Source of the DNA: Treponema sp.
GTDB taxonomy: Bacteria > Spirochaetota > Spirochaetia > Treponematales > Treponemataceae
DNA: 64,000 nucleotides
Reading direction: 5' to 3'
Assembly: GCA_016281495.1 (NCBI GenBank)
Contig: JAEEIU010000003.1
Span: 1-64,000, forward strand
Numbering within the stretch: the first letter of the stretch is position 1; every line of letters begins with the position of its first letter. Both the position numbers and the translations under genes were made by a program. Of the stretch, positions 1-64,000 are shown in pieces. The notes beneath the pieces are model-generated. The model was not told the origin of the DNA, made no database searches, and saw only the letters and a program-made list of their open reading frames with translations.

Positions 1-918
1 GGATTTGATCCTTATGAAATCTGTCAGTCAACACAGCAGATTTGTTTTGAAGATGCAAAATGGGCATATGTCCTTGGTTCTGCAATCGCAATCAAGGAAG
101 CAGAAAAGACTGGTGACAAAACCGGTTCAACAGCAGCAGCAAACATCGGTAAGGGACTTCAGGCATTCTGTCTGCCAGGTTCTGTAGCTGATGACCGCAA
201 GGTTGGTCTTGGACACGGAAACCTCGGCGCACGTCTTTTGAGCGAAGAGACACAGTGCTTTGCATTCCTCGCAGGACACGAATCATTCGCAGCCGCTGAA
301 GGTGCAATCAAGATTGCCGCAAACGCAAACAAGGTACGCAAGAACAAGCTCCGCGTTATCCTGAACGGTCTCGGAAAAGATGCCGCACAGATCATCAGCC
401 GCATCAACGGATTTACTTATGTTCAGACTGAATTCGACTACTTCAACGGAGAAGGAACAGACAAGGCCCTCAAGGTTGTTAAGGAAGTTCCTTACGGTTC
501 AAACCCAGACCGCCTCATCGTTAAGTGCTACGGTGCAGACGATGTACGCGAAGGTGTTGCAATCATGTGGCACGAGGATGTTGACGTTTCAATCACAGGA
601 AACTCCACAAACCCAACACGCTTCCAGCACCCTGTAGCCGGAACATACAAGAAGGAGCGCCTCCTTGCCGGAAAGAAATACTTCTCAGTAGCATCCGGTG
701 GTGGAACAGGCCGCACCCTGCACCCAGACAACATGGCAGCAGGTCCAGCATCATACGGCTTTACAGACACCTTAGGCCGCATGCACTCAGACGCCCAGTT
801 CGCCGGATCTTCATCAGTTCCAGCACACGTAGAAATGATGGGCTTCATGGGCATGGGCAACAACCCAATGGTAGGTTGTACAGTCGCTTGTGCCGTTGCC
901 GTAGCAGGCTCATTCTAA
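1..918 (+). CDS. GGGtGRT-family protein, 3' part (5' end outside window)
   Basis: The frame is open from base 1 to the TAA at 916-918, so about 305 C-terminal residues are visible and the start lies upstream. The segment SGGGTGRTLHPDNMAAGPAS is the signature that names the GGGtGRT protein family (PF14057). It is followed by a Gly/Met-rich stretch, MGFMGMGNNPMVGC, and the C-terminus CAVAVAGSF. The family's biochemical role is not established to my knowledge. It is often found in anaerobes and, as I recall, near Fe-S scaffold genes, but nothing here confirms that. An internal ATG-like start near 238 exists, but the reading frame is clearly coding upstream of it. The last ten codons are repeated twice downstream within a palindrome array (see 926-1253), which is most unusual. 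The family call is confident; the function is unknown. Confidence 0.85.
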   Translation, partial: GFDPYEICQSTQQICFEDAKWAYVLGSAIAIKEAEKTGDKTGSTAAANIGKGLQAFCLPGSVADDRKVGLGHGNLGARLLSEETQCFAFLAGHESFAAAEGAIKIAANANKVRKNKLRVILNGLGKDAAQIISRINGFTYVQTEFDYFNGEGTDKALKVVKEVPYGSNPDRLIVKCYGADDVREGVAIMWHEDVDVSITGNSTNPTRFQHPVAGTYKKERLLAGKKYFSVASGGGTGRTLHPDNMAAGPASYGFTDTLGRMHSDAQFAGSSSVPAHVEMMGFMGMGNNPMVGCTVACAVAVAGSF

Positions 919-1008
919 ACATAAATGCGAGTTTTACTGGTTTTTGCGTATGCAAAAATGCGAGCCTTCGCGAGCAAAGTAAAACTCGTAGAGCAACCGA
1001 AGGTTGCG

Positions 1009-1041
1009 GCCTGTGCAGTAGCTGTAGCAGGTAGCTTCTAA
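1009..1041 (+). pseudogene. First extra copy of the GGGtGRT gene's last 10 codons
   Basis: This 33-bp stretch translates to ACAVAVAGSF followed by TAA, identical in protein to the true gene end at 886-918. It differs from it at 8 nucleotides, all synonymous and including a TCA-to-AGC serine swap. It lies directly after palindrome unit 1 and has no start codon or ribosome binding site, so it is a coding relic and not a gene. Confidence 0.75.
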
Positions 1042-1137
1042 CTAAAGTTGCGAGTTTTACCGTTTTTTGCAAGGCAAAAATGCGAGCCTTCGCGAGCAAG
1101 GTAAAACTCGTTAAGCAAACCGCAAGGTTTGCGACTT

Positions 1138-1158
1138 GCTGTAGCTGGTAGCTTCTAA
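1138..1158 (+). pseudogene. Second extra copy of the GGGtGRT gene's end (AVAGSF-stop)
   Basis: Six codons plus TAA (AVAGSF) directly follow palindrome unit 2. The stretch is almost identical to the first extra copy (one base different over 21). It is closer to that copy than to the true gene end, so the two relics share a recent origin. Confidence 0.65.
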
Positions 1159-1254
1159 TCTAACATGCGAGTTTCCACGTTTTTTTGCGAAAGCAAAAAA
1201 TGCGAGCCTTCGCGAGCAAGTGGAAACTCGAAGAGCAAGCGCCAGCTTACGACT

Positions 1255-1289
1255 AACACCCCCAAATCAACATTGGGGGTGTTTTTTTT
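1255..1289 (+). terminator. Rho-independent terminator after GGGtGRT gene and palindrome array
   Basis: AACACCCCCAA pairs with TTGGGGGTGTT across a 7-base loop and is followed by eight T. It is the first strong intrinsic terminator downstream of the gene, so the palindrome array is probably transcribed as a 3' UTR. Confidence 0.9.
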
Positions 1290-1334
1290 GTCTGAAGCTT
1301 AATTAATTGTAGAAAATCAGTCGTCAGGCAGGAT

Positions 1335-2129
1335 TTATGCCACTAAAAATTTGTATTTAACAACACTGTACAATGGAATAAACGGAAGAATGATCGGAAC
1401 CTTCTTTACATAGTTCTGATATTCCGGATCTTCGCCATAAGATTTGTTCTGCCTTAACTCAAGACGGCGTGCACCGCTGAACATGACATAATAAATCAAC
1501 AGCAGACCGATAACAGCGACAATCCACTGCCATCCGCGCATTGCAGGACATCCGCATAAAAACACACCGGTCCAAAGGAGAATCTCGCCAAGGTAATTCG
1601 GACAGCGGACAAAGCGATACAAACCTGTGTCAACAAAACGTCCCGGGGTTTTCTTTTTTGCAGTTAACTTTTGATAATCAGCCAGAACCTCAAATGTAAT
1701 TCCCGTTACCATAAGGACAATTCCAATAATCGTGCAAACATCCCAGGACATAAGAGGTCCCCATTCCATGCGGAACAAAACGGGACTTGTCATACAAAGA
1801 TAGAGGATCGCACAGCTGAGCCACAGCAGTATTTTTGAACCAATTGAAACTGATTTTTTATCCTTTATCTCACCGCCCACACGCTTGTTGTAGGCAGGAG
1901 TCTTAATCTCGCGATACAGAAGATAACCGCCCAGACGAAGACCATACAAAAAGAGGAGCATTGTTATAATGACATTTGGCAGCGTAAGTATGGGGAAAAA
2001 CAGAATGAAAAGTGCCAGGGCTATTCCAGAGATGGCAAATCCGTAACCGACAGAAAAAAAGTGAATGTAATAGGCAAATCCAATTGCTGTTACTGCAAGC
2101 GAAACCAAAGCCAAAATCAAATAATGCAT
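1335..2129 (-). CDS. DUF1295 family membrane protein (steroid 5-alpha-reductase-like)
   Basis: This 264-residue protein has about six to seven hydrophobic segments. Its C-terminal half contains GRFVDTGLYRFVRCPNYLGE, the hallmark of the DUF1295/ICMT-like fold (PF06966). Members are predicted NAD(P)H-dependent reductases or methyltransferase-like membrane enzymes acting on lipids; the substrate is unknown here. A GAGGTG ribosome binding site precedes the ATG at 2129. It sits downstream of carB-dapF on the same strand with an 81-bp gap that holds its own AT-rich leader, so co-transcription is possible but not shown. The family assignment is solid, the function is not. Confidence 0.8.
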   Translation of the reverse strand: MHYLILALVSLAVTAIGFAYYIHFFSVGYGFAISGIALALFILFFPILTLPNVIITMLLFLYGLRLGGYLLYREIKTPAYNKRVGGEIKDKKSVSIGSKILLWLSCAILYLCMTSPVLFRMEWGPLMSWDVCTIIGIVLMVTGITFEVLADYQKLTAKKKTPGRFVDTGLYRFVRCPNYLGEILLWTGVFLCGCPAMRGWQWIVAVIGLLLIYYVMFSGARRLELRQNKSYGEDPEYQNYVKKVPIILPFIPLYSVVKYKFLVA

Positions 2130-2210
2130 AAAACACCTCGTAGAAAAGTGATGTCAGATTCAATGTTTAATATTAGCACAGATTCTTGCAGCCGTAAAGT
2201 TAAATATTCA

Positions 2211-5200
2211 TCAAACCTCGACTGTACCTTCAAAGCACAGGGTCGTATTACCGGTAAGATAGACAGTCCTTCCTGTATATTTGACATGAAGGGTGCCGCC
2301 CCTTACACGAACCGTAACATCACTGTCAACCGCACATTCACCCTTGAGCACCGCAGCCACAACCGCCGCACATGCTCCAGTTCCACATGCAGGGGTTTCT
2401 CCGTTACCCCTTTCCCAAGTACGGATCTTCAACTCAGCGGGACTAACCACACGCACAAATTCCACATTCGTTCTTTCAGGGAACATTTCATGGAACTCAA
2501 TCTGCGGACCGATTTCTTCAACCTTTTCCTTGTCCACAAATTTGCTGAATACGACACAGTGGGGATTACCCATGCTCACACAGGTTACCTGATATTCATT
2601 TCCACCAGCCACAAGCTTTTGGTCAACAACAGATTTCTGTCCCACACCAAGCAAAGTTGGAATCTGTTCCGAATAAAAAGCCGGTTCACCCATATCGACC
2701 GTAACCGAAGTGACCTTTCCATCCTGCTTGTACAAAACCAGGGACTTTACTCCAGCCTCGGTTTCTATAGTAATCCTTTCCGTAGCGTCAGTTTTGCGTC
2801 CATGCTTTTCCTGAATGCCCCGCACATTGTTGTCGTACAGGTATTTTCCCACACAACGGATTGCATTTCCGGCCATCTGACCTTCACTACCGTCCATGTT
2901 AAAGAAGCGCATCTTTGCATCGGCCACACGACTTGATTCAATCAAAACAAGTGAGTCCGCACCGATTCCTCCGTTACGCCTGTCACATAGACGCACCGCA
3001 AGACCTGCAGGATTGTTCACCACCTGATCCATGGCATTGATTACGATAAAGTCGTTTCCTGTTGAATCCATCTTGCAGAATTTGATTTTCTGCTTTTCGT
3101 CACGCAGCATGTTGATGTCCACCAGTTCAACATTCTCTGCGGAGTATTTGCTCTTAAGGCAGTTTGCAATGGCATTGGCAGTATCAATTGCAGTAAGGCA
3201 AGGTATGTCACGCTCAACAGCATGCCGCCTCATCTTTACTGAATCTGAATGAGGATCACGGCCCTTTGCAGATGTCGATATTACATAATCGATTTTTCCT
3301 GAATCAAGCAGTGTAAGAAGATTGTCATTCGGGTTTTCGTGAATCTTGTTAACAACGGTAACTTCCATTCCAAAGTCACGCAGGGTTTCCGCATTTCCCT
3401 CGGTGGCATAAAGCTTGAATCCCATGTCGTAGAATTTTCTTGCCAAAGACGGAAGCTCATAACGGTCGGTCTTACGCACGCTCAAAAGGACACCGCCAGA
3501 CCTCTTCATCCTGTAACCGGCAGCAACGAGTCCCTTAAAAATCGCCTCTTCCATTGTAGATGCCAGGCCAAGAACTTCTCCCGTAGACTTCATTTCCGGA
3601 CCAAGATGAGTGTCCACATCCATCAGTTTTTCAAAGCTGAACACTGGAACCTTTACCGCAAAATACGGAGGATTCCTGTAAAGCCCCGTACCAAAACCAA
3701 AGTCCCTGACGTGCTCACCAAGCATGGCCCTTGTTGCAAGCTCTACCATCGGCACACCGGTCACCTTGCTGATGTAAGGAACAGTTCGGCTTGAACGCGG
3801 ATTCACCTCGATGATGTAAAGGTCGTTGTTGTAAATCAAATACTGAATGTTCACCAGACCACGGGTTCCCAACGCAAGTGCCAGTTCCCTGCTCTGTGCA
3901 ATAATCTTTTCGCGTATGATGTCGTTCAAATTCCAGCTGGGGTAAACGGCAATACTGTCACCGGAATGAATTCCAGTGCGTTCAATATGTTCCATGATTC
4001 CAGGAATCAAAATGTCCTCGCCGTCACAAATCGCATCAACCTCAAGCTCGATTCCCTGCATGTACTTGTCGATTAAGACAGGATTTTCAATTCCCTGGGC
4101 AAGGATGATCTTCATGTACTCAACAATGTCCGCCTCGTTAAAGGCAATGATCATGTTCTGGCCGCCCAAAACATACGATGGCCTGAGCAAAACCGGATAT
4201 GTAATTTTTTCCGCAACGGCAAGAGCTTCTTCTGTAGTAAAGACAGTCTCTCCCTTTGGCTTTTTAATTCCAAGCGAATCACACAGGGCTTCAAAACGCT
4301 CACGGTCTTCGGCAACATCAATGGAATCCGCACTCGTTCCCAAAATCCTTATGCCCTGACTGTCCAGGAATTTTGTAAGCTTGATTGCAGTCTGTCCACC
4401 AAATGCAACCACAACACCGATGGGCTTTTCCGTTTCGATTACGTTCATCACGTCTTCGGGTGTAAGCGGTTCAAAGTACAGACGGTCGCTGGTATCAAAG
4501 TCCGTGGAAACAGTTTCGGGATTGTTGTTTATCGTAACAACATCGTATCCCAGTTTCTTAAGCGCCCTGACACACTGAACGCTCGCATAGTCAAATTCAA
4601 TTCCCTGACCGATTCTGATTGGGCCCGAGCCAAGAACAATAATAGTTCCCTTTGAGGAAGACTGCCTTTCGTCTATGAATTCCTGGGCCTCGTTTTCCTT
4701 TTCGTAGCTGGAATAAAAATACGGTGTTTCGGCATTGAACTCACCGGCGCAAGTGTCAACCATCTTGTATGACGCACAAATGTGGGCAAGCTTTTTCTGA
4801 GCGCTAAGTTCCCTTGCAAGTATGGCATCCTTAAGTTCACCGGTACCACCCGTTATCTTTTTACCGCATAGGCGTTCAATCACTTTATCCGGATAACCGT
4901 TTTTCTTGGCCTGAACATACAGGTCCCAGTCAAGTTCACCCTGTCCATCCTTTATCCTTGCAAAGTTCTTTTCCATCTCCGCAAGATTATTCAAATGATA
5001 GAGGAACCATTCGTCTATTTTTGTCACGGCATGAATTTCGCTTACAGTCATTATGCCGCGCTTTAATGCCTGGAAAATGGCAAACAGCCTCTGGTCGGTA
5101 CATTCACCTACACGGTGCTTTATGTCCTCTGCACTTTCTTCTTCAAATACAGGAAGGTTCAGGGAGTCAACACCAATCTCTGCACCACGGACGGCCTTCA

Positions 5201-6383
5201 TCATCGCCATCTCAAAACTGTGGCCGATTGCCATGACTTCTCCGGTGGCCTTCATCTGGGTACCAAGATTCCTCTTTGCGTAAACGAATTTGTCAAAGGG
5301 GAACTTGGGCATCTTTACGACGACATAATCAAGGACCGGCTCAAAACATGCGGAAGTCTTTTTGGTAACCGCGTTGGGTATTTCATCCAGCGTATAACCG
5401 ATTGATATCAGTGTAGCAACTTTGGCTATCGGATAACCTGTGGCCTTGGATGCCAGAGCAGAAGAACGCGATACCCTGGGGTTTACTTCGATTACGGCAT
5501 AGTCAAAGCTGTCCGGGTTAAGTGCAAACTGACAGTTACATCCACCCTCCATTCCAAGCGAATTGATTATGTTCAATGCCGAAGAACGCAGCATCTGGTA
5601 TTCCTTGTCGCTCAAGGTCACAGCTGGGGCAATGACAATCGAATCACCTGTATGCACGCCAACGGGGTCAAAGTTTTCCATGGAACATACGGTAAGCACA
5701 TTTCCCGCATGGTCACGCATAACCTCAAACTCAATTTCCTTCCATCCGCTGATGCATTTTTCAACCAGAATCTGATGTATTGGAGAACGGTGCAATCCAT
5801 TTTGTGCAATTTCTTCAAGTTCCGCATGGTCATTTGCAATTCCACCGCCAGTACCGCCAAGAGTAAAGGCAGGACGCACGATTACCGGGTAACCGATTTC
5901 ATTATCTGCAAACGCCAGGGCCGCCTCCAGTGTGGTAACAACTTTTGATGGAATGCACTTTTCGCCAATGGACTCCATAGTGTCCTTAAAGAGCTGACGG
6001 TCCTCCGCCTTGTCTATGGTCTCCGGTTTTGCACCCAAAAGCTTGACCCCATGAGAATCAAGGAAACCGCTTTTTGCAAGCTCCATGCACAAAGTAAGTC
6101 CAGTCTGTCCGCCAAGAGAAGACAAAATGCTGTCTGGCTTTTCCTTTTCTATTATACGTTCTATAGTTTCCTGAATCAGCGGTTCAATATAAATCGCATC
6201 CGCCATGGAATTGTCCGTCATGAGTGTGGCCGGGTTTGAGTTTACAAGCACGACTTCAAGCCCCTGCTCCTTAAGCGCCTTGCACGCCTGACTTCCTGCA
6301 TAATCAAATTCCGCCGCCTGACCGATTACTATTGGTCCGCTTCCGATAACCATTACTTTGTGAATGTCTTTATTCAAAGGCAT
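2211..6383 (-). CDS. carB-dapF: Carbamoyl-phosphate synthase large subunit fused to diaminopimelate epimerase
   Basis: One uninterrupted frame of 1390 residues. Residues 1 to about 1090 are a full-length CarB: two ATP-grasp halves, GSGPIVIGQAAEFDYAG near the N-terminus and GSGPIRIGQGIEFDYASVQ in the middle, plus the C-terminal MGS-like allosteric domain. Residues from about 1098 on are a complete DapF (KMDSTGNDFIVI to the C-terminus). CarB makes carbamoyl phosphate for arginine and pyrimidines; DapF converts LL- to meso-diaminopimelate for lysine. I chose the ATG at 6383 because it has an AAGGAG site and matches the CarB N-terminus; the longer frame upstream runs through a hairpin leader. No carA is nearby. 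In the DapF part the first catalytic Cys of the MCGNG motif is Ala (MAGNAIRC), while the second (ETPACGTGACA) is kept. The fusion is clear from sequence; activity of the epimerase half is uncertain. Confidence 0.92.
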   Translation of the reverse strand: MPLNKDIHKVMVIGSGPIVIGQAAEFDYAGSQACKALKEQGLEVVLVNSNPATLMTDNSMADAIYIEPLIQETIERIIEKEKPDSILSSLGGQTGLTLCMELAKSGFLDSHGVKLLGAKPETIDKAEDRQLFKDTMESIGEKCIPSKVVTTLEAALAFADNEIGYPVIVRPAFTLGGTGGGIANDHAELEEIAQNGLHRSPIHQILVEKCISGWKEIEFEVMRDHAGNVLTVCSMENFDPVGVHTGDSIVIAPAVTLSDKEYQMLRSSALNIINSLGMEGGCNCQFALNPDSFDYAVIEVNPRVSRSSALASKATGYPIAKVATLISIGYTLDEIPNAVTKKTSACFEPVLDYVVVKMPKFPFDKFVYAKRNLGTQMKATGEVMAIGHSFEMAMMKAVRGAEIGVDSLNLPVFEEESAEDIKHRVGECTDQRLFAIFQALKRGIMTVSEIHAVTKIDEWFLYHLNNLAEMEKNFARIKDGQGELDWDLYVQAKKNGYPDKVIERLCGKKITGGTGELKDAILARELSAQKKLAHICASYKMVDTCAGEFNAETPYFYSSYEKENEAQEFIDERQSSSKGTIIVLGSGPIRIGQGIEFDYASVQCVRALKKLGYDVVTINNNPETVSTDFDTSDRLYFEPLTPEDVMNVIETEKPIGVVVAFGGQTAIKLTKFLDSQGIRILGTSADSIDVAEDRERFEALCDSLGIKKPKGETVFTTEEALAVAEKITYPVLLRPSYVLGGQNMIIAFNEADIVEYMKIILAQGIENPVLIDKYMQGIELEVDAICDGEDILIPGIMEHIERTGIHSGDSIAVYPSWNLNDIIREKIIAQSRELALALGTRGLVNIQYLIYNNDLYIIEVNPRSSRTVPYISKVTGVPMVELATRAMLGEHVRDFGFGTGLYRNPPYFAVKVPVFSFEKLMDVDTHLGPEMKSTGEVLGLASTMEEAIFKGLVAAGYRMKRSGGVLLSVRKTDRYELPSLARKFYDMGFKLYATEGNAETLRDFGMEVTVVNKIHENPNDNLLTLLDSGKIDYVISTSAKGRDPHSDSVKMRRHAVERDIPCLTAIDTANAIANCLKSKYSAENVELVDINMLRDEKQKIKFCKMDSTGNDFIVINAMDQVVNNPAGLAVRLCDRRNGGIGADSLVLIESSRVADAKMRFFNMDGSEGQMAGNAIRCVGKYLYDNNVRGIQEKHGRKTDATERITIETEAGVKSLVLYKQDGKVTSVTVDMGEPAFYSEQIPTLLGVGQKSVVDQKLVAGGNEYQVTCVSMGNPHCVVFSKFVDKEKVEEIGPQIEFHEMFPERTNVEFVRVVSPAELKIRTWERGNGETPACGTGACAAVVAAVLKGECAVDSDVTVRVRGGTLHVKYTGRTVYLTGNTTLCFEGTVEV

Positions 6384-6405
6384 CGAGTTCTCCTTGTGTC
6401 CGGGC

Positions 6406-6440
6406 AAAAAAAAGGAGACACCGGCCCTACCGCTGTCCCC
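6406..6440 (-). terminator. Hairpin plus T-run in the carB-dapF leader (attenuator or upstream terminator)
   Basis: On the minus strand GGGGACA pairs with TGTCTCC (one G-U) across a 13-base loop, followed by eight T, ending about 22 bases before the carB ATG. It could terminate the toxin-antitoxin operon upstream (stop at 6546) or act as an attenuator for carB. The second carB also has such a hairpin, with no upstream gene to terminate, which favours attenuation. Confidence 0.6.
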
Positions 6441-6545
6441 TATGACACACAAGAAATATATCAAAATTTGATGTTTTTGTAAATAGTATTCTTTTTTAAC
6501 TCAGGATTTGATATTGGGAAATGGCATTTTGGTGGCTATTCAAAA

Positions 6546-6941
6546 TCATCCATCATTTTCCCTAGGGAAGTAAAAGCCCAGTTCTGGATACAGGCCCTGT
6601 ATCAGGCGGAAATGACCGTCCCTTGTCCACAGCAGAGCGTCATACTTCATGGCACAAAAGGCTATCATGACGTCAGCAAGGGGAACAGACACACCGTTTT
6701 CCCGCAAAGTCTGAAGCATGAATCCCACTCCCTCAAAATCGTATTCGTCTGTATGAAGAAGGTTAAATGAATGAAAAAAATGAAGGATATCATCTATTTC
6801 TTCATTTGTTCTGGCACCATGCAATAATTCAGATTTTACAACACCACAGATTGCGAATTTGTCGGGCGTAATATTCAGTTTTAGGAGTTCTTTTGGTTTT
6901 CGCCAATAATCAATAAGAACATTTGAATCAAACAAAATCAT
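6546..6941 (-). CDS. vapC: VapC-type PIN-domain toxin
   Basis: 131 residues with the PIN fold signature: MILFDSNVLIDY at the N-terminus (first acidic residue), a KSELLHGA helix carrying the second acidic residue near position 42, and PLADVMIAFCAMKYDALLWT with the third. Such proteins are Mg-dependent ribonucleases that cut tRNA or rRNA when freed from the antitoxin. It overlaps the antitoxin gene by 4 bases (ATGA), typical for a translationally coupled TA pair. The target RNA cannot be told from sequence. Confidence 0.85.
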   Translation of the reverse strand: MILFDSNVLIDYWRKPKELLKLNITPDKFAICGVVKSELLHGARTNEEIDDILHFFHSFNLLHTDEYDFEGVGFMLQTLRENGVSVPLADVMIAFCAMKYDALLWTRDGHFRLIQGLYPELGFYFPRENDG

Positions 6942-7318
6942 ATCATGCTTATCCTTCGCAGTTCATTTACCGCGTCTCCATCAATGTCAATCGGACCAAT
7001 TTCCTCAATCACATCCTTTAACTTTCTTGTTGGCGGAAGCGGGGGAGTAACGTTCTGTCGTATTCTTGCAATGAATTCCTTGCGCCGTTTTTCCTGTTCC
7101 GGGGTTTGAGGTGGATTAACAATCCTCTGAGATTCAGCCACCAGGTGGTCATAATCTTCCACGGTTATCATGATGCATTCCGGGGCATTATTCTTGACAA
7201 TCACCCTGATTCCGTCACGCTTGACTTCCTCAATTATTTTTCCGGCCTCTCCCTTGTTAAACCGGCTGATGGGAACAAAAGAATTTAGAACTAAAGTGGC
7301 AGTAGCGGCATCAAACAT
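6938..7318 (-). CDS. Phd/YefM-like antitoxin of the VapC pair
   Basis: With the ATG at 7318 the protein has 126 residues. That ATG has a GGAGGTGTTTT ribosome binding site, whereas the longer frame to 7414 lacks one. The N-terminal half (FVPISRFNKGEAGKIIEEVK, then IVKNNAPECIMITVEDYD) resembles the Phd/YefM DNA-binding fold. The Pro/Arg-rich C-terminal half probably wraps the toxin. It is expected to bind and neutralise the PIN toxin encoded next and to repress their shared promoter. It is diverged from the pair at 10004-10770, so the two TA systems are not recent duplicates. Confidence 0.75.
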   Translation of the reverse strand: MFDAATATLVLNSFVPISRFNKGEAGKIIEEVKRDGIRVIVKNNAPECIMITVEDYDHLVAESQRIVNPPQTPEQEKRRKEFIARIRQNVTPPLPPTRKLKDVIEEIGPIDIDGDAVNELRRISMI

Positions 7319-7435
7319 AAAACACCTCCAAAGAATATAGATATTTATATTATATTTTCTGTTGATATATTTGTCAATGTTTATAACTCCACATTCACGA
7401 TTGACAGGCAACATTTTTTGAACGACAATGCAGTT

Positions 7436-8968
7436 ATGAACAAAAGCTCTTCATCCTACATAATACCAGCAGACTTTCCAGATCCCGACGTGATTCGGGT
7501 GGACGACACCTACTACATGGTCAGCACAACAATGCACTTTATGCCCGGTTGTGTAATCCTGCGCTCACACAATCTTGTGGACTGGGAACATGCCGCCTAT
7601 GTCTATGATGAACTTGAACGTACCGAACAGGAAACACTTTCCGACAACAAGGGCGCCTACGGCAAGGGAATGTGGGCCGCAAGCATTCGCTACCATAACG
7701 GAAGATTCTACGCAAGCTTTGTTGCAAACGACACTCATAAAACCTATCTCTTTACCGCAGACAAAATCGAAGGCCCATGGAAGAGGAGCGAAATCAAGGG
7801 CTTTTACCACGACATGTCCCTGCTTTTTGACGACGACGGAAGGGTCTACTGCACTAGCGGCAACATGGACATAAGGCTCACAGAACTTGAACCAGACCTT
7901 TCTGGACCCAAAAAAGATGGAACAGACAAAATCATAATTCAGGACAATCCGGATGATGTAATCCTGGGATACGAGGGAAGCCACTTTTACAAAATCAACG
8001 GCAAGTACTACGTCTTTTTGATTCATATTCCAAAGGGCAAAATGCGAACGGAAGCATGTTATGTTGCGGATAATATCCTGGGTCCCTATAACGGAGGCGA
8101 CGTCCTGTGCTCTGATCTTGCGGGATGGAACAGCGGTACGGCTCAGGGAGGAATCGTTCAGTCCCCGGATGGAAGCTGGCACTCAATTGTGTTCCAAGAC
8201 CACGGTGCGTTGGGCCGCATTCCAGTTTTGGTTCCCGTCAGGTTTGAAGACGGTTTCCCGGTATTTGGTAAAGACGGAATTGCCCCGGAAGAAGTTGAAG
8301 TTCAGGACCTATTGCCAGGATACAAATACGCCCCACTTTATTCAAATGATTTTACAAATCCCGCATGGCAGTGGAACCACATTCCAGACAAAAGCCTTGT
8401 TTCAGTTCAGGCCTCCACATTCAGCATAAAGACAGGAAAGACATGCATCAATCCCGTTCAGGCGGCAAACACTCTTACACAAAGAACTTACGGCGAGCAC
8501 TGTTCTGGCACGGTACAAATCGACGCTTCAGGAATAAACGAAGGTGATGTTGCGGGACTATGTGCCCTGGAAGGTGAATACGGATTCATCGGGATTACAA
8601 AACAAAACGGAAAGTATATTCTGATTGTGGCGGAACACAAGATACCATACAGCCCTTGGACCATGGGAGTTTACGATGACCAGAAGCCTGACATTCTTGC
8701 ACAAAAGGGAACAGATTCCCCCAGGCTCACGCTAAAGGCCACATTCAATCTTGAACACGGAAACGAAAGCGTCCAGTTTGCATATTCAGATTTCAACATG
8801 GACAAAACAAAGGGTGCAACGGATTTCGGACCACCGATTAAACTCCGCTACACCCTTGACCAATTTGTAGGCGTAAGGTTTGCCCTATTCCACTATTCCA
8901 CCCAAACCCCAGGCGGAACCACCACCTTCAAGAATTTCAAGCTTCCCAAAACAGGTCGTTCAGGGTAA
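7436..8968 (+). CDS. Glycoside hydrolase family 43 (beta-xylosidase/arabinofuranosidase-like)
   Basis: About 510 residues. The N-terminal five-bladed propeller of GH43 starts at once: PADFPDPDVIRV carries the catalytic base Asp (about residue 16). YHDMSLLFDDDG carries the pKa-modulating Asp and YEGSHFYKI the acid Glu. The last ~200 residues resemble the beta-sandwich domain found behind GH43 xylosidases. There is no signal peptide, so it likely acts in the cytoplasm on imported xylo- or arabino-oligosaccharides. I prefer the ATG at 7436; a TTG at 7418 in the same frame is an alternative, and neither has a strong ribosome binding site. The 3' end overlaps the convergent XRE gene by 32 bases. 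xylB at 62159 would act further down the same pathway. The exact substrate is not decidable. Confidence 0.88.
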   Translation: MNKSSSSYIIPADFPDPDVIRVDDTYYMVSTTMHFMPGCVILRSHNLVDWEHAAYVYDELERTEQETLSDNKGAYGKGMWAASIRYHNGRFYASFVANDTHKTYLFTADKIEGPWKRSEIKGFYHDMSLLFDDDGRVYCTSGNMDIRLTELEPDLSGPKKDGTDKIIIQDNPDDVILGYEGSHFYKINGKYYVFLIHIPKGKMRTEACYVADNILGPYNGGDVLCSDLAGWNSGTAQGGIVQSPDGSWHSIVFQDHGALGRIPVLVPVRFEDGFPVFGKDGIAPEEVEVQDLLPGYKYAPLYSNDFTNPAWQWNHIPDKSLVSVQASTFSIKTGKTCINPVQAANTLTQRTYGEHCSGTVQIDASGINEGDVAGLCALEGEYGFIGITKQNGKYILIVAEHKIPYSPWTMGVYDDQKPDILAQKGTDSPRLTLKATFNLEHGNESVQFAYSDFNMDKTKGATDFGPPIKLRYTLDQFVGVRFALFHYSTQTPGGTTTFKNFKLPKTGRSG

Positions 8969-9131
8969 CTCCCAGAACTTTGCAGATTGCGATGCACAGA
9001 TTGATTGTAGGATTGTAATCCCCCTTTTCAATCGCGTTGATTGTCTGGCGGCTTACGTTCACTGCCTTTGCCAAATCATCCTGCGACATGTCCTTTAGTG
9101 CGCGTGCCGACTTAAGTTTAAGATTCTTCAT
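8937..9131 (-). CDS. Small XRE-family (Cro/CI) HTH regulator
   Basis: A complete 64-residue helix-turn-helix protein: MSQDDLAKAVNVSRQTINAI is the canonical HTH_3 core, followed by NPTINLCIAICKVLGVTLND. It has no sensor domain. It lies 14 bases downstream of a membrane-protein gene on the same strand and presumably regulates that operon. Small XRE plus integral-membrane pairs of this layout are common in Firmicutes and spirochetes. Inverted repeats in the operon's promoter (9851-9870) are candidate binding sites. Its 3' end overlaps the convergent GH43 gene. Confidence 0.88.
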   Translation of the reverse strand: MKNLKLKSARALKDMSQDDLAKAVNVSRQTINAIEKGDYNPTINLCIAICKVLGVTLNDLFWEA

Positions 9132-9145
9132 GTGCGCACCCCCGC

Positions 9146-9655
9146 TTATTCTTCGTCCTGCTCTTTTTCTTCTTTTCTGGAAATCAACATCTTGATAAAG
9201 AGGCTTGCCATGATCACGACTATGAAGATTCCTGCCGCAAGGTTCATTATTCTGTACCAGTCATCGTTGTCGATGAAGAACTTTACGATGAAGGAAATTC
9301 CAAGAAGGGTCATGATTACATACCAGGCTTTTGGCATGGGCTTGTTGGGTGTAAAATATGCGTCGCTGAATATCGAAACCTCAACGAACACAAGGGCCGC
9401 AAGCAGACAGATGAGCATGCCAAGGATTCCCGGAACACCGATGACCAGAGGCTCCCCGGTAAAGATTTCAATGACGAAGACTACAACCTCTGCCAGCACA
9501 AAGGTGACGAATCCGCCCCTGAATGCCCTTCCCCTGGCCGCAACCTGACGCTCGTCATATTCACTCTTTTTCCCGCACTTTTTCTTGAGCAAAACCACAG
9601 TCACCAAAACGACAGCCAAACCAACCACCAATCCGATTCCAAATGCTATAGACAT
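9146..9655 (-). CDS. Integral membrane protein of unknown function, partner of the XRE regulator
   Basis: The ATG at 9655 has an AAAGGAGAAAC ribosome binding site and gives 169 residues. The protein has an N-terminal membrane helix (SIAFGIGLVVGLAVVLVTVV), a basic KKKCGKKSEYDERQVAARGR segment, and then about four more hydrophobic segments. The DERQ..ARG motif after the first helix occurs in small membrane proteins linked to XRE regulators. No enzymatic motif is visible. The acidic tail (KEEKEQDEE) is cytoplasmic if the positive-inside rule holds. Co-transcribed with the downstream XRE gene. Confidence 0.6.
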   Translation of the reverse strand: MSIAFGIGLVVGLAVVLVTVVLLKKKCGKKSEYDERQVAARGRAFRGGFVTFVLAEVVVFVIEIFTGEPLVIGVPGILGMLICLLAALVFVEVSIFSDAYFTPNKPMPKAWYVIMTLLGISFIVKFFIDNDDWYRIMNLAAGIFIVVIMASLFIKMLISRKEEKEQDEE

Positions 9656-10003
9656 AATGTTTCTCCTTTGAGGGATGCCTTCCATCCCGATATTTGATTT
9701 CGTTTTCAAGAGAGGAGGCGTGCACTTCCTGCCTGTCTTGATGGAAACCTCTAAAAACTTAAGTTTTTTGAGGTAACTTTGAAAACACGATGTTTAAAAG
9801 CCTGTAATTTCAGGCTTTTAAACTCGCGGACATTTCTTTGAAATGTCACTATGTCAAATATACATGACATTTTGTATTTTGTCAAGTATATTTTACAAAA
9901 AGTTTAAAATATTTTTTTCACATTATATAGCTATATCACACTTGCTTTTATAGCTATATAGGTATACACTTAATTTAGAAACCTTAGTTTAAGGAGGCTA
10001 TTT
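9656..10003. promoter_or_regulatory. 348-bp regulatory gap: promoters, operators and palindromes between divergent operons
   Basis: Contents seen: a palindrome CCTC-AAAAACTTAAGTTTTT-GAGG near 9752-9777; a 13-bp-stem hairpin GTTTAAAAGCCTG/CAGGCTTTTAAAC at about 9791-9823; a GACATTTC/GAAATGTC hairpin at 9830-9848; and a minus-strand promoter with -35 TTGACA (9880-9885), 17-bp spacer and -10 TATATT (9857-9862). ATGTCA-N8-TGACAT (9851-9870) overlaps that -10 and is a likely operator for the XRE protein. Two copies of TATAGCTATA (9925-9936 and 9949-9960) lie in the plus-strand promoter of the toxin-antitoxin pair. Confidence 0.7.
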
Positions 10004-10315
10004 ATGAATACAATTCCAATGTATGAGGCAAAGAACAAATTACCCCTCTACATGCATCAGGCAGAAACCACAGGTCCCGTCTTTATATCACGCAGAAATA
10101 AAACTGTAGGTGTACTGCTTTCAATTCAGGACTATAACAAATTTTTGTCACAAAAGCCAAAGAAAACAATCCTTGAATGTGCGGCCGAATTCCGAAAGAA
10201 AGTTGATGGCACTCTCACCGACGAAGAAATAGACAGGATATTTGATGTAAGGGATCATTCAACAAAAGGAACAAGCTGGGAAGATGATGTTTTTAAAGGA
10301 GTGTTTGACGACTGA
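10004..10315 (+). CDS. Phd/YefM-family antitoxin
   Basis: 103 residues starting at an ATG with an AAGGAGG site. MYEAKNKLPLYMHQAETTGPVFISRRNKTVGVLLSIQDYNKFL is a typical Phd/YefM N-terminal DNA-binding domain, and the C-terminal segment (TLTDEEIDRIF..) is the toxin-binding tail. The stop overlaps the start of the PIN toxin by one base (TGATG), so translation is coupled. Autoregulation through the two TATAGCTATA sites just upstream is likely by analogy with this family. Confidence 0.85.
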   Translation: MNTIPMYEAKNKLPLYMHQAETTGPVFISRRNKTVGVLLSIQDYNKFLSQKPKKTILECAAEFRKKVDGTLTDEEIDRIFDVRDHSTKGTSWEDDVFKGVFDD

Positions 10316-10770
10316 TGAATGAGTATAATGATTACAATGAAGACGAACCTCATTATCTTTTGGATTCAAATATCGTATCCGAACTGATTAAACGGGATGC
10401 AAATTTTAATGTGATACAAAAAATTGCGGAACATAATTCAGACTGTGCCATCTGTTCTCCTACCTTACATGAACTTCTTTACGGATATGAAAAAATGGCA
10501 GATGGAGCAAAAAAAAATTTTCTTGGAAATTACATAAATGATGATGTACTTGAAAATTTTAGAGTAAAATCCTATTCAGAAAAATCCAGTCGGATTCATG
10601 CAAAAATCCGAGCTGATGCAGAACGAATTGGAAAACCAGTGCCCTTTTCCGATAGCATGATAGCCGCTATTGCCCTGGCAAACCACATGGTTTTAGTTAC
10701 AAGAAACACAAAACATTTTGAAGCCATCCAAAAAGTTAGCGGACTTGAGATAGAAAATTGGTTTGAATAA
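10315..10770 (+). CDS. vapC: VapC-type PIN-domain toxin
   Basis: 151 residues. YLLDSNIVSELIKRD carries the first acidic PIN residue, CSPTLHELLYGYEK the second, and PFSDSMIAAIALANHMVLVTRN the third and fourth. A short acidic N-terminal extension (MNEYNDYNEDEPH) precedes the fold; an alternative ATG at 10319 would barely change the product. Predicted Mg-dependent RNase neutralised by the upstream Phd-like antitoxin. Confidence 0.88.
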   Translation: MNEYNDYNEDEPHYLLDSNIVSELIKRDANFNVIQKIAEHNSDCAICSPTLHELLYGYEKMADGAKKNFLGNYINDDVLENFRVKSYSEKSSRIHAKIRADAERIGKPVPFSDSMIAAIALANHMVLVTRNTKHFEAIQKVSGLEIENWFE

Positions 10771-10853
10771 GGTAACTAGTAATGCCACCCGCCCGGCACC
10801 CCTTTTGTTGAGACACCGGACGAGAGGTCTTTAACAAGAGATATCAATAACAG

Positions 10854-13800
10854 TTATTTCGTTATTTTCTTCGGTGTATTAGCCTCTGACTCTATTCCCG
10901 CAACTGTTACAATACCGTATACAACGTTCTCTCCGCTAGTCAATTCATCATTAGTCCATGTATGTTCAGTTGTGGTTGATACCGATGTACGGTAACCAGT
11001 AGTATAATTATACCATATATATTTGAAACCTATTCCTGTTGGGAAAGAATCTCCAAGTTCATGCCATGTACCATTGGTAGGCTGGAACGGTTTTATTTTT
11101 GTCTTTTTCCCACTGAGACTTGTTCCAAACAGAAAGATTCCAAGTGTTATATTGGCATTATTGGAAGCTACTGATTTATAGCCAAAACAATTACAAAGAG
11201 TATCGTCTGTGGCTATTGTAGTAGTAATAGCACAAATTTTTGCATTGGAGAACTCTGAAAGAGTATATGTACCAGGTAGACAAATAGTACCATTGAAAGA
11301 TGCATTTGAATCCAAAGAAACATCTTTGTAATACAAGCTACTATCATCATAAACTGTGCCGTTATTTGCAATCCACAAACGTACAGTTTTATTTGCACAG
11401 GATTCTTTTACATAATCAGGATCTCCGTCTCCAGTACATGTATATGGAGTAATCTTAACAGTAAATGCATTCTTAAATCTTGAGTTTATATAAACAACAG
11501 AGTCAGGCATCTTAAACTTTATAGTAACTGTCCTACCAGATTCGGTCTTTGACATTAAACTTATAGCATTGTTGGAAGAATCTTTTACAGTAAATTCGTA
11601 AAGACCCTTTCCAGACTCTGCAATAAAGTTAACTGTAACAACTGTATCATATCCATACTTTCCATCCAACTTTGTACCTGCTATAGTTACAGTTCCCCCT
11701 CCACTTGTATTATTCGAACTATCATATTCACTATGAGAAATATCCCAATAGTTCAAATTCCAATGTGCATATAAAGTCTGAGTTCCTGTTATCTGGAATT
11801 TGTCGCTTGTTGTAACCTTATTTCCACCTGAAGAAGATGTATACCATCCTGCAAATGTGTAACCTGTTTTTGTTGGATTTGAAGACGGTAATACATAATT
11901 AACATCGTATGTCTCCTCTATTGTGCTTGTAGTTGAGCTGCCGGAGAAATACCCCCCGTTTGCATCGAATGTCACATTGTATTTTCTTGCTTTCCAGCGT
12001 GCATAGACTGTATGGTTGCTGTCTGTCGTACATTTTGTGCTAGATGTTACTTGGCTTCCTCCAGTTGTAGTTGAAACAGTATACCATCCTTCAAATGTAT
12101 AACCATTTCTTAAGGGGTTAGCTGGCAAAGTATATTCACTGTCGAAGGTCTCCTGTTTATTTTTTGTAAGAGTATTGTCGGAGAATTTACCTCCATTAGC
12201 ATCGAATGTTACCGTATATTTATTCGCTTCCCAGCGTGCATAGACTATATGGTTACTATCTGTCGTGCATCTTGTGCTAGATGTTACTGGGTTTCCTCCA
12301 GTTTCAGATTGAACAGTATACCATCCTTTAAATGTATAGCCTTTTCTTGTGGGATTAGCTGATGGCAAAACATAATAACTGTCGTATGTCTCCTCCATCG
12401 TCTTTGAAGTATTGTTGTCGCTGAATTTACCTCCGTTAGCGTCAAATGTTACATTATATTTATTTGCCTGCCAGATCGCATAAAGTGTAATATCGCTCAC
12501 TAAAGTTACTGATGCCCCATCAGTGTAAGCAACACTTCCATTAGAAGTTGATGACCATCCCTGTAAAGTGTAACCTGTTCTGCTTAAGCCGAGTTGTCCC
12601 AGAGATTTTAATGTAACATTAGCATTCTTATTTCCCTCTTGGGTTCCTGATGCATTTGTTTCATCGTTTTTGTAATACGTAATAACAAGTGGACGAACCT
12701 CGATGTTATAAGTAATTTCTGGACTGGAAATATATCCGCTTGCTTGTGCAGAGACTTTCAACTGATAGACACCAGTATCTTCGATTGGTAAAAATTTATG
12801 CCCATCAGAAGTATATTCACTTGTTGGTACATTTGAACCATCTTTTGTTAATGTGTAAGTAACATTTACATTAGGAATTGGGTCACCATTTGTTGCCTGA
12901 GTCGGGATAGAAATTTTTATTAAAGCATTATAGTTAGGGTCAAATTCTAACTGAACTGGGCTTGATGTATCTGAATTTATAATGCCTCCTCCCACAGCAT
13001 CTCTTACTATAGGAGTCTGAACCAGTTTTGAAGCTGTTGAAATCTCTTTAAAACTTGAAAGTCCAGCTTCATCAACCAGCTTTATCGTAAAAGACTGTTC
13101 TTTATCCTGAACAACTGGAATACCGCTGTTATAGTAAAAGGCATTTGTCGGATCAGGTCTAAATTCCATTCCTTCACCAACTACATCTAAATTACCAAGA
13201 GAACTAGAATTCCATGTCTTAGATAGATTTCCTGGATTTCCCAAAGAAATGTTCCCGTTGGATTCCACATTACAATTTATTGTCCGGGATGAACTTCCAT
13301 CATTTATTATAATTTCTTTTAAATCAGTATGGATTGTTTTAAGCCCATCTGGAGAAGGAGAAGTTATGTTAAAACATAATACATAAGTCGGGGTTGAACC
13401 CATTGTCTTCATGATGACGCCATGCTTTATTTCCGGTGGCTTTGAATTGCACTTGAGGTTGTATGTAAATGTTTTTGGATCTCCTGTATACGGATGAGTT
13501 ACAGTTACCGTTCTGCCGATATCCCCGCCTCTGTCGTTAAGCTTAAGAGTACCCTCATCATACGAGAGATGAAGCAATGTGGGGTCATTAACATCTTGTG
13601 CAATATCACTCGGTGTAGCCGTAACATATGGAGGGTCAGCCGAATATCCTAATGCATCTTTATCAACTGATGATAAATCGTTCGAACCCAACACATAATG
13701 ATATGGATTAATTAGGAAAAGGGTTACCGGAGCATCTTTTTCGCTACCTATGCAGAGGTTTCCGTCCTTGTCATAATAGGTCTCAACTCCATCAACTTCA

Positions 13801-13982
13801 AATTTTACAACGGAGACTTCACTTGTCCATTTTTCAAAATAATCGCGGACAGGCTGCTGCCAGAATTCACAGGATGTCAAAACAAATGCCACAAAAAGAG
13901 TAAGGGCGGCGAGGTACAAAGAATTCACAAATCTAAATTTAGCGGGGTCAGATACAAATGTATAGTTTTTCTTATTCATCAT
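10854..13982 (-). CDS. Large surface lipoprotein with InlB B-repeats (Listeria-Bacteroides repeat)
   Basis: 1042 residues. The N-terminus has a hydrophobic segment ending in the lipobox VLTSC near residue 38, so it is probably lipidated. The first ~430 residues hold Ig-like, beta-rich segments. At about 440-730 come four InlB-type repeats: one divergent and three close copies with VTFDANGGKFS and GYTFxGWYT motifs. The last ~300 residues form a separate module with paired cysteines (YTCTGDGDPDYVKESC) and no recognised fold. InlB repeats mediate adhesion or substrate contact at the cell surface; the partner is unknown. A GGAGG site precedes tandem ATG codons, so either Met could be used. The gene is monocistronic with its own upstream region. 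Confidence 0.85.
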   Translation of the reverse strand: MMNKKNYTFVSDPAKFRFVNSLYLAALTLFVAFVLTSCEFWQQPVRDYFEKWTSEVSVVKFEVDGVETYYDKDGNLCIGSEKDAPVTLFLINPYHYVLGSNDLSSVDKDALGYSADPPYVTATPSDIAQDVNDPTLLHLSYDEGTLKLNDRGGDIGRTVTVTHPYTGDPKTFTYNLKCNSKPPEIKHGVIMKTMGSTPTYVLCFNITSPSPDGLKTIHTDLKEIIINDGSSSRTINCNVESNGNISLGNPGNLSKTWNSSSLGNLDVVGEGMEFRPDPTNAFYYNSGIPVVQDKEQSFTIKLVDEAGLSSFKEISTASKLVQTPIVRDAVGGGIINSDTSSPVQLEFDPNYNALIKISIPTQATNGDPIPNVNVTYTLTKDGSNVPTSEYTSDGHKFLPIEDTGVYQLKVSAQASGYISSPEITYNIEVRPLVITYYKNDETNASGTQEGNKNANVTLKSLGQLGLSRTGYTLQGWSSTSNGSVAYTDGASVTLVSDITLYAIWQANKYNVTFDANGGKFSDNNTSKTMEETYDSYYVLPSANPTRKGYTFKGWYTVQSETGGNPVTSSTRCTTDSNHIVYARWEANKYTVTFDANGGKFSDNTLTKNKQETFDSEYTLPANPLRNGYTFEGWYTVSTTTGGSQVTSSTKCTTDSNHTVYARWKARKYNVTFDANGGYFSGSSTTSTIEETYDVNYVLPSSNPTKTGYTFAGWYTSSSGGNKVTTSDKFQITGTQTLYAHWNLNYWDISHSEYDSSNNTSGGGTVTIAGTKLDGKYGYDTVVTVNFIAESGKGLYEFTVKDSSNNAISLMSKTESGRTVTIKFKMPDSVVYINSRFKNAFTVKITPYTCTGDGDPDYVKESCANKTVRLWIANNGTVYDDSSLYYKDVSLDSNASFNGTICLPGTYTLSEFSNAKICAITTTIATDDTLCNCFGYKSVASNNANITLGIFLFGTSLSGKKTKIKPFQPTNGTWHELGDSFPTGIGFKYIWYNYTTGYRTSVSTTTEHTWTNDELTSGENVVYGIVTVAGIESEANTPKKITK

Positions 13983-14160
13983 GACTACCTCCAGTTTAGT
14001 TTATAATTCCTGATTATATTATAATATATTATCGGTAAAAAACAAGCAAAGAAGTTTCTTCCTGCCCTATTTGGCCGCGATTTTTACTGGTTTTTTCCAG
14101 AAATATGGTATATCATAGAAACTGTATTCCGAAAACGGTTAGCAGGGAGATTGAGCGAGT

Positions 14161-15951
14161 ATGTTCATAAACAAACTGAACCAGTTGTATAAACCAACAA
14201 GGACTCTTTTTTACATGGAAGCTTCTGACTCTGATCTTGATGCCTTTTACATGGGAATCATTCCTGAAGCTTTGGAAAAATACCGCTCATCTTTTGGCAC
14301 ATACGATTGTCCAGGTTTGTTTTATTTAAAGGATTTGAGCAAGCCTGTCATCGGCATTGAATTCCGCTCGAATGACGGTTCTGTCAATTATCCAAAAGAC
14401 CTCAAGCAGATGACCTTGCAGGAATCCTTCTTTTATTCAGTTGAAATAGACAGCGACATAAAGCTCAACCTTAAAATAATCAATGACCTGTTTGAAAAAA
14501 TTGCGGCGGATGATGATGCACACAGAATTTACACCGACCTTACAATCAAATCTGACCCAGGCATAGTGAGTGTTTTTGAGGACTACAAGAAGAGCAGGAT
14601 TCTTTACGAGGGACGCGTAGATCAGGACAGGGCAAAGGATGTAATCAACCAGAACTCGGAGAATCTTGAAAAAAAGGACCTATATGAGCTTGCTTTCCGT
14701 GACCAGATTACCGGACACTACAACTGGAACCATCTTGTGTCATATCTTGAAATGCCGATGGACCATGGAATCAGCGATTATGCTTTCGTTCATTTTGACA
14801 TAAAGGAATTCCGCGTAATAAACGAAGTCTATGGTCATATTGCCGCCAACAAGGTTTTGTGCAACGTCGTCAAAGCCATGCAAAAGGCGGATTTCGTCTA
14901 TGCAAGCGCAAGATGCCACAACGACAACTTTGCCATGATGATAAGGGACATGCCGGAAAAAGAAACCGTTTCCAAGCTGATGAAATTCTTTGAAGGCCTC
15001 TCTCATCTGGAAGAAGACGAAAACTACAGGATTTATTACCGATGCGGTGTGGTGCCAATGCAAAAATCCATGCTGCTGGGAAACCGTGTTGCGGATGCGG
15101 CAAAGATGGCACAGGCCCTTGGAACTGACTATTACAAAACTGAAGTGACGATATACACCGACAAAATGCATGATGATGTCTCCTGGGCAAATTTCATCAA
15201 GGCGTATCTTGAGACAGCCATCCTGAATGATGAGTTCGTCGTTTACCTTCAGCCGAAATTTAACGTAGAGAAAAATACGGTATGCGGTGCCGAGGCCCTG
15301 ATAAGATGGAATTATAAAAACCGAGATTTCCTGCCGCCCGGAAGGTTTGTTCCGTTTTTTGAAAAGAACGGTTCAATAGGAAAAATCGACGACATAGTTT
15401 TGAACAAGGTATGCAGGATGCTTGCCCGCTGGAAGGACGAAGGAAAAAGGCTTATCCCGATTTCCGTAAACCTGTCGCGCAGCCGTTTGAACGACAAGTC
15501 CCTTACCGACAACCTTACATCAGTTGTTGACGAGTTTGGTCTGCCACATGAACTGATTGATTTTGAGCTGACGGAAAGTGCAGCCTACGATAACACCGAG
15601 GAAATGATAAAGGTACTGGAGAACCTCAAGTCAAGGGGATTTAAGATTTCCATGGACGATTTTGGAACAGGTTACTCTTCATTTTCACTTTTGACACAAA
15701 TGCCGCTGGATACCCTCAAGATAGACAAAAGCTTTGTGGACAATATTGCGGTTGATGGAGAGAAAAAAGAAGACATCGCCGTTATACGCCACATCATAGG
15801 CCTTGCAAAAGAGCTTGGATTTGAATGTCTTGCAGAAGGTGCCGAGCACAAGGAACAGGTGGACAGGCTTTTTGAATTCGGATGCAACAAAATCCAGGGA
15901 TACTATTACGGAAAGCCAATGTCGATTCAGGAGTTCGAGTCAAAGTTCTAG
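14161..15951 (+). CDS. Cyclic-di-GMP phosphodiesterase: degenerate GGDEF plus intact EAL
   Basis: 596 residues. An N-terminal ~160-residue region of unknown fold is followed by a GGDEF-like domain (about 170-330). Its signature site reads ARCHNDNF instead of GG(D/E)EF, so it should not make c-di-GMP and may serve as a GTP-binding regulatory domain. The C-terminal EAL domain (about 340-590) is intact: EALIRW, ISVNLSRSR, ELTES, MDDFGTGYSS, LKIDKSFV and AEGAE. It should hydrolyse c-di-GMP to pGpG. No membrane segment is seen, so it is cytoplasmic. It ends 20 bases from the convergent methylase; a true diguanylate cyclase lies nearby at 17103. Confidence 0.9.
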   Translation: MFINKLNQLYKPTRTLFYMEASDSDLDAFYMGIIPEALEKYRSSFGTYDCPGLFYLKDLSKPVIGIEFRSNDGSVNYPKDLKQMTLQESFFYSVEIDSDIKLNLKIINDLFEKIAADDDAHRIYTDLTIKSDPGIVSVFEDYKKSRILYEGRVDQDRAKDVINQNSENLEKKDLYELAFRDQITGHYNWNHLVSYLEMPMDHGISDYAFVHFDIKEFRVINEVYGHIAANKVLCNVVKAMQKADFVYASARCHNDNFAMMIRDMPEKETVSKLMKFFEGLSHLEEDENYRIYYRCGVVPMQKSMLLGNRVADAAKMAQALGTDYYKTEVTIYTDKMHDDVSWANFIKAYLETAILNDEFVVYLQPKFNVEKNTVCGAEALIRWNYKNRDFLPPGRFVPFFEKNGSIGKIDDIVLNKVCRMLARWKDEGKRLIPISVNLSRSRLNDKSLTDNLTSVVDEFGLPHELIDFELTESAAYDNTEEMIKVLENLKSRGFKISMDDFGTGYSSFSLLTQMPLDTLKIDKSFVDNIAVDGEKKEDIAVIRHIIGLAKELGFECLAEGAEHKEQVDRLFEFGCNKIQGYYYGKPMSIQEFESKF

Positions 15952-15971
15952 GGCCAGCGTGCCATGGACTT

Positions 15972-17084
15972 TTATTTTTCCAGGATAAAAAGATATTCCG
16001 AGACGTGAATCCCACGGTTCCTGAGGTTGCGGCTTCCACGGAAAGTATTGTATGTCATTTCCACAGTCTTAAGCTTGCCGTACTTCAACAGCATCTCTGA
16101 CATTTCCTCAAAAGAAACAAAGCCCTCGGAATTATACGAGATGACGGCGTATTTTGAATCTAGATTTGAGATGATTTCTTCAATTGAGCTCAATGCGGAA
16201 TACGGTTTGTTAAAGGCGCTCCTGTTCCAGTCCTGTGTGATTCCACTTACCCGGCTTATTTCCACATCAATCTTATTCTTAAGGATCAGGTTCAGCATAA
16301 AATAATTCGAGCCATATGGGTGCTGGTTATACGGAGGATCAAGATAAACGATGTCCATCCCCTTCAGTTCCCTGCAAAGTTCAACCGCATCCTTTTGGAA
16401 AATCTCAAGCTCAGACTCAAAATTGCTAAACACAGGTTCCTTTAATTCTATCCGCCCGATGATTCTTGGCAGGGCATTTTTTCCCCTTGCTCCAAAACAG
16501 CCTATTCCGGTTTCCTTGTCCTTGTAAAAGCCCTTAAAGACTCCGCTTGTGTTCACATGTATCGATGCCTCTGTAATCAACGGTGCAAGAAAGAATTTTT
16601 TCAATTCCACATCTGTCACGACATCATCAATCAGCTTACGGTAGGTATCAATCAAAACTGCATTTTGATGTGTATAAAAAACCCGCTCGCCAGACTTTAT
16701 GTTCTGGTCATCCCTGGGGGCATAATTTTTGGAAACGATTCCCTCATATTTTTCCTTTTCACAAAGCCGCTGAATCTTTTCCCTTAGTTCCGTACATTTT
16801 TCCTTTGGATAATCCTTTTTGTTTATGAGATAGCAGCTGTTTATCATGCATGAATAATTCTCAAGGTCATTTACAATCAGTTTTGAGGAATGACTTTTTA
16901 ACATGCGGGCAACAATTCCTGAGCCGGAAAAAACATCCGCACAGACAAGCTTTTCCCTGCCGATTTTTTTTGCAATGTCCTCAATTTCTTTTTCTATGTT
17001 CCCAATCAGACTGCGCTTGTTTCCAAGATACGTAATTATCTGAGTTGTAAGAAAATCCCTGTTTTCCTGCATGTCCGTGTTCAT
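15972..17084 (-). CDS. D12-class DNA adenine N6-methyltransferase, orphan
   Basis: 370 residues. ITYLGNKRSLI and ADVFSGSGIVAR (residues ~49-60, SAM-binding motif I) precede VYLDPPYNQHPYGSNYF (~246-262, catalytic DPPY motif IV), the order of the Dam/D12 class (PF02086). It transfers a methyl group from SAM to adenine N6 in a short DNA site that cannot be predicted by eye. No restriction endonuclease is beside it: neighbours are c-di-GMP genes. It could be a solitary regulatory methylase or a remnant of a type II system. It may be co-transcribed with the upstream diguanylate cyclase (19-bp gap). Confidence 0.88.
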   Translation of the reverse strand: MNTDMQENRDFLTTQIITYLGNKRSLIGNIEKEIEDIAKKIGREKLVCADVFSGSGIVARMLKSHSSKLIVNDLENYSCMINSCYLINKKDYPKEKCTELREKIQRLCEKEKYEGIVSKNYAPRDDQNIKSGERVFYTHQNAVLIDTYRKLIDDVVTDVELKKFFLAPLITEASIHVNTSGVFKGFYKDKETGIGCFGARGKNALPRIIGRIELKEPVFSNFESELEIFQKDAVELCRELKGMDIVYLDPPYNQHPYGSNYFMLNLILKNKIDVEISRVSGITQDWNRSAFNKPYSALSSIEEIISNLDSKYAVISYNSEGFVSFEEMSEMLLKYGKLKTVEMTYNTFRGSRNLRNRGIHVSEYLFILEK

Positions 17085-17102
17085 ATAAAGTGCTTTAACT
17101 TC

Positions 17103-18371
17103 CTACCCTATCACATAATGCGTATTTTTGTTCCGCTTGGCAAGGTAGAGTGCGTCATCAATTCTTTTGATTGCATCCGCTATTTCTTTGTCATGCTCCA
17201 TAAAGCGGCTTGCACCGATGGAAATCGTATAATGGATTCCCTCTCCGTTGTCTGTGGTTACTACCTGTTCGGCAACACTTTTGTTCAGCTTGTCCATCTC
17301 GGAATCAAGACTCCGCTTTAAGTTGATGTATGTCAGGATGAACTCATCACCGCCCCACCGGATTATGTGGTCGTTGTCACCCTGCTGCTCCCTGATTGTT
17401 TCAACCAGGCTTTTGATTACGCTGTCACCGATGTTGTGTCCGTAAGTATCGTTGATTGTCTTGAAATTATCAATATCCAGAATTGCAATCGAATAATCAT
17501 TTCCTGTTGCCTTAAAACTCCGCAGGTATTCTTCCAGCAGAGAGTTCCCGAATGCACGGCTACCTGCCCCGGAAAGTGAATCACGTTCAATTTTGGTCTT
17601 TAGGAGTTCAGTTTCCTTAATTAATTTTCTTGAGGACACAAAATTCGAAATGATCATATACGCAAGAAGCAAGAGCGAGACCCCTATCAAAATGGAGCAC
17701 ACAAGATAAAATGCAAACTGCCGTCCTGAGCTTACCCCACCTGTCGGCTCATACATTGAATTCAAATATGTTCCTGTGCAGACAATCCAGTTATATGGCT
17801 CATAAAGTTTTGCATAGGTGATTTTCTCTGAAACCTTGTCCGACTGATATTCCTGGAAAAAATAATTGTATGTGATTTCTCCGTCTTTTTTTATGCCTTC
17901 AAGCTCAATCAGGTATGGAAGATTTCCCGCAGCATCCTGTGTATTTGTAGAAAGCAAATCGCCCTCTGTCTCCGGAAGATTACCGTGAACCTGACGTATG
18001 GCATAATCATCTCCGCCGTCATAATTCACAACCTCGTTTATCCAGATATATGCGCCGTTTACAAAATTTGCCTTATGGACAATGTGCCTCATCAAACCCA
18101 GGGTTGCCTGTTTAAGCTGCTCCTCCGTATATTCGATGCTGCCCTCTTTAAGGGTATTCTTCATGTCCTGACGCAAATAATCAATTATGTTTATGTAATT
18201 TTCTACGGTTGTCTGCATCTCGCGTTTTTGGAATGCTAAAAGATTGGCCTTTGTCTTGTAATCGTTAAACCATTGAACGGCAAAAAACACCGTCGTCATC
18301 AAGAGGACTATGACAACACCAACTCCAATACCATGCAATCTTTTGGAAAACTTTAACATAATGAAACCCAT
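17103..18371 (-). CDS. Membrane-bound diguanylate cyclase with Cache-type sensor domain
   Basis: 422 residues: an N-terminal membrane helix (~16-32), a periplasmic ~190-residue region with the double-Cache/4HB-Cache motif (AYIWINEVV..YDGGDDYAIR, YEPYNWIVCTGTYL), a second helix at about 220-245, and a C-terminal GGDEF domain with an intact RWGGDEFILTY active site. It should synthesise c-di-GMP in response to a small extracellular ligand. The sensor resembles the sCache_2 fold, which often binds carboxylates; the ligand is unknown. An alternative start at 18359 would remove four residues. It may counteract the phosphodiesterase at 14161. Confidence 0.9.
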   Translation of the reverse strand: MGFIMLKFSKRLHGIGVGVVIVLLMTTVFFAVQWFNDYKTKANLLAFQKREMQTTVENYINIIDYLRQDMKNTLKEGSIEYTEEQLKQATLGLMRHIVHKANFVNGAYIWINEVVNYDGGDDYAIRQVHGNLPETEGDLLSTNTQDAAGNLPYLIELEGIKKDGEITYNYFFQEYQSDKVSEKITYAKLYEPYNWIVCTGTYLNSMYEPTGGVSSGRQFAFYLVCSILIGVSLLLLAYMIISNFVSSRKLIKETELLKTKIERDSLSGAGSRAFGNSLLEEYLRSFKATGNDYSIAILDIDNFKTINDTYGHNIGDSVIKSLVETIREQQGDNDHIIRWGGDEFILTYINLKRSLDSEMDKLNKSVAEQVVTTDNGEGIHYTISIGASRFMEHDKEIADAIKRIDDALYLAKRNKNTHYVIG

Positions 18372-18473
18372 CCAATTTTTTATTTTAGTTTACAATGTTA
18401 TCAGTTTTTTTTCAATTAAAAAAAGCGCCCCTCATCACCACAATAAAGAATCCCTCGGAATATTTTTATAATT

Positions 18474-18540
18474 ACCCATTGACATTGTAGGTAATTTCGG
18501 ATATATTCTGAATAATTATTTACCTACTTACTAGGTAGGA
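18474..18540 (+). promoter_or_regulatory. nifB-like operon promoter with two 19-bp operators
   Basis: Site 1 is ACCCATTGACATTGTAGGT (18474-18492); site 2 is ACCTACTTACTAGGTAGGA (18522-18540). The -35 box TTGACA (18479-18484) lies inside site 1, followed by a 17-bp spacer and -10 TATATT (18502-18507). Site 2 covers the start-site region. The same architecture recurs at 19845 and 41201, so one regulator probably represses all of them. Confidence 0.85.
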
Positions 18541-18577
18541 TTTATTTACACCTTAAAAACAGGACCAAGAGGGAACG

Positions 18578-19456
18578 ATGTCAAAGAGTTTTTCTGAATT
18601 AAAGGAAAATCACCCATGTTTCGCAAGCGGAAAGGCAACATCTGGACGCATACATTTGCCTGTGTGCCCCGGTTGCAACATTGCATGCCGTTTTTGCGAG
18701 CGCAGCTTGAATGACGATGAAAACAGGCCTGGTGTGACTTCGCGTGTGTTAAAGCCGGAAGAAACGATTCCCCTAATAAAAAAGGCCCTGGAAATCAGTC
18801 CGGAAATCAAAGTGGCGGGAATTGCGGGTCCGGGTGACACCCTTGCAAGTGACAATGCCCTAAAGACATTCAATCTGATAGACCGTGAATTCCCCGAACT
18901 CATCAAGTGCATGAGCACAAACGGTCTCCTCCTGGCCGAACGTGCAGACGAAATCATCAGGGTTGGAATCGACAGCCTTACGGTTACGGTAAACGCCGTG
19001 GATCCGGAAATAGAAGCCCAGCTCAACGACTACATCATATGGCACGGAAAAAAGATAGAGGGAGTGGAAGGAGCTAGAATCCTCATAGAAAACCAGCTTG
19101 AAGGAATCAGGAAAATCTCCGCCGCAGGAATCACAATCAAGGTGAACACAGTCCTTGTTCCACGCATCAACGGAGAACACATCGCGGAAATAGCAAAAAC
19201 CGTAGCCAAAGCGGGTGCAAAACGCTACAACATCATTCCGCTCATTCCCACGGCAAAACTCAAGGACGAACCGGCCCCCACATGTCTGGAAATCCACGCA
19301 GCAAGGGCCTCAGCAATGCCGTACATTGAACTTTTCCTGCACTGCAACCACTGCCGCGCCGATGCCGTTGGAGTTCCGGGACGCACAGAATTCTCAAAGG
19401 CACTTTACGCAAACTTCGGCACGGGAGAAGTAAAGGAGAATTTCTCACATGGCTGA
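18578..19456 (+). CDS. NifB-like radical SAM protein, core domain only
   Basis: 292 residues. HPCFASGKATSGRIHLPVCP leads into the radical-SAM cysteines CNIACRFC (C33, C37, C40). RPGVTSRVL follows, as in NifB, and the C-terminus has HCNHCRADAVG (from about residue 255), the NifB motif with cluster-binding cysteines. NifB fuses two 4Fe-4S clusters and inserts carbide to build the 8Fe core of nitrogenase cofactors. Here the usual C-terminal NifX-like domain is absent and encoded by the next gene, which overlaps by 8 bases. The presence of NifB argues that the NifDK-like enzyme at 38381-41173 carries a complex NifB-derived cofactor. The promoter has the shared operator pair. NifB-like is certain; what the cofactor finally serves is inference. 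Confidence 0.9.
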   Translation: MSKSFSELKENHPCFASGKATSGRIHLPVCPGCNIACRFCERSLNDDENRPGVTSRVLKPEETIPLIKKALEISPEIKVAGIAGPGDTLASDNALKTFNLIDREFPELIKCMSTNGLLLAERADEIIRVGIDSLTVTVNAVDPEIEAQLNDYIIWHGKKIEGVEGARILIENQLEGIRKISAAGITIKVNTVLVPRINGEHIAEIAKTVAKAGAKRYNIIPLIPTAKLKDEPAPTCLEIHAARASAMPYIELFLHCNHCRADAVGVPGRTEFSKALYANFGTGEVKENFSHG

Positions 19457-19817
19457 TACCAAATCCAAAACATACAGAATCGCAGTTGCCTCAACAGACG
19501 GAGAAAACGTCAACCAGCACTATGGCAGGGCGACAAAGTTTTACATATATTCAATGGACGACGAGGAAGGCTACGACCTTGTGGAAGAACGCAATGTGGA
19601 GCCAGTCTGCATGGAAGGTTCCCACGTGGTCTCAAAGATGGAACAAAGCGTACTCAGGTTCACGGACTGCCGCTACATCGTGGTTTCACGCCTTGGTAGT
19701 TCCGCAGGTGCCGCCCTCAGTGCAAGGGGAATCACGGCAATGGAACTTCCCGGTACGATTGACGAGGCCATCCTCAGCGTATGGAAGTACAACCGCGTGC
19801 AGGGACTTTTCAGCTGA
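19449..19817 (+). CDS. NifX/NafY-type cofactor-binding protein (detached NifB C-terminal domain)
   Basis: 122 residues of the dinitrogenase Fe-Mo cofactor biosynthesis fold (PF02579): RIAVASTDGENVNQHYGRATKFYIY at the start, with the His that ligands cofactor in this family, then CRYIVVSRLGSSAGAALSARGI. It overlaps the NifB-like gene by 8 bases, so translation is coupled. In most NifB proteins this domain is fused at the C-terminus; here it is split off. Its likely job is to hold or hand over the NifB product. A second, distinct copy with a cysteine loop is encoded at 21003. Confidence 0.88.
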   Translation: MADTKSKTYRIAVASTDGENVNQHYGRATKFYIYSMDDEEGYDLVEERNVEPVCMEGSHVVSKMEQSVLRFTDCRYIVVSRLGSSAGAALSARGITAMELPGTIDEAILSVWKYNRVQGLFS

Positions 19818-19844
19818 CATAGATTTTGTAAATATTTTTATAAA

Positions 19845-20792
<948 letters not shown>

Positions 20793-20823
20793 AAGGGCTA
20801 TCCATTAGGGTTGTAAAAAAAGT

Positions 20824-20966
20824 GTCATTCCGGGCTTGCATGTTAAGATGCTGAATCAAGTTCAGCATGACGGCGAACGTCATTCCGGGCTTGACCCGGA
20901 ATCCAGAGCTTGCATGTTAAGATGCTGAATCAAGTTCAGCATGACAGTTGATAAGTTCGGCATGAC
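20824..20966. repeat. Intergenic palindromic repeats (67-bp family), one full and one partial unit
   Basis: The full 67-bp unit is 20879-20945: a stem CATTCCGGG-CTTGA-CCCGGAATC and a second stem GATGCTGAATCAAGTTCAGCATGAC joined by a short linker. A partial unit (20824 to about 20871) has lost half of the first stem. Close relatives occur at 31001-31067 and 32868-32934, with degenerate ones near 26240 and 58566. The element separates nifH from the next nifX-like gene. Confidence 0.85.
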
Positions 20967-21002
20967 ATTTTTTTAGACAATTCCTATGCCCAGGAGTATC
21001 CT

Positions 21003-21422
21003 ATGGGAATAAAGGTTGCAATAGCATCATCTGACGGAATAAACATAGACCTTCACTTTGGCCAGGCAAAACAGTTCGCAATCTATGAACTGGAAAGCGG
21101 CCATTTTGCATTTCTGGAAAACCGTGATGCCCCAAATTCTGAACAGGCCTCAGATGACACGTCTCCCACAGGATGCGGCGGTGGTTTTGGCGGCGGATGC
21201 GGTGGCTGCGGTGGAGGAAACGGCTGTGGCAGTTCAGGAGGTCCTGCGTCTCCTCGTGTGGAACTTCTTTTGGACTGCCGTTCCATCGTTGCCGCACAGG
21301 TAGGTCAGAATGTCCGCCGCCAGTTTGAACGGAATGCAGTAAGCGTATTCGACATAGAGCTTCCCATTCAAGAGGCACTGGAAAAACTTGCCGCATATTA
21401 TACAAAGTTTGAAGAAAACTAA
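21003..21422 (+). CDS. NifX-like protein with an inserted Cys/Gly-rich loop
   Basis: 139 residues of the PF02579 fold: KVAIASSDGINIDLHFGQAKQFAIYEL at the N-terminus (metal-cluster His in the LHFGQA turn) and CRSIVAAQVGQNVRRQFERNAV at the C-terminal half. Between them an insertion at about 55-80 is almost pure Gly and Cys with cysteines at 58, 66, 69 and 75, suited to bind a metal or an Fe-S cluster. Such loops are not part of ordinary NifX. An AGGAGTATCCT site precedes the ATG. It is probably the second gene of the nifH unit, separated from nifH by the palindromic repeats, and likely assists cofactor insertion. Confidence 0.85.
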   Translation: MGIKVAIASSDGINIDLHFGQAKQFAIYELESGHFAFLENRDAPNSEQASDDTSPTGCGGGFGGGCGGCGGGNGCGSSGGPASPRVELLLDCRSIVAAQVGQNVRRQFERNAVSVFDIELPIQEALEKLAAYYTKFEEN

Positions 21423-21439
21423 ATCTGGGGTTGCCTGAT

Positions 21440-22606
21440 ATGAACAGTTCATTTTCAATAGAAACACAATGCCTTCACCTTGAATCCGAAACACAAGCAC
21501 GCGACGAAAAGTCAGCATCACTACATTATGGAGCAATCAGTTTTCCGATTTACCAGACCGCAACTTACGCACATCCCGGAGTAGGAAAAAGCACAGGATT
21601 CGACTATTCACGACTGCAAAACCCCACACGCGAGCAATTGGAAAAAGTCGTATGCCAGCTGGAACACGGTACGGACGCATTTGCACTTTCAACCGGAATG
21701 GCGGCCATCACACTCCTCATGGAACTGTTCAAACCAGGTGACCACCTCATCGTAGATTCAGACTTATACGGCGGAACAATCAGGCTGTTCGACAATGTTT
21801 CAGTTAAAAACGGAATCAGGTTTACACGCACAAACTGTTCGCAGGATGACATTGAATCCCTCATAAAACCAGAGACCAGGGCAATCTACATAGAAACCCC
21901 GACAAACCCCATGATGAACGTGACGGATATTTCTGTTGTGGCAGAACTCGCACACCGGCACAATCTTCTTCTAATCGTGGACAACACCTTCATGTCACCG
22001 TATTTCCAGACACCCCTTGATCTTGGGGCAGATGTCGTAGTCCACAGCGGAACAAAATTCCTTGCGGGCCACAACGACACACTGGCAGGCTTCATAGTCA
22101 TAAAAGATGAAACGCTTCAGGAGAAACTCCGCTTTTTGATAAAGACCACAGGTTCGGGGCTACCACCATTTGACAGCTGGCTTGTCCTCCGTGGAATAAA
22201 GACCCTTGCAATCCGCATGGAAAAGGCCCAGTCCAATGCCGCAAAAATCGTTGAATGGCTCAAGACAAAAAAATGCGTGACAAAAGTGATTTACCCGGGA
22301 ATGCCTGAACACCCCGGACATGAAGTGATGAAAAAACAGTCCCGCGGTTTTGGCTCAATGGTCACATTCAGGCTTAACTCTGTGGAAAAGGCCCTTTCCG
22401 TTCTGGAAAAAGTGCGCCTCATAAAATATGCCGAAAGCCTGGGCGGTGTCGAAACCCTCATCACCTATCCGACAACCCAAACCCATGCAGACGTTCCCGA
22501 AGAACTCCGCCTTAAAAACGGAATCACCCCGGAAACCCTGCGCCTCTCTGTAGGCATAGAGAACGTCGATGATTTGATTGCAGATCTGCAGCAGGCATTG
22601 GAGTAG
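21440..22606 (+). CDS. Cys/Met-metabolism PLP enzyme (cystathionine gamma-synthase / O-acetylhomoserine thiolyase type)
   Basis: About 388 residues of the Cys/Met metabolism PLP family. IYQTATYAHPGV, SRLQNPTREQLE, LSTGMAAIT, YGGTIRLF, ETPTNPMMNV, VDNTFMSPY and the PLP lysine in VVHSGTKFLAGHND are all present. Length fits MetB/MetI/MccB rather than the ~430-residue MetY. Likely reaction: O-acyl-homoserine plus cysteine, sulfide or methanethiol to cystathionine, homocysteine or methionine; gamma-lyase activity cannot be excluded. I start at ATG 21440, which has GGGG nine bases upstream. It sits 17 bases after the Cys-loop NifX-like gene, so it shares the nifH transcript. A thiol released by the nitrogenase-like enzyme could feed directly into this step. 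Confidence 0.88.
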   Translation: MNSSFSIETQCLHLESETQARDEKSASLHYGAISFPIYQTATYAHPGVGKSTGFDYSRLQNPTREQLEKVVCQLEHGTDAFALSTGMAAITLLMELFKPGDHLIVDSDLYGGTIRLFDNVSVKNGIRFTRTNCSQDDIESLIKPETRAIYIETPTNPMMNVTDISVVAELAHRHNLLLIVDNTFMSPYFQTPLDLGADVVVHSGTKFLAGHNDTLAGFIVIKDETLQEKLRFLIKTTGSGLPPFDSWLVLRGIKTLAIRMEKAQSNAAKIVEWLKTKKCVTKVIYPGMPEHPGHEVMKKQSRGFGSMVTFRLNSVEKALSVLEKVRLIKYAESLGGVETLITYPTTQTHADVPEELRLKNGITPETLRLSVGIENVDDLIADLQQALE

Positions 22607-22689
22607 GTGACAGGCTAAGCCGCATACAACCGTTTCTGAAACGCAGCAAAAACGTTGTGATTCTTCGTTTGTGCATATTATTTAAATTA

Positions 22690-22723
22690 GGGGAAATTTT
22701 CCTCTAATTTCCTCTAATTTCCC
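22690..22723. repeat. 34-bp direct repeat, copy A (at the fic stop codon)
   Basis: Begins GGGGAAATTTTCC and contains the tandem decamer TTTCCYCTRA. It matches copy B (24048-24081) at 31 of 34 positions in the same orientation, and covers the last codons and stop of the Fic gene. Confidence 0.85.
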
Positions 22724-24005
22724 TTAATCTTATTTCAAAGTTTTTACTTCGGGTATATCCTGTAAGCCTTTTATTCAAAGAGACTGTTTCCATCAAACCG
22801 ACAGAAACCAATCCTTCCAAATCCGAACGGATTGTTTTTACAGAAACATTAAATCTTGTTTCCAGATCTTTGCTTGTAAACATTGAATTAGGTTTTTCTG
22901 TACAAATTTTTACAATCTGAATCTGGCGTTCATTTAAGCCAGAGATTCTATATTCCAATATTGCCATATTCTCTTTTGCTTTGCGTTCAAGATAAATCTT
23001 TAATTCTTCAAAAGCTTTGTTCAGAATGTTAAGGTTATAATGAATAAAATATCCCAAATCATTACCATCATGTTCTGTATACAAAAAGGCTTTTTCATAT
23101 TGAACTTTTGATTTATAGATAATACGCGAGATAGAAAGATATTCTGTAAGCCAATATCCTTTTTTGAGCATGTACCAGTAAAAAAGAGAACGGGCAGTCC
23201 TTCCATTTCCATCTACAAAAGGGTGAAGATACGAAATCATAAAGTGAAGAATAATGGCTTTGATGATTGGATGAACAAAACTACGAGACTCAGTATTTAC
23301 AAATTTACAGAGCTCTTTTATCGTCGGTTTAATTACAGTATATGATGGTGGCTCATGTGCAACTTCTCCGGTCATAACATTCATAACATGAATACTATTA
23401 TCTGTTCGAAACCGACCCTCATCTTCAGGTTTATCCAAAGTTTTCTCTGTAATTTGTTTATGTATTTCAAGTAATAATTCCGGAGAAAAATCATCATCTT
23501 TATGTTCAGAAAGATACCGGATTGTATTGTAGTTATTTAATATCATCTGCTGGCTTTTATCTTTTGGTTTTGCCTGTTTTCTGAGCATCTCTTTTGCAAC
23601 TTTTCTTGTAGTTGAAGCGCCTTCCATCTGACTGGAAGCAATTGCTTCTTCCATAATTGAACTTAAAAGATAATACTGTCTATTTTTACTGGAAATAATA
23701 TTTGAAGAAGCTATCGTACCACCAAAGTTCATGTCAAAATTATGCAACAGAGACTGCATCATATTTGTTTCTTTATAAAAAAAAGTACAGGCAGAAAATT
23801 TATATGTATTGCCCCCAATAATACGGGTTTGTTTTACAGCATTCCAAAAATCTTCCGGCTTTAATCCTTTGGGAACATGATATTTTACCTTGTCCCAGTA
23901 ATAATACTCATCATTGATTTTCTCAATAGCAGAAACATATAATGGATTCATGAGAATACGGAAAACTTCACTTGTCCTGGCTTTTTTAGGAGCTTCTTCT
24001 ATCAT
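22704..24005 (-). CDS. Fic-domain protein with N-terminal inhibitory motif and C-terminal winged helix
   Basis: 433 residues. The Fic active site HPFVDGNGRTAR is at 261-272, so it should transfer AMP (or another nucleotide moiety) from a nucleotide to a protein hydroxyl. The inhibitory helix motif SSQMEGA (124-130) lies N-terminal, making this a class II, self-inhibited Fic protein. The last ~80 residues hold a winged-helix domain (LNERQIQIVKICTEKP), typical of the large Fic/DUF4172-like regulators. The gene is bounded by two 34-bp direct repeats, one over its stop codon and one 42 bp before its start. It is AT-rich relative to neighbours, which fits horizontal acquisition. Confidence 0.9.
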   Translation of the reverse strand: MIEEAPKKARTSEVFRILMNPLYVSAIEKINDEYYYWDKVKYHVPKGLKPEDFWNAVKQTRIIGGNTYKFSACTFFYKETNMMQSLLHNFDMNFGGTIASSNIISSKNRQYYLLSSIMEEAIASSQMEGASTTRKVAKEMLRKQAKPKDKSQQMILNNYNTIRYLSEHKDDDFSPELLLEIHKQITEKTLDKPEDEGRFRTDNSIHVMNVMTGEVAHEPPSYTVIKPTIKELCKFVNTESRSFVHPIIKAIILHFMISYLHPFVDGNGRTARSLFYWYMLKKGYWLTEYLSISRIIYKSKVQYEKAFLYTEHDGNDLGYFIHYNLNILNKAFEELKIYLERKAKENMAILEYRISGLNERQIQIVKICTEKPNSMFTSKDLETRFNVSVKTIRSDLEGLVSVGLMETVSLNKRLTGYTRSKNFEIRLREIRGN

Positions 24006-24047
24006 AAATAAAGGATAACACGAAATAATTATGAAGTCAATAAAATT

Positions 24048-24081
24048 GGGGAAATTTTCCCCTGATTTCCCCTAATTTCCC
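24048..24081. repeat. 34-bp direct repeat, copy B (upstream of the fic start)
   Basis: Same orientation as copy A at 22690-22723 with 3 mismatches in 34. It lies in the fic promoter region, so it could be an operator for the protein's own winged helix, or the other end of a mobile cassette. Confidence 0.85.
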
Positions 24082-24098
24082 ATATATTACACCCCCCT

Positions 24099-24752
24099 CT
24101 AAACCTTTATCTCACCGTCACACAGCTTCAGGGCCTCGGGGTCGTGGCTTGCCATAAGGATTGTCTTTCCCTGGTCGGCAAGTTGGCGGAATATCCTGAT
24201 TATGGACTGGGTTTGCTCGGTGTCCACGGAATCGGTGGGTTCATCGGCGAGGATTACAGGCGGGTCATTTATCAATGCACGTGCAATCAGGACGCGGTGG
24301 TTTTCACCTCCGGAAAGTGTGGTCGGATAGTTTTGTGCAAGGTGTGCGATGCCAAGAGAATCAAGAAGTTCGTTTGCCCTTTGCGTTATCTCCTGTACAT
24401 TCGTGTCGCATGACTTTCCACCGATGAATGCAGGCAGCCTTACGTTATCAAGAACAGTAAAGTTTTCCAGAAAGCTTTGTTCCTGTGAAATAAAACCGAT
24501 GTTCTTATTCCTGAATGCGCTCAATTTTTTGTCATCATAAGTGACAAGCTCCGTGCCGTTTATCATCAGGCTTCCGGAATCCTGCTTTTGAAGACCCGCA
24601 ATTATCGAAAGCAAAGTACTTTTTCCTGCCCCGGACTTTCCAGTTACACCCACAAATGATCCTTTGGAAATTGAAAAACTCATATCCCTAAGAACATCAA
24701 TTCTTCCGCGTGGTGTTATAAATGATTTTGAAAGATTTTCCGCCTTTATCAT
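24099..24752 (-). CDS. ABC transporter ATPase (LolD/MacB type)
   Basis: About 217 residues from the ATG at 24752, which has an AGGGAA site; the longer frame extends into the permease gene. Walker A GKSGAGKST, signature LSGGENHR (instead of LSGGQ), Walker B VILADEPTD and the switch His in MASHD are all present. It pairs with the FtsX-type permease that ends one base upstream. Such MacB/LolCDE-like pairs move lipids, peptides or act mechanically and do not import solutes. Substrate unknown. Confidence 0.9.
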   Translation of the reverse strand: MIKAENLSKSFITPRGRIDVLRDMSFSISKGSFVGVTGKSGAGKSTLLSIIAGLQKQDSGSLMINGTELVTYDDKKLSAFRNKNIGFISQEQSFLENFTVLDNVRLPAFIGGKSCDTNVQEITQRANELLDSLGIAHLAQNYPTTLSGGENHRVLIARALINDPPVILADEPTDSVDTEQTQSIIRIFRQLADQGKTILMASHDPEALKLCDGEIKV

Positions 24753-24753
24753 T

Positions 24754-25950
24754 CTATTTAATTCCCTGATATACTTCATGCTTGGAAACCTTGACTGCAC
24801 CCGACACAGATGCAACAAGACATGCACCGACAAGAACCGCAAAAGTCACCAGTGCAAAAAGAGCCAGCGGCCCTGCCCCTGACAAGACAAAAGGCATGTT
24901 GAGTTTCTCCGAAATCAAAACATTGAATGGAAGCAAAATCAGCGTGCTCAGGAATATGCCAAGAACTGCAGCCAGGCTTCCAATCAGGCCTGCCTCCGCA
25001 AACACAATCGAACGCAGCTTTTTAAAATCCGCCCCCAGAACACGCAGGATGGAGAATTCCCGCAGACGCTCATTTATGGAAAGATTGAACACAATCGAAA
25101 GAGTAAGCACCGTAATCAGGACGACGATTACACTTACCGCATGTAAAAAAATCAGGAAGGACGAAATGCTGTCCATAAGGCTTGAGACGAATTTGTCACT
25201 CTGAATCACCTGTATGCCGGAGACTGCACCCTTTATGCGTGCCGCCGCGCTGTCCGGTTTTACTCCCTGTGCAAGCTTTACAAAAATTACGCTCGTCTTT
25301 GACTTTGCATTTCCATCAGAGATGAATCCGAAACCCTTGGCCTTTGCATCTTCAAAAATCTGCTCAAGGTTGGAGATGTCTGTGTAGATTGCGTTGTCCA
25401 TGCCTGTACCGCTTTTTGCAAGACGGGCGCTAACCTTATGTGTATGCTCAAAAAAACGCACGCTGTCTTTTTCTGTCGTAATGCTGCTTCCCGCAAGAAT
25501 CAGCTCATCATCATCAGAGCCTTTTACTTTTTTGCTTGCCCATGACTTTACGATAAAATCAGTCTCAGGATCAAAGCCGATTATCTGAATCGGGAAATCA
25601 CAGCAGCTTTCACTCAGGCTTGTCAGATAAAACTGGCTGCTTACTTCTCCCACTCCTTGAATTCCACGGACGGTTTCCTCTATGGACCTGTCCATGTAAA
25701 AATAATTAGGCTCACCGGAAAGCAGGACACTTTCTGCCTGTGCCTCGTAACCTTCCGGTACTATCATCAGGTCTGCACCGATTCTGTTCTTTATCCCGCT
25801 GAGCCCGCCTTTTATGCTTGCCGTCAACAGAAGCGTACCAAACAGCACCCCGGAAGCAAGTGCAACCAGAATTGTGAGTGCTGTCGTACGGTACGGCTTT
25901 TTCCTGATGTTGGAAAGCGCAAGGCTTTTTACAGTTATCGCTTTTTCCAT
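24754..25950 (-). CDS. FtsX/MacB-type ABC permease
   Basis: 398 residues: a membrane helix at about 20-45 (TTALTILVALASGVLFGTLLL), a ~200-residue extracytoplasmic domain, and three helices in the last 130 residues, the usual FtsX/MacB plan. The motif FNLSINERLREFSILRVLGAD before the third helix is typical. It follows the DUF4418 gene with a 16-base overlap and precedes its ATPase by one base, so the three form one operon. Confidence 0.88.
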   Translation of the reverse strand: MEKAITVKSLALSNIRKKPYRTTALTILVALASGVLFGTLLLTASIKGGLSGIKNRIGADLMIVPEGYEAQAESVLLSGEPNYFYMDRSIEETVRGIQGVGEVSSQFYLTSLSESCCDFPIQIIGFDPETDFIVKSWASKKVKGSDDDELILAGSSITTEKDSVRFFEHTHKVSARLAKSGTGMDNAIYTDISNLEQIFEDAKAKGFGFISDGNAKSKTSVIFVKLAQGVKPDSAAARIKGAVSGIQVIQSDKFVSSLMDSISSFLIFLHAVSVIVVLITVLTLSIVFNLSINERLREFSILRVLGADFKKLRSIVFAEAGLIGSLAAVLGIFLSTLILLPFNVLISEKLNMPFVLSGAGPLALFALVTFAVLVGACLVASVSGAVKVSKHEVYQGIK

Positions 25951-26138
25951 AAAAGAACTGTCTCTATTAGTGAAATTACGAAAATCAATATTCCAAAAAC
26001 CAGAACTGTTGGGGCAGTAACCTTATGGCAGTGCATGTTTGCCATTCCGCAAACTTTGGCGAATGTGTAGGGTGCAATGCCAACCAGCAATCCAAGCACT
26101 GCGGTAAGTCCTGATAAAATAATCCTTATGTTTTTCAT
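25935..26138 (-). CDS. DUF4418 family small membrane protein
   Basis: 67 residues from the ATG at 26138 (GGAGG site 7 bases before). Two hydrophobic helices flank the conserved loop FAKVCGMANMHCHKVTAP, matching the DUF4418 family pattern with Cys and His that could bind a metal. Genes of this family are typically next to MacB-like ABC exporters, as here; the function is unknown. A longer upstream frame would run into direct repeats and is not credible. Confidence 0.75.
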   Translation of the reverse strand: MKNIRIILSGLTAVLGLLVGIAPYTFAKVCGMANMHCHKVTAPTVLVFGILIFVISLIETVLLWKKR

Positions 26139-26157
26139 TGTAAAACCTCCTTTGTAA

Positions 26158-26320
26158 TCCACGCCATCATCGTGACCGTCAGTCATCATTGTGACCTCAG
26201 TCATCATCGTGACCGTCAGTCATCGTCGTGATCTCCTGTCATTATCGGGCTTGACCCGATAATCTCTCGCTATTCTGTCATGTCAACGTAAGATTGCCGG
26301 ATCGAGTCCGGCAATGATAC
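26158..26320. repeat. Cluster of short tandem and inverted repeats
   Basis: About four imperfect copies of GTCATCATCGTGACC are followed by two palindromes: ATTATCGGG-CTTGA-CCCGATAAT (about 26240-26262) and ATTGCCGGA-N5-TCCGGCAAT (about 26293-26315). These are degenerate relatives of the 67-bp family at 20879. They separate the DUF4418 operon from the importer gene and may act as a 3' terminator or stabiliser. Confidence 0.7.
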
Positions 26321-26370
26321 ATGTCTATGCCCTTCATTAACACATGTCCATGCCGTTGATTAATGCGTCT

Positions 26371-27456
26371 CTATGTCCGCGAACCGTTTATCTCTTTGTA
26401 TGTCTTTGTCGCACTGTCATAGGTGTATCCGTCCGGTACTCCATACAGTTCAATGTAGCCGTCTTCTATAAACTTGTCGATGTTGGTTGATGCCTTGAGT
26501 ACTCCCGCTTCCTGAAGCTGACGTGCGGCTGCCTCAAAGGTCTTCTTTCCCAGTGAACGGCTTGGCTGATAGAACAGTTCTTCAAGAAGTGCTGCGTTAA
26601 AGTCAAGGTCTCCCGCCACATAGTCGTTTTCTATCTGAAGCTGGGCTGCGGCACGGGGTTCTGCCTCAACGTATGCGGCGGCCTTCTGTAATGCACGTGT
26701 AACCGCTGCGGCTCCTGCAGGATTTTCTTCCAGAAGCTTGTGGGTTACAAACTGCTGGCAGCAATATTCGTTTACAAATTTTTCGTCAGTTCCAGTATCC
26801 AGAATCTTCCTGAAACCGTATGCCTGCTCTCCCTTTGTTGCAACAGGGTCATGCGCACCGATTGCGTCAACCGCCCCATTGTTAAGTGCAATTGCAAGAT
26901 CGGCTGATGCATAGGCGATGAATTCCACCTCGTTGTTGTCGGCTGTAACACCAATTCCCACATCAATCAGCTTGCGTTTTAGGTTCATCACGGCACTGTC
27001 TGCAAGTCCCGGAACACCGATTGTCTTTCCACGCAAATCCGCCGCGGAATAAATGTCACTGTCCGCACGCACGTAATATTTTGTGCATCCCGTATGGATT
27101 CCGGAAGTAAACGAGATGGGCAGGCCGTTTTCGATTGCCTGAAGCTGTGTGGCATAAAGGCCGTATCCCGCATCCACCTTGCCCGAAGCAATCATTTCAC
27201 CAAGAGTCGCTCCCCCTTCTACCACCTGAACGTATTCCGCCTTTTGTCCGATCTTCTCAAGTTCTTCGTCAAACAGGCCAAGCGCCATTGCAACATGAAC
27301 CGGTGCATGACACAGGCTTCCCGTAGAAAAGTTGATGCGTACGATTTTTTGTTCTGGAGATGAGCCGGCATCTGCTGAAGCCTCTTTTTTACTGCATGAA
27401 ACAAATGCTGCCAGTGCCACAAGTGCCAGTCCAACGGCATAAATTGATTTTTTCAT
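26371..27456 (-). CDS. SsuA/TauA/NrtA-type ABC substrate-binding lipoprotein
   Basis: 361 residues with a lipoprotein signal (LAAFVSC at about 21). The fold is that of the NMT1/SsuA group: VRINFSTGSLCHAPVHVAMALGLFDEE, GATLGEMIASGKVDAGYG, and DLRGKTIGVPG. Such proteins bind taurine, alkanesulfonates, nitrate or thiamin precursors. It is 2.7 kb from the matching ATPase and permease (30154-32047) but carries the same promoter operator, so the three likely form one importer. Given the regulon, an organosulfur ligand is the natural guess. The binding residues cannot be assigned by eye. Confidence 0.85.
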   Translation of the reverse strand: MKKSIYAVGLALVALAAFVSCSKKEASADAGSSPEQKIVRINFSTGSLCHAPVHVAMALGLFDEELEKIGQKAEYVQVVEGGATLGEMIASGKVDAGYGLYATQLQAIENGLPISFTSGIHTGCTKYYVRADSDIYSAADLRGKTIGVPGLADSAVMNLKRKLIDVGIGVTADNNEVEFIAYASADLAIALNNGAVDAIGAHDPVATKGEQAYGFRKILDTGTDEKFVNEYCCQQFVTHKLLEENPAGAAAVTRALQKAAAYVEAEPRAAAQLQIENDYVAGDLDFNAALLEELFYQPSRSLGKKTFEAAARQLQEAGVLKASTNIDKFIEDGYIELYGVPDGYTYDSATKTYKEINGSRT

Positions 27457-27482
27457 TATTCTGTCCTCCTCTAAAAGTTATA

Positions 27483-27528
27483 ACCTAGTGGTTTAGTATG
27501 TTATATCAAAAATGCTCATGTCTGTGAA
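27483..27528 (-). promoter_or_regulatory. Importer SBP promoter with one 19-bp operator
   Basis: The operator, ACCTAGTGGTTTAGTATGT on the plus strand (27483-27501), overlaps the minus-strand -10 TATAAC (27500-27505) and the start site. A -35 TTCACA (27523-27528) lies 17 bp upstream. This is a single-site version of the regulon promoter; the distal site seen at the enzyme genes is missing. Confidence 0.75.
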
Positions 27529-27645
27529 ATATTATTTTTTTATGGCGGGTATAGCTTTTTTATATATGCTTTATGATTTGATGTTTTGCATGATTGTAGA
27601 GCAAAAGCCCTCATATTGATATAATCAAGACAGCCGGAGGGAAAC

Positions 27646-28482
27646 ATGACGGAAGAATTAAACAGGAAATACCAAGCGCTCAAGGATTACTTTAAGGATT
27701 TGGGAAGTGCCGCAATCGCATTTTCCAGCGGGGTAGATTCCACCCTCATGCTCAAGGTGGCTCATGATGTCTTGGGCAACAGGGCCATTGCAGTAACCGC
27801 ACGTTCACATTCATTTCCGGCAAGGGAAAAAACCGAGGCCTCCGATTTCTGCAAAAAAGAAGGAATTGAACATGTCTTTATAGATTCAGAAGAACTGAAC
27901 ATTCCGGGATTTACGCAAAATCCAAAGAACCGCTGTTACCTGTGCAAGCGTGAACTTTTTGAAAGGATAATTGAAGTAGCCGGACAGTACAATATTCCTT
28001 ATGTATGCGAGGGAAGCAATCTTGACGACAATGGAGATTACAGGCCGGGCTTACAGGCCATTGCAGAACTCGGTGTAAAGAGTCCCCTGCGTGAATGCAA
28101 TTTATGGAAATCGGAAATCAGGGCAATTTCAAAAGAGCTTGGTTTGGATACATGGAAAAAGCAGAGTTTTGCCTGCCTTGCAAGCCGCTTTGTTTATGGC
28201 GAAACCATCTCGGTGGAAAAACTTGACATGGTGGACAAGGCGGAACAGCTCCTCATCGATTTGGGTTTTGTCCAGGAACGCGTACGGATCCACAGTTTTG
28301 GAAATGGCGAAACTTCCGGAACCATTGCAAGAATCGAAGTAAACCCGGATGAATTCCAAAAGCTTCTTGAAAAGCACGAAACGATTGTAAGCGAATTCAA
28401 GAAGATCGGATTCAACTATGTCTCCATGGATTTGCAGGGCTACAGAACAGGAAGCATGAACGAAACATTAAAGCTTCTTTAG
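27646..28482 (+). CDS. larE: LarE-type ATP-dependent sulfur transferase, three-cysteine class
   Basis: 278 residues. The PP-loop SSGVDST (27-33) adenylates the substrate; NRCYLC (C97, C100) and SFACLAS (C177) give three cysteines. In characterised LarE proteins of this class three cysteines hold a [4Fe-4S] cluster that donates sulfur catalytically, while the Lactobacillus type uses a single sacrificial Cys. LarE thiolates the pyridinium cofactor of lactate racemase, but larA, larB and larC are not in the window. An AGCCGGAGGG site precedes the ATG. It is divergent from the SBP gene and may serve another sulfur-insertion task. The family is certain, the substrate is not. Confidence 0.88.
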   Translation: MTEELNRKYQALKDYFKDLGSAAIAFSSGVDSTLMLKVAHDVLGNRAIAVTARSHSFPAREKTEASDFCKKEGIEHVFIDSEELNIPGFTQNPKNRCYLCKRELFERIIEVAGQYNIPYVCEGSNLDDNGDYRPGLQAIAELGVKSPLRECNLWKSEIRAISKELGLDTWKKQSFACLASRFVYGETISVEKLDMVDKAEQLLIDLGFVQERVRIHSFGNGETSGTIARIEVNPDEFQKLLEKHETIVSEFKKIGFNYVSMDLQGYRTGSMNETLKLL

Positions 28483-30053
28483 TTGGACGTTTTGCCGGCA
28501 AGAGCATTTAACAGGTTTTTATGCTTACCCGTATAATTTTTAAAGACAAGCTTTCCCCTTTCATCTTCATCGACCGTATAAAGCCTGATTTCACTTTTCT
28601 TAAGCTCACAGTGTTTTTTGCCATCCGTTAATGCAAATGAAAAAGCATCCTTATCATTTCCGACCGTTACAGTAAATTCACCATGAGTATCGTCATCTTT
28701 TGCATCGAAGACATCTTCAAATGCCTTTATTACCTCATCTTCATCAAAATAGACAAAGCATGCATATCGCATCCGTTCATCCTCAAACCTCAAGAAAACA
28801 TCCTTTATCCGTGACGGGTCCATTTCCTCATTCCATTTATCGCCTGACAGAATCTTTTCGCCATTGAAGAAATTGCATATGGTCTTTGTTATATCAAAGC
28901 TTCCGTTTTCCGATTGAAAATTGATCTGGTACTTGAAACGTTTTTGATAATCATTGATGATGCTAGCTGAAGAAACTTTTATATTGCCGTATTTTTTAAC
29001 ATCGACCTTTTCCTTTTGTATCAGATCTGAAATTGCTTTTTCATAACCGCCTGTAACTTCTCCCTGCAGAGGATAATCGATCATGATGTTGTGAATTTGA
29101 TTGAACATGTTATGGAACATCAAGACTCTTCCCGTCGGCATGATCCTGAATTCTATGTCATCATATCGGAATCGCTCAGTATCTTCAAAATATCTGTTAA
29201 GTTCCTTTGGTAATTCAGTTTGTATTTTATAAGTTTTTCCTTCCGAAATATCGTACCACACCAGTGTCATATTCTTTGGGACAAACGACGCATCATCATC
29301 TGAATCTTCACCATCTGCATATCCAAGATATCCGAAATTGAATCCTGTGCGTTGGATATCAGATATTTCACTTGTTAAGCCAAAGTTTCCTTCCAACAAT
29401 AAGCAGGGATACTGTCCATATGTTGTAATCCTGATGCTATTGCTTCCGTATAAATCCCAATGTTCAATTTCTTCTGGTACCGCATCCAATTCCTTTGCTT
29501 CCCACGAGTCGTTTTTTTCTACCATGCTTTTTCTAAAAAAGGACTTTCTGTAATCATCCACCCGCATGCGAGCCCATCTTGCATCCTCTTCAAATGCATC
29601 TCCGGACAAAAAGGATTTTCGATTCGCAAAAACATTGTATAGACCGACGATTGCTGCTATGCCCAATACAATATACAAACCCACTCTGTCACCATTCGGC
29701 TTAAGAAACTTTATCAAAAGAAATGAAATGATTCCCCAGACAATGCATGCAACAATTATATAAAATGAGCGGAAGCCAAGTGCCATGCCGTTCCCAGCAG
29801 GATCGCTATGTGGATAATAAGGTGCAAAATGAAGCCAGTAGTAAAGGAAAATCATTGCAGCGATTGTTGCCGCAAACGGAGACTTTTGACCGGTAAAAAA
29901 GATGGCAGCCAAATGTATGAACACTGTAAGCAGAAAGTACATCGTCAAAAACAAATCTGCCGCCCTCTGAACAGGCCTGTACAGCTCTTTTAGAACTATG
30001 CCGACAAAACCTAAAATGATGCCGGCTATCCATAATCCAATAATCCTGGGCAT
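28479..30053 (-). CDS. Membrane protein with DUF2931-like soluble domain
   Basis: 524 residues. The first ~150 form four to five membrane helices. The remaining ~370 are soluble and contain a DUF2931-like pattern (PKNMTLVWYDISEGKTYKIQ, FRIMPTGRVLMFH). A second segment resembles another copy with weaker conservation. No catalytic motif is visible. DUF2931 proteins elsewhere are usually small lipoproteins; a membrane-anchored long form is less common. It converges on larE with a 4-base overlap and has its own promoter region at 30054-30153. Function unknown. Confidence 0.6.
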   Translation of the reverse strand: MPRIIGLWIAGIILGFVGIVLKELYRPVQRAADLFLTMYFLLTVFIHLAAIFFTGQKSPFAATIAAMIFLYYWLHFAPYYPHSDPAGNGMALGFRSFYIIVACIVWGIISFLLIKFLKPNGDRVGLYIVLGIAAIVGLYNVFANRKSFLSGDAFEEDARWARMRVDDYRKSFFRKSMVEKNDSWEAKELDAVPEEIEHWDLYGSNSIRITTYGQYPCLLLEGNFGLTSEISDIQRTGFNFGYLGYADGEDSDDDASFVPKNMTLVWYDISEGKTYKIQTELPKELNRYFEDTERFRYDDIEFRIMPTGRVLMFHNMFNQIHNIMIDYPLQGEVTGGYEKAISDLIQKEKVDVKKYGNIKVSSASIINDYQKRFKYQINFQSENGSFDITKTICNFFNGEKILSGDKWNEEMDPSRIKDVFLRFEDERMRYACFVYFDEDEVIKAFEDVFDAKDDDTHGEFTVTVGNDKDAFSFALTDGKKHCELKKSEIRLYTVDEDERGKLVFKNYTGKHKNLLNALAGKTSN

Positions 30054-30153
30054 TTGCTCTCCTTTAATTAAACCCTCCGCACGAATAAAAGTATAATCTA
30101 AATGGAATCAGGTGAAAAGAGGATGTGCCGGATTTTAGATGTGAGCATGAACA

Positions 30154-30933
30154 TCAAATTGCGTATTCCACTTCATGAACTTTTCCTGCGTAATCGAGGA
30201 TTTCCAGAATCTTGGTGCGGTATTTTAAGAAGACGTCCTGACCTCTAGCCCTTGGATGACTCAAATCGATTTTGATTATCTCCTCAACCTTTGCAGGGCG
30301 GGGTGACATTACAACAACGTAATCGCTAAGGTAAACGGCCTCGTCCACATCGTGAGTGACCATTACCATCGTGGTGTTGTGTTCCTTCCACAGGCGGAGT
30401 ATCTCATCCTGCATTGTCATCCGCGTAAATGCGTCCAGAGCTCCAAGAGGTTCGTCCAGCAAAAGGATTTTTGGATGTCCCACAAGTGCGCGTGCAAGGC
30501 TTGCCCTCTGGTTCATTCCTCCGGAAAGCTGATGCGGATATGATTTTTCAAAACCTTCAAGTCCCACAAGCTTTATGAATTTGTCCACATCTTCCTTCTG
30601 CTTTTTGTATATGTGTCGTGCACGAAGTCCAAATGCAATGTTGTCACGAATCGTAAGCCACGGAAAAAGGTTTGCCTGCTGGAATGCAAAGCCACGGTCG
30701 CTTCCTGGCTTGGTTATTTTTTCACCGTCTACATTTACCTCACCTGATGTCGGTGTCTCAAGTCCTGCAATGCAACGGAGCAAGGTTGTCTTTCCACATC
30801 CTGACGGACCAATGAGCGAAACAAAGCTGCCAGCCGGAATCGTAAAGTCCACACCGTTTAACGCCGTAACTTCTTCTGCGCTTCCCTGATTGAATGTTTT
30901 TGTCACACTGTTTATTTTTATTTCTCCAGACAT
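30154..30933 (-). CDS. SsuB/TauB-type ABC importer ATPase
   Basis: About 259 residues from the ATG at 30933, chosen for its AGAGGTGAAT site; the frame upstream runs into an intergenic palindrome. Walker A GPSGCGKTT, LSGGMNQRASLARAL signature, Walker B ILLLDEPLGALD, and switch His in VTHDVDEA. The closest families are nitrate/sulfonate/taurine importers. The permease lies 142 bases upstream on the same strand, with palindromic repeats between. Confidence 0.92.
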   Translation of the reverse strand: MSGEIKINSVTKTFNQGSAEEVTALNGVDFTIPAGSFVSLIGPSGCGKTTLLRCIAGLETPTSGEVNVDGEKITKPGSDRGFAFQQANLFPWLTIRDNIAFGLRARHIYKKQKEDVDKFIKLVGLEGFEKSYPHQLSGGMNQRASLARALVGHPKILLLDEPLGALDAFTRMTMQDEILRLWKEHNTTMVMVTHDVDEAVYLSDYVVVMSPRPAKVEEIIKIDLSHPRARGQDVFLKYRTKILEILDYAGKVHEVEYAI

Positions 30934-30944
30934 ATTCACCTCTC

Positions 30945-31067
30945 TGTCATAATTCAGATCCTGAATCAAGTTCAGGATGACGTAATTGTACTACCTCTCT
31001 GTCATTCCGGACTTGATCCGGAATCTTAAACTTGCATGTTCAGATCCTGAATCAAGTTCAGGATGAC
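30945..31067. repeat. 67-bp palindromic repeat (31001-31067) plus partial unit, inside the importer operon
   Basis: The full unit has stems ATTCCGGA-CTTGA-TCCGGAAT and GATCCTGAATCAAGTTCAGGATGAC. It matches the copy at 32868-32934 at 64 of 67 bases. A partial second stem sits at 30945-30981. Lying between permease and ATPase genes, it may tune the ratio of the two products. Confidence 0.88.
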
Positions 31068-31075
31068 ACCTCTCT

Positions 31076-32047
31076 TTACCACTTGATCAAACCTTTCTGC
31101 CAGCTCAACACCCTTGACCTGACCTTGAACAACGCCGTGATGATGACCGTACAGAACACCGCAATCAAAATCAAACCTGCATAAACACCCGAGTAGAGCA
31201 TCATTGCCTTTTGATAGCTGATGTACCAGCCGATTCCATATTTTGCACCAAACATTTCCGCCGTCATCAACGCGATGAAAGCCGCACAGATTCCATTGAA
31301 CACACCCTGAAAAATATTTGGCAACGCTGCGGGAACTGCAATTCGGAACACCTGGAAAAAAGTACCTGCACCAAGGGTTCGCCCCACTTCAAAATAAACC
31401 TTACCTGTATTCTGAATGCCGGAGCTTGTCATGAGCTGTACCGGAAACCAGACTGCCAGAGCTATGATGAAAACACTTGCTCCAAATGTCGTCGGGAATG
31501 TAGTGAGCACGAGAGGAATCCATGCAGTTGCGGGAATAGGACCAATGAGCTTGATGTAGGGGTTGATCCAGTAGTAGACCTTTTTTGAAAAGCCAAGGCA
31601 CACCCCAGTGATGAAGCCGACCGTAATTCCCCAGAAAACACCAAGCAGCAAAAGCTTAAACGAATACCAGATGCATTTTAAAAGCAGGTCAGTCTGTTCC
31701 GCAAAAATTGAAAGTATGTTGTCAAAGCTCGGGAAAAAGATTACGGGAAGAAGGGCAAACTTTGCCGTAATGAGGTTTAACACCGCAAGTAGAATTCCAG
31801 AACCAAAAAGAAATGGTCCCTTGTGCTGGAGTGATTTGTTCAGGCGAGGGACGAAAAACGAAATGATGAAAAAAAGAAATGCAATCCCCAAAAGAATCAA
31901 AAGCAGATTGCTGTAGTAAGGACGGGTTGCAGCCGGATGCAGTTTGCTGTCGGGAACTGTCTTTTGGATTAAAAGTGCAAAAAGTACTCCCAGAACGGGA
32001 AACGCACGGTAAAGTATTGATTTTATTGTTTGCGTCTTGTCTTTCAT
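31076..32047 (-). CDS. SsuC/TauC-type ABC importer permease
   Basis: 323 residues from ATG 32047 (GAGGT site). The N-terminal ~120 residues add two or three helices not found in the usual ~260-residue SsuC. The C-terminal part has the permease core with the EAA-type loop VGRTLGAGTFFQVFRIAVPAALP and GIGWYISYQKAMML. It is first in the operon with the ATPase at 30154 and carries a regulon operator in its promoter. Sulfonate or another organosulfur substrate is inferred from context only. Confidence 0.88.
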   Translation of the reverse strand: MKDKTQTIKSILYRAFPVLGVLFALLIQKTVPDSKLHPAATRPYYSNLLLILLGIAFLFFIISFFVPRLNKSLQHKGPFLFGSGILLAVLNLITAKFALLPVIFFPSFDNILSIFAEQTDLLLKCIWYSFKLLLLGVFWGITVGFITGVCLGFSKKVYYWINPYIKLIGPIPATAWIPLVLTTFPTTFGASVFIIALAVWFPVQLMTSSGIQNTGKVYFEVGRTLGAGTFFQVFRIAVPAALPNIFQGVFNGICAAFIALMTAEMFGAKYGIGWYISYQKAMMLYSGVYAGLILIAVFCTVIITALFKVRSRVLSWQKGLIKW

Positions 32048-32088
32048 TTTGTACCTCATAAAAACTTGGTATGCAGGTGCGTTTAATT

Positions 32089-32135
32089 ACCTACTAACTT
32101 AGTATGTTATACAAAATATACTCGGATTTGTATAA
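32089..32135 (-). promoter_or_regulatory. Importer permease promoter with one 19-bp operator
   Basis: The operator ACCTACTAACTTAGTATGT (plus strand, 32089-32107) touches the minus-strand -10 TATAAC (32106-32111). A weak -35 TTATAC (32130-32135) lies 18 bp upstream. The right half-site TATGT equals that of the SBP promoter at 27483, marking a transporter sub-type of the motif. Confidence 0.72.
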
Positions 32136-32257
32136 TATATTTTTTTGATTGAAGTTATAGGCATTTTCTATAACCAGGTTGCTAAGCCTTAAGATTCGTG
32201 AATTTTGTTGACAGAAAACACGTAAAAAGCTATTGTTTGTCGAAAGAGGGAAAAGAC

Positions 32258-32860
32258 ATGATGAAAATTGTATATCCGGTTCATTCTGGACTTTACTTTA
32301 ACCTTACAAACCGATGTCCCTGTGCGTGTACTTTTTGCATCCGCCAGAGAAATGAAAAATTTTATGTTGAAGATTCTCTGTGGCTTGATCATGAGCCTTC
32401 GTTTGAAGAAGTAAAGTCGGCCCTGCTTGCCGAAGATTTGGAAAAATACAGTGAGTTTGTTTTCTGCGGTTTTGGAGAGCCAACGGAAGCCCTTGATGTC
32501 CTTCTTGAAACAGCCAGATTCCTTAAGGAAAAGACGGACAAACCAATCAGGATAAACACAAACGGACTTGGCAATTTGATTAACAAAAAAGACATTACCC
32601 CACTTTTTGAAGGCCTGATAGATGCAGTTTCAATCAGCCTCAATTCAAGTGATCCCAAAATATATGCTGAACGCGTACGCCCAAAGTTTGGAGAAGAGTC
32701 GCATTCCGCAATGCTGGATTTTGCCCGCTGTGCCGTAAAGCATGTCCCCAACGTAACCATGACCACAGTATCAACAACAATCACCAAAGAAGACGAAGAA
32801 AACTGCCGCAAGATTTGTGAAAGCCTTGGAGTAAAATATAGAATCAGGGAATTGATTTAA
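32258..32860 (+). CDS. Radical SAM protein of the TatD-associated type
   Basis: About 200 residues from ATG 32258 (AGAGGG seven bases upstream). LTNRCPCACTFCIRQ holds the CxxxCxxC cluster motif, followed by VFCGFGEPT and RINTNGLGN, a compact radical SAM barrel without an added C-terminal cluster domain. It resembles the family often linked to TatD nucleases (TIGR04038), though no tatD is in the window. The reaction is unknown. A 67-bp palindrome follows its stop. Confidence 0.75.
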   Translation: MMKIVYPVHSGLYFNLTNRCPCACTFCIRQRNEKFYVEDSLWLDHEPSFEEVKSALLAEDLEKYSEFVFCGFGEPTEALDVLLETARFLKEKTDKPIRINTNGLGNLINKKDITPLFEGLIDAVSISLNSSDPKIYAERVRPKFGEESHSAMLDFARCAVKHVPNVTMTTVSTTITKEDEENCRKICESLGVKYRIRELI

Positions 32861-32867
32861 ATAAGCT

Positions 32868-32934
32868 GTCATTCCGGACTTGATCCGGAATCTTAAGCTT
32901 GTATGTTTAGATCCTGAATCAAGTTCAGGATGAC
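32868..32934. repeat. 67-bp palindromic repeat
   Basis: A complete copy of the family described at 31001-31067, with 64 of 67 bases identical. It lies just after the radical SAM gene and 40 bp before the WYL regulator, so it may work as a terminator. Confidence 0.88.
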
Positions 32935-32974
32935 AATACTTTTTAGATAGCCACATTCATGTTATAATGTTTAC

Positions 32975-33913
32975 ATGCAGATGGACCAGCTTTTTGAATT
33001 TGTTTATATCCTCATTGAAAAAAAACAAGTTACGGCCAAAGAAATGTCGGAACGCTTTGGGGTTTCTACAAGGACAGTGTACCGCTGGATGGAAGCCCTA
33101 TCTGCAGCTGGAGTTCCTGTTTATGCCGTAAGGGGACGTGATGGTGGCATTGCAATTTCCGAAAACTATGCCCTTGATAAGACCGTGCTTTCTGAAGAAG
33201 AGCGTCTTGCTGTTTTGTCCAGCGTAAAGGCCTTGAACAGTTTGAGCGGTAATCAGTCTGCGTCCCTTAATGCCAACGTCAAGGCAGCAGAAAAACTTTC
33301 ACGTCTGGTTCAGGATGATACGGATTGGCTTGAAGTTGATTTTTCGCCATGGAGTCCCGAAGGTCACGGGGTAAGGAAACTGTTTGGCATGCTCAGGGAT
33401 TCAATCTTGAAAAAACGTCAGCTTTCCTTTGATTATTACAGTAGCAGCGGCAAATCCGAACACAGGACAGTGCATCCGTGGAAGCTCGTATATCGTGGAC
33501 AAGCATGGTACCTTCTGGGCTGGTGCACTTCAAGAAAGGCAGAAAGATATTTTAAACTCAGCCGCATGGTGAATGTTGAACAGACAGGCAGAACCGCAAA
33601 TGTAATGATGAAAGATGCAGGTCATGTAAAAGATTCAACAAACCCAGACACTCAAGCAAAACAAAAACTCATTCAAATCAAGGCAAGGATATCCGCAGGC
33701 AGGGCATTTTACTTTTTGGATTCCTTTGCATGTTCCGAAATCAATTCCCACAAAGACGGAAGCATTACGGCAGTTTTTTCCGCTCCAGATGAAGCATGGC
33801 TGTGTGGAATGCTCCTGAGTTTTGGCCCGGGCATGAAAATAATTTCACCCAAAGGAATCAAAGACAAGGTTTTACAAATGGCAAAATGTGTAACGGAATT
33901 ATACAAAAAATAA
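32975..33913 (+). CDS. WYL-domain transcriptional regulator (YafY/DeoR-like)
   Basis: 312 residues: an N-terminal winged helix (KKQVTAKEMSERFGVSTRTVYRWMEAL) and a WYL domain at about 135-210 (LSFDYYSSSGKSEHRTVHPWKLVYRGQAWYLLGWC), with a WCX-like C-terminal extension. WYL domains bind small ligands or nucleic acids. TATAAT at 32963-32968 is only seven bases before the ATG, so the mRNA may be leaderless; starting at the next Met (32981) is an alternative. It heads a five-gene set on the plus strand that ends with the SPL-type radical SAM gene. Confidence 0.88.
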   Translation: MQMDQLFEFVYILIEKKQVTAKEMSERFGVSTRTVYRWMEALSAAGVPVYAVRGRDGGIAISENYALDKTVLSEEERLAVLSSVKALNSLSGNQSASLNANVKAAEKLSRLVQDDTDWLEVDFSPWSPEGHGVRKLFGMLRDSILKKRQLSFDYYSSSGKSEHRTVHPWKLVYRGQAWYLLGWCTSRKAERYFKLSRMVNVEQTGRTANVMMKDAGHVKDSTNPDTQAKQKLIQIKARISAGRAFYFLDSFACSEINSHKDGSITAVFSAPDEAWLCGMLLSFGPGMKIISPKGIKDKVLQMAKCVTELYKK

Positions 33914-33975
33914 TATATGACATCTTGTTGTCATATTTAAGGCTGTATAATTTATCCTAGAAAAAGAGGTGAATT

Positions 33976-34620
33976 ATGGCATTTGACTATAAAAAAGAAT
34001 TCAAAGAGTTTTATCTACCATCAAAGGAACCCCAGATTGTGCACATCCCCAAAATGCAGTTTGTTGCCGTTCGTGGAAAGGGAAACCCAAACGAAGAAGA
34101 AGGCGAATACAAGGATGCTCTGGCGGTACAATATGCAATCTCGTATGCAATCAAAATGAGTAAAATGGGAGACCATAGGATAGACGGTTACTTTGACTTT
34201 GTGGTTCCCCCTCTTGAAGGTTTCTGGTGGCAGGAAAAGAATGGATCTATTGTTCCGGGTTTCGATTATACCGACAAATCTTCATTCAACTGGATTTCTG
34301 TAATCCGGCTCCCTGATTTTGTAACGCAAAAAGACTTTGACTGGGCAAAAGAAGCAGCCACCGCTAAAAAAGGCATAGATTGTTCACGGGCAGAATTGTT
34401 CACTATTGAAGAAGGTGATTGTGTTCAGATCATGCATGTTGGTTCATACGATGACGAGCCAGCAACAATAAAACTGATGGATGATTATGCAACTGCAAAT
34501 GGATATGTACTCGATTTTTCCTCCACAAGGCTTCACCATGAAATCTATTTGAGTGATCCTCGTAAAACTGCTCCGGAAAAACTTAAAACTGTGATTCGGC
34601 ATCCAGTAAGGAAGAATTAG
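33976..34620 (+). CDS. GyrI-like small-molecule-binding domain protein
   Basis: 214 residues. The start (VHIPKMQFVAVRGKGNPNEE) and FFVVPPLEGFWW-like core match the GyrI-like domain (SOUL/SHS2 fold), which binds hydrophobic drugs in MerR-type regulators and some hydrolases. There is no DNA-binding domain. A GAGGTG site precedes the ATG. It directly abuts the next gene (stop at 34620, start at 34621). Confidence 0.82.
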   Translation: MAFDYKKEFKEFYLPSKEPQIVHIPKMQFVAVRGKGNPNEEEGEYKDALAVQYAISYAIKMSKMGDHRIDGYFDFVVPPLEGFWWQEKNGSIVPGFDYTDKSSFNWISVIRLPDFVTQKDFDWAKEAATAKKGIDCSRAELFTIEEGDCVQIMHVGSYDDEPATIKLMDDYATANGYVLDFSSTRLHHEIYLSDPRKTAPEKLKTVIRHPVRKN

Positions 34621-34866
34621 ATGAAAAATGACTTAATAGAAAACATAGAAAAACTTCATACAACACCAATGGGAGTTGACCGCATAAGGCGCAACCTCTC
34701 GCATGGTGAAGATGTCGGAGATGTCGTTGCCTGGTGCCGAAAGAGAATACTGGATGACAGGGCAATAATCACACGCAGGGGCAAAAACTGGTATGTTACA
34801 ATTGATGGTTGTATCATTACTGTGAATGCCTACAGCTATACGATAATCACCGCTCATAAGGAATAA
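34621..34866 (+). CDS. DUF3781 family protein
   Basis: 81 residues. The pattern LHTTPMGVDRIRRNL, VVAWCRKRI and NWYVTIDGCIITVNAYSYTIITAHK fits DUF3781 along its full length. Function unknown. It is tightly packed between the GyrI-like and SAP-domain genes, so it is translated in the same operon. Confidence 0.75.
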   Translation: MKNDLIENIEKLHTTPMGVDRIRRNLSHGEDVGDVVAWCRKRILDDRAIITRRGKNWYVTIDGCIITVNAYSYTIITAHKE

Positions 34867-34868
34867 AG

Positions 34869-35474
34869 ATGAAGCGTCCAGACTTTGATGATATAAAGAC
34901 ATTTGAAGAATTCTCCAGATACTACTGGTACCGCGAAGAACTCCAGCAGATTTGTAAATCACATGGAATCGATTCATCTGGCTTGAAGGCGGAATTAAAC
35001 CACAACATCGAAGAATACTTTAAGGGAAACATAATCCGGCCTAAAAAAGCACATGTCAAAAAGGCATCCGTAAAATCAAAACTCCCACTCACTTTGAACA
35101 CGGGCCTTATAGAATGCGGTTTTATTTTTGGTCCGCGTTTCCGAGACTTCTTTATTGAACAGACGGGCATTAAGAATTTTAAATTCAACGTGGACATGGT
35201 GGCCACCGTAAAAAAAGTAAAGCAGGAACAGGACGAAAACTTTACGCTGGGAGACCTCCTTGACATCTATTACGGCAAAAAGACTTATGCAAGATATGAC
35301 AAAATCTCCCTGCAATGGAACAAATTCTTTCATGAATTTTGTGCAGACCCCGCAACTGCATGTTATCCGGATAAACTAAAAACTGCCGCACGACTCTGGA
35401 AAATTGTCCGCGAATCAACCCAAGAAAAAGTCTATAAACATGAACTTCTGGAGGACCTGTCATGCACTTTGTAA
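34869..35474 (+). CDS. SAP-like domain protein (DUF6434 type)
   Basis: 201 residues. The N-terminal ~55 residues (WYREELQQICKSHGIDSSGLKAELNHNIEEYF) look like a SAP putative nucleic-acid-binding motif. The central part (LIECGFIFGPRFRDFF) and the C-terminal helical part have no known function. It overlaps the radical SAM gene by 13 bases and follows DUF3781 by two, so the cluster is strongly coupled. Confidence 0.7.
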   Translation: MKRPDFDDIKTFEEFSRYYWYREELQQICKSHGIDSSGLKAELNHNIEEYFKGNIIRPKKAHVKKASVKSKLPLTLNTGLIECGFIFGPRFRDFFIEQTGIKNFKFNVDMVATVKKVKQEQDENFTLGDLLDIYYGKKTYARYDKISLQWNKFFHEFCADPATACYPDKLKTAARLWKIVRESTQEKVYKHELLEDLSCTL

Positions 35475-36343
35475 ACGCCAAGACAATCCTTACTCCACGC
35501 AGCATGAATATTTACCGGGGATGTACGCACGGATGCATTTACTGTGACTCACGAAGCAAGTGCTATCAGTTTACCCATGACTTTGAAGATATAGAAGTAA
35601 AGCAAAATGCCCCGGAGCTTCTTGAAGAAACCCTCAGGAAAAAACGAAAACGATGCATGATTGGAACTGGTTCAATGTGCGACCCTTACATACCGCTGGA
35701 AAAAGACCTTGGCCTCATGCGCCGTTGCCTTGAAATAATCGAACGTTACAATTTTGGGGTTACGCTTCAAACCAAGTCTGATCTTGTGCTCAGGGACATG
35801 GATCTTCTTGAAAAAATCAACCGCAAGACCAAGGCCGTTGTCCAAATGACTCTTACCACCGCTGACGATAATCTCTGTCGTCTTGTGGAACCTGCCGTCT
35901 GTGTTACAAGCAAACGTTTTGAGGCTTTGTGTGAATGTAAAAAACATGGCATTCCAACTGTGGTATGGTTCAGTCCACTGTTGCCATTTATCAACGACAC
36001 AAAAGAAAATGTCGAGGGAATTGTTGACTATTGTGCAAGGGCAGGAGTAAAGGCTATGCTCTGTTTTGGGATTGGCTTAACCCTGCGTGAAGGAAACCGC
36101 GAATACTTTTATGATGCCCTGGATAAGATTGCAAAAAGGAATGCAAGTTTTGCCGGAATAAAGGAACGCTACATAAAGAGTTTTGGTTACAGCTATGTAT
36201 GTTCAAGCCCGCATGATGCTGAACTCATGGCCCATCTTTCCAGACTGTGCAAGTCAAACGGAATCATGCTTGGAACAGATTCTGTATTCAAGTGGATGGA
36301 AGAATTCCCTGAAGACAATCCCTTGCAGCCGAGTTTGTTTTAG
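35462..36343 (+). CDS. SPL-family radical SAM protein
   Basis: 293 residues. SMNIYRGCTHGCIYCDSRS carries the CxxxCxxC cluster motif of the SplB/Rv2578c group, followed by GTGSMCDPYIPLEK and VTLQTKSDLVLRD. Spore photoproduct lyase itself repairs DNA lesions, but this shorter group in non-spore-formers has unknown substrates. The conserved Cys used by true SPL is not obvious. It is last in the WYL-GyrI-DUF3781-SAP cluster. Confidence 0.82.
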   Translation: MHFVNAKTILTPRSMNIYRGCTHGCIYCDSRSKCYQFTHDFEDIEVKQNAPELLEETLRKKRKRCMIGTGSMCDPYIPLEKDLGLMRRCLEIIERYNFGVTLQTKSDLVLRDMDLLEKINRKTKAVVQMTLTTADDNLCRLVEPAVCVTSKRFEALCECKKHGIPTVVWFSPLLPFINDTKENVEGIVDYCARAGVKAMLCFGIGLTLREGNREYFYDALDKIAKRNASFAGIKERYIKSFGYSYVCSSPHDAELMAHLSRLCKSNGIMLGTDSVFKWMEEFPEDNPLQPSLF

Positions 36344-36357
36344 ACGCATAAAAAAGA

Positions 36358-37287
36358 TTAACAGGTAAAGCCCGCGATGTTAAGAAAACGCCGGATTGCA
36401 TCAATGTAAATCAGGCAGATGTTGTCCATGTGCGTACCGATTTTAGTAATGTATCCAAGTTCAAAGCTGTGGCTGATTTTACCATCAGGGTTTTTCAGTG
36501 GTATCAATACAAAGCTTTCCGTAGGGTCATTCTGATCTTCTCCAAATACCCCCGAAAGAAATGTGTATCCGTTCAATTTTTCAAGCAGGTCCAGTTCTGT
36601 TGAACGATCTGCAACAGTAATGGCCTTATCCAATGCATGTTTTTCAATCACGTCATCAGAGAAAAATGATTTTACATCATCGGTGTCAAAGGTAACAAAA
36701 CGATATGGTGTAAGTTCATCTAGAGAAAGACTTTGTTTTTTTGCAAGAGGATGATTTTTATGAAGGTACACAAACGCGTTGCATTCAGTAAGGTGATGAA
36801 ATTGCAATGAGTGTGATTCAAGGTGTTTAGAAATTGCCTCACGATTTGTTTCGCTTAAATACAGGATTCCTATGTCACTCTTCCCTTCCGCTACATCATC
36901 AATTACATCCGAAGCTTTTTTTTCTCCAAATGAAAAATCATAATCCGTTCCAGAATAATCCTTTACAATTTGAATAAAGGCCTTTCGTGCAAAAGCATAG
37001 TAAAGCGCAGAAACCGAAAATGTTTTTTTCTCGTGCACCGAATATTTTTTTACAATGCCTTCGTATCTTTGATAAAGTTCCTTTGCTTCGTTAAGAAAAT
37101 CTACACCGCGTTCAGTGACTGTCGTTCCCCGTGAAGTCCGCTTGAAGATGGCAAATCCCAACTCGTCTTCCAAATCATGTACGCTGCTGGTTAAAGATGG
37201 TTGAGAAATATAAAGCTTTTCCGATGCCTTGTTAAAGGAGCCGCACGAAGCAACCCCTATGACATATTTTATCTGTTGAAGCGTCAT
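36358..37287 (-). CDS. LysR-family regulator downstream of cysK
   Basis: 309 residues: N-terminal winged HTH (FNKASEKLYISQPSLTSSVHDLE) and a periplasmic-binding-like effector domain. The start overlaps the cysK stop by 4 bases (ATGA), so it is the last gene of the nifK-nifD-cysK transcript. LysR proteins next to cysK often sense O-acetylserine or related sulfur metabolites (CysB, CysR, CmbR types); this is inference. No LysR box was recognised in the window. Confidence 0.88.
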   Translation of the reverse strand: MTLQQIKYVIGVASCGSFNKASEKLYISQPSLTSSVHDLEDELGFAIFKRTSRGTTVTERGVDFLNEAKELYQRYEGIVKKYSVHEKKTFSVSALYYAFARKAFIQIVKDYSGTDYDFSFGEKKASDVIDDVAEGKSDIGILYLSETNREAISKHLESHSLQFHHLTECNAFVYLHKNHPLAKKQSLSLDELTPYRFVTFDTDDVKSFFSDDVIEKHALDKAITVADRSTELDLLEKLNGYTFLSGVFGEDQNDPTESFVLIPLKNPDGKISHSFELGYITKIGTHMDNICLIYIDAIRRFLNIAGFTC

Positions 37288-38261
37288 TCCTTAAAAAGAT
37301 CCGTGCTCAAATATCTTAGGCCAGTATCCGGGAAGACAACAACGATGTTCTTTCCTTCAAACTCCGGACGTTTTGCAATTTCTGTTGCTCCCCACAATGC
37401 CGCACCGCTTGAGTTACCAACCAATACGCCGTCTGTTTTTGCAACCGTTCTGGCCGCCTCAAAAGATGGCTTTACTGTGGCAGAAAGAACCTCATCATAA
37501 ACTCCGCTTGTGTCACGCAAAGTGATTGGAACACGTTCGTTTGGAACTTCGGTAAAGTTGTGGATTCCGGTCAGGGCACCTGCGTCCAATGCAGGTTCAA
37601 CGGCTATGACCTTTACGTCCTTGCTTTGGGCCTTGATGTAATCGCTTATGCCACGGATTGTTCCGCCTGTTCCTACCGCACTTACCACTGCCGCCAAATC
37701 ACCGCCTGTCTGCTCCCAGATTTCAACTCCGGTAGTATCATGATGTGCTGTTGGATTCAGAGGGTTTATCATCTGGTCAACGAAGAAGATGCTGTCACCT
37801 GCAGTTTGCCTGTCACGGATATGCTGCTTTAATATGTTGGTTGCCGCCACAAAGTCATTGTTGGTCGCCTTGAGTTCTTCCTGCAATTCCGGAACCTCGC
37901 TGATTTTCTGTACGTTTGCGCCAAATGCCTTCATCACCTGGAGGCGTTCCTGACTTACTCCTTCCTGAAGATAGATCTGAACCTTATAGCCTTTCATCGC
38001 ACCGATTGCACTTACTGCGATTCCCGTGTTTCCGCTGGTGTATTCGATGAGGGTTGTTACACCCGGCTTGATTTTTCCTTCGCGTTCTGCATCTTCAATT
38101 ATGCGGAGAACAATCCTGTCCTTGATGCTTCCAATCGGGTTGAAGTATTCAACCTTTGCAAGTATGTGTGCCTTGAGCCCAAGTTTTTTTTCGTATCCGT
38201 GAAGCCTTACAAGAGGTGTGTTTCCTACAAGCTCAGTTAATGAATCGTGTATCTTTGCCAT
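37284..38261 (-). CDS. cysK: Cysteine synthase (O-acetylserine sulfhydrylase)
   Basis: 325 residues. GNTPLVRL, the PLP lysine in NPIGSIKDRI (K47), the substrate loop TSGNTGIA and GTGGTIRGI define CysK. It joins O-acetylserine and sulfide to cysteine and is cytoplasmic. The motif NPIGSIKD is a small variation on the usual NPxxSxKDR. Placed after nifD-like and before lysR in the same operon. In Firmicutes CysK also serves as co-repressor of the Rrf2 protein CymR; the Rrf2 gene at 42472 makes that possible here. It is upstream-separated from nifD by hairpins (38282-38364). Confidence 0.92.
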   Translation of the reverse strand: MAKIHDSLTELVGNTPLVRLHGYEKKLGLKAHILAKVEYFNPIGSIKDRIVLRIIEDAEREGKIKPGVTTLIEYTSGNTGIAVSAIGAMKGYKVQIYLQEGVSQERLQVMKAFGANVQKISEVPELQEELKATNNDFVAATNILKQHIRDRQTAGDSIFFVDQMINPLNPTAHHDTTGVEIWEQTGGDLAAVVSAVGTGGTIRGISDYIKAQSKDVKVIAVEPALDAGALTGIHNFTEVPNERVPITLRDTSGVYDEVLSATVKPSFEAARTVAKTDGVLVGNSSGAALWGATEIAKRPEFEGKNIVVVFPDTGLRYLSTDLFKE

Positions 38262-38281
38262 TTTAGTTCCTCCATTTATCT

Positions 38282-38364
38282 TGTTGCCCTGGGGGCGTTG
38301 CGGGGGATGCCCCCGCTAGAAGGGGTAGGGAGCAACGAAGTGCGACCGAGGGGAAGTCTTTCCC
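38282..38364. repeat. GC-rich hairpins between nifD-like and cysK
   Basis: GCGGGGG-AT-CCCCCGC is a near-perfect palindrome at about 38298-38314. A second hairpin AGGGGAA/TTTCCCCT lies at about 38349-38367. Read on the coding strand they follow the nifD stop directly. With no T-run they are more likely processing or stabilising structures than a full terminator, and could lower cysK-lysR expression relative to nifKD. Confidence 0.6.
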
Positions 38365-38380
38365 CTTTCCCTCCTGTTGT

Positions 38381-39853
38381 TTATTTCTTTGCCTCTTCCT
38401 TGATGAATTTGTCTGCGTTCTGCTCATACCACCACTTTGTATATGGAAGCTTGATGCGGGCTGCCAGATTCTTTTCAAAACTGCGGTTGGTTACTGTGTC
38501 GCGGATTAGCTTTGCAAAACTCAATGTTCCCTCATAACCGAATACCGTATATTCATCTGCAACGAATACTGCGGCGAATCCCTGCTTGATTGCCCAGACT
38601 GTTGTTCCAGGATGACGGCTAAAGTAAACGTCCGGCTTGTAGTGGTTCAGGATGTTCAGGACCTCGTAGTTCTGCTGGTCTGCAACCGCAACCTTCATGT
38701 CTGCCGGTGAAGTTTTCAACAGGTGTTCGAGTGCCGGTGGAACCTTGCCGTTGTCGTACTTGTAGTCGTAATGCCATGCCAGTGCATATTCAACTGTCAT
38801 TCCAAATTCCTGAAGCACACGTGCAATCTCATATGTAAATCCAGGTCCCATTCCGATTACCGCACGAAGTCCCTTGAGCTGTTTCGTCACTTCTTCGATT
38901 TGTGGAATGAAAATCGCCCTCTGCTTTTCGATGTAGGCTTCAACTTCCGCACGCTTTCCGATTGCATCACCTATGCCACGGAGCCATGTTTCAAATCCCG
39001 TAACACCAGAGTGGTTGATCGTACGCACATAGGGCACGCCATATTTTTCTTCAAGTGCATTGCCAAGATATGTACCGAGGGTTCCACATATACAGACAGT
39101 AGCAAGTGCCTCGCTCAAATGGCTCAATTCTTCTATTGTGGAATTGCAGTAAAGGAATTGAGGTTCTGCATCAAACACTTCGTTGAATATCTTTGTAATC
39201 TGAGGACGGGCGCTTTCGTAAAAGTTCTTTATGTTGATTGTGCGCCTCTTTTGTTTTGGCGGCTGAACTATTCCCTGCAGGACCGCGTGGTCGGAAATGT
39301 CAAAACCGCTTGCCCAGATTCGTGACTTGAATCCTTCGCAGTGAACGGGAATTACGGGTATGGGGAGTTCCGCATTCAAATCACTTGCAACACCGTCTAC
39401 GTCTTCTCCAGTAACACCAGAAACACAGCTTGTGGAAACAAAGATTGCATCCGGCTTGTAGGCTTCGTAAGTGTGGAGGATGATTTTCCTCAAATCATTT
39501 GTTGCCCCGAAAACCGTGTCCTTTTCGTTCAAGTCCGTGCAGACAAAAACTGAGTTGGTGGTCTTGTTCACTCTGGCCGCAATCTGTCCGAATTTTACAG
39601 CATCGTTGCTTGCCATTGCAGTACATCCGGCCGGTGCATGATAAACAACGGCAACATTTCTGATGGCGGCAAGGGCATTAAGGGCACATCCGGAAAGACA
39701 TGAACTTGACTGGCTGAAACACCTTTCCCTGTTGCGGAGGGTTCCGTCTTCTGATTTGTTGACCAGCGTCTTTAGGTCACCGACAAAGCCCGTAATCGAA
39801 CCAAGGCGGTTTTCACGTATTGCTATATTTGCATTGCTAAAATTAAATGGCAT
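38381..39853 (-). CDS. NifD-like catalytic subunit of a nitrogenase-like enzyme (Mar-like candidate)
   Basis: 490 residues. The three P-cluster cysteines are present: C56 (LSGCALNA), C77 (YHAPAGCTA) and C143 (STSCVSGVTGED). C256 in CICGTLGTYLGNALEEKYG aligns without gaps to NifD Cys275 (C-N11-EEKYG), the cofactor ligand. The NifD His442 position is not recognisable (region ADEYTVFGYEGTLSFAK), and GFDISDHAV replaces GHHIANDAV, so His195 reads Phe. This argues against N2 reduction and for a different substrate. With NifK-like, NifH and NifB it should form an H/DK system. Downstream cysK supports a sulfur role; methylthio-alkane reductase (MarD) is the nearest described function. A close extra pair C45/C52 is notable. 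Confidence 0.9.
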   Translation of the reverse strand: MPFNFSNANIAIRENRLGSITGFVGDLKTLVNKSEDGTLRNRERCFSQSSSCLSGCALNALAAIRNVAVVYHAPAGCTAMASNDAVKFGQIAARVNKTTNSVFVCTDLNEKDTVFGATNDLRKIILHTYEAYKPDAIFVSTSCVSGVTGEDVDGVASDLNAELPIPVIPVHCEGFKSRIWASGFDISDHAVLQGIVQPPKQKRRTINIKNFYESARPQITKIFNEVFDAEPQFLYCNSTIEELSHLSEALATVCICGTLGTYLGNALEEKYGVPYVRTINHSGVTGFETWLRGIGDAIGKRAEVEAYIEKQRAIFIPQIEEVTKQLKGLRAVIGMGPGFTYEIARVLQEFGMTVEYALAWHYDYKYDNGKVPPALEHLLKTSPADMKVAVADQQNYEVLNILNHYKPDVYFSRHPGTTVWAIKQGFAAVFVADEYTVFGYEGTLSFAKLIRDTVTNRSFEKNLAARIKLPYTKWWYEQNADKFIKEEAKK

Positions 39854-39868
39854 GTTTGTCCTCCTTTC

Positions 39869-41173
39869 CTACAGCTTGAGTTTGCTCATTGCGGCGGTGT
39901 AAATCTGTTCCAGCAAATGGAGTCCGCCGGAATATCCTGCTATGTGGTCGTTAATCACAAGTTTTTCGAGCATTGGATAGCTTATGTTTACATAGTGTGC
40001 GCCAAGTTCAAGTGAAAGCTTCTTTTCCCAGTTTGAACCTATGATGAGCGGTGTTCCTGCAAAATCAGCAGCCTTTATCTGTTCGTGTATGTCGTGTCCG
40101 TCCGTGGTAAACTGAACTTCGGCTTTGATTCCGTAATTCAATTCTTTAAGTTCATCCGAGATTTTCTGCTGGAATGACTTTGGTGCGTCATCTGTGATGA
40201 AAACTTTTTCCGGGAACAGGCCCATGTCGTTTACAAGGAATTTTGTCACGGCAATCGTGTATTCGCTGTCACTTACAACGGTAAAGCGCTTTCCAAGAAT
40301 TCTTGTTTCCAGAAGCGTGTCGGCAAAGCGTTCAATGTAATAGTAGAACTCTGCCTCTTTCTCTGTTATGACACGTTCAACCAGTTCCTTGTCCGCACCT
40401 GTGAATTCCTGTACCGCACGAAGGAACTTTGTTGTTTCCGTAGCACCAATCGGAAGCACGGGATACTGGAGCAGCTTGATTCCAAAACGGCGTTCAAGAT
40501 ACTTTGCACTGTCAAGGCCTGCCCATGGTGAAACCAGAATCGTAAACTCCGCGTTGGGAATCTTCTTGAGGTTTTCAAGGCCACGTCCAAAACCAAAAAT
40601 CGTATTCGGCTTTAGTCCAATCGCAGAAATAAGGCTTTCGATTTCACGCAGGTTTCCGAGCCAGTACGGGTCCTGCTGCGGTGGAGCGACAAAGAGGTTT
40701 ACAAGGCCCTTTTCCGTCTGGGGTTCAGCATCAGCAAGATACTGTTCAAAAATCGACTTTAAAATCCAGTCATGGCCTACGTAATTGTTTCCCTTGAATC
40801 CCGGAGTCTTTGCCCAGATTACAGGTTTTTCCGCATCGGCAAAATTACCCGCAACTTCCTCAATGTCGTCACCGATGATTTCACCTGTACAGCCGGACAG
40901 AACCACAAACAGGTCTGCGTCGATAACCTTAAGGGCATTTTCTATAGTTGAACGGAGCTTTGCACTTCCTCCAAAAACAACTTCCTTTTCACTGATAGAC
41001 GTACACGGGAAAATGTTGGGACTGTAACGTCCTGATGTTCCATTGTTGTCATTTAATTTTGCCGCACATCCCGGTCCGGAATGCAAAATCGGAATTGCAC
41101 CGGTAATTGCCTGAACGGTCTGCATTGCCGCAAGCGCACACTTATAACGCGGTTGGTCCAGAATCTTTGCCAT
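39869..41173 (-). CDS. NifK-like subunit of the nitrogenase-like enzyme
   Basis: 434 residues, shorter than NifK (~520) by the N-terminal extension. Its P-cluster cysteines are C12 (PRYKCALAA), C36 (HSGPGCAAKL) and C95 (LSGCTGEIIGDD); their spacing of 24 and 59 mirrors NifK C70/C95/C153 (25 and 58). The C-terminal half holds IAGYSGGLHLLEQIY. It is the first gene of the transcript, 15 bases before nifD-like; the K-D order is opposite to classical nifDK. Start supported by an AGGGAGCAATT site. Forms the heterotetramer with the NifD-like protein. Promoter at 41201-41260 is shared with malY. Confidence 0.9.
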   Translation of the reverse strand: MAKILDQPRYKCALAAMQTVQAITGAIPILHSGPGCAAKLNDNNGTSGRYSPNIFPCTSISEKEVVFGGSAKLRSTIENALKVIDADLFVVLSGCTGEIIGDDIEEVAGNFADAEKPVIWAKTPGFKGNNYVGHDWILKSIFEQYLADAEPQTEKGLVNLFVAPPQQDPYWLGNLREIESLISAIGLKPNTIFGFGRGLENLKKIPNAEFTILVSPWAGLDSAKYLERRFGIKLLQYPVLPIGATETTKFLRAVQEFTGADKELVERVITEKEAEFYYYIERFADTLLETRILGKRFTVVSDSEYTIAVTKFLVNDMGLFPEKVFITDDAPKSFQQKISDELKELNYGIKAEVQFTTDGHDIHEQIKAADFAGTPLIIGSNWEKKLSLELGAHYVNISYPMLEKLVINDHIAGYSGGLHLLEQIYTAAMSKLKL

Positions 41174-41200
41174 AATTGCTCCCTAATAATTTAATATAAA

Positions 41201-41260
41201 ACCTATTGACTTAGTAGGCATATATTCTTATACTATAAATAACCTAGCAAGTCAATAGGT
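41201..41260. promoter_or_regulatory. Divergent nifKD / malY-rrf2 promoter with two operators and overlapping -10 boxes
   Basis: Operators: ACCTATTGACTTAGTAGGC (41201-41219) and ACCTAGCAAGTCAATAGGT (41242-41260). Plus strand (malY): -35 TTGACT 41206-41211, 17-bp spacer, -10 TATACT 41229-41234. Minus strand (nifK): -35 TTGACT 41250-41255, 17-bp spacer, -10 TATAAG 41227-41232. Each operator holds one promoter's -35 and blocks the other's start. The two -10 boxes share four bases, so the promoters cannot be occupied together. Confidence 0.88.
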
Positions 41261-41291
41261 ATTTATAAATTTTTTTTTTCAAGGAGTTCTT

Positions 41292-42470
41292 ATGACATAC
41301 AATTTTGACACTGTCATTGACCGGCATGGAACCAACGCCATAAAAACCGACCTTGCCGTAATACGCGGGAAACCTGCCGACGTACTTTCGCTTTGGGTTG
41401 CAGACATGGACTTTCCCACTTCTCCTGCAATCCTGGAAGCCATTCACAAAAAAACCGATCATGGTGTTTTTGGATATTCATGCATAGATGACTCATTTTT
41501 CAATTCCCTGAAAAACTGGATGCAAACCGAGCATGATTTTTCTCCAGAGCGCAATGAACTTGTTACTACCCCGGGGGTTGTTTTTGGAATATCATGTGCA
41601 ATCAGGGCTTTTACAAAAGAAAACGAATCGGTGTTGATTCAGACTCCGGTTTATTATCCATTTAAGAACATGATTGAACTGAACAACCGTCATCTGGTAA
41701 CTTCTTCACTATACGAAAAGGACGGAAAGTATTACATCGATTTTGAAGATTTTGAAAGGAAAATCGCGGACAACAACGTAAAGCTTTTTATCCTATGCAG
41801 CCCGCATAATCCTGTTGGACGTGTATGGACAAAAGATGAACTTTTACAGATTCTTGAAATATGTCTCCGTCATAAAGTGATAGTCTTTTCCGATGAAATA
41901 CACAATGACTTTGTTTACGAACCGAACAAACATACAGTTTTTTCAACCCTATCCAAGGAAGCCGCAGAGAATTCAATTGTCTCCATGTCCGTAAGCAAAA
42001 CCTTTAATCTTGCGGGACTACAGTTCTCCACGAATTTCATAAAGAATCCTGTGCTAAGGAAACTTTTCAAGATAGAAAAAGACAAGACCGGTTACGACGA
42101 ACCAAGCCTTATCGGTATGACAGCCGCACATGCCGCCTATGACAATGGCAAACCATGGCTTGATGACCTGCAAGCATACCTTAAGGACAATATTGAATTC
42201 CTACGCTCATTCCTAAAACAAAAGCTCCCCAAGGTTAGGTTGATTGAACCTGAGGGCACCTTCCTTCTATGGCTTGATTTTTCCGGCATGGGATTTTCTG
42301 ATTCTGAAATCGACGACATCATCGTAAACAGGGCAAAAGTGTGGCTCGACCGTGGAACAATGTTCGGACCTGAAGGAGAATATTACCAGAGAATAAATGT
42401 TGCAACTCCTCGCTCAATTTTGGAGGAAGCACTTAATAGAATTACAAAAGCGTTTCAGGAGGTAAAATAA
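41292..42470 (+). CDS. malY: MalY/PatB-type PLP C-S lyase (cystathionine beta-lyase)
   Basis: 392 residues of the fold-I aminotransferase group. It begins FDTVIDRHGTNAIKTD, typical of PatB/MalY (RxGTxSxKWD-like), then VADMDF, HNPVGRVW, SDEIHNDFVY and the PLP lysine in SVSKTFNLAGLQ. It cleaves C-S bonds of cystathionine, cysteine or cysteine S-conjugates to a thiol, pyruvate and ammonia. AAGGAG lies seven bases before the ATG. The next gene (Rrf2) starts one base after its stop, so they are co-expressed under the divergent operator pair. Confidence 0.9.
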   Translation: MTYNFDTVIDRHGTNAIKTDLAVIRGKPADVLSLWVADMDFPTSPAILEAIHKKTDHGVFGYSCIDDSFFNSLKNWMQTEHDFSPERNELVTTPGVVFGISCAIRAFTKENESVLIQTPVYYPFKNMIELNNRHLVTSSLYEKDGKYYIDFEDFERKIADNNVKLFILCSPHNPVGRVWTKDELLQILEICLRHKVIVFSDEIHNDFVYEPNKHTVFSTLSKEAAENSIVSMSVSKTFNLAGLQFSTNFIKNPVLRKLFKIEKDKTGYDEPSLIGMTAAHAAYDNGKPWLDDLQAYLKDNIEFLRSFLKQKLPKVRLIEPEGTFLLWLDFSGMGFSDSEIDDIIVNRAKVWLDRGTMFGPEGEYYQRINVATPRSILEEALNRITKAFQEVK

Positions 42471-42471
42471 A

Positions 42472-42897
42472 ATGTACAAGATTTCAACACGCGGACAATA
42501 TGCACTTTTGATCATGGAAGACCTTGCATTGGGAGAACCCGACAAGTACATTCCATTAAAAATTCTTTCCCACCGCAGAAATCTTTCGGTAAAGTATTTA
42601 GAGCAGATTTTGATTCACCTTAGCAAAGCCCACCTTGTAAACGGATCAAGGGGAATAAACGGAGGCTACAAGCTTACAAGGCAACCACAAGATTATACAA
42701 TCGGTGAAATACTTCGCGTCATGGAGGGAAAACTCTGCCCCCTGGGAGATTTTGAGAACAACACCGTAATCTCCGAAGGCAGCCGTGAATTCTGGAAAAA
42801 CTTTGAGTCCACGATAAATGATTACGTAGATTCCATCCATTTGAATGAACTTGCCCAAAAAAACAAAGAGTTCATAGGATATGAATATTCAATTTAA
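42472..42897 (+). CDS. Rrf2-family regulator without Fe-S cysteines (CymR-like candidate)
   Basis: 141 residues. N-terminal winged helix KISTRGQYALLIMEDLA, recognition helix LSVKYLEQILIHLSKAHLV, wing GSRGINGGYKLTR: the full Rrf2 pattern. The C-terminal part has a single Cys (GKLCPLGDF) where IscR/NsrR have three, so an Fe-S cluster is unlikely. This resembles CymR, the cysteine-metabolism repressor that works with CysK. Because it is encoded inside the regulon and Rrf2 proteins bind 19-27-bp dyads, it is the best candidate to bind ACCTA-N9-TAGGT, including its own promoter. That link is inference. Confidence 0.88.
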   Translation: MYKISTRGQYALLIMEDLALGEPDKYIPLKILSHRRNLSVKYLEQILIHLSKAHLVNGSRGINGGYKLTRQPQDYTIGEILRVMEGKLCPLGDFENNTVISEGSREFWKNFESTINDYVDSIHLNELAQKNKEFIGYEYSI

Positions 42898-42919
42898 TTG
42901 GAATGATTAGGATCTCCTG

Positions 42920-44290
42920 CTAAAGATTCCTTATCTCTTTTCTGTAGACTATGCGCATTCCGATTGCACTGGTTATCAGCGAGGCACCTTCTGCAATGAT
43001 GAATGCCCACCAGATGTTGTTTACATCCCCTGTAAGGGAAAGGAGGTATGCAGCAGGAAGCAATACGATAATCTGACGCACAAACGAAACGATCATGCTC
43101 ATAAGGCCTTTTCCAAGAGCCTGGAACACGGAAATCAAAGTGATACAGACAGCGGCTATCGGGAAATGAAGTGCAATACGACGGAGGGCTGGAATACCGA
43201 TGGCATACATCTCGTCTGTGGCATTGAACCATGAAAGCAACTGACGGGGCAAGATCTCAAACGCAAGAAGTCCCACAAGCATGATTCCAACCGCCGCAAT
43301 GGCACACAGCTTGATTGCCTTTGTAATTCTGTCTTTTTTCTTTGCACCATAATTGTATGCAACAATCGGAACAATACCGTTGTTCAAACCGAATACAGGC
43401 ATAAAGATAAAGCTCTGTAACTTGAAGTATACTCCATAAACTGCAATCGCAGTAGTAGAGAATGTTCCCAAAATCAAATTGATCAGATAGGTCAGGACTG
43501 AACCGATGGAACCAAGCAAAATTGATGGAGCTCCAACCTTATAGATATTTCCAATGACATGAATGCTCGGCCTGAAACCTTTGAGCTTGAATTTTATTTC
43601 CTTATTCTTAAGGATATTCAAAGTCAGCGAGATACCGAATCCGACAATCTGCCCCATAACTGTAGCCAATGCCGCCCCCTTAATGCCGAGTTCCGGGAAA
43701 ATCCAAATGCCAAAAATCAAAAGGGGATCAAAAATGATGTTAGTAATGGCTCCCGCAAGCTGAGAGATCATGGAAAGAACCGTTCGACCGGTAGACTGCA
43801 AAAGACGTTCAAAAAGAATTGCACCGTACAATCCGACACAGACAATCATACATATAGAAAGATAGTCAACGCCATATTTAATGATTTCCTGATTATCGGT
43901 TTGTGACTCAAAATAAATCCGTGGAATAAAAATGCCAAGAATAATAAAAACAATGCAGGTAATGAAATAGAGGAAAATACCGTTCATGGCAGAGTCGCTG
44001 ACACCCCTTTCATCCTTTTGACCTAGCCTCATGGAAAGAAGGGCATTTATACCTACGCCGGTACCAACCGCTGTTGAAATCATAAGGTTTTGAATGGGGA
44101 ATGCAAGGGAAACCGCAGTAAGGGCATTCTCTGAAATTTTTGCAACGAATATACTGTCAACAATATTATAAAGTGCCTGAACAAGCATCGAGATCATCAT
44201 TGGAAGTGAAATGTTTATCAAAAGCTTGCCGAGTGGCATTGTTCCCATTTTGTTTTCTGTCTGAATTGATTTAGTCTGTGTTTCTTCCAT
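42920..44290 (-). CDS. MATE family multidrug/Na+ antiporter
   Basis: 456 residues with twelve hydrophobic segments in two similar halves. PLGKLLINISLPMMISMLVQALYNIVD starts the first and GAPSILLGSIGSVL the second, as in the NorM/DinF-like MATE families. It exports organic cations or metabolites using Na+ or H+; substrate unknown. Monocistronic, converging on rrf2. Its upstream region (44291-44406) separates it from metH. Confidence 0.9.
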   Translation of the reverse strand: MEETQTKSIQTENKMGTMPLGKLLINISLPMMISMLVQALYNIVDSIFVAKISENALTAVSLAFPIQNLMISTAVGTGVGINALLSMRLGQKDERGVSDSAMNGIFLYFITCIVFIILGIFIPRIYFESQTDNQEIIKYGVDYLSICMIVCVGLYGAILFERLLQSTGRTVLSMISQLAGAITNIIFDPLLIFGIWIFPELGIKGAALATVMGQIVGFGISLTLNILKNKEIKFKLKGFRPSIHVIGNIYKVGAPSILLGSIGSVLTYLINLILGTFSTTAIAVYGVYFKLQSFIFMPVFGLNNGIVPIVAYNYGAKKKDRITKAIKLCAIAAVGIMLVGLLAFEILPRQLLSWFNATDEMYAIGIPALRRIALHFPIAAVCITLISVFQALGKGLMSMIVSFVRQIIVLLPAAYLLSLTGDVNNIWWAFIIAEGASLITSAIGMRIVYRKEIRNL

Positions 44291-44406
44291 ATATCACACT
44301 ATTAAACTGAATAAATAAATAAATTTCAAGATAGGGCGATAAAAAAGTTTGAACGTCAAGCGCAGAGAAAATCGATATTGTTACCCGAAGATTCTAACCA
44401 CACACA

Positions 44407-46914
44407 CTAGCCGCATATGCTCTGTGCATACTTAACGCTTTCCATGGCATCCTTGGTGTAGGCATCGGCGTGGATTTTGTCGGCATATTCCTGATTCAAC
44501 ACGGCACCACCCACAAACACCTTGCACCAGGGGGCATCCTTGTGTATCAGCTTTATCGTCTCTTCCATCGCGCCTACTGTCGTTGTCATTAATGCTGAAA
44601 GTCCTGCAAGAGGGGCATGTTCCTTTATGACTGCATCAAGAATTGTTTCCGGCGGAACATCCTTTCCCAAATCGATTACGCGGAACGAATAGTTTTCCAA
44701 CAAGACCTTGACGATGTTCTTTCCTATGTCGTGAATGTCTCCCTTGACTGTTGCAATTACAATCGGGCCCTTCTTTTCTCCGGCAACACCCTTCTTTTCC
44801 AGTTCGGCCTTTATCACTGCAAACGCTTCTTTTGCCGCATCTGCCGCCATCAACAGCTGAGGAAGATATGCCTTTTTGTTTTCAAAGTCTTTACCGATTA
44901 TGTCCAGCGCAGGAATGATTTTTGTATTGATTACGTCCATTGCGCTCATTGGCTCTGAACCGTCACCGCCCGTAAGCAAGCTGAGTGTCTCTGTCTTTGC
45001 GTTTTCCTTGAGTCCCTTTACGATTGCCTTTGTAAGAGGATGAAGTGAATCATCTGTTCTTGACGCAGCATTTTTGTTTTGCCCTCCTGAACCTGATGCC
45101 GGGACATTTACTGCCACAGTTGATTCGTACTTTCCTGCAAAATCGATGTAGCCCAGGCACTGTGCATCCAGACCAGAAAGTGTTTTAAAGCATGTCCATG
45201 CCTTCATCATTTCTGTTGCATTGGGATTCATGATTGCAGCACTAAGACCGTTCTGCATCGCCATCGTAAAGAAAATCGAAGTGATGTGTTCGCGTAACGG
45301 AAGTCCAAACGAAACATTTGAAATGCCAAGCGAAGTAAGCCCGTTCTTTTTTTCATGAACATATTTCACAGTTGCAAGGGTTGCCACACCGGCCTGATCA
45401 TCGGCACTGACAGTCATCGCAAGGGGATCTATGATTATGTCTTCCTTACTGATTCCGTATTTGGCCGCTTCAGAATAGAGCCTTTCTACAATTTGAATTC
45501 TTCCTTCCGCTGTTTCCGGGATTCCGTTTTCATCAAGTGCAAGGGCAACAACCATTCCGCCATATTTTTTCACAAGAGGGAACACTTGCTTCATCACTTC
45601 CTGCTTTCCGTTTACAGAATTGATGAGCGGTTTTCCGTTATAAATCCTCAGGGCCTTTTCCATTGTAACAGGATCAGAAGTATCTATCTGCAGCGGCAAG
45701 TCCGTTACCGCCTGAAGTTCCTTTATGACCGCCTGCATCATCTTGCATTCATCAATTTCTGGAAGTCCCACATTTACATCAAGAACCTGAGCGCCCTTTT
45801 CTTCCTGAGTCAAACCCTCGTTCAAAATGTATGCCATGTCGTTGTCGGTCAGGGCCTGCTTGAGCTTCTTTTTTCCCGTAGGATTGATTCGTTCACCGAT
45901 GAGTACAGGAGGATTTTTACCGCCGAATTCAACAAGTCTTGTTCCAGATGTAATCACAGATTTCTTTGGGGCATTCGGTTTGTTGAATGAATCTAATGCA
46001 CCAACTTTCTGAACCAGCTGTTTTATGAACGTGGGATTTGTTCCGCAGCAACCTCCCGCAATCATTGCACCCTGCCTGCAGAATTCACTTACGATGTCAG
46101 AGAATTCTTCCGCACCAACATCGTAAACCGTATGTCCATTTTCACTTTTTGGCAGTCCCGCATTCGGCTTTACCAGAACAGGAAGTGTCGTTGATTCAAG
46201 AAGTCGTGCAACTATCGGCTTCATCTGTTCAGGTCCAAGGCTACAGTTAAGTCCAAGTGCCGAAACCCCAAGACTTTCCAGAACCGCCGCACATATCTCC
46301 GGGGAACTTCCGGTCAGCGTTTTCTGTCCCTCGTCGTAAACCATGGATGCCACAATCGGAATGTCTTTTCCTGCCGCTTCCATCGCTTCTTTTGCCGCAA
46401 TAACCGCCGCCTTTGCCTCATACAGATCGTTCATTGTTTCTATGAGGATCAAATCGGGGTTGTTTTTTATTCCTGCCTCAAATGTTTGCTTGAACAGGGT
46501 GACGCAATCTTCAAACTCAAGGTCGCCGAGTGGCTTTAAAAGTTTTCCGCATGAACCGATGTCAAATGCTATGAAACGGGGCACACTTTCGGTTCCATCT
46601 TCCTTTTCCTTTTGAATTATCATTGAACGCGCTTTTTCCGCATTCTTAAACGCCGCATCTATGACCTGCCCAACGCTGTATTTCCCGTCCTGTCCTGTGA
46701 ATTTTGTAACAAATGCACCAAAGGTATTCGTGTTGATTATGTTTGAACCCGCAAGATAATATCCGTATCCAAGCTGAACGATTTTCTCCGGCTGTTCGAC
46801 ATTCCAGTTTTCAGGAAGCTCGCCGGGCAACAATCCCTGTGCCTGCAGAACGGAGCCTGTTCCACCGTCAAAAAACAAGACCTGATTTCCCAAACATTCT
46901 CGAAAAGTTTTCAT
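44407..46914 (-). CDS. metH: Cobalamin-dependent methionine synthase, lacking the activation domain
   Basis: 835 residues: homocysteine-binding domain (~1-300, zinc ligands in GLNCS and MIAGGCCGTNP), methyltetrahydrofolate-binding pterin domain (~325-590, GERINPTGKKKLKQAL), helical cap and B12 domain (~640-835, with GDIHDIGKNIV carrying the cobalt-ligating His). The C-terminal SAM-binding reactivation domain of E. coli MetH (~1227 residues) is absent and is supplied by the gene just upstream on the same strand. It methylates homocysteine to methionine. A BtuFCD-like importer is divergent from this pair, which fits a need for B12. Confidence 0.93.
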   Translation of the reverse strand: MKTFRECLGNQVLFFDGGTGSVLQAQGLLPGELPENWNVEQPEKIVQLGYGYYLAGSNIINTNTFGAFVTKFTGQDGKYSVGQVIDAAFKNAEKARSMIIQKEKEDGTESVPRFIAFDIGSCGKLLKPLGDLEFEDCVTLFKQTFEAGIKNNPDLILIETMNDLYEAKAAVIAAKEAMEAAGKDIPIVASMVYDEGQKTLTGSSPEICAAVLESLGVSALGLNCSLGPEQMKPIVARLLESTTLPVLVKPNAGLPKSENGHTVYDVGAEEFSDIVSEFCRQGAMIAGGCCGTNPTFIKQLVQKVGALDSFNKPNAPKKSVITSGTRLVEFGGKNPPVLIGERINPTGKKKLKQALTDNDMAYILNEGLTQEEKGAQVLDVNVGLPEIDECKMMQAVIKELQAVTDLPLQIDTSDPVTMEKALRIYNGKPLINSVNGKQEVMKQVFPLVKKYGGMVVALALDENGIPETAEGRIQIVERLYSEAAKYGISKEDIIIDPLAMTVSADDQAGVATLATVKYVHEKKNGLTSLGISNVSFGLPLREHITSIFFTMAMQNGLSAAIMNPNATEMMKAWTCFKTLSGLDAQCLGYIDFAGKYESTVAVNVPASGSGGQNKNAASRTDDSLHPLTKAIVKGLKENAKTETLSLLTGGDGSEPMSAMDVINTKIIPALDIIGKDFENKKAYLPQLLMAADAAKEAFAVIKAELEKKGVAGEKKGPIVIATVKGDIHDIGKNIVKVLLENYSFRVIDLGKDVPPETILDAVIKEHAPLAGLSALMTTTVGAMEETIKLIHKDAPWCKVFVGGAVLNQEYADKIHADAYTKDAMESVKYAQSICG

Positions 46915-46926
46915 ATTAATCCATCC

Positions 46927-47559
46927 TCATTCATTTTCGTTTTTATAAACACCTACAAACGCCGTCACAGATTTTTCAGGAGACATTATCAGCGTATCAT
47001 TCAGTGTCAGCGCAAGATTCTTCTGGCATTCCAAAAGTTCAAAAAAAGTTTTCTGCACCTCAAGCCCCACATCACCAAACCCCGGACTGTAACGTGGCTT
47101 TAAAAGATTTCCCTGGGCTTTTTCTTCTTCAAGCAAATAACCCATGAACATGTCGCAGTATTTTTCTATGAACATTGCACCAGCAGCCTGCATCATCACA
47201 GCCTTTGCGGGGTTTATCTTTGACTCTCTCTGAATTGCCTTATCAACACCAGGTCCCAGAGTCGCCGCAAACAGATATACAGAATGGCAGCCTTTAAGAT
47301 TGAGCGTAAGGTGATGGCTTTGGAGGCTCTTTCCTGCAAAACTGATTGTGTCATCCTCAGTAAGCTCCAACTGAAATCTGGAATACACCGACCGGCAGTT
47401 CATTTTTTCAGATACCAGTTCCACCGCACTTTGTGCAAGTTCCTTCATCTGCACATCATCGACATCATTCAACTTATGGCGTGCAAACCCTGCATACCTG
47501 TACAATTCCGAGTAGTCTGGTTCAATTTGCCCTGAATTCAACCTGTATTGAAAAATCAT
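46927..47559 (-). CDS. Methionine synthase reactivation protein (stand-alone MetH activation domain)
   Basis: 210 residues from ATG 47559 (AAGGAATA before it). RYSPGFGDVGLEVQ replaces the RPAPGYPACPDHTEK motif of the fused domain but follows the pattern of free-standing activation proteins in anaerobes. It likely binds SAM and helps re-methylate oxidised cob(II)alamin on MetH. It ends 12 bases before metH, so both are translated from one mRNA. Confidence 0.82.
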   Translation of the reverse strand: MIFQYRLNSGQIEPDYSELYRYAGFARHKLNDVDDVQMKELAQSAVELVSEKMNCRSVYSRFQLELTEDDTISFAGKSLQSHHLTLNLKGCHSVYLFAATLGPGVDKAIQRESKINPAKAVMMQAAGAMFIEKYCDMFMGYLLEEEKAQGNLLKPRYSPGFGDVGLEVQKTFFELLECQKNLALTLNDTLIMSPEKSVTAFVGVYKNENE

Positions 47560-47636
47560 TATTCCTTCCATAGAAGAATATAATCCATTCATTCATTTAT
47601 TGCAATAAATAAAAAATTCTACTATAGTATTTAATT

Positions 47637-48485
47637 ATGAAAGCACTTAGAAAGATTTTTTCACTATTCATCATCTTAACCCTGGTTTGTGGCTTTTCTT
47701 TTGCAGCCGACAAGAAGAATTCTAAGAACACAAAGTCTGAAGTTCGGATTGTAACGCTTGGACCTGCCGCAACGGAAATTGTTTTTGCCATTGGTGCACA
47801 GGATCAGCTTGTTGCAAGAACTGATTTGTGCGATTATCCTGCTGATGTTTCAAAATATCCGTCTGTTGGTGGATTTGCCGGAAACACGATCAGCCTTGAG
47901 GCAATCATTTCCTACGAGCCGACACTGGTTTATCTTTTTGCAGGAATGCATGATTACCTTGTTCAGCCGCTCAAGGACGCAGGCATTGAAGTTTATGTCT
48001 CAAACGCAGTTTCAATTGATGCCGTGAAAAAGGAAGTCCTGGACATAGGAAAACTCACAGGCCACACAAAAGAAGCACAGAAGGTCGTAAAGACAATGAA
48101 TGCAACTCTTGCCCGTACGGAAAAATACATCAAGTCAAAGAGCAAGGGAAAGACCGCTCCAAAGGTTTACTGGGAAGTCTGGAATAACCCCATGATGAGC
48201 GCAGGGAAAAATTCTTTCATGAACGACATCATTCAGAAAGCCGGCGGCAACAATATTTTTGGTAATTTGAACGAAGCATATCCAATGGTAAGCGAAGAAG
48301 CCGTTCTCCTTGCAGACCCGGATTACATTTTCTATTCTGGTGACGGAATGGGCGGTGGAAAGCCTAGCGAAATATTTGAACCAAAGGGTGGCGTTCATTA
48401 CATGGGTGATGACGACAGGTTTGTACGCTCAACTCCACGCTGTGTTGATGCCGTAGAAAAACTTGCAAAAATCCTCTGGCCGTAA
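47637..48485 (+). CDS. BtuF/FecB-type ABC substrate-binding protein (probably cobalamin)
   Basis: 282 residues with a cleavable signal peptide (KALRKIFSLFIILTLVCGFSFA). RIVTLGPAATEIVFAIGAQDQLVARTDLCDYP, SLEAIISYEPTLVY and LLADPDYIFYSGDG are the class III binding-protein pattern shared by BtuF and siderophore or heme binders. The nearby metH makes cobalamin the favoured ligand; iron chelates are the alternative. Ten bases separate it from the permease. Confidence 0.85.
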   Translation: MKALRKIFSLFIILTLVCGFSFAADKKNSKNTKSEVRIVTLGPAATEIVFAIGAQDQLVARTDLCDYPADVSKYPSVGGFAGNTISLEAIISYEPTLVYLFAGMHDYLVQPLKDAGIEVYVSNAVSIDAVKKEVLDIGKLTGHTKEAQKVVKTMNATLARTEKYIKSKSKGKTAPKVYWEVWNNPMMSAGKNSFMNDIIQKAGGNNIFGNLNEAYPMVSEEAVLLADPDYIFYSGDGMGGGKPSEIFEPKGGVHYMGDDDRFVRSTPRCVDAVEKLAKILWP

Positions 48486-48494
48486 AATTCAAAC

Positions 48495-49508
48495 ATGAAA
48501 CAAAAACGTGCAGGGTGCATATCAGTCATCTGGAAGATTCTCCCCATTGTGGCCTTGATTCTTACCGGACTGATTGCGCTTTGCATCGGCACTAAATTCA
48601 TTTCACCACTGTCGGTGATTTTCCGAACTTGTTCCAAAACTGAACTTACAATCATTACAAGAATCAGGCTTCCTCGAATCCTTATCAGCATAATGTGCGG
48701 TGCACTCCTTGGTGGAACCGGCGCTGTGTTTCAGGGGTTTTTCCGCAACCCTCTTGCAGACCCTGGAATCATGGGTGTGTGTTCCGGTGCTACATTTGGG
48801 GCAGTGCTTTCTGGATTGATTCCGTTTGCAGCCATTCCATTCTTAAGTCCTGCAACCCTGTTTTCTTTTGCGGGGGCATTGCTTTCAGCATTTTGTGTTT
48901 TTCTTTTTTCCAAATTCTTCCGCGGAAACTCTAGCGTCACCCTGCTTTTGTCAGGAACCGCAATCGGAACTTTTTTTTCTGCCATCGCATCAATAATTCT
49001 TCTTACCCATGAAAGTGACCTGCATTCATTTTACGTGTGGACGACAGGAAGCTTTAATGCAAAGGGCTGGAAGGAATTTTCCGTCTTTATAATTCCGTCA
49101 GTTATTTCCCTTGTCCTTCTTGAATTTTCCGCACGCCACCTTGATGTTCTTGTATGTGGGGAAGATTCAGCCAGGACATTCGGGCTCAACTATAAATTCT
49201 TAAGGAACTACACTTTGATTTCGGGTTCCCTTGCCGCAAGCTGTGCAGTATGTTCAGGAGGAATCATTTCTTTTGTTGGATTGATTGCACCCCACATTGC
49301 ACGAAAGATTTACGGTCCCATGCACAGGACCCTGATATTCCAGAGCATGGTTTACGGTGGCCTTCTTATGCTTACCGCAGACACCCTTGCCCGAACTGTT
49401 GTTGCCCCGTCAGAGCTACCGGTTGGAATCATCACATCACTGGTTGGAGTTCCATGCTTTATGGTTGTCCTTGTCAAAATGAGCGGAACAAAAGGAAGTG
49501 CAAAATGA
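48495..49508 (+). CDS. BtuC/FecCD-type ABC permease
   Basis: 337 residues, about ten membrane helices. RLPRILISIMCGALLGGTGAVFQGFFRNPLADPGIMGVCSGA is the N-terminal hallmark and GGIISFVGLIAPHIARKI the coupling-helix motif. The stop overlaps the ATPase start (ATGA). Partner of the binding protein and ATPase on both sides. Confidence 0.92.
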   Translation: MKQKRAGCISVIWKILPIVALILTGLIALCIGTKFISPLSVIFRTCSKTELTIITRIRLPRILISIMCGALLGGTGAVFQGFFRNPLADPGIMGVCSGATFGAVLSGLIPFAAIPFLSPATLFSFAGALLSAFCVFLFSKFFRGNSSVTLLLSGTAIGTFFSAIASIILLTHESDLHSFYVWTTGSFNAKGWKEFSVFIIPSVISLVLLEFSARHLDVLVCGEDSARTFGLNYKFLRNYTLISGSLAASCAVCSGGIISFVGLIAPHIARKIYGPMHRTLIFQSMVYGGLLMLTADTLARTVVAPSELPVGIITSLVGVPCFMVVLVKMSGTKGSAK

Positions 49509-50257
49509 TAGAAGTAAAAAACCTTTGCGCTTCATACAACGGAACAGCTGTTTTTGAAAACCTTTCCTTTACCTTACAAGACAAAAGCTTTACTGCCCTG
49601 TGCGGAAAAAACGGTTCCGGGAAAAGTACATTGCTTTCCTTGATTGCAGGAATCATCCCCGATGGCCTTAAACATTCAGGGGGAATTCTATTGGATGGGA
49701 AAGACGTCTTTAAGATGAAGAGGGAAGAAGCGGCACAAAAGATTTCGTTCCTACTGCAAAGTGAAAACCCCGCATGGAATTTTTCTGTACGCCAGTTTGT
49801 TGAAACAGGCCTCTATGCATTTGGAAGAATGAGCCAGTCTGAATGTGATGCCGCAGTAAACGAAGCCCTGGGAAAAACAGGAATACCAGACTTTGCCGAT
49901 AAAAAAATCATGAACCTTTCCGGTGGGGAATTTCAAAAATGCCGTCTTGCCCGATGCTTTGTACAAAAGACAAAAACCATTCTTTTTGATGAACCCGCAG
50001 AAAAACTGGACCTTCCGTTTCAGCTCAAATTTCTTGAACAAATCAGCATGCTTGAAAAAACAATCATCTTTTCCATCCACGACCTGAATACCGCATCCTT
50101 TTTTGCCACAGATTTTCTTTTACTTTCAAACGGTAAGCTGATTCAAGCAGACAGGGATACAATCTTTAACCAGGAACTCCTTTCCACCGCATTTAACACC
50201 AAGTCCACAGTGTTTGAGCACCCCGTCAAAAAAGTCCCCCAGGTTTTGTTTTTGTAA
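49505..50257 (+). CDS. BtuD/FecE-type ABC ATPase
   Basis: 250 residues from ATG 49505, coupled to the permease stop. Walker A GKNGSGKST, signature LSGGEFQKCRLAR, Walker B TILFDEP and switch His in SIHDLN. The D-loop reads AEKLD in place of SALD, a mild departure. Closest to cobalamin and iron-complex importers. A longer frame upstream lies over the permease and is not used. Confidence 0.9.
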   Translation: MIEVKNLCASYNGTAVFENLSFTLQDKSFTALCGKNGSGKSTLLSLIAGIIPDGLKHSGGILLDGKDVFKMKREEAAQKISFLLQSENPAWNFSVRQFVETGLYAFGRMSQSECDAAVNEALGKTGIPDFADKKIMNLSGGEFQKCRLARCFVQKTKTILFDEPAEKLDLPFQLKFLEQISMLEKTIIFSIHDLNTASFFATDFLLLSNGKLIQADRDTIFNQELLSTAFNTKSTVFEHPVKKVPQVLFL

Positions 50258-50267
50258 AAAGGCAGGC

Positions 50268-51047
50268 TTACAGTATAATCGCTCCGGCTAGAACGAGGCC
50301 TCCGATCAGGATGAAGACAAAGTCGCGGAGGTGCATCTTGTAAGATTTGGTGCAGCATGCCCTTGTGCGAAGATAAAAGCCACGCAATTCGGCGGCGGTT
50401 GCAGTTGATTCAATTTTGCGTACGGAAGAAATCAGCAGCGGGAAACACAACGGCAGAATCATGCCCACTTTCTTGAACGGATTCTTTATTTCAAAATCAA
50501 CACCCCTGGCCTGCTGGGATTCGATGATTCCGCTCATCTCCACAGAAAAAACAGGAATAAAACGTATTGCACTTGTAAAGGTAAACGCAAACTTATACGG
50601 AATGTGAAGGTACTTTACCATCGCATTTGAAAGGTCGTTCAGGTTTGTGACGGAAATCAAGATTGAAAGAGGCAGTGTTGCTCCAATCAACCTGAGAACA
50701 AGAAGAAGTCCATTTTGAACCGCTATGTCTGTGATTGCAAAACTTCCTATCTTGAACAGAGGCTCACCTTTTCTTATGACGAGCAGCTGAAGGATGAACA
50801 GAAAGATTGACATTTTGACCAGTCCCTTGAGGATGCCGAGGGTCCTGAGCAAAAGACCGTTTCCATGACGGCCGGAATTTCCTGCCACTGCAAGAAGAAT
50901 GTTAAAGACAAGTATGCCAATCAGGTAAAAGAAATTGGATGAGCAGAATGAAGCGGCACAAATCAAAATTGAAACAAGGATTTTTACAAGCGGATGCATC
51001 TTATGGAGTATGGACTCGCCGGGCAGATAATCTAAGAAACCTTTCAT
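50268..51047 (-). CDS. ecfT: ECF transporter transmembrane subunit EcfT
   Basis: 259 residues, about five to six helices. GESILHKMHPLVKILVSI is the N-terminal EcfT pattern. The cytoplasmic coupling motifs are degenerate but include ESQQARGVDFE (first Ala-Arg-Gly motif) and TAAELRGFYLRTR (second). It links the EcfA ATPase to the S component. It directly follows ecfA (one-base gap) and converges on the BtuD gene with a 10-base gap. Confidence 0.9.
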   Translation of the reverse strand: MKGFLDYLPGESILHKMHPLVKILVSILICAASFCSSNFFYLIGILVFNILLAVAGNSGRHGNGLLLRTLGILKGLVKMSIFLFILQLLVIRKGEPLFKIGSFAITDIAVQNGLLLVLRLIGATLPLSILISVTNLNDLSNAMVKYLHIPYKFAFTFTSAIRFIPVFSVEMSGIIESQQARGVDFEIKNPFKKVGMILPLCFPLLISSVRKIESTATAAELRGFYLRTRACCTKSYKMHLRDFVFILIGGLVLAGAIIL

Positions 51048-51048
51048 C

Positions 51049-52818
51049 TTACTTCACCTCTTTAATTCTATTTATCATTTCATCTGCAGTAAACACATCG
51101 TTGAATGCATTTCCCAAAAGCATTGACACCTGTGCAATTTGTGGAGGAAGAAGGCGTGCCCTTTCCAACAGAGGCCTGTCGCCAAGTACGGTTCGGGTTT
51201 CATCTTCCGCAAGTATTTCTCCGCGGTTCATCACGATGATTGTCTTTGCAAAGTCAAGGACAACTTCCATATCGTGGCATACCATGATTACCGTTGTTCC
51301 CTTATTGTTCAGCTCTGCAATCTTTCCCATCACTTCCATGCACTCACGGTAATCAAGTCCGGTGGTCGGTTCATCAAGAATCAAAATCTCCGGGTTGAGT
51401 GCGATAAGGCATGCAAGGCACAGTCTCTGGCGCTGGCCACGGCTCATGTTGAACGGCTCGCTGTCACCGTCAAAGCCAAATTCGTTGAGCGTATCCGTTA
51501 CACGCTTTTCTATCTCGTCCTGTGGAATGCCGTTGTTCTTTAGGCTGAATGCAATTTCTTCGCGGACTGTTGCACAGCAGATCTGGCGGTCCGGGTTTTG
51601 GAAAAGGAATCCTATGTGTTTTGCAAGCGAGCTTACCTTGCGTTTCTTTGTGCTTTCACCCAGGACAAGTACGTCACCGCTGGAAGGTTTTAGAAGACCG
51701 TTGCACAGTTTTGAGAATGTGGATTTTCCCGCACCGTTTGAACCGATTATCGAAATGAAGTCGCCCTTTTTCACCTTTACGTTAAGGTTATGGACATTTG
51801 CTGTTTCATTGTAAGAGAATGCGACATTCTGAAATTCAAGAACGGCATTGTCATCAGGGGCAGAATTACCGGTCAGGCTTGAGAATGACATGTCTGTGCC
51901 TTTGTTTTTATCGGACTTTCGTGTAGCCGTGTAAGCCACCTGATTGCCCTTTGTTGAATCAATCTTTGCGGCTTTCTTTATGAAATCTGCGGCTTCTTCT
52001 GCATTCAGGCAGATGCTGTCTTCGCTCTTCATGTTTTTTGGAACGAGGTTTTCTTCAACCATCTTTGCCGTAAGAGTTAAAACACGCGGACAATTTATGC
52101 CTGCTTCTTCCATTTCTTTTTTATGGGTCAGCGTACTCCTGATTTCGCCATAGTGGACGCATGTTCCTTTTTCAAGAACAATCAGTTTTTTTACAAACTC
52201 ACACAGGAGCATGATTTTCTGTTCGGCAACAACAATCGTAATGCCCTTTTCTTCGTTGAGTTTTTTCAACAGCGTGAATATCTGAACTGAAGATGCAGGG
52301 TCAAGCTCGCCTGTGGGTTCATCAAGAACTAGAACATCTGGTTCAAGGGCAAGAATCGCCGCAATAACAAGCTTTTGTTTTTGTCCGCCGCTCAGGGAAG
52401 ATATTTCCTTGTGACGGAGCTCTGTTATGCCCAGAGTCTCAAGCGAATCTACAATCCTTTTTTCAATCTGATCAGCTGGAATGCCAAAGTTTTCCAGACC
52501 AAACAGGATTTCATCTTCTACAAAATAGCCTGTAATCTGGCTTTCGATATCCTGAAACACAGAACCGACTTTCAGGGCAAGTTTTCCCGCATCAATATCA
52601 AAAGTATCGGTACCGTCAACCTTTACGCTGCCGTAAAAATCTCCCTCGTAATGGTGTGGAATAAGGCCGTTCAAGCAGTTGCATAAGCTTGTCTTTCCAG
52701 CTCCTGATTCTCCGATGATTCCTACAAATCCGCCTTTTTCTATTGTAAGCGAAATTTTCTCCAGTGCATTCTTTTTTGAACCGGAATATCTGAATGTCAG
52801 TTCCTGTATTTCTATCAT
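51049..52818 (-). CDS. ecfA: ECF transporter ATPase, EcfA and EcfA' fused in one chain
   Basis: 589 residues with two full ABC domains joined by a ~50-residue linker. Domain 1 (~1-275): GESGAGKTS, LSGGQKQK, VLVLDEPTGELDP, VAEQ in place of the switch HD. Domain 2 (~330-589): GSNGAGKST, MSRGQRQR (variant signature), ILILDEPTTGLD, MVCHD. Fusion of the two ECF ATPases is known in some genomes. The operon order S component - EcfA - EcfT is a dedicated (group I) arrangement. Confidence 0.93.
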   Translation of the reverse strand: MIEIQELTFRYSGSKKNALEKISLTIEKGGFVGIIGESGAGKTSLCNCLNGLIPHHYEGDFYGSVKVDGTDTFDIDAGKLALKVGSVFQDIESQITGYFVEDEILFGLENFGIPADQIEKRIVDSLETLGITELRHKEISSLSGGQKQKLVIAAILALEPDVLVLDEPTGELDPASSVQIFTLLKKLNEEKGITIVVAEQKIMLLCEFVKKLIVLEKGTCVHYGEIRSTLTHKKEMEEAGINCPRVLTLTAKMVEENLVPKNMKSEDSICLNAEEAADFIKKAAKIDSTKGNQVAYTATRKSDKNKGTDMSFSSLTGNSAPDDNAVLEFQNVAFSYNETANVHNLNVKVKKGDFISIIGSNGAGKSTFSKLCNGLLKPSSGDVLVLGESTKKRKVSSLAKHIGFLFQNPDRQICCATVREEIAFSLKNNGIPQDEIEKRVTDTLNEFGFDGDSEPFNMSRGQRQRLCLACLIALNPEILILDEPTTGLDYRECMEVMGKIAELNNKGTTVIMVCHDMEVVLDFAKTIIVMNRGEILAEDETRTVLGDRPLLERARLLPPQIAQVSMLLGNAFNDVFTADEMINRIKEVK

Positions 52819-52820
52819 GA

Positions 52821-53375
52821 TTATTCTTCCACTATCTTTTTCTTCATTGCCTTCATCAACGGAACATAAAGTGCCGCTACGATGATTGCGTTGAGTGTTG
52901 CAGTTCCAAGTACGATCGGTACATAAGCCGCCATCGCAGAAGGATCAGACTTGATGAACACAAAGAGGAGGACAGTATAAAGTCCGCCGGAAATAACCGT
53001 ACTGATGAATGTTGCCACAGCCGCAAGAACGATTTTTCCCGCCTTTGTTTTTGCCGGAATGTAAATCAAAAGTCCCATTGCAAGTGCACCCGCCGCTTCT
53101 GAAGCGAAGTTCAGGTATGGAGTTCCCGGGTAGAACTGGCAGATTGCTCCAGCGATAAGACCGATGATCAGGCTGTAGTAAATCTTTGGCCTGATGATTA
53201 CAATTGCCATACAATACATTGCGATGATGAAATTCGGCTTCATTCCAAACAGGTTGATGTATGTACCGACAAAAAACTTAAGTACAGCACCGGCTGCAAG
53301 AAGTACTGCCGTCAAAAGCAGGTCCTGAAGGCTGATGCCCTTTTTCTCTGATTGTTTCAATTCTCTCTTTTCCAT
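52821..53375 (-). CDS. ECF S component, TrpP-like (possible tryptophan transporter)
   Basis: 184 residues, five to six helices, from ATG 53375 with an AGGGGA site; the longer frame to 53459 passes through an operator-like palindrome. INLFGMKPNFIIAMYCMAIVI and the FYPGTPYLNF loop resemble the TrpP family (GMKPD...) of tryptophan transporters. The S component binds the ligand; EcfT and EcfA drive uptake. Tryptophan is a reasonable guess strengthened by a TrpR-like dyad in the promoter, but another ligand cannot be excluded. Confidence 0.75.
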   Translation of the reverse strand: MEKRELKQSEKKGISLQDLLLTAVLLAAGAVLKFFVGTYINLFGMKPNFIIAMYCMAIVIIRPKIYYSLIIGLIAGAICQFYPGTPYLNFASEAAGALAMGLLIYIPAKTKAGKIVLAAVATFISTVISGGLYTVLLFVFIKSDPSAMAAYVPIVLGTATLNAIIVAALYVPLMKAMKKKIVEE

Positions 53376-53439
53376 TTTGGTTTCCCCTAACAAGTTATTT
53401 TGTTCTTCATGAAGGCAACAGGAAGCATTACCGCCTCTT

Positions 53440-53478
53440 GTTACTATAAGTAGTAACATATTTTAATGTTCTTGTCAA
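53440..53478 (-). promoter_or_regulatory. Promoter and 18-bp dyad operator of the ECF operon
   Basis: GTTACTATAAGTAGTAAC (53440-53457) is a perfect 7-bp inverted repeat with a 4-bp centre. A consensus -35 TTGACA (53473-53478, minus strand) lies just upstream, so the dyad covers the expected -10 and start site. Its length and half-site spacing recall TrpR operators (GTACTAG...CTAGTAC). Confidence 0.65.
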
Positions 53479-53605
53479 TAGAAACAATAAAAATATTTTA
53501 AAAATTTTTCTTTTGATTAAACAAGCAGGCAATCTTGTGTTATAATATTAGTAAATAACTGTTTTTATTTAAAAAACTCAAAGAAACTGAAAATTAAATG
53601 AGGTT

Positions 53606-54280
53606 TTGATGAAAAAAAATAAGCTCAGGAAAATTTTTACGGCACTTTTTGCCATTATTGGCATTCTGCTGATGATTCTTGTAATATGCACAGTCAGATT
53701 AAAGATTAAGACCAAAGCAATTTCGAATGACTATACCGGCATTTATCAGGATGAAAAATATTCAACACCGGTTTTCATAGACGGCATTCAGGTTATAACG
53801 CAGGACGTTTCATGCGGTTATGCTGTCATAGAAATGATTTCAACATGGAGCGGACACAACATTACCGAAGAAAGCTTGTATTCAGAATACGGCAAGGTCG
53901 TAACATCAACAGGAAAAGCATTTTGCAGCGAGATGAACAAGCAGTTCCCCGAATACAAGACGACAATGCGCAAGTATTTGAAAAACACGGAATTACTCGA
54001 CATCGTTTACAAAAGCCTTGAAAAAGGTAAACCCGTACCATTTGAATGGGCCGCCCAATTCGAGGATGAATGGACCCTGCACTATTCGCTGATCACCGGA
54101 ATGGATGTACCCGCCAATAAAATGTACATCGCAAATCCCTATGGTTATAAGGAGGAAATTTCAATTGAAGAATTCCTTTCCCGCACAAGCTATGAATCAT
54201 ACGACCCAATGCCCCTATTCCTAAAGCTGGGTTTTGTAACCGGCATTTTTGAAAAGAACACCGTCTTCATCATGGAATAG
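53606..54280 (+). CDS. Membrane-anchored C39-like cysteine peptidase
   Basis: 224 residues. One N-terminal membrane helix (IFTALFAIIGILLMILVICTV) anchors a papain-like domain: catalytic Cys in VSCGYAVIEMIS, His in HYSLITGM and Asn/Asp in IANPYG, the order of C39/C39_2 peptidases. No ABC transporter or leader-peptide gene is next to it, so a bacteriocin role is not supported. It may process exported proteins or be a stand-alone hydrolase. Confidence 0.78.
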   Translation: MMKKNKLRKIFTALFAIIGILLMILVICTVRLKIKTKAISNDYTGIYQDEKYSTPVFIDGIQVITQDVSCGYAVIEMISTWSGHNITEESLYSEYGKVVTSTGKAFCSEMNKQFPEYKTTMRKYLKNTELLDIVYKSLEKGKPVPFEWAAQFEDEWTLHYSLITGMDVPANKMYIANPYGYKEEISIEEFLSRTSYESYDPMPLFLKLGFVTGIFEKNTVFIME

Positions 54281-54309
54281 TCCCGGCATGAGTAGTATTT
54301 AGGGCTTTA

Positions 54310-54648
54310 TTGGTCAACTGTTTTTTCTTCCACAACAAAAGTCATACCACTAAGGAAGCTGAATCAACGGAGGATGGCACAAAAGAAAACACTGACCTTT
54401 ATTCATCCATGACGGGAGCCGTAAAGCTTCTTTATGGAACTTTAAAATGCGCGCTTTGGCTTGTGCTTGTTAACCTTGCCGGGGGAACCCTTATCTCACA
54501 TTTCAGGATGGGACTAACATGGCCTGTGTCCATCGAAGCAGGGGCCTTTTCGTCATTCAAAAACGTTTTGTTCATCATTCTTCCAATTCCCACGGCATTT
54601 CTGGTCATAAAGATTTGGATGGACAAGACGACTAAGCCATCAACATAA
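54310..54648 (+). CDS. Small membrane protein, uncertain start
   Basis: The frame has no ATG before about 54409; a TTG at 54310 gives 112 residues. Two hydrophobic segments (CALWLVLVNLAGGTLIS and VLFIILPIPTAFLVIKIW) are seen. No homolog is recognised. A good GGAGG at about 54369 leads to an ATG in another frame that soon ends, so this may be a decayed gene. Confidence 0.4.
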   Translation: MVNCFFFHNKSHTTKEAESTEDGTKENTDLYSSMTGAVKLLYGTLKCALWLVLVNLAGGTLISHFRMGLTWPVSIEAGAFSSFKNVLFIILPIPTAFLVIKIWMDKTTKPST

Positions 54649-54772
54649 TTTTTTTTAATCAAAATTTTTTTAAACATATCATATTATGATAGAATCGTGT
54701 TGTATATTCTAGGTGAATGATAAAGAGAACAAATGTAGGATTACAGAACTGAAGCTGCAAAAGGAGGACAAC

Positions 54773-55816
54773 ATGGCTATTGGAAAATCTTCATTACACA
54801 GACCAAGACGGGGCAGAAGGAATTCATGCACCATAATGGCAGAGACGAAGACAGAGGCATATTCTTACTGCTACTATTATTACAACATTTTTGAAAAGGT
54901 CTCTAACATCAAACTCATTGATGATTACGATGACCTTGCATACAGTTTTGTAAATCTTTGTGATCAGCTTGAAAAAACGGACCGCCTGAAATCATTGCTG
55001 ACAAATGAAATCAGCAAACTTGAAAAGGACAATCTTCTTGTTCGCTACAAGGAACATCTTTCCGAGGAAATACGTTTTGGTGAATCAGACCTTTTGTTTC
55101 AGTATGAGCAGGACAAGCGTGTTGAACGGAAAATTGATGACGAACAAATGTCCGAAAACGTGATTAATCTTTTCAGGATTCTTTATGTCACCAAGGAACC
55201 TATTTTCTCCACGATTATCAACACCGTAATTTTTGATGACTCCGATTCGCTTGAATTAAAATCAAAGCTTACCCTTAATAAGAAAACAAGGAATATGGTC
55301 AACGACATTTCCAAGACCAGGTTCCTTATGGAACAGGTTGGCCTTTCAGAAGATGAGGCACGCTACATTCTGTTAAAGAGCCGTTTTGATGGTCAACGAA
55401 TTATAAATAACCTTCTTGATGAAGAGTTTGAAAACAAAAAGGATGCGGACAAGTGCATTGCGAACATCATCGGCATTTCATACAACGAATACCGGCAGAT
55501 GCTCCGTGCTGACCAAAAGCTCAAGTCATTCGGTTTTGTGGACAAGGATGGAGATTATGACAGTGATCTGGACAGCTGCATTATCGAGCAGTCCATTGAC
55601 CCGTATTTTTCGGATTTGCTCAAGCCTCTTGATTGCAGCGGGGCATATTCACTTGATTCGTTCTCCGTGAAAAAAGAATCCGTTGACATTACCCTTGACC
55701 TGCTTAAAGGCAAGAATCCTGTTTCAATCCTCTTTTATGGAAAACCTGGAGCAGGCAAAACTGAACTTGCTAAATCAATTTGTAAGGAAATTGGAAAAAC
55801 TTATTGCATCCTATGA
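54773..55816 (+). pseudogene. Truncated AAA ATPase, cut just after Walker A
   Basis: 347 residues from ATG 54773 (AAAGGAGG site). A long helical N-terminal region of the kind seen before AAA domains in anti-phage or prophage ATPases leads to FYGKPGAGKTELAKSI (Walker A) at about residue 325-340, then the frame ends after 15 more residues. Walker B, sensor and arginine-finger regions are missing. In another frame from the junction (about 55788-55802) a different protein's coiled-coil tail begins. A deletion has thus joined two genes. No ATPase activity is expected. Confidence 0.8.
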
Positions 55817-56021
55817 AGCAGAACTGAGGCAAAAGAAAATGGAGATGAAGAAACTTTTCAAGCATGGAAAAATTTCGGAAAAAGAATACAAGTCTGTCAT
55901 TGAACAGCTGAGGGAGATGGAACTTAAAATCCACAGGACAAAATTTGATTTCTACAGGCAGCTTGAAGAAGAATACGAAATAGACCTAGAGGGCATAAAA
56001 CATTTGCTTTTGGGGGAATGA
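55797..56021 (+). pseudogene. C-terminal coiled-coil remnant of another protein
   Basis: About 74 residues in the +1-shifted frame: charged, heptad-like KKMEMKKLFKHGKISEKEYK and IHRTKFDFYRQLEEEY. It lacks its own start and ribosome binding site and begins exactly where the AAA gene breaks, sharing AAATTGGAAAAACT with it. Probably the 3' end of a deleted neighbour. Confidence 0.6.
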
Positions 56022-56295
56022 ATCTCTTGCGACATAAAAGCACCATCTGTCCCTGTCTGGAACCGGCATGCGTTCATTTGTTTCCGGGTTCACGCAGAAA
56101 TCATTTCCTGTTTTGTATTCAAGGTCAAGGAAACACTGCTCAAGGTTAAACCTTATGTTCTGTTCGCCGCCTAATTTCCTGCGTTCACATTCCGTCACGG
56201 CCTGTGAGCCTGTATCCGTTTTAGGGCATCATCATGAAAATGGGTCGCCTTTTAAGCGACATGTTATTGCTGGGAGTCGCTGCAATGAACAGTCA

Positions 56296-56315
56296 TTTTA
56301 TTGCCTTTTGACGTA
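56296..56315. repeat. 20-bp direct repeat, copy 1
   Basis: TTTTATTGCCTTTTGACGTA. Copy 2 lies at 57351-57370 with one mismatch and the same orientation. The pair brackets the exported-protein gene at 56332-57237. Confidence 0.65.
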
Positions 56316-56331
56316 GTATTATTTCAAAAAA

Positions 56332-57237
56332 TCATTTTCTATATTTGAATGTCACGAATTTGTTGTCTTCAATTGCATAGACTTTCTTTTTGTCCGGACT
56401 GTAACAAAGCTTTGAAATGCGGGTAACATTGTGTCTGAACAAATCGTCGCTTGATAATTCCAAAACACCGCTTGCATCAATTCTCCAAAACAGTTCCGGT
56501 GGAACAACGGATATTTCCTTTTTTATTATTTTTTCTCCATCTTCTGTCATAAATTCTTTTTCTGTTATTGTTCCAAGGGTTGCCGCTACAGATTTTCCTT
56601 GTATGGTTTCCGCTCCAAAATCTGAGAAGTCAAAATACCTTTCAATTTTCCCGTCTGAAGAAATAAGGTCCAGTGATGATTCCAGCAGCTCTTCTTCTGT
56701 CCAGGCTGTGATATTTCTTTTGTCAGACAAAGGCAAAAAGGATTTTTTCTGGAAATTATAGATTTTTATTCCCTCCACCGTATCCAAAATCATTCCCTTT
56801 TCGTAAATTCCACAAATATGTCCCCAGCTGAAATGCGAGACAGTTTCCACAAGTTTTTTTGTATCTTTTATTACATCCGAAAATTTGATTTTTGCATATT
56901 CAATTCCGTTTTTATAGACTGTAAAAATAATCCAGTTTTTCTTGTAATTCTGTGGTATAAGATCCGGATAGTGACATACAGTACAGTAAGTTCCACTGTC
57001 ATCCAGAAACACCGTTCCATCCGTTCCATAGAATTTAGATATTTCCCAGATAGGTGAAGTCTCTTCCTCTGATTTCAGATAGCATGATGTTTTGTTATTG
57101 TCATAATCTAAATAAAGATAATATTTGCCGTTGCTTGAGGAAACTGTATATGATTTTTCAGAATTCAATAATGGTTCATCTGCAAAAACAGCGGTAACTA
57201 AAAAGGACAGGACTATCCCAAATATACTTTTTTTCAT
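56332..57237 (-). CDS. Exported protein of unknown function
   Basis: 301 residues with a signal peptide (KKSIFGIVLSFLVTAVFA, cleavage after VFA). The mature part is beta-rich with repeating short strands (SSNGKYYLYLDYD, SPDKKKVYAIEDNKF), suggesting a propeller or WD-like periplasmic protein. No family is recognised. It stands alone between 20-bp direct repeats. Confidence 0.65.
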   Translation of the reverse strand: MKKSIFGIVLSFLVTAVFADEPLLNSEKSYTVSSSNGKYYLYLDYDNNKTSCYLKSEEETSPIWEISKFYGTDGTVFLDDSGTYCTVCHYPDLIPQNYKKNWIIFTVYKNGIEYAKIKFSDVIKDTKKLVETVSHFSWGHICGIYEKGMILDTVEGIKIYNFQKKSFLPLSDKRNITAWTEEELLESSLDLISSDGKIERYFDFSDFGAETIQGKSVAATLGTITEKEFMTEDGEKIIKKEISVVPPELFWRIDASGVLELSSDDLFRHNVTRISKLCYSPDKKKVYAIEDNKFVTFKYRK

Positions 57238-57559
57238 TTGATTTCTCCTACAACAGTTTTACATGAATTTAGACTTTCATAATCTATAATAAAGCATAAC
57301 ACAGTAATCTATATAAAACAAGACCTGCCTGAAAACCACGCGGAGCATTTTTTTATTGTCTTTTGACGTAAAATTTATTATATTTAATCTGTAAAGCCTG
57401 CTGCACAGAAGACTATATCCAGTGACTAGAGAATTTTTTTAGCATGTGCAGTTATAAGATTGCCGTGTTGAACGCGGAAAGACACGTTTATTTTTCTTTA
57501 CCACAATTCAGGCCTGAAGCTGGACTGGCGCTGAACAATAATCTCTTGAGGTATGTGGT
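57238..57559. other. 322-bp non-coding gap
   Basis: Holds the minus-strand leader of the exported-protein gene, the second 20-bp direct repeat (57351-57370), and an AT-rich region before the ORF6N gene. No tRNA, riboswitch or further open frame with a ribosome binding site is seen. Confidence 0.6.
57351..57370. repeat. 20-bp direct repeat, copy 2
   Basis: TTTTATTGTCTTTTGACGTA, 19 of 20 identical to copy 1 at 56296-56315, spaced 1055 bp. Confidence 0.65.
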
Positions 57560-58459
57560 ATGGAAAATGAAATTTCAATTCTGGAAGAAAACTCTATTCG
57601 TTCAAAGATTCATGTCATTCGCGGACAACAGGTAATGCTGGATAGAGATTTGGCTGTATTATACCTAGTCGAAACAAAAGTATTAAATCAGGCTGTTAAA
57701 AGAAATATTGTGCGTTTCCCCGAAAACTTTATGTTTCAATTAAATGATACAGAATTTGAAAATTGGAGGTCACAATTTGTGACTTCCAATTCGGACAAAA
57801 TGGGATTAAGACGTCCTCCTTATGCTTTTACGGAACAGGGAGTTGCTATGTTAAGTGCCGTATTAAAAAGCGACACCGCCGTAAGGGTAAGTATTCAGAT
57901 AATGAATGCATTTGTTTCAATGCGCCATTTCTTACAGAATAATGCTGAAATTTTTGTTGAACTAAATGCTATGAGACAACATCAGGTAGATACCGATGTG
58001 CATTTGAAAGAAACTGATAATAAGATAGATAAACTTTTCACGTTGATGGACAAATATAATGTAAAAGAAACACAAGGCATCTTTTTCCAGGGGCAGATTT
58101 TTGATGCCTATGCCAAGTTTGAAAGCTTCCTTTCAGCGGCAAAGAAAGATATTATCCTCATCGATAATTATGTAGATTTGTCAATCCTGCAGCGGCTTGC
58201 AAAAAAGAAGAAAGACGTTAACGTGACTATTTACACCGATCCCAAGACAAAACTGACGGCGCAGGATATTCAGACTTTCAATGCACAGTATCCTACACTT
58301 ACAGTGAATCATACGACAAAAACTCACGACAGATTTTTAATCATCGATAACACAACAATCTATCACATCGGCGCATCATTAAAAGACTTGGGGAAGAGGT
58401 GTTTTGGCTTTAGTATACTGGATTCAAGCTTTATTCCGATGATTTTGAAGATTATATAA
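57560..58459 (+). CDS. ORF6N-domain protein with PLD-like C-terminal domain
   Basis: 299 residues. N-terminal ORF6N (about 10-95): IHVIRGQQVMLDRDLAVLYLVETKVLNQAVKRN and FMFQLNDTEFENWRSQFVTS, a DNA-binding module common in phages and mobile elements. The C-terminal ~130 residues (FFQGQIFDAYAKFESFLSAAKKDIILIDNYVD .. HDRFLIIDNTTIYHIGASLKDLG) resemble a phospholipase-D-like fold with one HxD-type motif. Likely a chromosomal regulator derived from a mobile element. It ends in a strong terminator. Confidence 0.85.
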   Translation: MENEISILEENSIRSKIHVIRGQQVMLDRDLAVLYLVETKVLNQAVKRNIVRFPENFMFQLNDTEFENWRSQFVTSNSDKMGLRRPPYAFTEQGVAMLSAVLKSDTAVRVSIQIMNAFVSMRHFLQNNAEIFVELNAMRQHQVDTDVHLKETDNKIDKLFTLMDKYNVKETQGIFFQGQIFDAYAKFESFLSAAKKDIILIDNYVDLSILQRLAKKKKDVNVTIYTDPKTKLTAQDIQTFNAQYPTLTVNHTTKTHDRFLIIDNTTIYHIGASLKDLGKRCFGFSILDSSFIPMILKII

Positions 58460-58502
58460 AAAAAACGCCAGCCCCGACTCAATCGTAGAACTGGCTTTTT
58501 TG
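58459..58502. terminator. Bidirectional rho-independent terminator
   Basis: GCCAG (58467-58471) pairs with CTGGC (58491-58495), flanked by runs of A and T. It can end both the ORF6N gene and, on the other strand, the carB transcript after the repeats at 58508-58592. Confidence 0.75.
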
Positions 58503-58507
58503 TAAAG

Positions 58508-58592
58508 ATCCCCGGGTCTAGCCCGAGGATGACATCGTTTGACAAGCCCGACAGTGTCATCGTTTGTCATTCCCGCACTTGATGCGGGAATC
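58508..58592. repeat. Degenerate intergenic palindromes
   Basis: GTCATTCCCGCACTTGATGCGGGAATC is spread at 58566-58592 as a stem-loop (ATTCCCGCA/TGCGGGAAT), with a second partial element CCCGGGTCTAGCCCGAGG near 58510. It is the same class as the 67-bp family but with different stem bases. Confidence 0.7.
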
Positions 58593-58594
58593 TC

Positions 58595-61500
58595 TTATTT
58601 TATCAACGAATGATATTCCTGAAGGCTCTTTACTCCACCTTCACCACCATTACCGTTCTTAACAGACTCAATACCCTTTACGGCTGCTAGTGCTCCGGCC
58701 AGCGTCGTTATGTAGCTTACCTTGTACTTGAGGCAGGCCTTGCGGATTGTCTTTCTGTCCTCGGCGTAGTTGCGCTTGGCTTTTGGCGTGTTGATTACAA
58801 GGCATACTTCCTTGTTCATGATCATGTCCACAACGTCAGGACGACCTGCTCCAAGCTTGTTCACTACATCACACTTGATTCCGTTGGTGTTGAAGAAGTC
58901 TGCCGTGCCCTGGGTTGCAACCAGTGTAAAGCCCAGATCCTTCAATGTCTTTCCGATAAAGAGGACCTGATCCTTCTGACCTTCCTTGTTGCTCAAGGAT
59001 ATAAGGACCTTCTTGTTTTCCCATGCGGCTGGTGCGTGCGGGAGTTCTGAACCTGCGGCTTCTTGTGCCTTGTAGAATGCAAGCGGGAATGTTTCTGCGA
59101 GCCCCAGAACCTCACCTGTTGAGCGCATTTCCGGACCAAGAATCGGGTCAACACCCGGGAAGCGGCTCCATGGCAATACAGCTTCCTTTGCCCCGTAATA
59201 TGGAATCTTTTTGTCTTTTAATCCGAGTGACTCAAGCGATTCACCGAGCATCATGCGTGTGGCAAGACGGGCCATCTGTGTGTCGCAGACTTTGCTAACA
59301 AGCGGAACTGTACGAGAGGCGCGGGGGTTTGCTTCGATTACGTAAACCTTTCCGTCTTCAATCGCGTACTGCATGTTCATCAAACCGCAGACATGGAGGT
59401 TTTCCGCAATCTTCTTTGTATATTCCTTGATTGTATCCAGATTGTCCTGTGGAATTGAAACCGGTGGAATTACACATGCACTGTCACCGGAGTGGATTCC
59501 CGCAAGCTCAACGTGCTCCATAACTGCAGGAATATAAACATGCGTGCTGTCTGCCAAAGCGTCGGCCTCGCATTCAAGTGCATTCTTTAAGAAGCGGTCT
59601 ATCAAAAGCGGTCTGTCTGGTGTTACGCCAACTGCCTTTTCAACATATTCCTTAAGGGTTGCCTCGTCGTAGATTACTTCCATTCCACGACCACCAAGAA
59701 CGAATGAAGGACGAATCATAATCGGGTATCCAATCTTATCTGCACATGCCTTGGCCTCGTTAAAGTCAATTGCCATTCCGCTTTCGGGCATAGGAATCTC
59801 AAGCTTTTCCATCATGTGGCGGAACAGGTCACGGTCTTCTGCAATGTCGATTGAATCAATTGAAGTACCCAAGATGTTCACGCCATTTTCCTGAAGCTCG
59901 CGTGCAATGTTAAGCGGGGTCTGGCCACCAAACTGAACGATTACGCCAAACGGCTTTTCCTTTTCATAAATCTGCAGGACATCCTCTGTCGTAACCGGTT
60001 CAAAGTAAAGTTTGTCGGAAGTGTCATAGTCGGTGGAAACAGTCTCCGGGTTGCAGTTTACGATGATTGTCTCATATCCCATTTCCTTGAGCTGCATTGC
60101 CGCATGACAGCAGCAGTAGTCGAACTCAATTCCCTGACCGATTCTGTTTGGACCACCGCCAAGAATCATGATCTTCTTTTTGTTGTCGCTTGCAACACTG
60201 TGGTCCGGTTCATTGTATGTTGAATAATAGTAGTTTGCATTCTTTACGCCGCTAACCGGAACCGCAAGCCATGCCTCGGTGACGCCAAGTTCCTTTCGCT
60301 TGTCACGGATGGCCTTTTCGCTGACCTTGAGGATCTTGCTGAGGTATTTGTCGCTGAATCCGTCCTTCTTTGCCTTAATCAAAAGTTCATCGGCAGGAAC
60401 ACGGCCCGGAGTCTTGAGCATTTCTTCTTCCAGATCAACAAGTTCCTTCATCTGTTCAAGGAAGAATTTCTTGACATAAGTGATTTCATGAAGCTTATCC
60501 AGCGGAACACCCTTGCGGATTGCCTCGTACAGCTGGAAGTATCTTTCGCTAGAGGCAGTCTTGAGCATCTCACACAACTCGTCCGCGCTCTTTCTGTTAA
60601 AGTCCTTTGCAAAACCCAGACCACTGCGGCCATTTTCAAGACAGCGGATAGCCTTCTGGAATGTTTCCTTGAACGTCTTTCCAATGGACATGACTTCACC
60701 GACAGCCTTCATGCTTGTACCGATGGAATCTTCAACCCCACGGAATTTTTCAAATGCCCAGCGTGCAAACTTAAGAACGACATAATCACCGTCAGGAGCT
60801 CCACCCGGAGTATATTTTTCAAGAGTACCGTCACGCCAGTATGGAATCTCGTCCAAAGTCATGCCGGAAGCCAGTTTTGCAGAAATCAGCGCAATAGGGA
60901 AACCTGTAGCCTTAGAAGCAAGAGCAGAAGAGCGGCTAGTACGTGGGTTGATTTCAATAATAACAACGCGTCCAGTCTTTGGATTATGCGCAAACTGAAC
61001 GTTAGTACCGCCGATAACACCGATTGATTCAACAATCTTGAATGCATCCCTCTTGAGCCTCTCTTCCAGTTCCTTGTCAATCGTCAGGAATGGAGCAGAA
61101 CAGAAGCTGTCTCCAGTGTGAACGCCAACCGCATCAATGTTTTCTATAAAACAGATTGCAATCATCTGGTTCTTTGCATCGCGGACAACCTCAACCTCAA
61201 GCTCTTCCCAGCCAAGGATTGATTCTTCTATAAGACACTGATGGGTCATGGACAGGTCAAGACCGTTTGTAACGATAGTGCGCAGTTCCTCAACATTGTA
61301 GCAGAAGCCGCCACCCTGACCGCCCATCGTATAAGCCGGACGAACAACCAGCGGGAATCCGATTTCCTCGGCAATCTTTTCGGCTCCCTCAACAGTATGG
61401 CAGATTCCGGAGCGGGGAGTGTCGATACCCAGGGACTTCATGGTTTCCTTAAAAATCTCACGGTCCTCACCGCGTTCAATTGCATCAAGGTTTACACCGA

Positions 61501-61843
61501 TTACCTTTACGCCGTATTTGTCAAGGACACCAGCCTTGTTCAGTTCCATCGCCATGTTCAAGCCAGTCTGACCTCCAAGATTCGGCAAGAGGGCATCAGG
61601 ACGTTCCTTTTCAATAATCTGTGAAAGACGTTCCACATTAAGCGGCTCAATATAAGTAGCATCCGCCATAACCGGGTCCGTCATAATCGTTGCCGGGTTT
61701 GAGTTAACCAGTACAATCTTGTACCCCTGTTCGCGCAAAGCCTTACAAGCCTGAGTTCCCGAATAATCAAACTCACAAGCCTGTCCAATAACAATAGGCC
61801 CCGAACCAATAATCAAAACCTTGTTAATGTCTGTTCTTTTCAT
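58595..61843 (-). CDS. carB: Carbamoyl-phosphate synthase large subunit, second copy
   Basis: 1082 residues, full length: GSGPIVIGQACEFDYSGTQACKAL in the first ATP-grasp half, GGGPNRIGQGIEFDYCCCHA in the second, and a C-terminal MGS domain (QVLFIGKTLKDLGFTLVATQGTADFF). It makes carbamoyl phosphate from bicarbonate, ATP and glutamine-derived ammonia. It is not a recent duplicate of the carB half at 2211; the two sequences differ widely. One may be arginine-specific, the other pyrimidine-specific. No carA is in the window. A GGAG site precedes the ATG at 61843. Confidence 0.95.
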   Translation of the reverse strand: MKRTDINKVLIIGSGPIVIGQACEFDYSGTQACKALREQGYKIVLVNSNPATIMTDPVMADATYIEPLNVERLSQIIEKERPDALLPNLGGQTGLNMAMELNKAGVLDKYGVKVIGVNLDAIERGEDREIFKETMKSLGIDTPRSGICHTVEGAEKIAEEIGFPLVVRPAYTMGGQGGGFCYNVEELRTIVTNGLDLSMTHQCLIEESILGWEELEVEVVRDAKNQMIAICFIENIDAVGVHTGDSFCSAPFLTIDKELEERLKRDAFKIVESIGVIGGTNVQFAHNPKTGRVVIIEINPRTSRSSALASKATGFPIALISAKLASGMTLDEIPYWRDGTLEKYTPGGAPDGDYVVLKFARWAFEKFRGVEDSIGTSMKAVGEVMSIGKTFKETFQKAIRCLENGRSGLGFAKDFNRKSADELCEMLKTASSERYFQLYEAIRKGVPLDKLHEITYVKKFFLEQMKELVDLEEEMLKTPGRVPADELLIKAKKDGFSDKYLSKILKVSEKAIRDKRKELGVTEAWLAVPVSGVKNANYYYSTYNEPDHSVASDNKKKIMILGGGPNRIGQGIEFDYCCCHAAMQLKEMGYETIIVNCNPETVSTDYDTSDKLYFEPVTTEDVLQIYEKEKPFGVIVQFGGQTPLNIARELQENGVNILGTSIDSIDIAEDRDLFRHMMEKLEIPMPESGMAIDFNEAKACADKIGYPIMIRPSFVLGGRGMEVIYDEATLKEYVEKAVGVTPDRPLLIDRFLKNALECEADALADSTHVYIPAVMEHVELAGIHSGDSACVIPPVSIPQDNLDTIKEYTKKIAENLHVCGLMNMQYAIEDGKVYVIEANPRASRTVPLVSKVCDTQMARLATRMMLGESLESLGLKDKKIPYYGAKEAVLPWSRFPGVDPILGPEMRSTGEVLGLAETFPLAFYKAQEAAGSELPHAPAAWENKKVLISLSNKEGQKDQVLFIGKTLKDLGFTLVATQGTADFFNTNGIKCDVVNKLGAGRPDVVDMIMNKEVCLVINTPKAKRNYAEDRKTIRKACLKYKVSYITTLAGALAAVKGIESVKNGNGGEGGVKSLQEYHSLIK

Positions 61844-62158
61844 CTATATACACTCCTATAAAAACCTGAAAAAAAAAGCGGAACCCTTAAACAAGAATTC
61901 CGCCGTTAAAATTCAAATAAAAATAGTATGAACTGTCTTATTTTTCAAGAGAATCAACTTTCCAGAACAAAGTACAGTTTTCATACTGAAACCACACTAT
62001 ATCAGAAATCCGGGTTTTGTGCTAGTCCCCTGTCTGTATACCTTCCCTTCATTTTCCTAATACCCCAATCTGCCGGTAGATTTGAAGGAATTTCAGTAGA
62101 AAATGTAGCCCTTTAGTGGTATAATTAGACATCACCCAAAAAACAGGAGTATTGTTAC
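61844..62158. other. 315-bp divergent region between carB and xylB
   Basis: Contains the carB attenuator hairpin (61869-61903), a plausible minus-strand promoter (-35 TTGAAA, 17 bp, TATTTT) and a possible 23-codon leader frame read from about 61981. On the plus strand it contains a TATAAT (62120-62125) for xylB. No tRNA or known riboswitch pattern is seen. Confidence 0.55.
61869..61903 (-). terminator. carB: Attenuator-like terminator in the carB leader
   Basis: On the coding strand GCGGAA pairs perfectly with TTCCGC across a 14-base loop, followed by nine T, ending about 25 bases before the carB ATG. As xylB is divergent, no upstream gene needs this terminator, so it probably controls carB by attenuation. 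Confidence 0.75.
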
Positions 62159-63643
62159 ATGAAAACAGTTGCAGGAATTGACCTTGGTACCCAGAGTATG
62201 AAGGTTGTCATTTATGATTACGAGAAAAAGGAAATTATCGAAAAGGCAAGCTGCCCCATGGAATTGATTTCGGAGGCAGACGGTACCCGCGAACAGAAGA
62301 CAGAATGGTTCGACAAGGGACTTGAAGTCTGCTTTGGAAAGCTTTCGGCAGAAAACAAGGCCACCATCGAAGCAATTGGCGTTTCCGGTCAGCAGCATGG
62401 TTTTGTTCCGCTCGACAAGGACGGAAAGGCTTTGTACAACATCAAGCTTTGGTGCGATACGGCAACAACAGAACAGTGCGCCTACATCACAAAAGAGGCA
62501 GGCGGAGACAAGAAGGTTGTAGAACTCCTTGGCAATCTGATGCTCCCTGGCTTTACCGCTCCAAAAATCCTCTGGCTCAAGAACAACAAGCCGGATGCCT
62601 TTGCGGCCCTTCATTACATCATGCTTCCACACGATTACCTGAACTGGAAGCTCACTGGCGAATATGTCATGGAATACGGAGATGCGTCTGGTACTGCACT
62701 TTTTGATTCAGCCAAACGCTGCTGGTCAAAGCCCATCTGTGACATCATCGATCCAAAACTCTTTGGCCTTCTTCCAAAACTGATTGAACCAAGCGCTCCT
62801 GCGGGAAAAGTTTCTGCAGAGGCAGCTTCCGCTTATGGAATTCCTGCTGGCATTCCTGTTTCTGCTGGTGGCGGCGACAACATGATGGGTGCCGTCGGAA
62901 CCGGTACTGTTGCAGACGGATTCCTTACAATGTCCATGGGAACATCAGGTACACTCTACGGATACAGTGACAAGCCAATCAACGATCCGGAAAACGGTTT
63001 GAGCGGATTCTGCTCTTCAACCGGAGGATGGCTCCCACTCCTCTGTACAATGAACTGTACTGTTGCAACTGAATTTGTAAGGGGCCTCTTTGAGCTTGAC
63101 GTAAAGGATCTGGACAAGGAAGCGTCCAAGGCTCCATGTGGAAGTGAGGGAGTTATCGTTCTTCCATTCTTCAACGGAGAAAGGACACCAAACCTGCCAA
63201 ACGGAAGGGCAAGCATTACAGGCCTTACCACCGCCAATACCAACAGGGCCAACATTGCCCGTGCCTCTCTTGAATCTGCCGTATTTGCAATGCGCGGAGG
63301 TCTTGATGCATTCCGCAAGCTTGGATTCAAGCCACGTGAAATCCGCCTGATTGGTGGAGGTTCAAAATCACCGCTCTGGAGGCAGATTGCAGCCGACATC
63401 ATGAACCTGCCGATCCGCATTCCAGCACTGGACGAAGCAGCCGCCCTTGGTGGAGCTGTTCAGGCCCTGTGGTGCCTCAAGAACATGAACGGAAAATGTG
63501 ACATTGCGGAATTGTGCGCAGAACACATCACTCTTGACACCTCAAAGAGTGCCGACCCGATTCCAGAAAATGTTAAGGCATATAACACGGCTTATGAAGA
63601 GTACAACAAAGTCCTTGAAGCTGTAAAACCATTGTATGAGTAG
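62159..63643 (+). CDS. xylB: Xylulokinase
   Basis: 494 residues of the FGGY sugar kinase family: GIDLGTQSMKVVIYD (phosphate 1 loop), SGQQHGFVPLD (substrate loop), GGGDNMMGAVGTG with the catalytic Asp, and LIGGGSKSPLWRQIAADI for nucleotide binding. It phosphorylates D-xylulose for the pentose phosphate pathway. A CAGGAG site precedes the ATG. Xylose isomerase is not in the window. The GH43 enzyme at 7436 may supply xylose. Its last 17 codons recur as a diverged copy 93 bp downstream. Confidence 0.92.
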   Translation: MKTVAGIDLGTQSMKVVIYDYEKKEIIEKASCPMELISEADGTREQKTEWFDKGLEVCFGKLSAENKATIEAIGVSGQQHGFVPLDKDGKALYNIKLWCDTATTEQCAYITKEAGGDKKVVELLGNLMLPGFTAPKILWLKNNKPDAFAALHYIMLPHDYLNWKLTGEYVMEYGDASGTALFDSAKRCWSKPICDIIDPKLFGLLPKLIEPSAPAGKVSAEAASAYGIPAGIPVSAGGGDNMMGAVGTGTVADGFLTMSMGTSGTLYGYSDKPINDPENGLSGFCSSTGGWLPLLCTMNCTVATEFVRGLFELDVKDLDKEASKAPCGSEGVIVLPFFNGERTPNLPNGRASITGLTTANTNRANIARASLESAVFAMRGGLDAFRKLGFKPREIRLIGGGSKSPLWRQIAADIMNLPIRIPALDEAAALGGAVQALWCLKNMNGKCDIAELCAEHITLDTSKSADPIPENVKAYNTAYEEYNKVLEAVKPLYE

Positions 63644-63736
63644 ACTCGACAAGGCTTATGTCGGGTTTACAATTTATTTAAAACCCGACAAACGGCTGAG
63701 TCAAGGCCTTGAGCGTAAGCGTGCCTTGACCAGACG
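63644..63736. repeat. Palindromic element between xylB and a copy of its 3' end
   Basis: Two hairpins: TGTCGGGTTT (63659-63668) with AAACCCGACA (63681-63690), and GTCAAGGC (63700-63707) with GCCTTGAC (63723-63730). The inner part GAGCGTAAGCG recalls GCGAGCCTTCGCGAGC in the array at 926-1253, though overall sequence differs. Confidence 0.75.
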
Positions 63737-63787
63737 TATGATGAGTACAACAAAGTCCTGGCTCAGGTTACACCTCTTTACGTGTAA
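63737..63787 (+). pseudogene. Diverged copy of the last 17 codons of xylB
   Basis: Translates YDEYNKVLAQVTPLYV-stop against YEEYNKVLEAVKPLYE-stop at the true end (63593-63643); both are exactly 51 bases. Changes look like those between xylB homologs, not random decay. A GGTTACAC/GTGTAACC hairpin overlaps its stop. No start codon. Confidence 0.75.
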
Positions 63788-63814
63788 CCTCTGAGCAGGC
63801 CTCAATTCATTAAA

Positions 63815-63846
63815 GACCGCTTGTCCTGATGGGATGGGCGGTTTTT
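63815..63846 (+). terminator. Rho-independent terminator after xylB
   Basis: ACCGC (63816-63820) pairs with GCGGT (63838-63842), followed by T5. It lies after the duplicated xylB end, as the terminator at 1255 lies after the GGGtGRT array. Confidence 0.7.
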
Positions 63847-63869
63847 CACTATAAAAAAGGAGTATTAAA

Positions 63870-64000
63870 ATGAAAAAGATTGTTACTAGTTTGTTTATGT
63901 TTTTTTGCATAGGATGTTTTTTCCTGCCTGCCGCAACAAATCAAAAATCAAAGAAAACAGAACCAAATTATACCCTCGACAGCGGGAAAGCAATGGATCG
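63870..64000 (+). CDS. Exported protein, 5' part only
   Basis: The ATG has an AAAGGAG site. The first residues, MKKIVTSLFMFFCIGCFFLP, form a signal peptide; cleavage by signal peptidase I after LPAA or lipidation at one of the cysteines are both possible. About 43 residues are visible before the window ends, so the function cannot be told. Confidence 0.7.
   Translation, partial: MKKIVTSLFMFFCIGCFFLPAATNQKSKKTEPNYTLDSGKAMD

Follow-up and report, generated by a model that had tools for sequence, protein, structure and literature searches.

The stretch of DNA analysed herein (the window) comprises the first 64,000 nucleotides of contig JAEEIU010000003.1 from a 3.2-Mb Treponema genome (G000), and it opens within a gene for a GGGtGRT protein whose stop codon is followed by a tandem array, in which the series of gene end, 8-nt spacer and palindrome occurs three times (Table 1). 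The distance from stop codon to palindrome start is exactly 8 nt for all three units, and 8 nt also separates the stop from the motif GCGAG in nearly all units of this palindrome type (type A) that show the tandem layout. The intact, or live, gene end and relic 1 differ at eight bases, all of them synonymous and including one serine codon (TCA versus AGC), and the third palindrome leads into a terminator-like hairpin with no relic behind it. The initial annotation had described the 3' end of this gene as copied twice, each copy behind a palindrome; both relics were confirmed, the palindromes numbering three. A 25-nt palindrome core occurs three times within three mismatches (0 expected from shuffles), all three units fold at z -4.5 to -6.0 relative to shuffled sequence, and the gene-end copy score of 50 exceeds the maximum of 39 in a null of mismatched genes, so that chance is excluded for the window array. 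We read the live end here as the most recently grafted end of the array.

Table 1. Coordinates of the two copied gene ends and their palindromes in the window.
Feature	Position	Strand	Remarks
GGGtGRT protein gene	1..918	+	PF14057, E 1.3e-170; 5' part cut off by window edge
Live gene end, ACAVAVAGSF-stop	886..918	+	synonymous differences vs relic 1 and vs G151
8-nt spacer ahead of palindrome 1	919..926	+	
Palindrome unit P1, three-way junction and trailing hairpin	927..1011	+	R1 match 9.0e-19; fold z -6.0
Relic gene end 1, ACAVAVAGSF-stop	1009..1041	+	
8-nt spacer	1042..1049	+	
Palindrome unit P2	1050..1136	+	R1 match 8.4e-18; fold z -5.6
Relic gene end 2, AVAGSF-stop	1138..1158	+	5' side truncated; preceding codon is the junction
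8-nt spacer TCTAACAT	1159..1166	+	same letters as spacer behind live end in G151
Palindrome unit P3	1167..1254	+	R1 match 7.7e-19; outer stem altered on both sides (TTTCCAC/GTGGAAA), covariation
Terminator-like hairpin with T run, past array	1257..1290	+	read from sequence
Xylulokinase gene (xylB), live end ..EAVKPLYE-stop	62159..63643	+	TIGR01312 4.4e-186; body in LYV-ending clade
Type-D palindrome	63691..63738	+	sequence unrelated to P1-P3; also in G009, G002, G015, G169, G105
Relic of native xylulokinase end, YDEYNKVLAQVTPLYV-stop	63737..63787	+	from palindrome 3' end; ending as in insert-free relatives

The type-A palindrome spans ~85 nt and consists of an outer stem, a T-rich hairpin and a hairpin TGCGAGCCTTCGCGAGCA, forming a three-way junction, plus a trailing hairpin, and its stems covary, with both sides changed in 9 of 27 predicted pairs across 22 genomic copies. 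A covariance model built from these copies of the window palindrome type found 25 copies in the genome, and 26 of 59 related genomes, all of the same genus, contain the palindrome as well; in a phylum-wide sample one of 103 genera was positive, with no copies in genera other than its own. Exact cores among GTDB contigs came only from Treponema or Spirochaetaceae assemblies, several labelled rumen, and no Rfam model matched the palindrome up to E = 1. A phage origin was considered and rejected, IMG/VR yielding only two chance-like core matches, without the palindrome. Six of the 25 palindromes lie within, or <260 nt from, one of 11 PD-(D/E)XK (PF12784) genes, where ~0.1 would be expected by our own estimate.

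Type-A and related palindromes also occur in other settings. On contigs C8, C23, C31 and C36 of G000 (L002, L004, L005, L006, L013), copies share >100 nt of similar upstream flank, and some of these precede transposase-like genes of the PD-(D/E)XK kind, which looks like a joint duplication of palindrome and promoter region. On the reverse strand of DGGQ01000034.1 (L182; Treponema UBA3870, ~4400-5450), related palindromes form a tandem intergenic array at ~125-bp intervals, in which the spacer CACCACCAAAATCCTATCATTCCAAACAAATTCC is conserved and gene ends are lacking. Intergenic pairs without a gene end are found, further, at G000:C14:29921-30106 and the orthologous sites of G009 (L108) and G151 (L175); G000 and G009 have two similar palindromes there and G151 a pair of other composition, which makes this site useful for the study of palindrome turnover where no gene end is involved.

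Copied GGGtGRT ends are a genus-wide pattern and no local oddity. A degenerate AVAGSF-stop pattern, scanned over 200 genomes of the same genus, was present in 109, at least 35 of which carry clustered end motifs (2-4 copies within ~300 bp). Arrays reach five units at this gene, and related genomes hold 0, 1, 2, 3 and 5 units, in line with the expectation of the initial annotation that unit number would vary among relatives; the opposite outcome, a fixed array everywhere with no similar loci, was looked for in related genomes and not found. Its further expectation of similar loci elsewhere was borne out with the same and with other palindromes. Specifically, three palindrome types besides type A occupy such junctions: types B and C, usually with their own terminator-like hairpin, and type D, found at another gene. 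About eight further genes are affected, among them ilvD, ilvC, xylB, ligA, cysE, a glutamate-synthase-type gene and the genes for an O-acetylhomoserine sulfhydrylase and an FAD-dependent protein, as is a tRNA-Met gene. A palindrome-independent survey of 461 kb of the genome found a copied end in 3 of 393 ORFs, namely those of the GGGtGRT protein, an Rpn-like protein and the window xylulokinase. At the tRNA-Met locus (L112, G009:C12), the copy across the palindrome takes in the gene together with the region upstream of it, and the D arms look intact in both copies.

Most of the genomes are metagenome assemblies, in which strain variants of one locus might have been concatenated. Such an artefact is scarcely credible as the source of the arrays, given that dozens of independent assemblies agree in layout and spacer length while each keeps distinct native downstream sequence, and that a unit is also present in G222 (two contigs, 99% complete).

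Which of two ends is the newcomer can be read at xylB. The gene ends in ..QVAPLYV in insert-free relatives; in G000, G009 and G002, a live end ..AVKPLYE or ..AVAPLYE is followed by the type-D palindrome and then by a relic ..QVTPLYV or ..QVAPLYV. The gene-body tree groups xylB of all three genomes within the LYV-ending clade (95/99 support) and separates G002 from G000 and G009. Since both the bodies and the relic are of the LYV type, it is the relic that is native, and the live end represents another allele, brought in with the palindrome. Thus, the copied ends of the initial annotation stand, and their order has to be changed, the live end being the newcomer and the relics the older ends. 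The xylB of G169, which ends in ..DAVKPLYE followed by type D, may be close to a donor type. Downstream of it (L317, G169:C155), the letters TACGAATAA behind type D may correspond to the final two codons plus stop of an LYE-type end, and hence may represent a 9-nt relic; since G169 possibly carries a relic of its own, xylB does not offer a direct view of an illegitimate first join.

The piece that differs is short. Among close pairs of GGGtGRT genes, the fraction of differing fourfold sites is 0.54-0.58 over the last 12 codons and 0.39 over codons 13-18, against a body average of ~0.17, these and the following pairwise figures being non-independent. Specifically, G000 and G151 combine near-identical bodies (0.05) with saturated ends (0.67), G083 and G084 show no end excess, and the divergence across close pairs looks episodic. 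An end excess is also found between genomes that now have neither relic nor unit, so that the excess alone is no proof of a unit event; it fits a loss of units there without proving it. At xylB, control pairs without a unit have no excess (0.23 at the end versus 0.25-0.28), whereas pairs in which one partner carries a unit reach 0.60 at the end (20 sites, five pairs), with amino-acid differences of 0.23-0.25 in the last 24 codons and 0.00-0.03 elsewhere. The divergence is restricted to the last ~16 codons. A unique conserved anchor beside the gene end was tried as the cause of a hot spot and rejected, as the stretch 46-90 nt ahead of the end, although well conserved (identity 0.88-0.91), is surpassed elsewhere in the gene.

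Units vary in copy number, and blocks of them move between species. First, G076 and G096 share a common block that runs from ~45-90 nt before the stop through the UTR and a type-C palindrome into the 5' part of the relic; the gene body upstream is G134-like in G076 and G024-like in G096, the two sequences part inside the relic and continue into different downstream DNA, and the points of the two switches do not coincide within the end repeat. Second, G068, G105 and G035 have 0, 1 and 2 relics, respectively, and the last relic in both G105 and G035 is the G068 end with its downstream DNA. Third, G151 matches G000 at 98% over the 162 nt of gene body that are available; its live unit resembles the last unit of G000 (relic 2 end, spacer TCTAACAT, P3), and its relic 1 the live end of G000. 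In each of these sets, old 3' parts lie downstream and the newest lies beside the gene. The initial annotation had envisaged an element that inserts by itself, and what is seen instead is the movement of blocks whose crossovers fall in the homologous gene-end sequence.

Tandem arrays would also arise by duplication within one genome or by slippage at the palindrome, without any foreign end being brought in, and a pair of units has indeed been duplicated in G163. We nevertheless consider this account highly improbable: ends diverge far more than bodies in the same genomes, several palindrome subfamilies occur in one array (the five units of G187, L187, RUG12833, have distinct subfamilies), and the xylB ends belong to another allele class. 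Internal duplication is contradicted as the sole process and may have an additional role. A unit end set by the mRNA 3' end, in a reverse-transcription-like process, was also considered on account of terminators joined to a relic in G035, G073 and G139; it was rejected, palindrome deletion being the better explanation for G035 and G073.

The relics have changed in the manner of coding sequence. In 45 live/relic pairs, 269 synonymous differences stand against 32 nonsynonymous ones, where 72% nonsynonymous would be expected at random; outside the search pattern the counts are 95 and 32, and several of the nonsynonymous codons lie beyond the true junction. The inference of the initial annotation that the copies had been under selection before their displacement thus agrees with our results, the coding signature being there since the relics were, or derive from, functional gene ends. 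G222, G182 and G021 have an orthologous unit in common, with differences at 0-2 of 89 positions in the palindrome, 16-26 of 600 in the gene body, 5-6 of 48 in the live end and 4-7 of 48 in the relic; the relic changes all fall on third positions. Drift does not fit a pattern of third-position changes only, and exchange with the live ends of other genomes would.

These changes bear on whether the palindromes transpose in the manner of a MITE, with a long (25-35 bp) target-site duplication laid over the gene end that subsequently drifts. The palindromes are a dispersed family (25 copies in the genome), and repeats of suitable length exist, a perfect one of 26 nt at ilvD (L146) and a near-perfect one of 35 nt at the FAD-dependent gene (L023). 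A strong direct repeat spans ~20 of 92 type-A copies, most of these being gene ends, and at most repeat-flanked copies the downstream repeat starts directly at the palindrome 3' end. However, ~70 of the 92 copies have no flanking direct repeat, the post-stop sequence differs between the ilvD copies, and the two ends at xylB, the O-acetylhomoserine sulfhydrylase gene and ligA differ as orthologues do. Plain target-site duplication followed by drift is ruled out by the third-position changes in relics and the lack of repeats at most copies, and MITE-like transposition overall appears quite improbable to us. Self-insertion, as proposed in the initial annotation, finds no support in the copies without repeats, nor in the genome, from which Y1/REP transposases are absent (no PF01797 matches, with control genomes positive).

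We favor, with a probability of roughly 0.6, the interpretation that the arrays of these rumen and gut Treponema are stacks of displaced ends, in which a foreign gene end and its 3'UTR palindrome have recombined into the gene and pushed the resident end downstream. The incoming piece would comprise the last ~12-24 codons, the 3'UTR and the structured palindrome of another lineage, joined on the left within conserved coding sequence and on the right, at the palindrome 3' end, within the resident gene's own last codons. The gene would then use the imported end while the old one stays downstream as a relic, and repeated events would build a stack with the newest end beside the gene. Once at least two end copies are present, recombination between them, within and between genomes, could move, delete and reorder units and convert relics, and because of such conversion the relics would look like fresh coding sequence. 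We infer that the first join at the palindrome 3' base was illegitimate (non-homologous), given that this is where relics begin at many genes unrelated to one another, and behind palindromes that are likewise unrelated. The palindrome would presumably aid this join by being cut, or by stalling DNA or its replication. At many loci the relic does begin at the palindrome end, but the switch lies inside the relic in G096 and G076. Further, the left boundary (~16-18 codons) is sharper than usual recombination tracts, which counts against a recombination reading, as does the upstream block at 46-90 nt, whose conservation is exceeded in other parts of the gene.

Such a short tract and sharp boundary leave room for a dedicated, cassette-like process. 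One form would be a mobile unit of palindrome plus ~45-nt gene end, moving as a cassette or circle through a site-specific recombinase that uses the gene end as attachment site. The sharp ~16-codon tract, a palindrome-relic junction that is fixed across loci, the position of the newest unit closest to the gene and the genus-wide hot spot would all suit it. Such a unit seems unlikely to us, however, as the pattern extends to about eight other genes and to palindromes of unrelated type, the G096 and G076 switches occupy differing positions of the end repeat, and no end-copy pair encloses a larger element on one contig among the matches listed from the 200 genomes, whose contigs are short. The same diversity argues against the single element family of the initial annotation, since unrelated palindrome types occupy the identical junction. 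Rpn (PD-(D/E)XK) nucleases raise RecA-independent recombination in E. coli (PMC5350276, PMC10327210), and in the Treponema genome they are linked to the palindromes by position (the six of 25 above), although they are not known to act on them. It is conceivable, if decidedly unlikely, that the palindromes form a dedicated end-grafting system in which an enzyme, possibly Rpn-like, acts at the 3' base and grafts units of gene end plus palindrome from other cells onto homologous genes; in that case, the 3' ends of core genes would be freely exchanged, stacked cassettes across a bacterial genus.

Some arrays hold inverted gene-end segments, which match the codons of their own live gene to a degree reached in 0 of 20,000 permutations. 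With the covariation of the palindrome stems, this could mean that the repeats are kept as RNA structure, an inverted gene-end copy pairing with the live end or a relic to control the mRNA 3' end. That explanation is very unlikely in our view: the inverted copy is absent from the window array and from G187, whole-block transfer would give the same match, and synonymous change in the unpaired part of the relic is left unexplained. Type-C blocks downstream of the GGGtGRT gene (G096, G076, G168, G066 and G192) contain a 21-nt inverted copy of the gene end, exact in G168, G096 and G076 and otherwise with one change, which could serve as an mRNA 3'-end structure.

Stacks of displaced ends can be compared with several known systems. 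Phages and islands that integrate into the 3' end of a gene (icd, tRNA genes) restore that end by means of their integrases; there, too, an incoming end with synonymous differences replaces the resident one and leaves a relic. The Treponema units, in contrast, are ~120-280 bp long, contain no integrase or cargo, and involve many genes and several unrelated palindromes. REP/REPIN sequences, with their Y1/RAYT transposases, are likewise short structured palindromes outside genes and often near gene 3' ends, whereas the Treponema units are larger, form a three-way junction and reside in a genome without a Y1 transposase. MITEs, Correia elements, RUP and ERIC are dispersed palindromic elements of ~100 nt; unlike them, the Treponema palindromes have no general target duplication, have gene ends copied across them, and are without a related transposase in searches for PF01797 and PF12784.

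The nearest known system is that of the displaced 3'-end arrays of Rhs and T6SS loci. Orphan 3'-end/immunity arrays at these loci were formed by sequential displacement, for which homology-facilitated illegitimate recombination has been proposed, with upstream homology as the anchor and an illegitimate join retaining the displaced part (Kirchberger et al. 2017, PMC5361080). As in the Treponema stacks, the old 3' part gives way to a new one, displaced parts accumulate downstream in an order that keeps the newest beside the gene, and the arrays spread by homologous recombination (PMC5361080). The combination of a resident upstream part with a foreign 3' part is likewise found here, in the xylB tree, the fourfold-site profile and the xylB control pairs. 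The Treponema genes differ, however, in being housekeeping genes with no toxin/immunity function, in a displaced piece of 7-24 codons and in a structured palindrome that marks the junction. Nor do the displaced pieces offer an alternative function, as the peptide encoded by a relic equals that of the live end or closely resembles it.

Displaced-end arrays are known from toxin loci, where they have been explained by selection for new weapons. In housekeeping genes with the same architecture, the exchange of pieces that often leave the amino acids unchanged makes the process visible without functional selection on its outcome. The stacks would then record, in order, very short horizontal exchanges across the genus, in which the last 16 codons of a gene can differ in history from the rest. 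Trees and strain typing can be led astray by gene ends, and a role for 3'UTR palindromes in delimiting recombination becomes open to test.

Elsewhere in the window, positions 2211-6464 on the reverse strand hold a single frame of 1417 amino acids in which carbamoyl-phosphate synthase large subunit (TIGR01369) and diaminopimelate epimerase (TIGR00652) both occur in full and in frame, which represents either an unusual fusion of two enzymes or two genes joined in sequencing.
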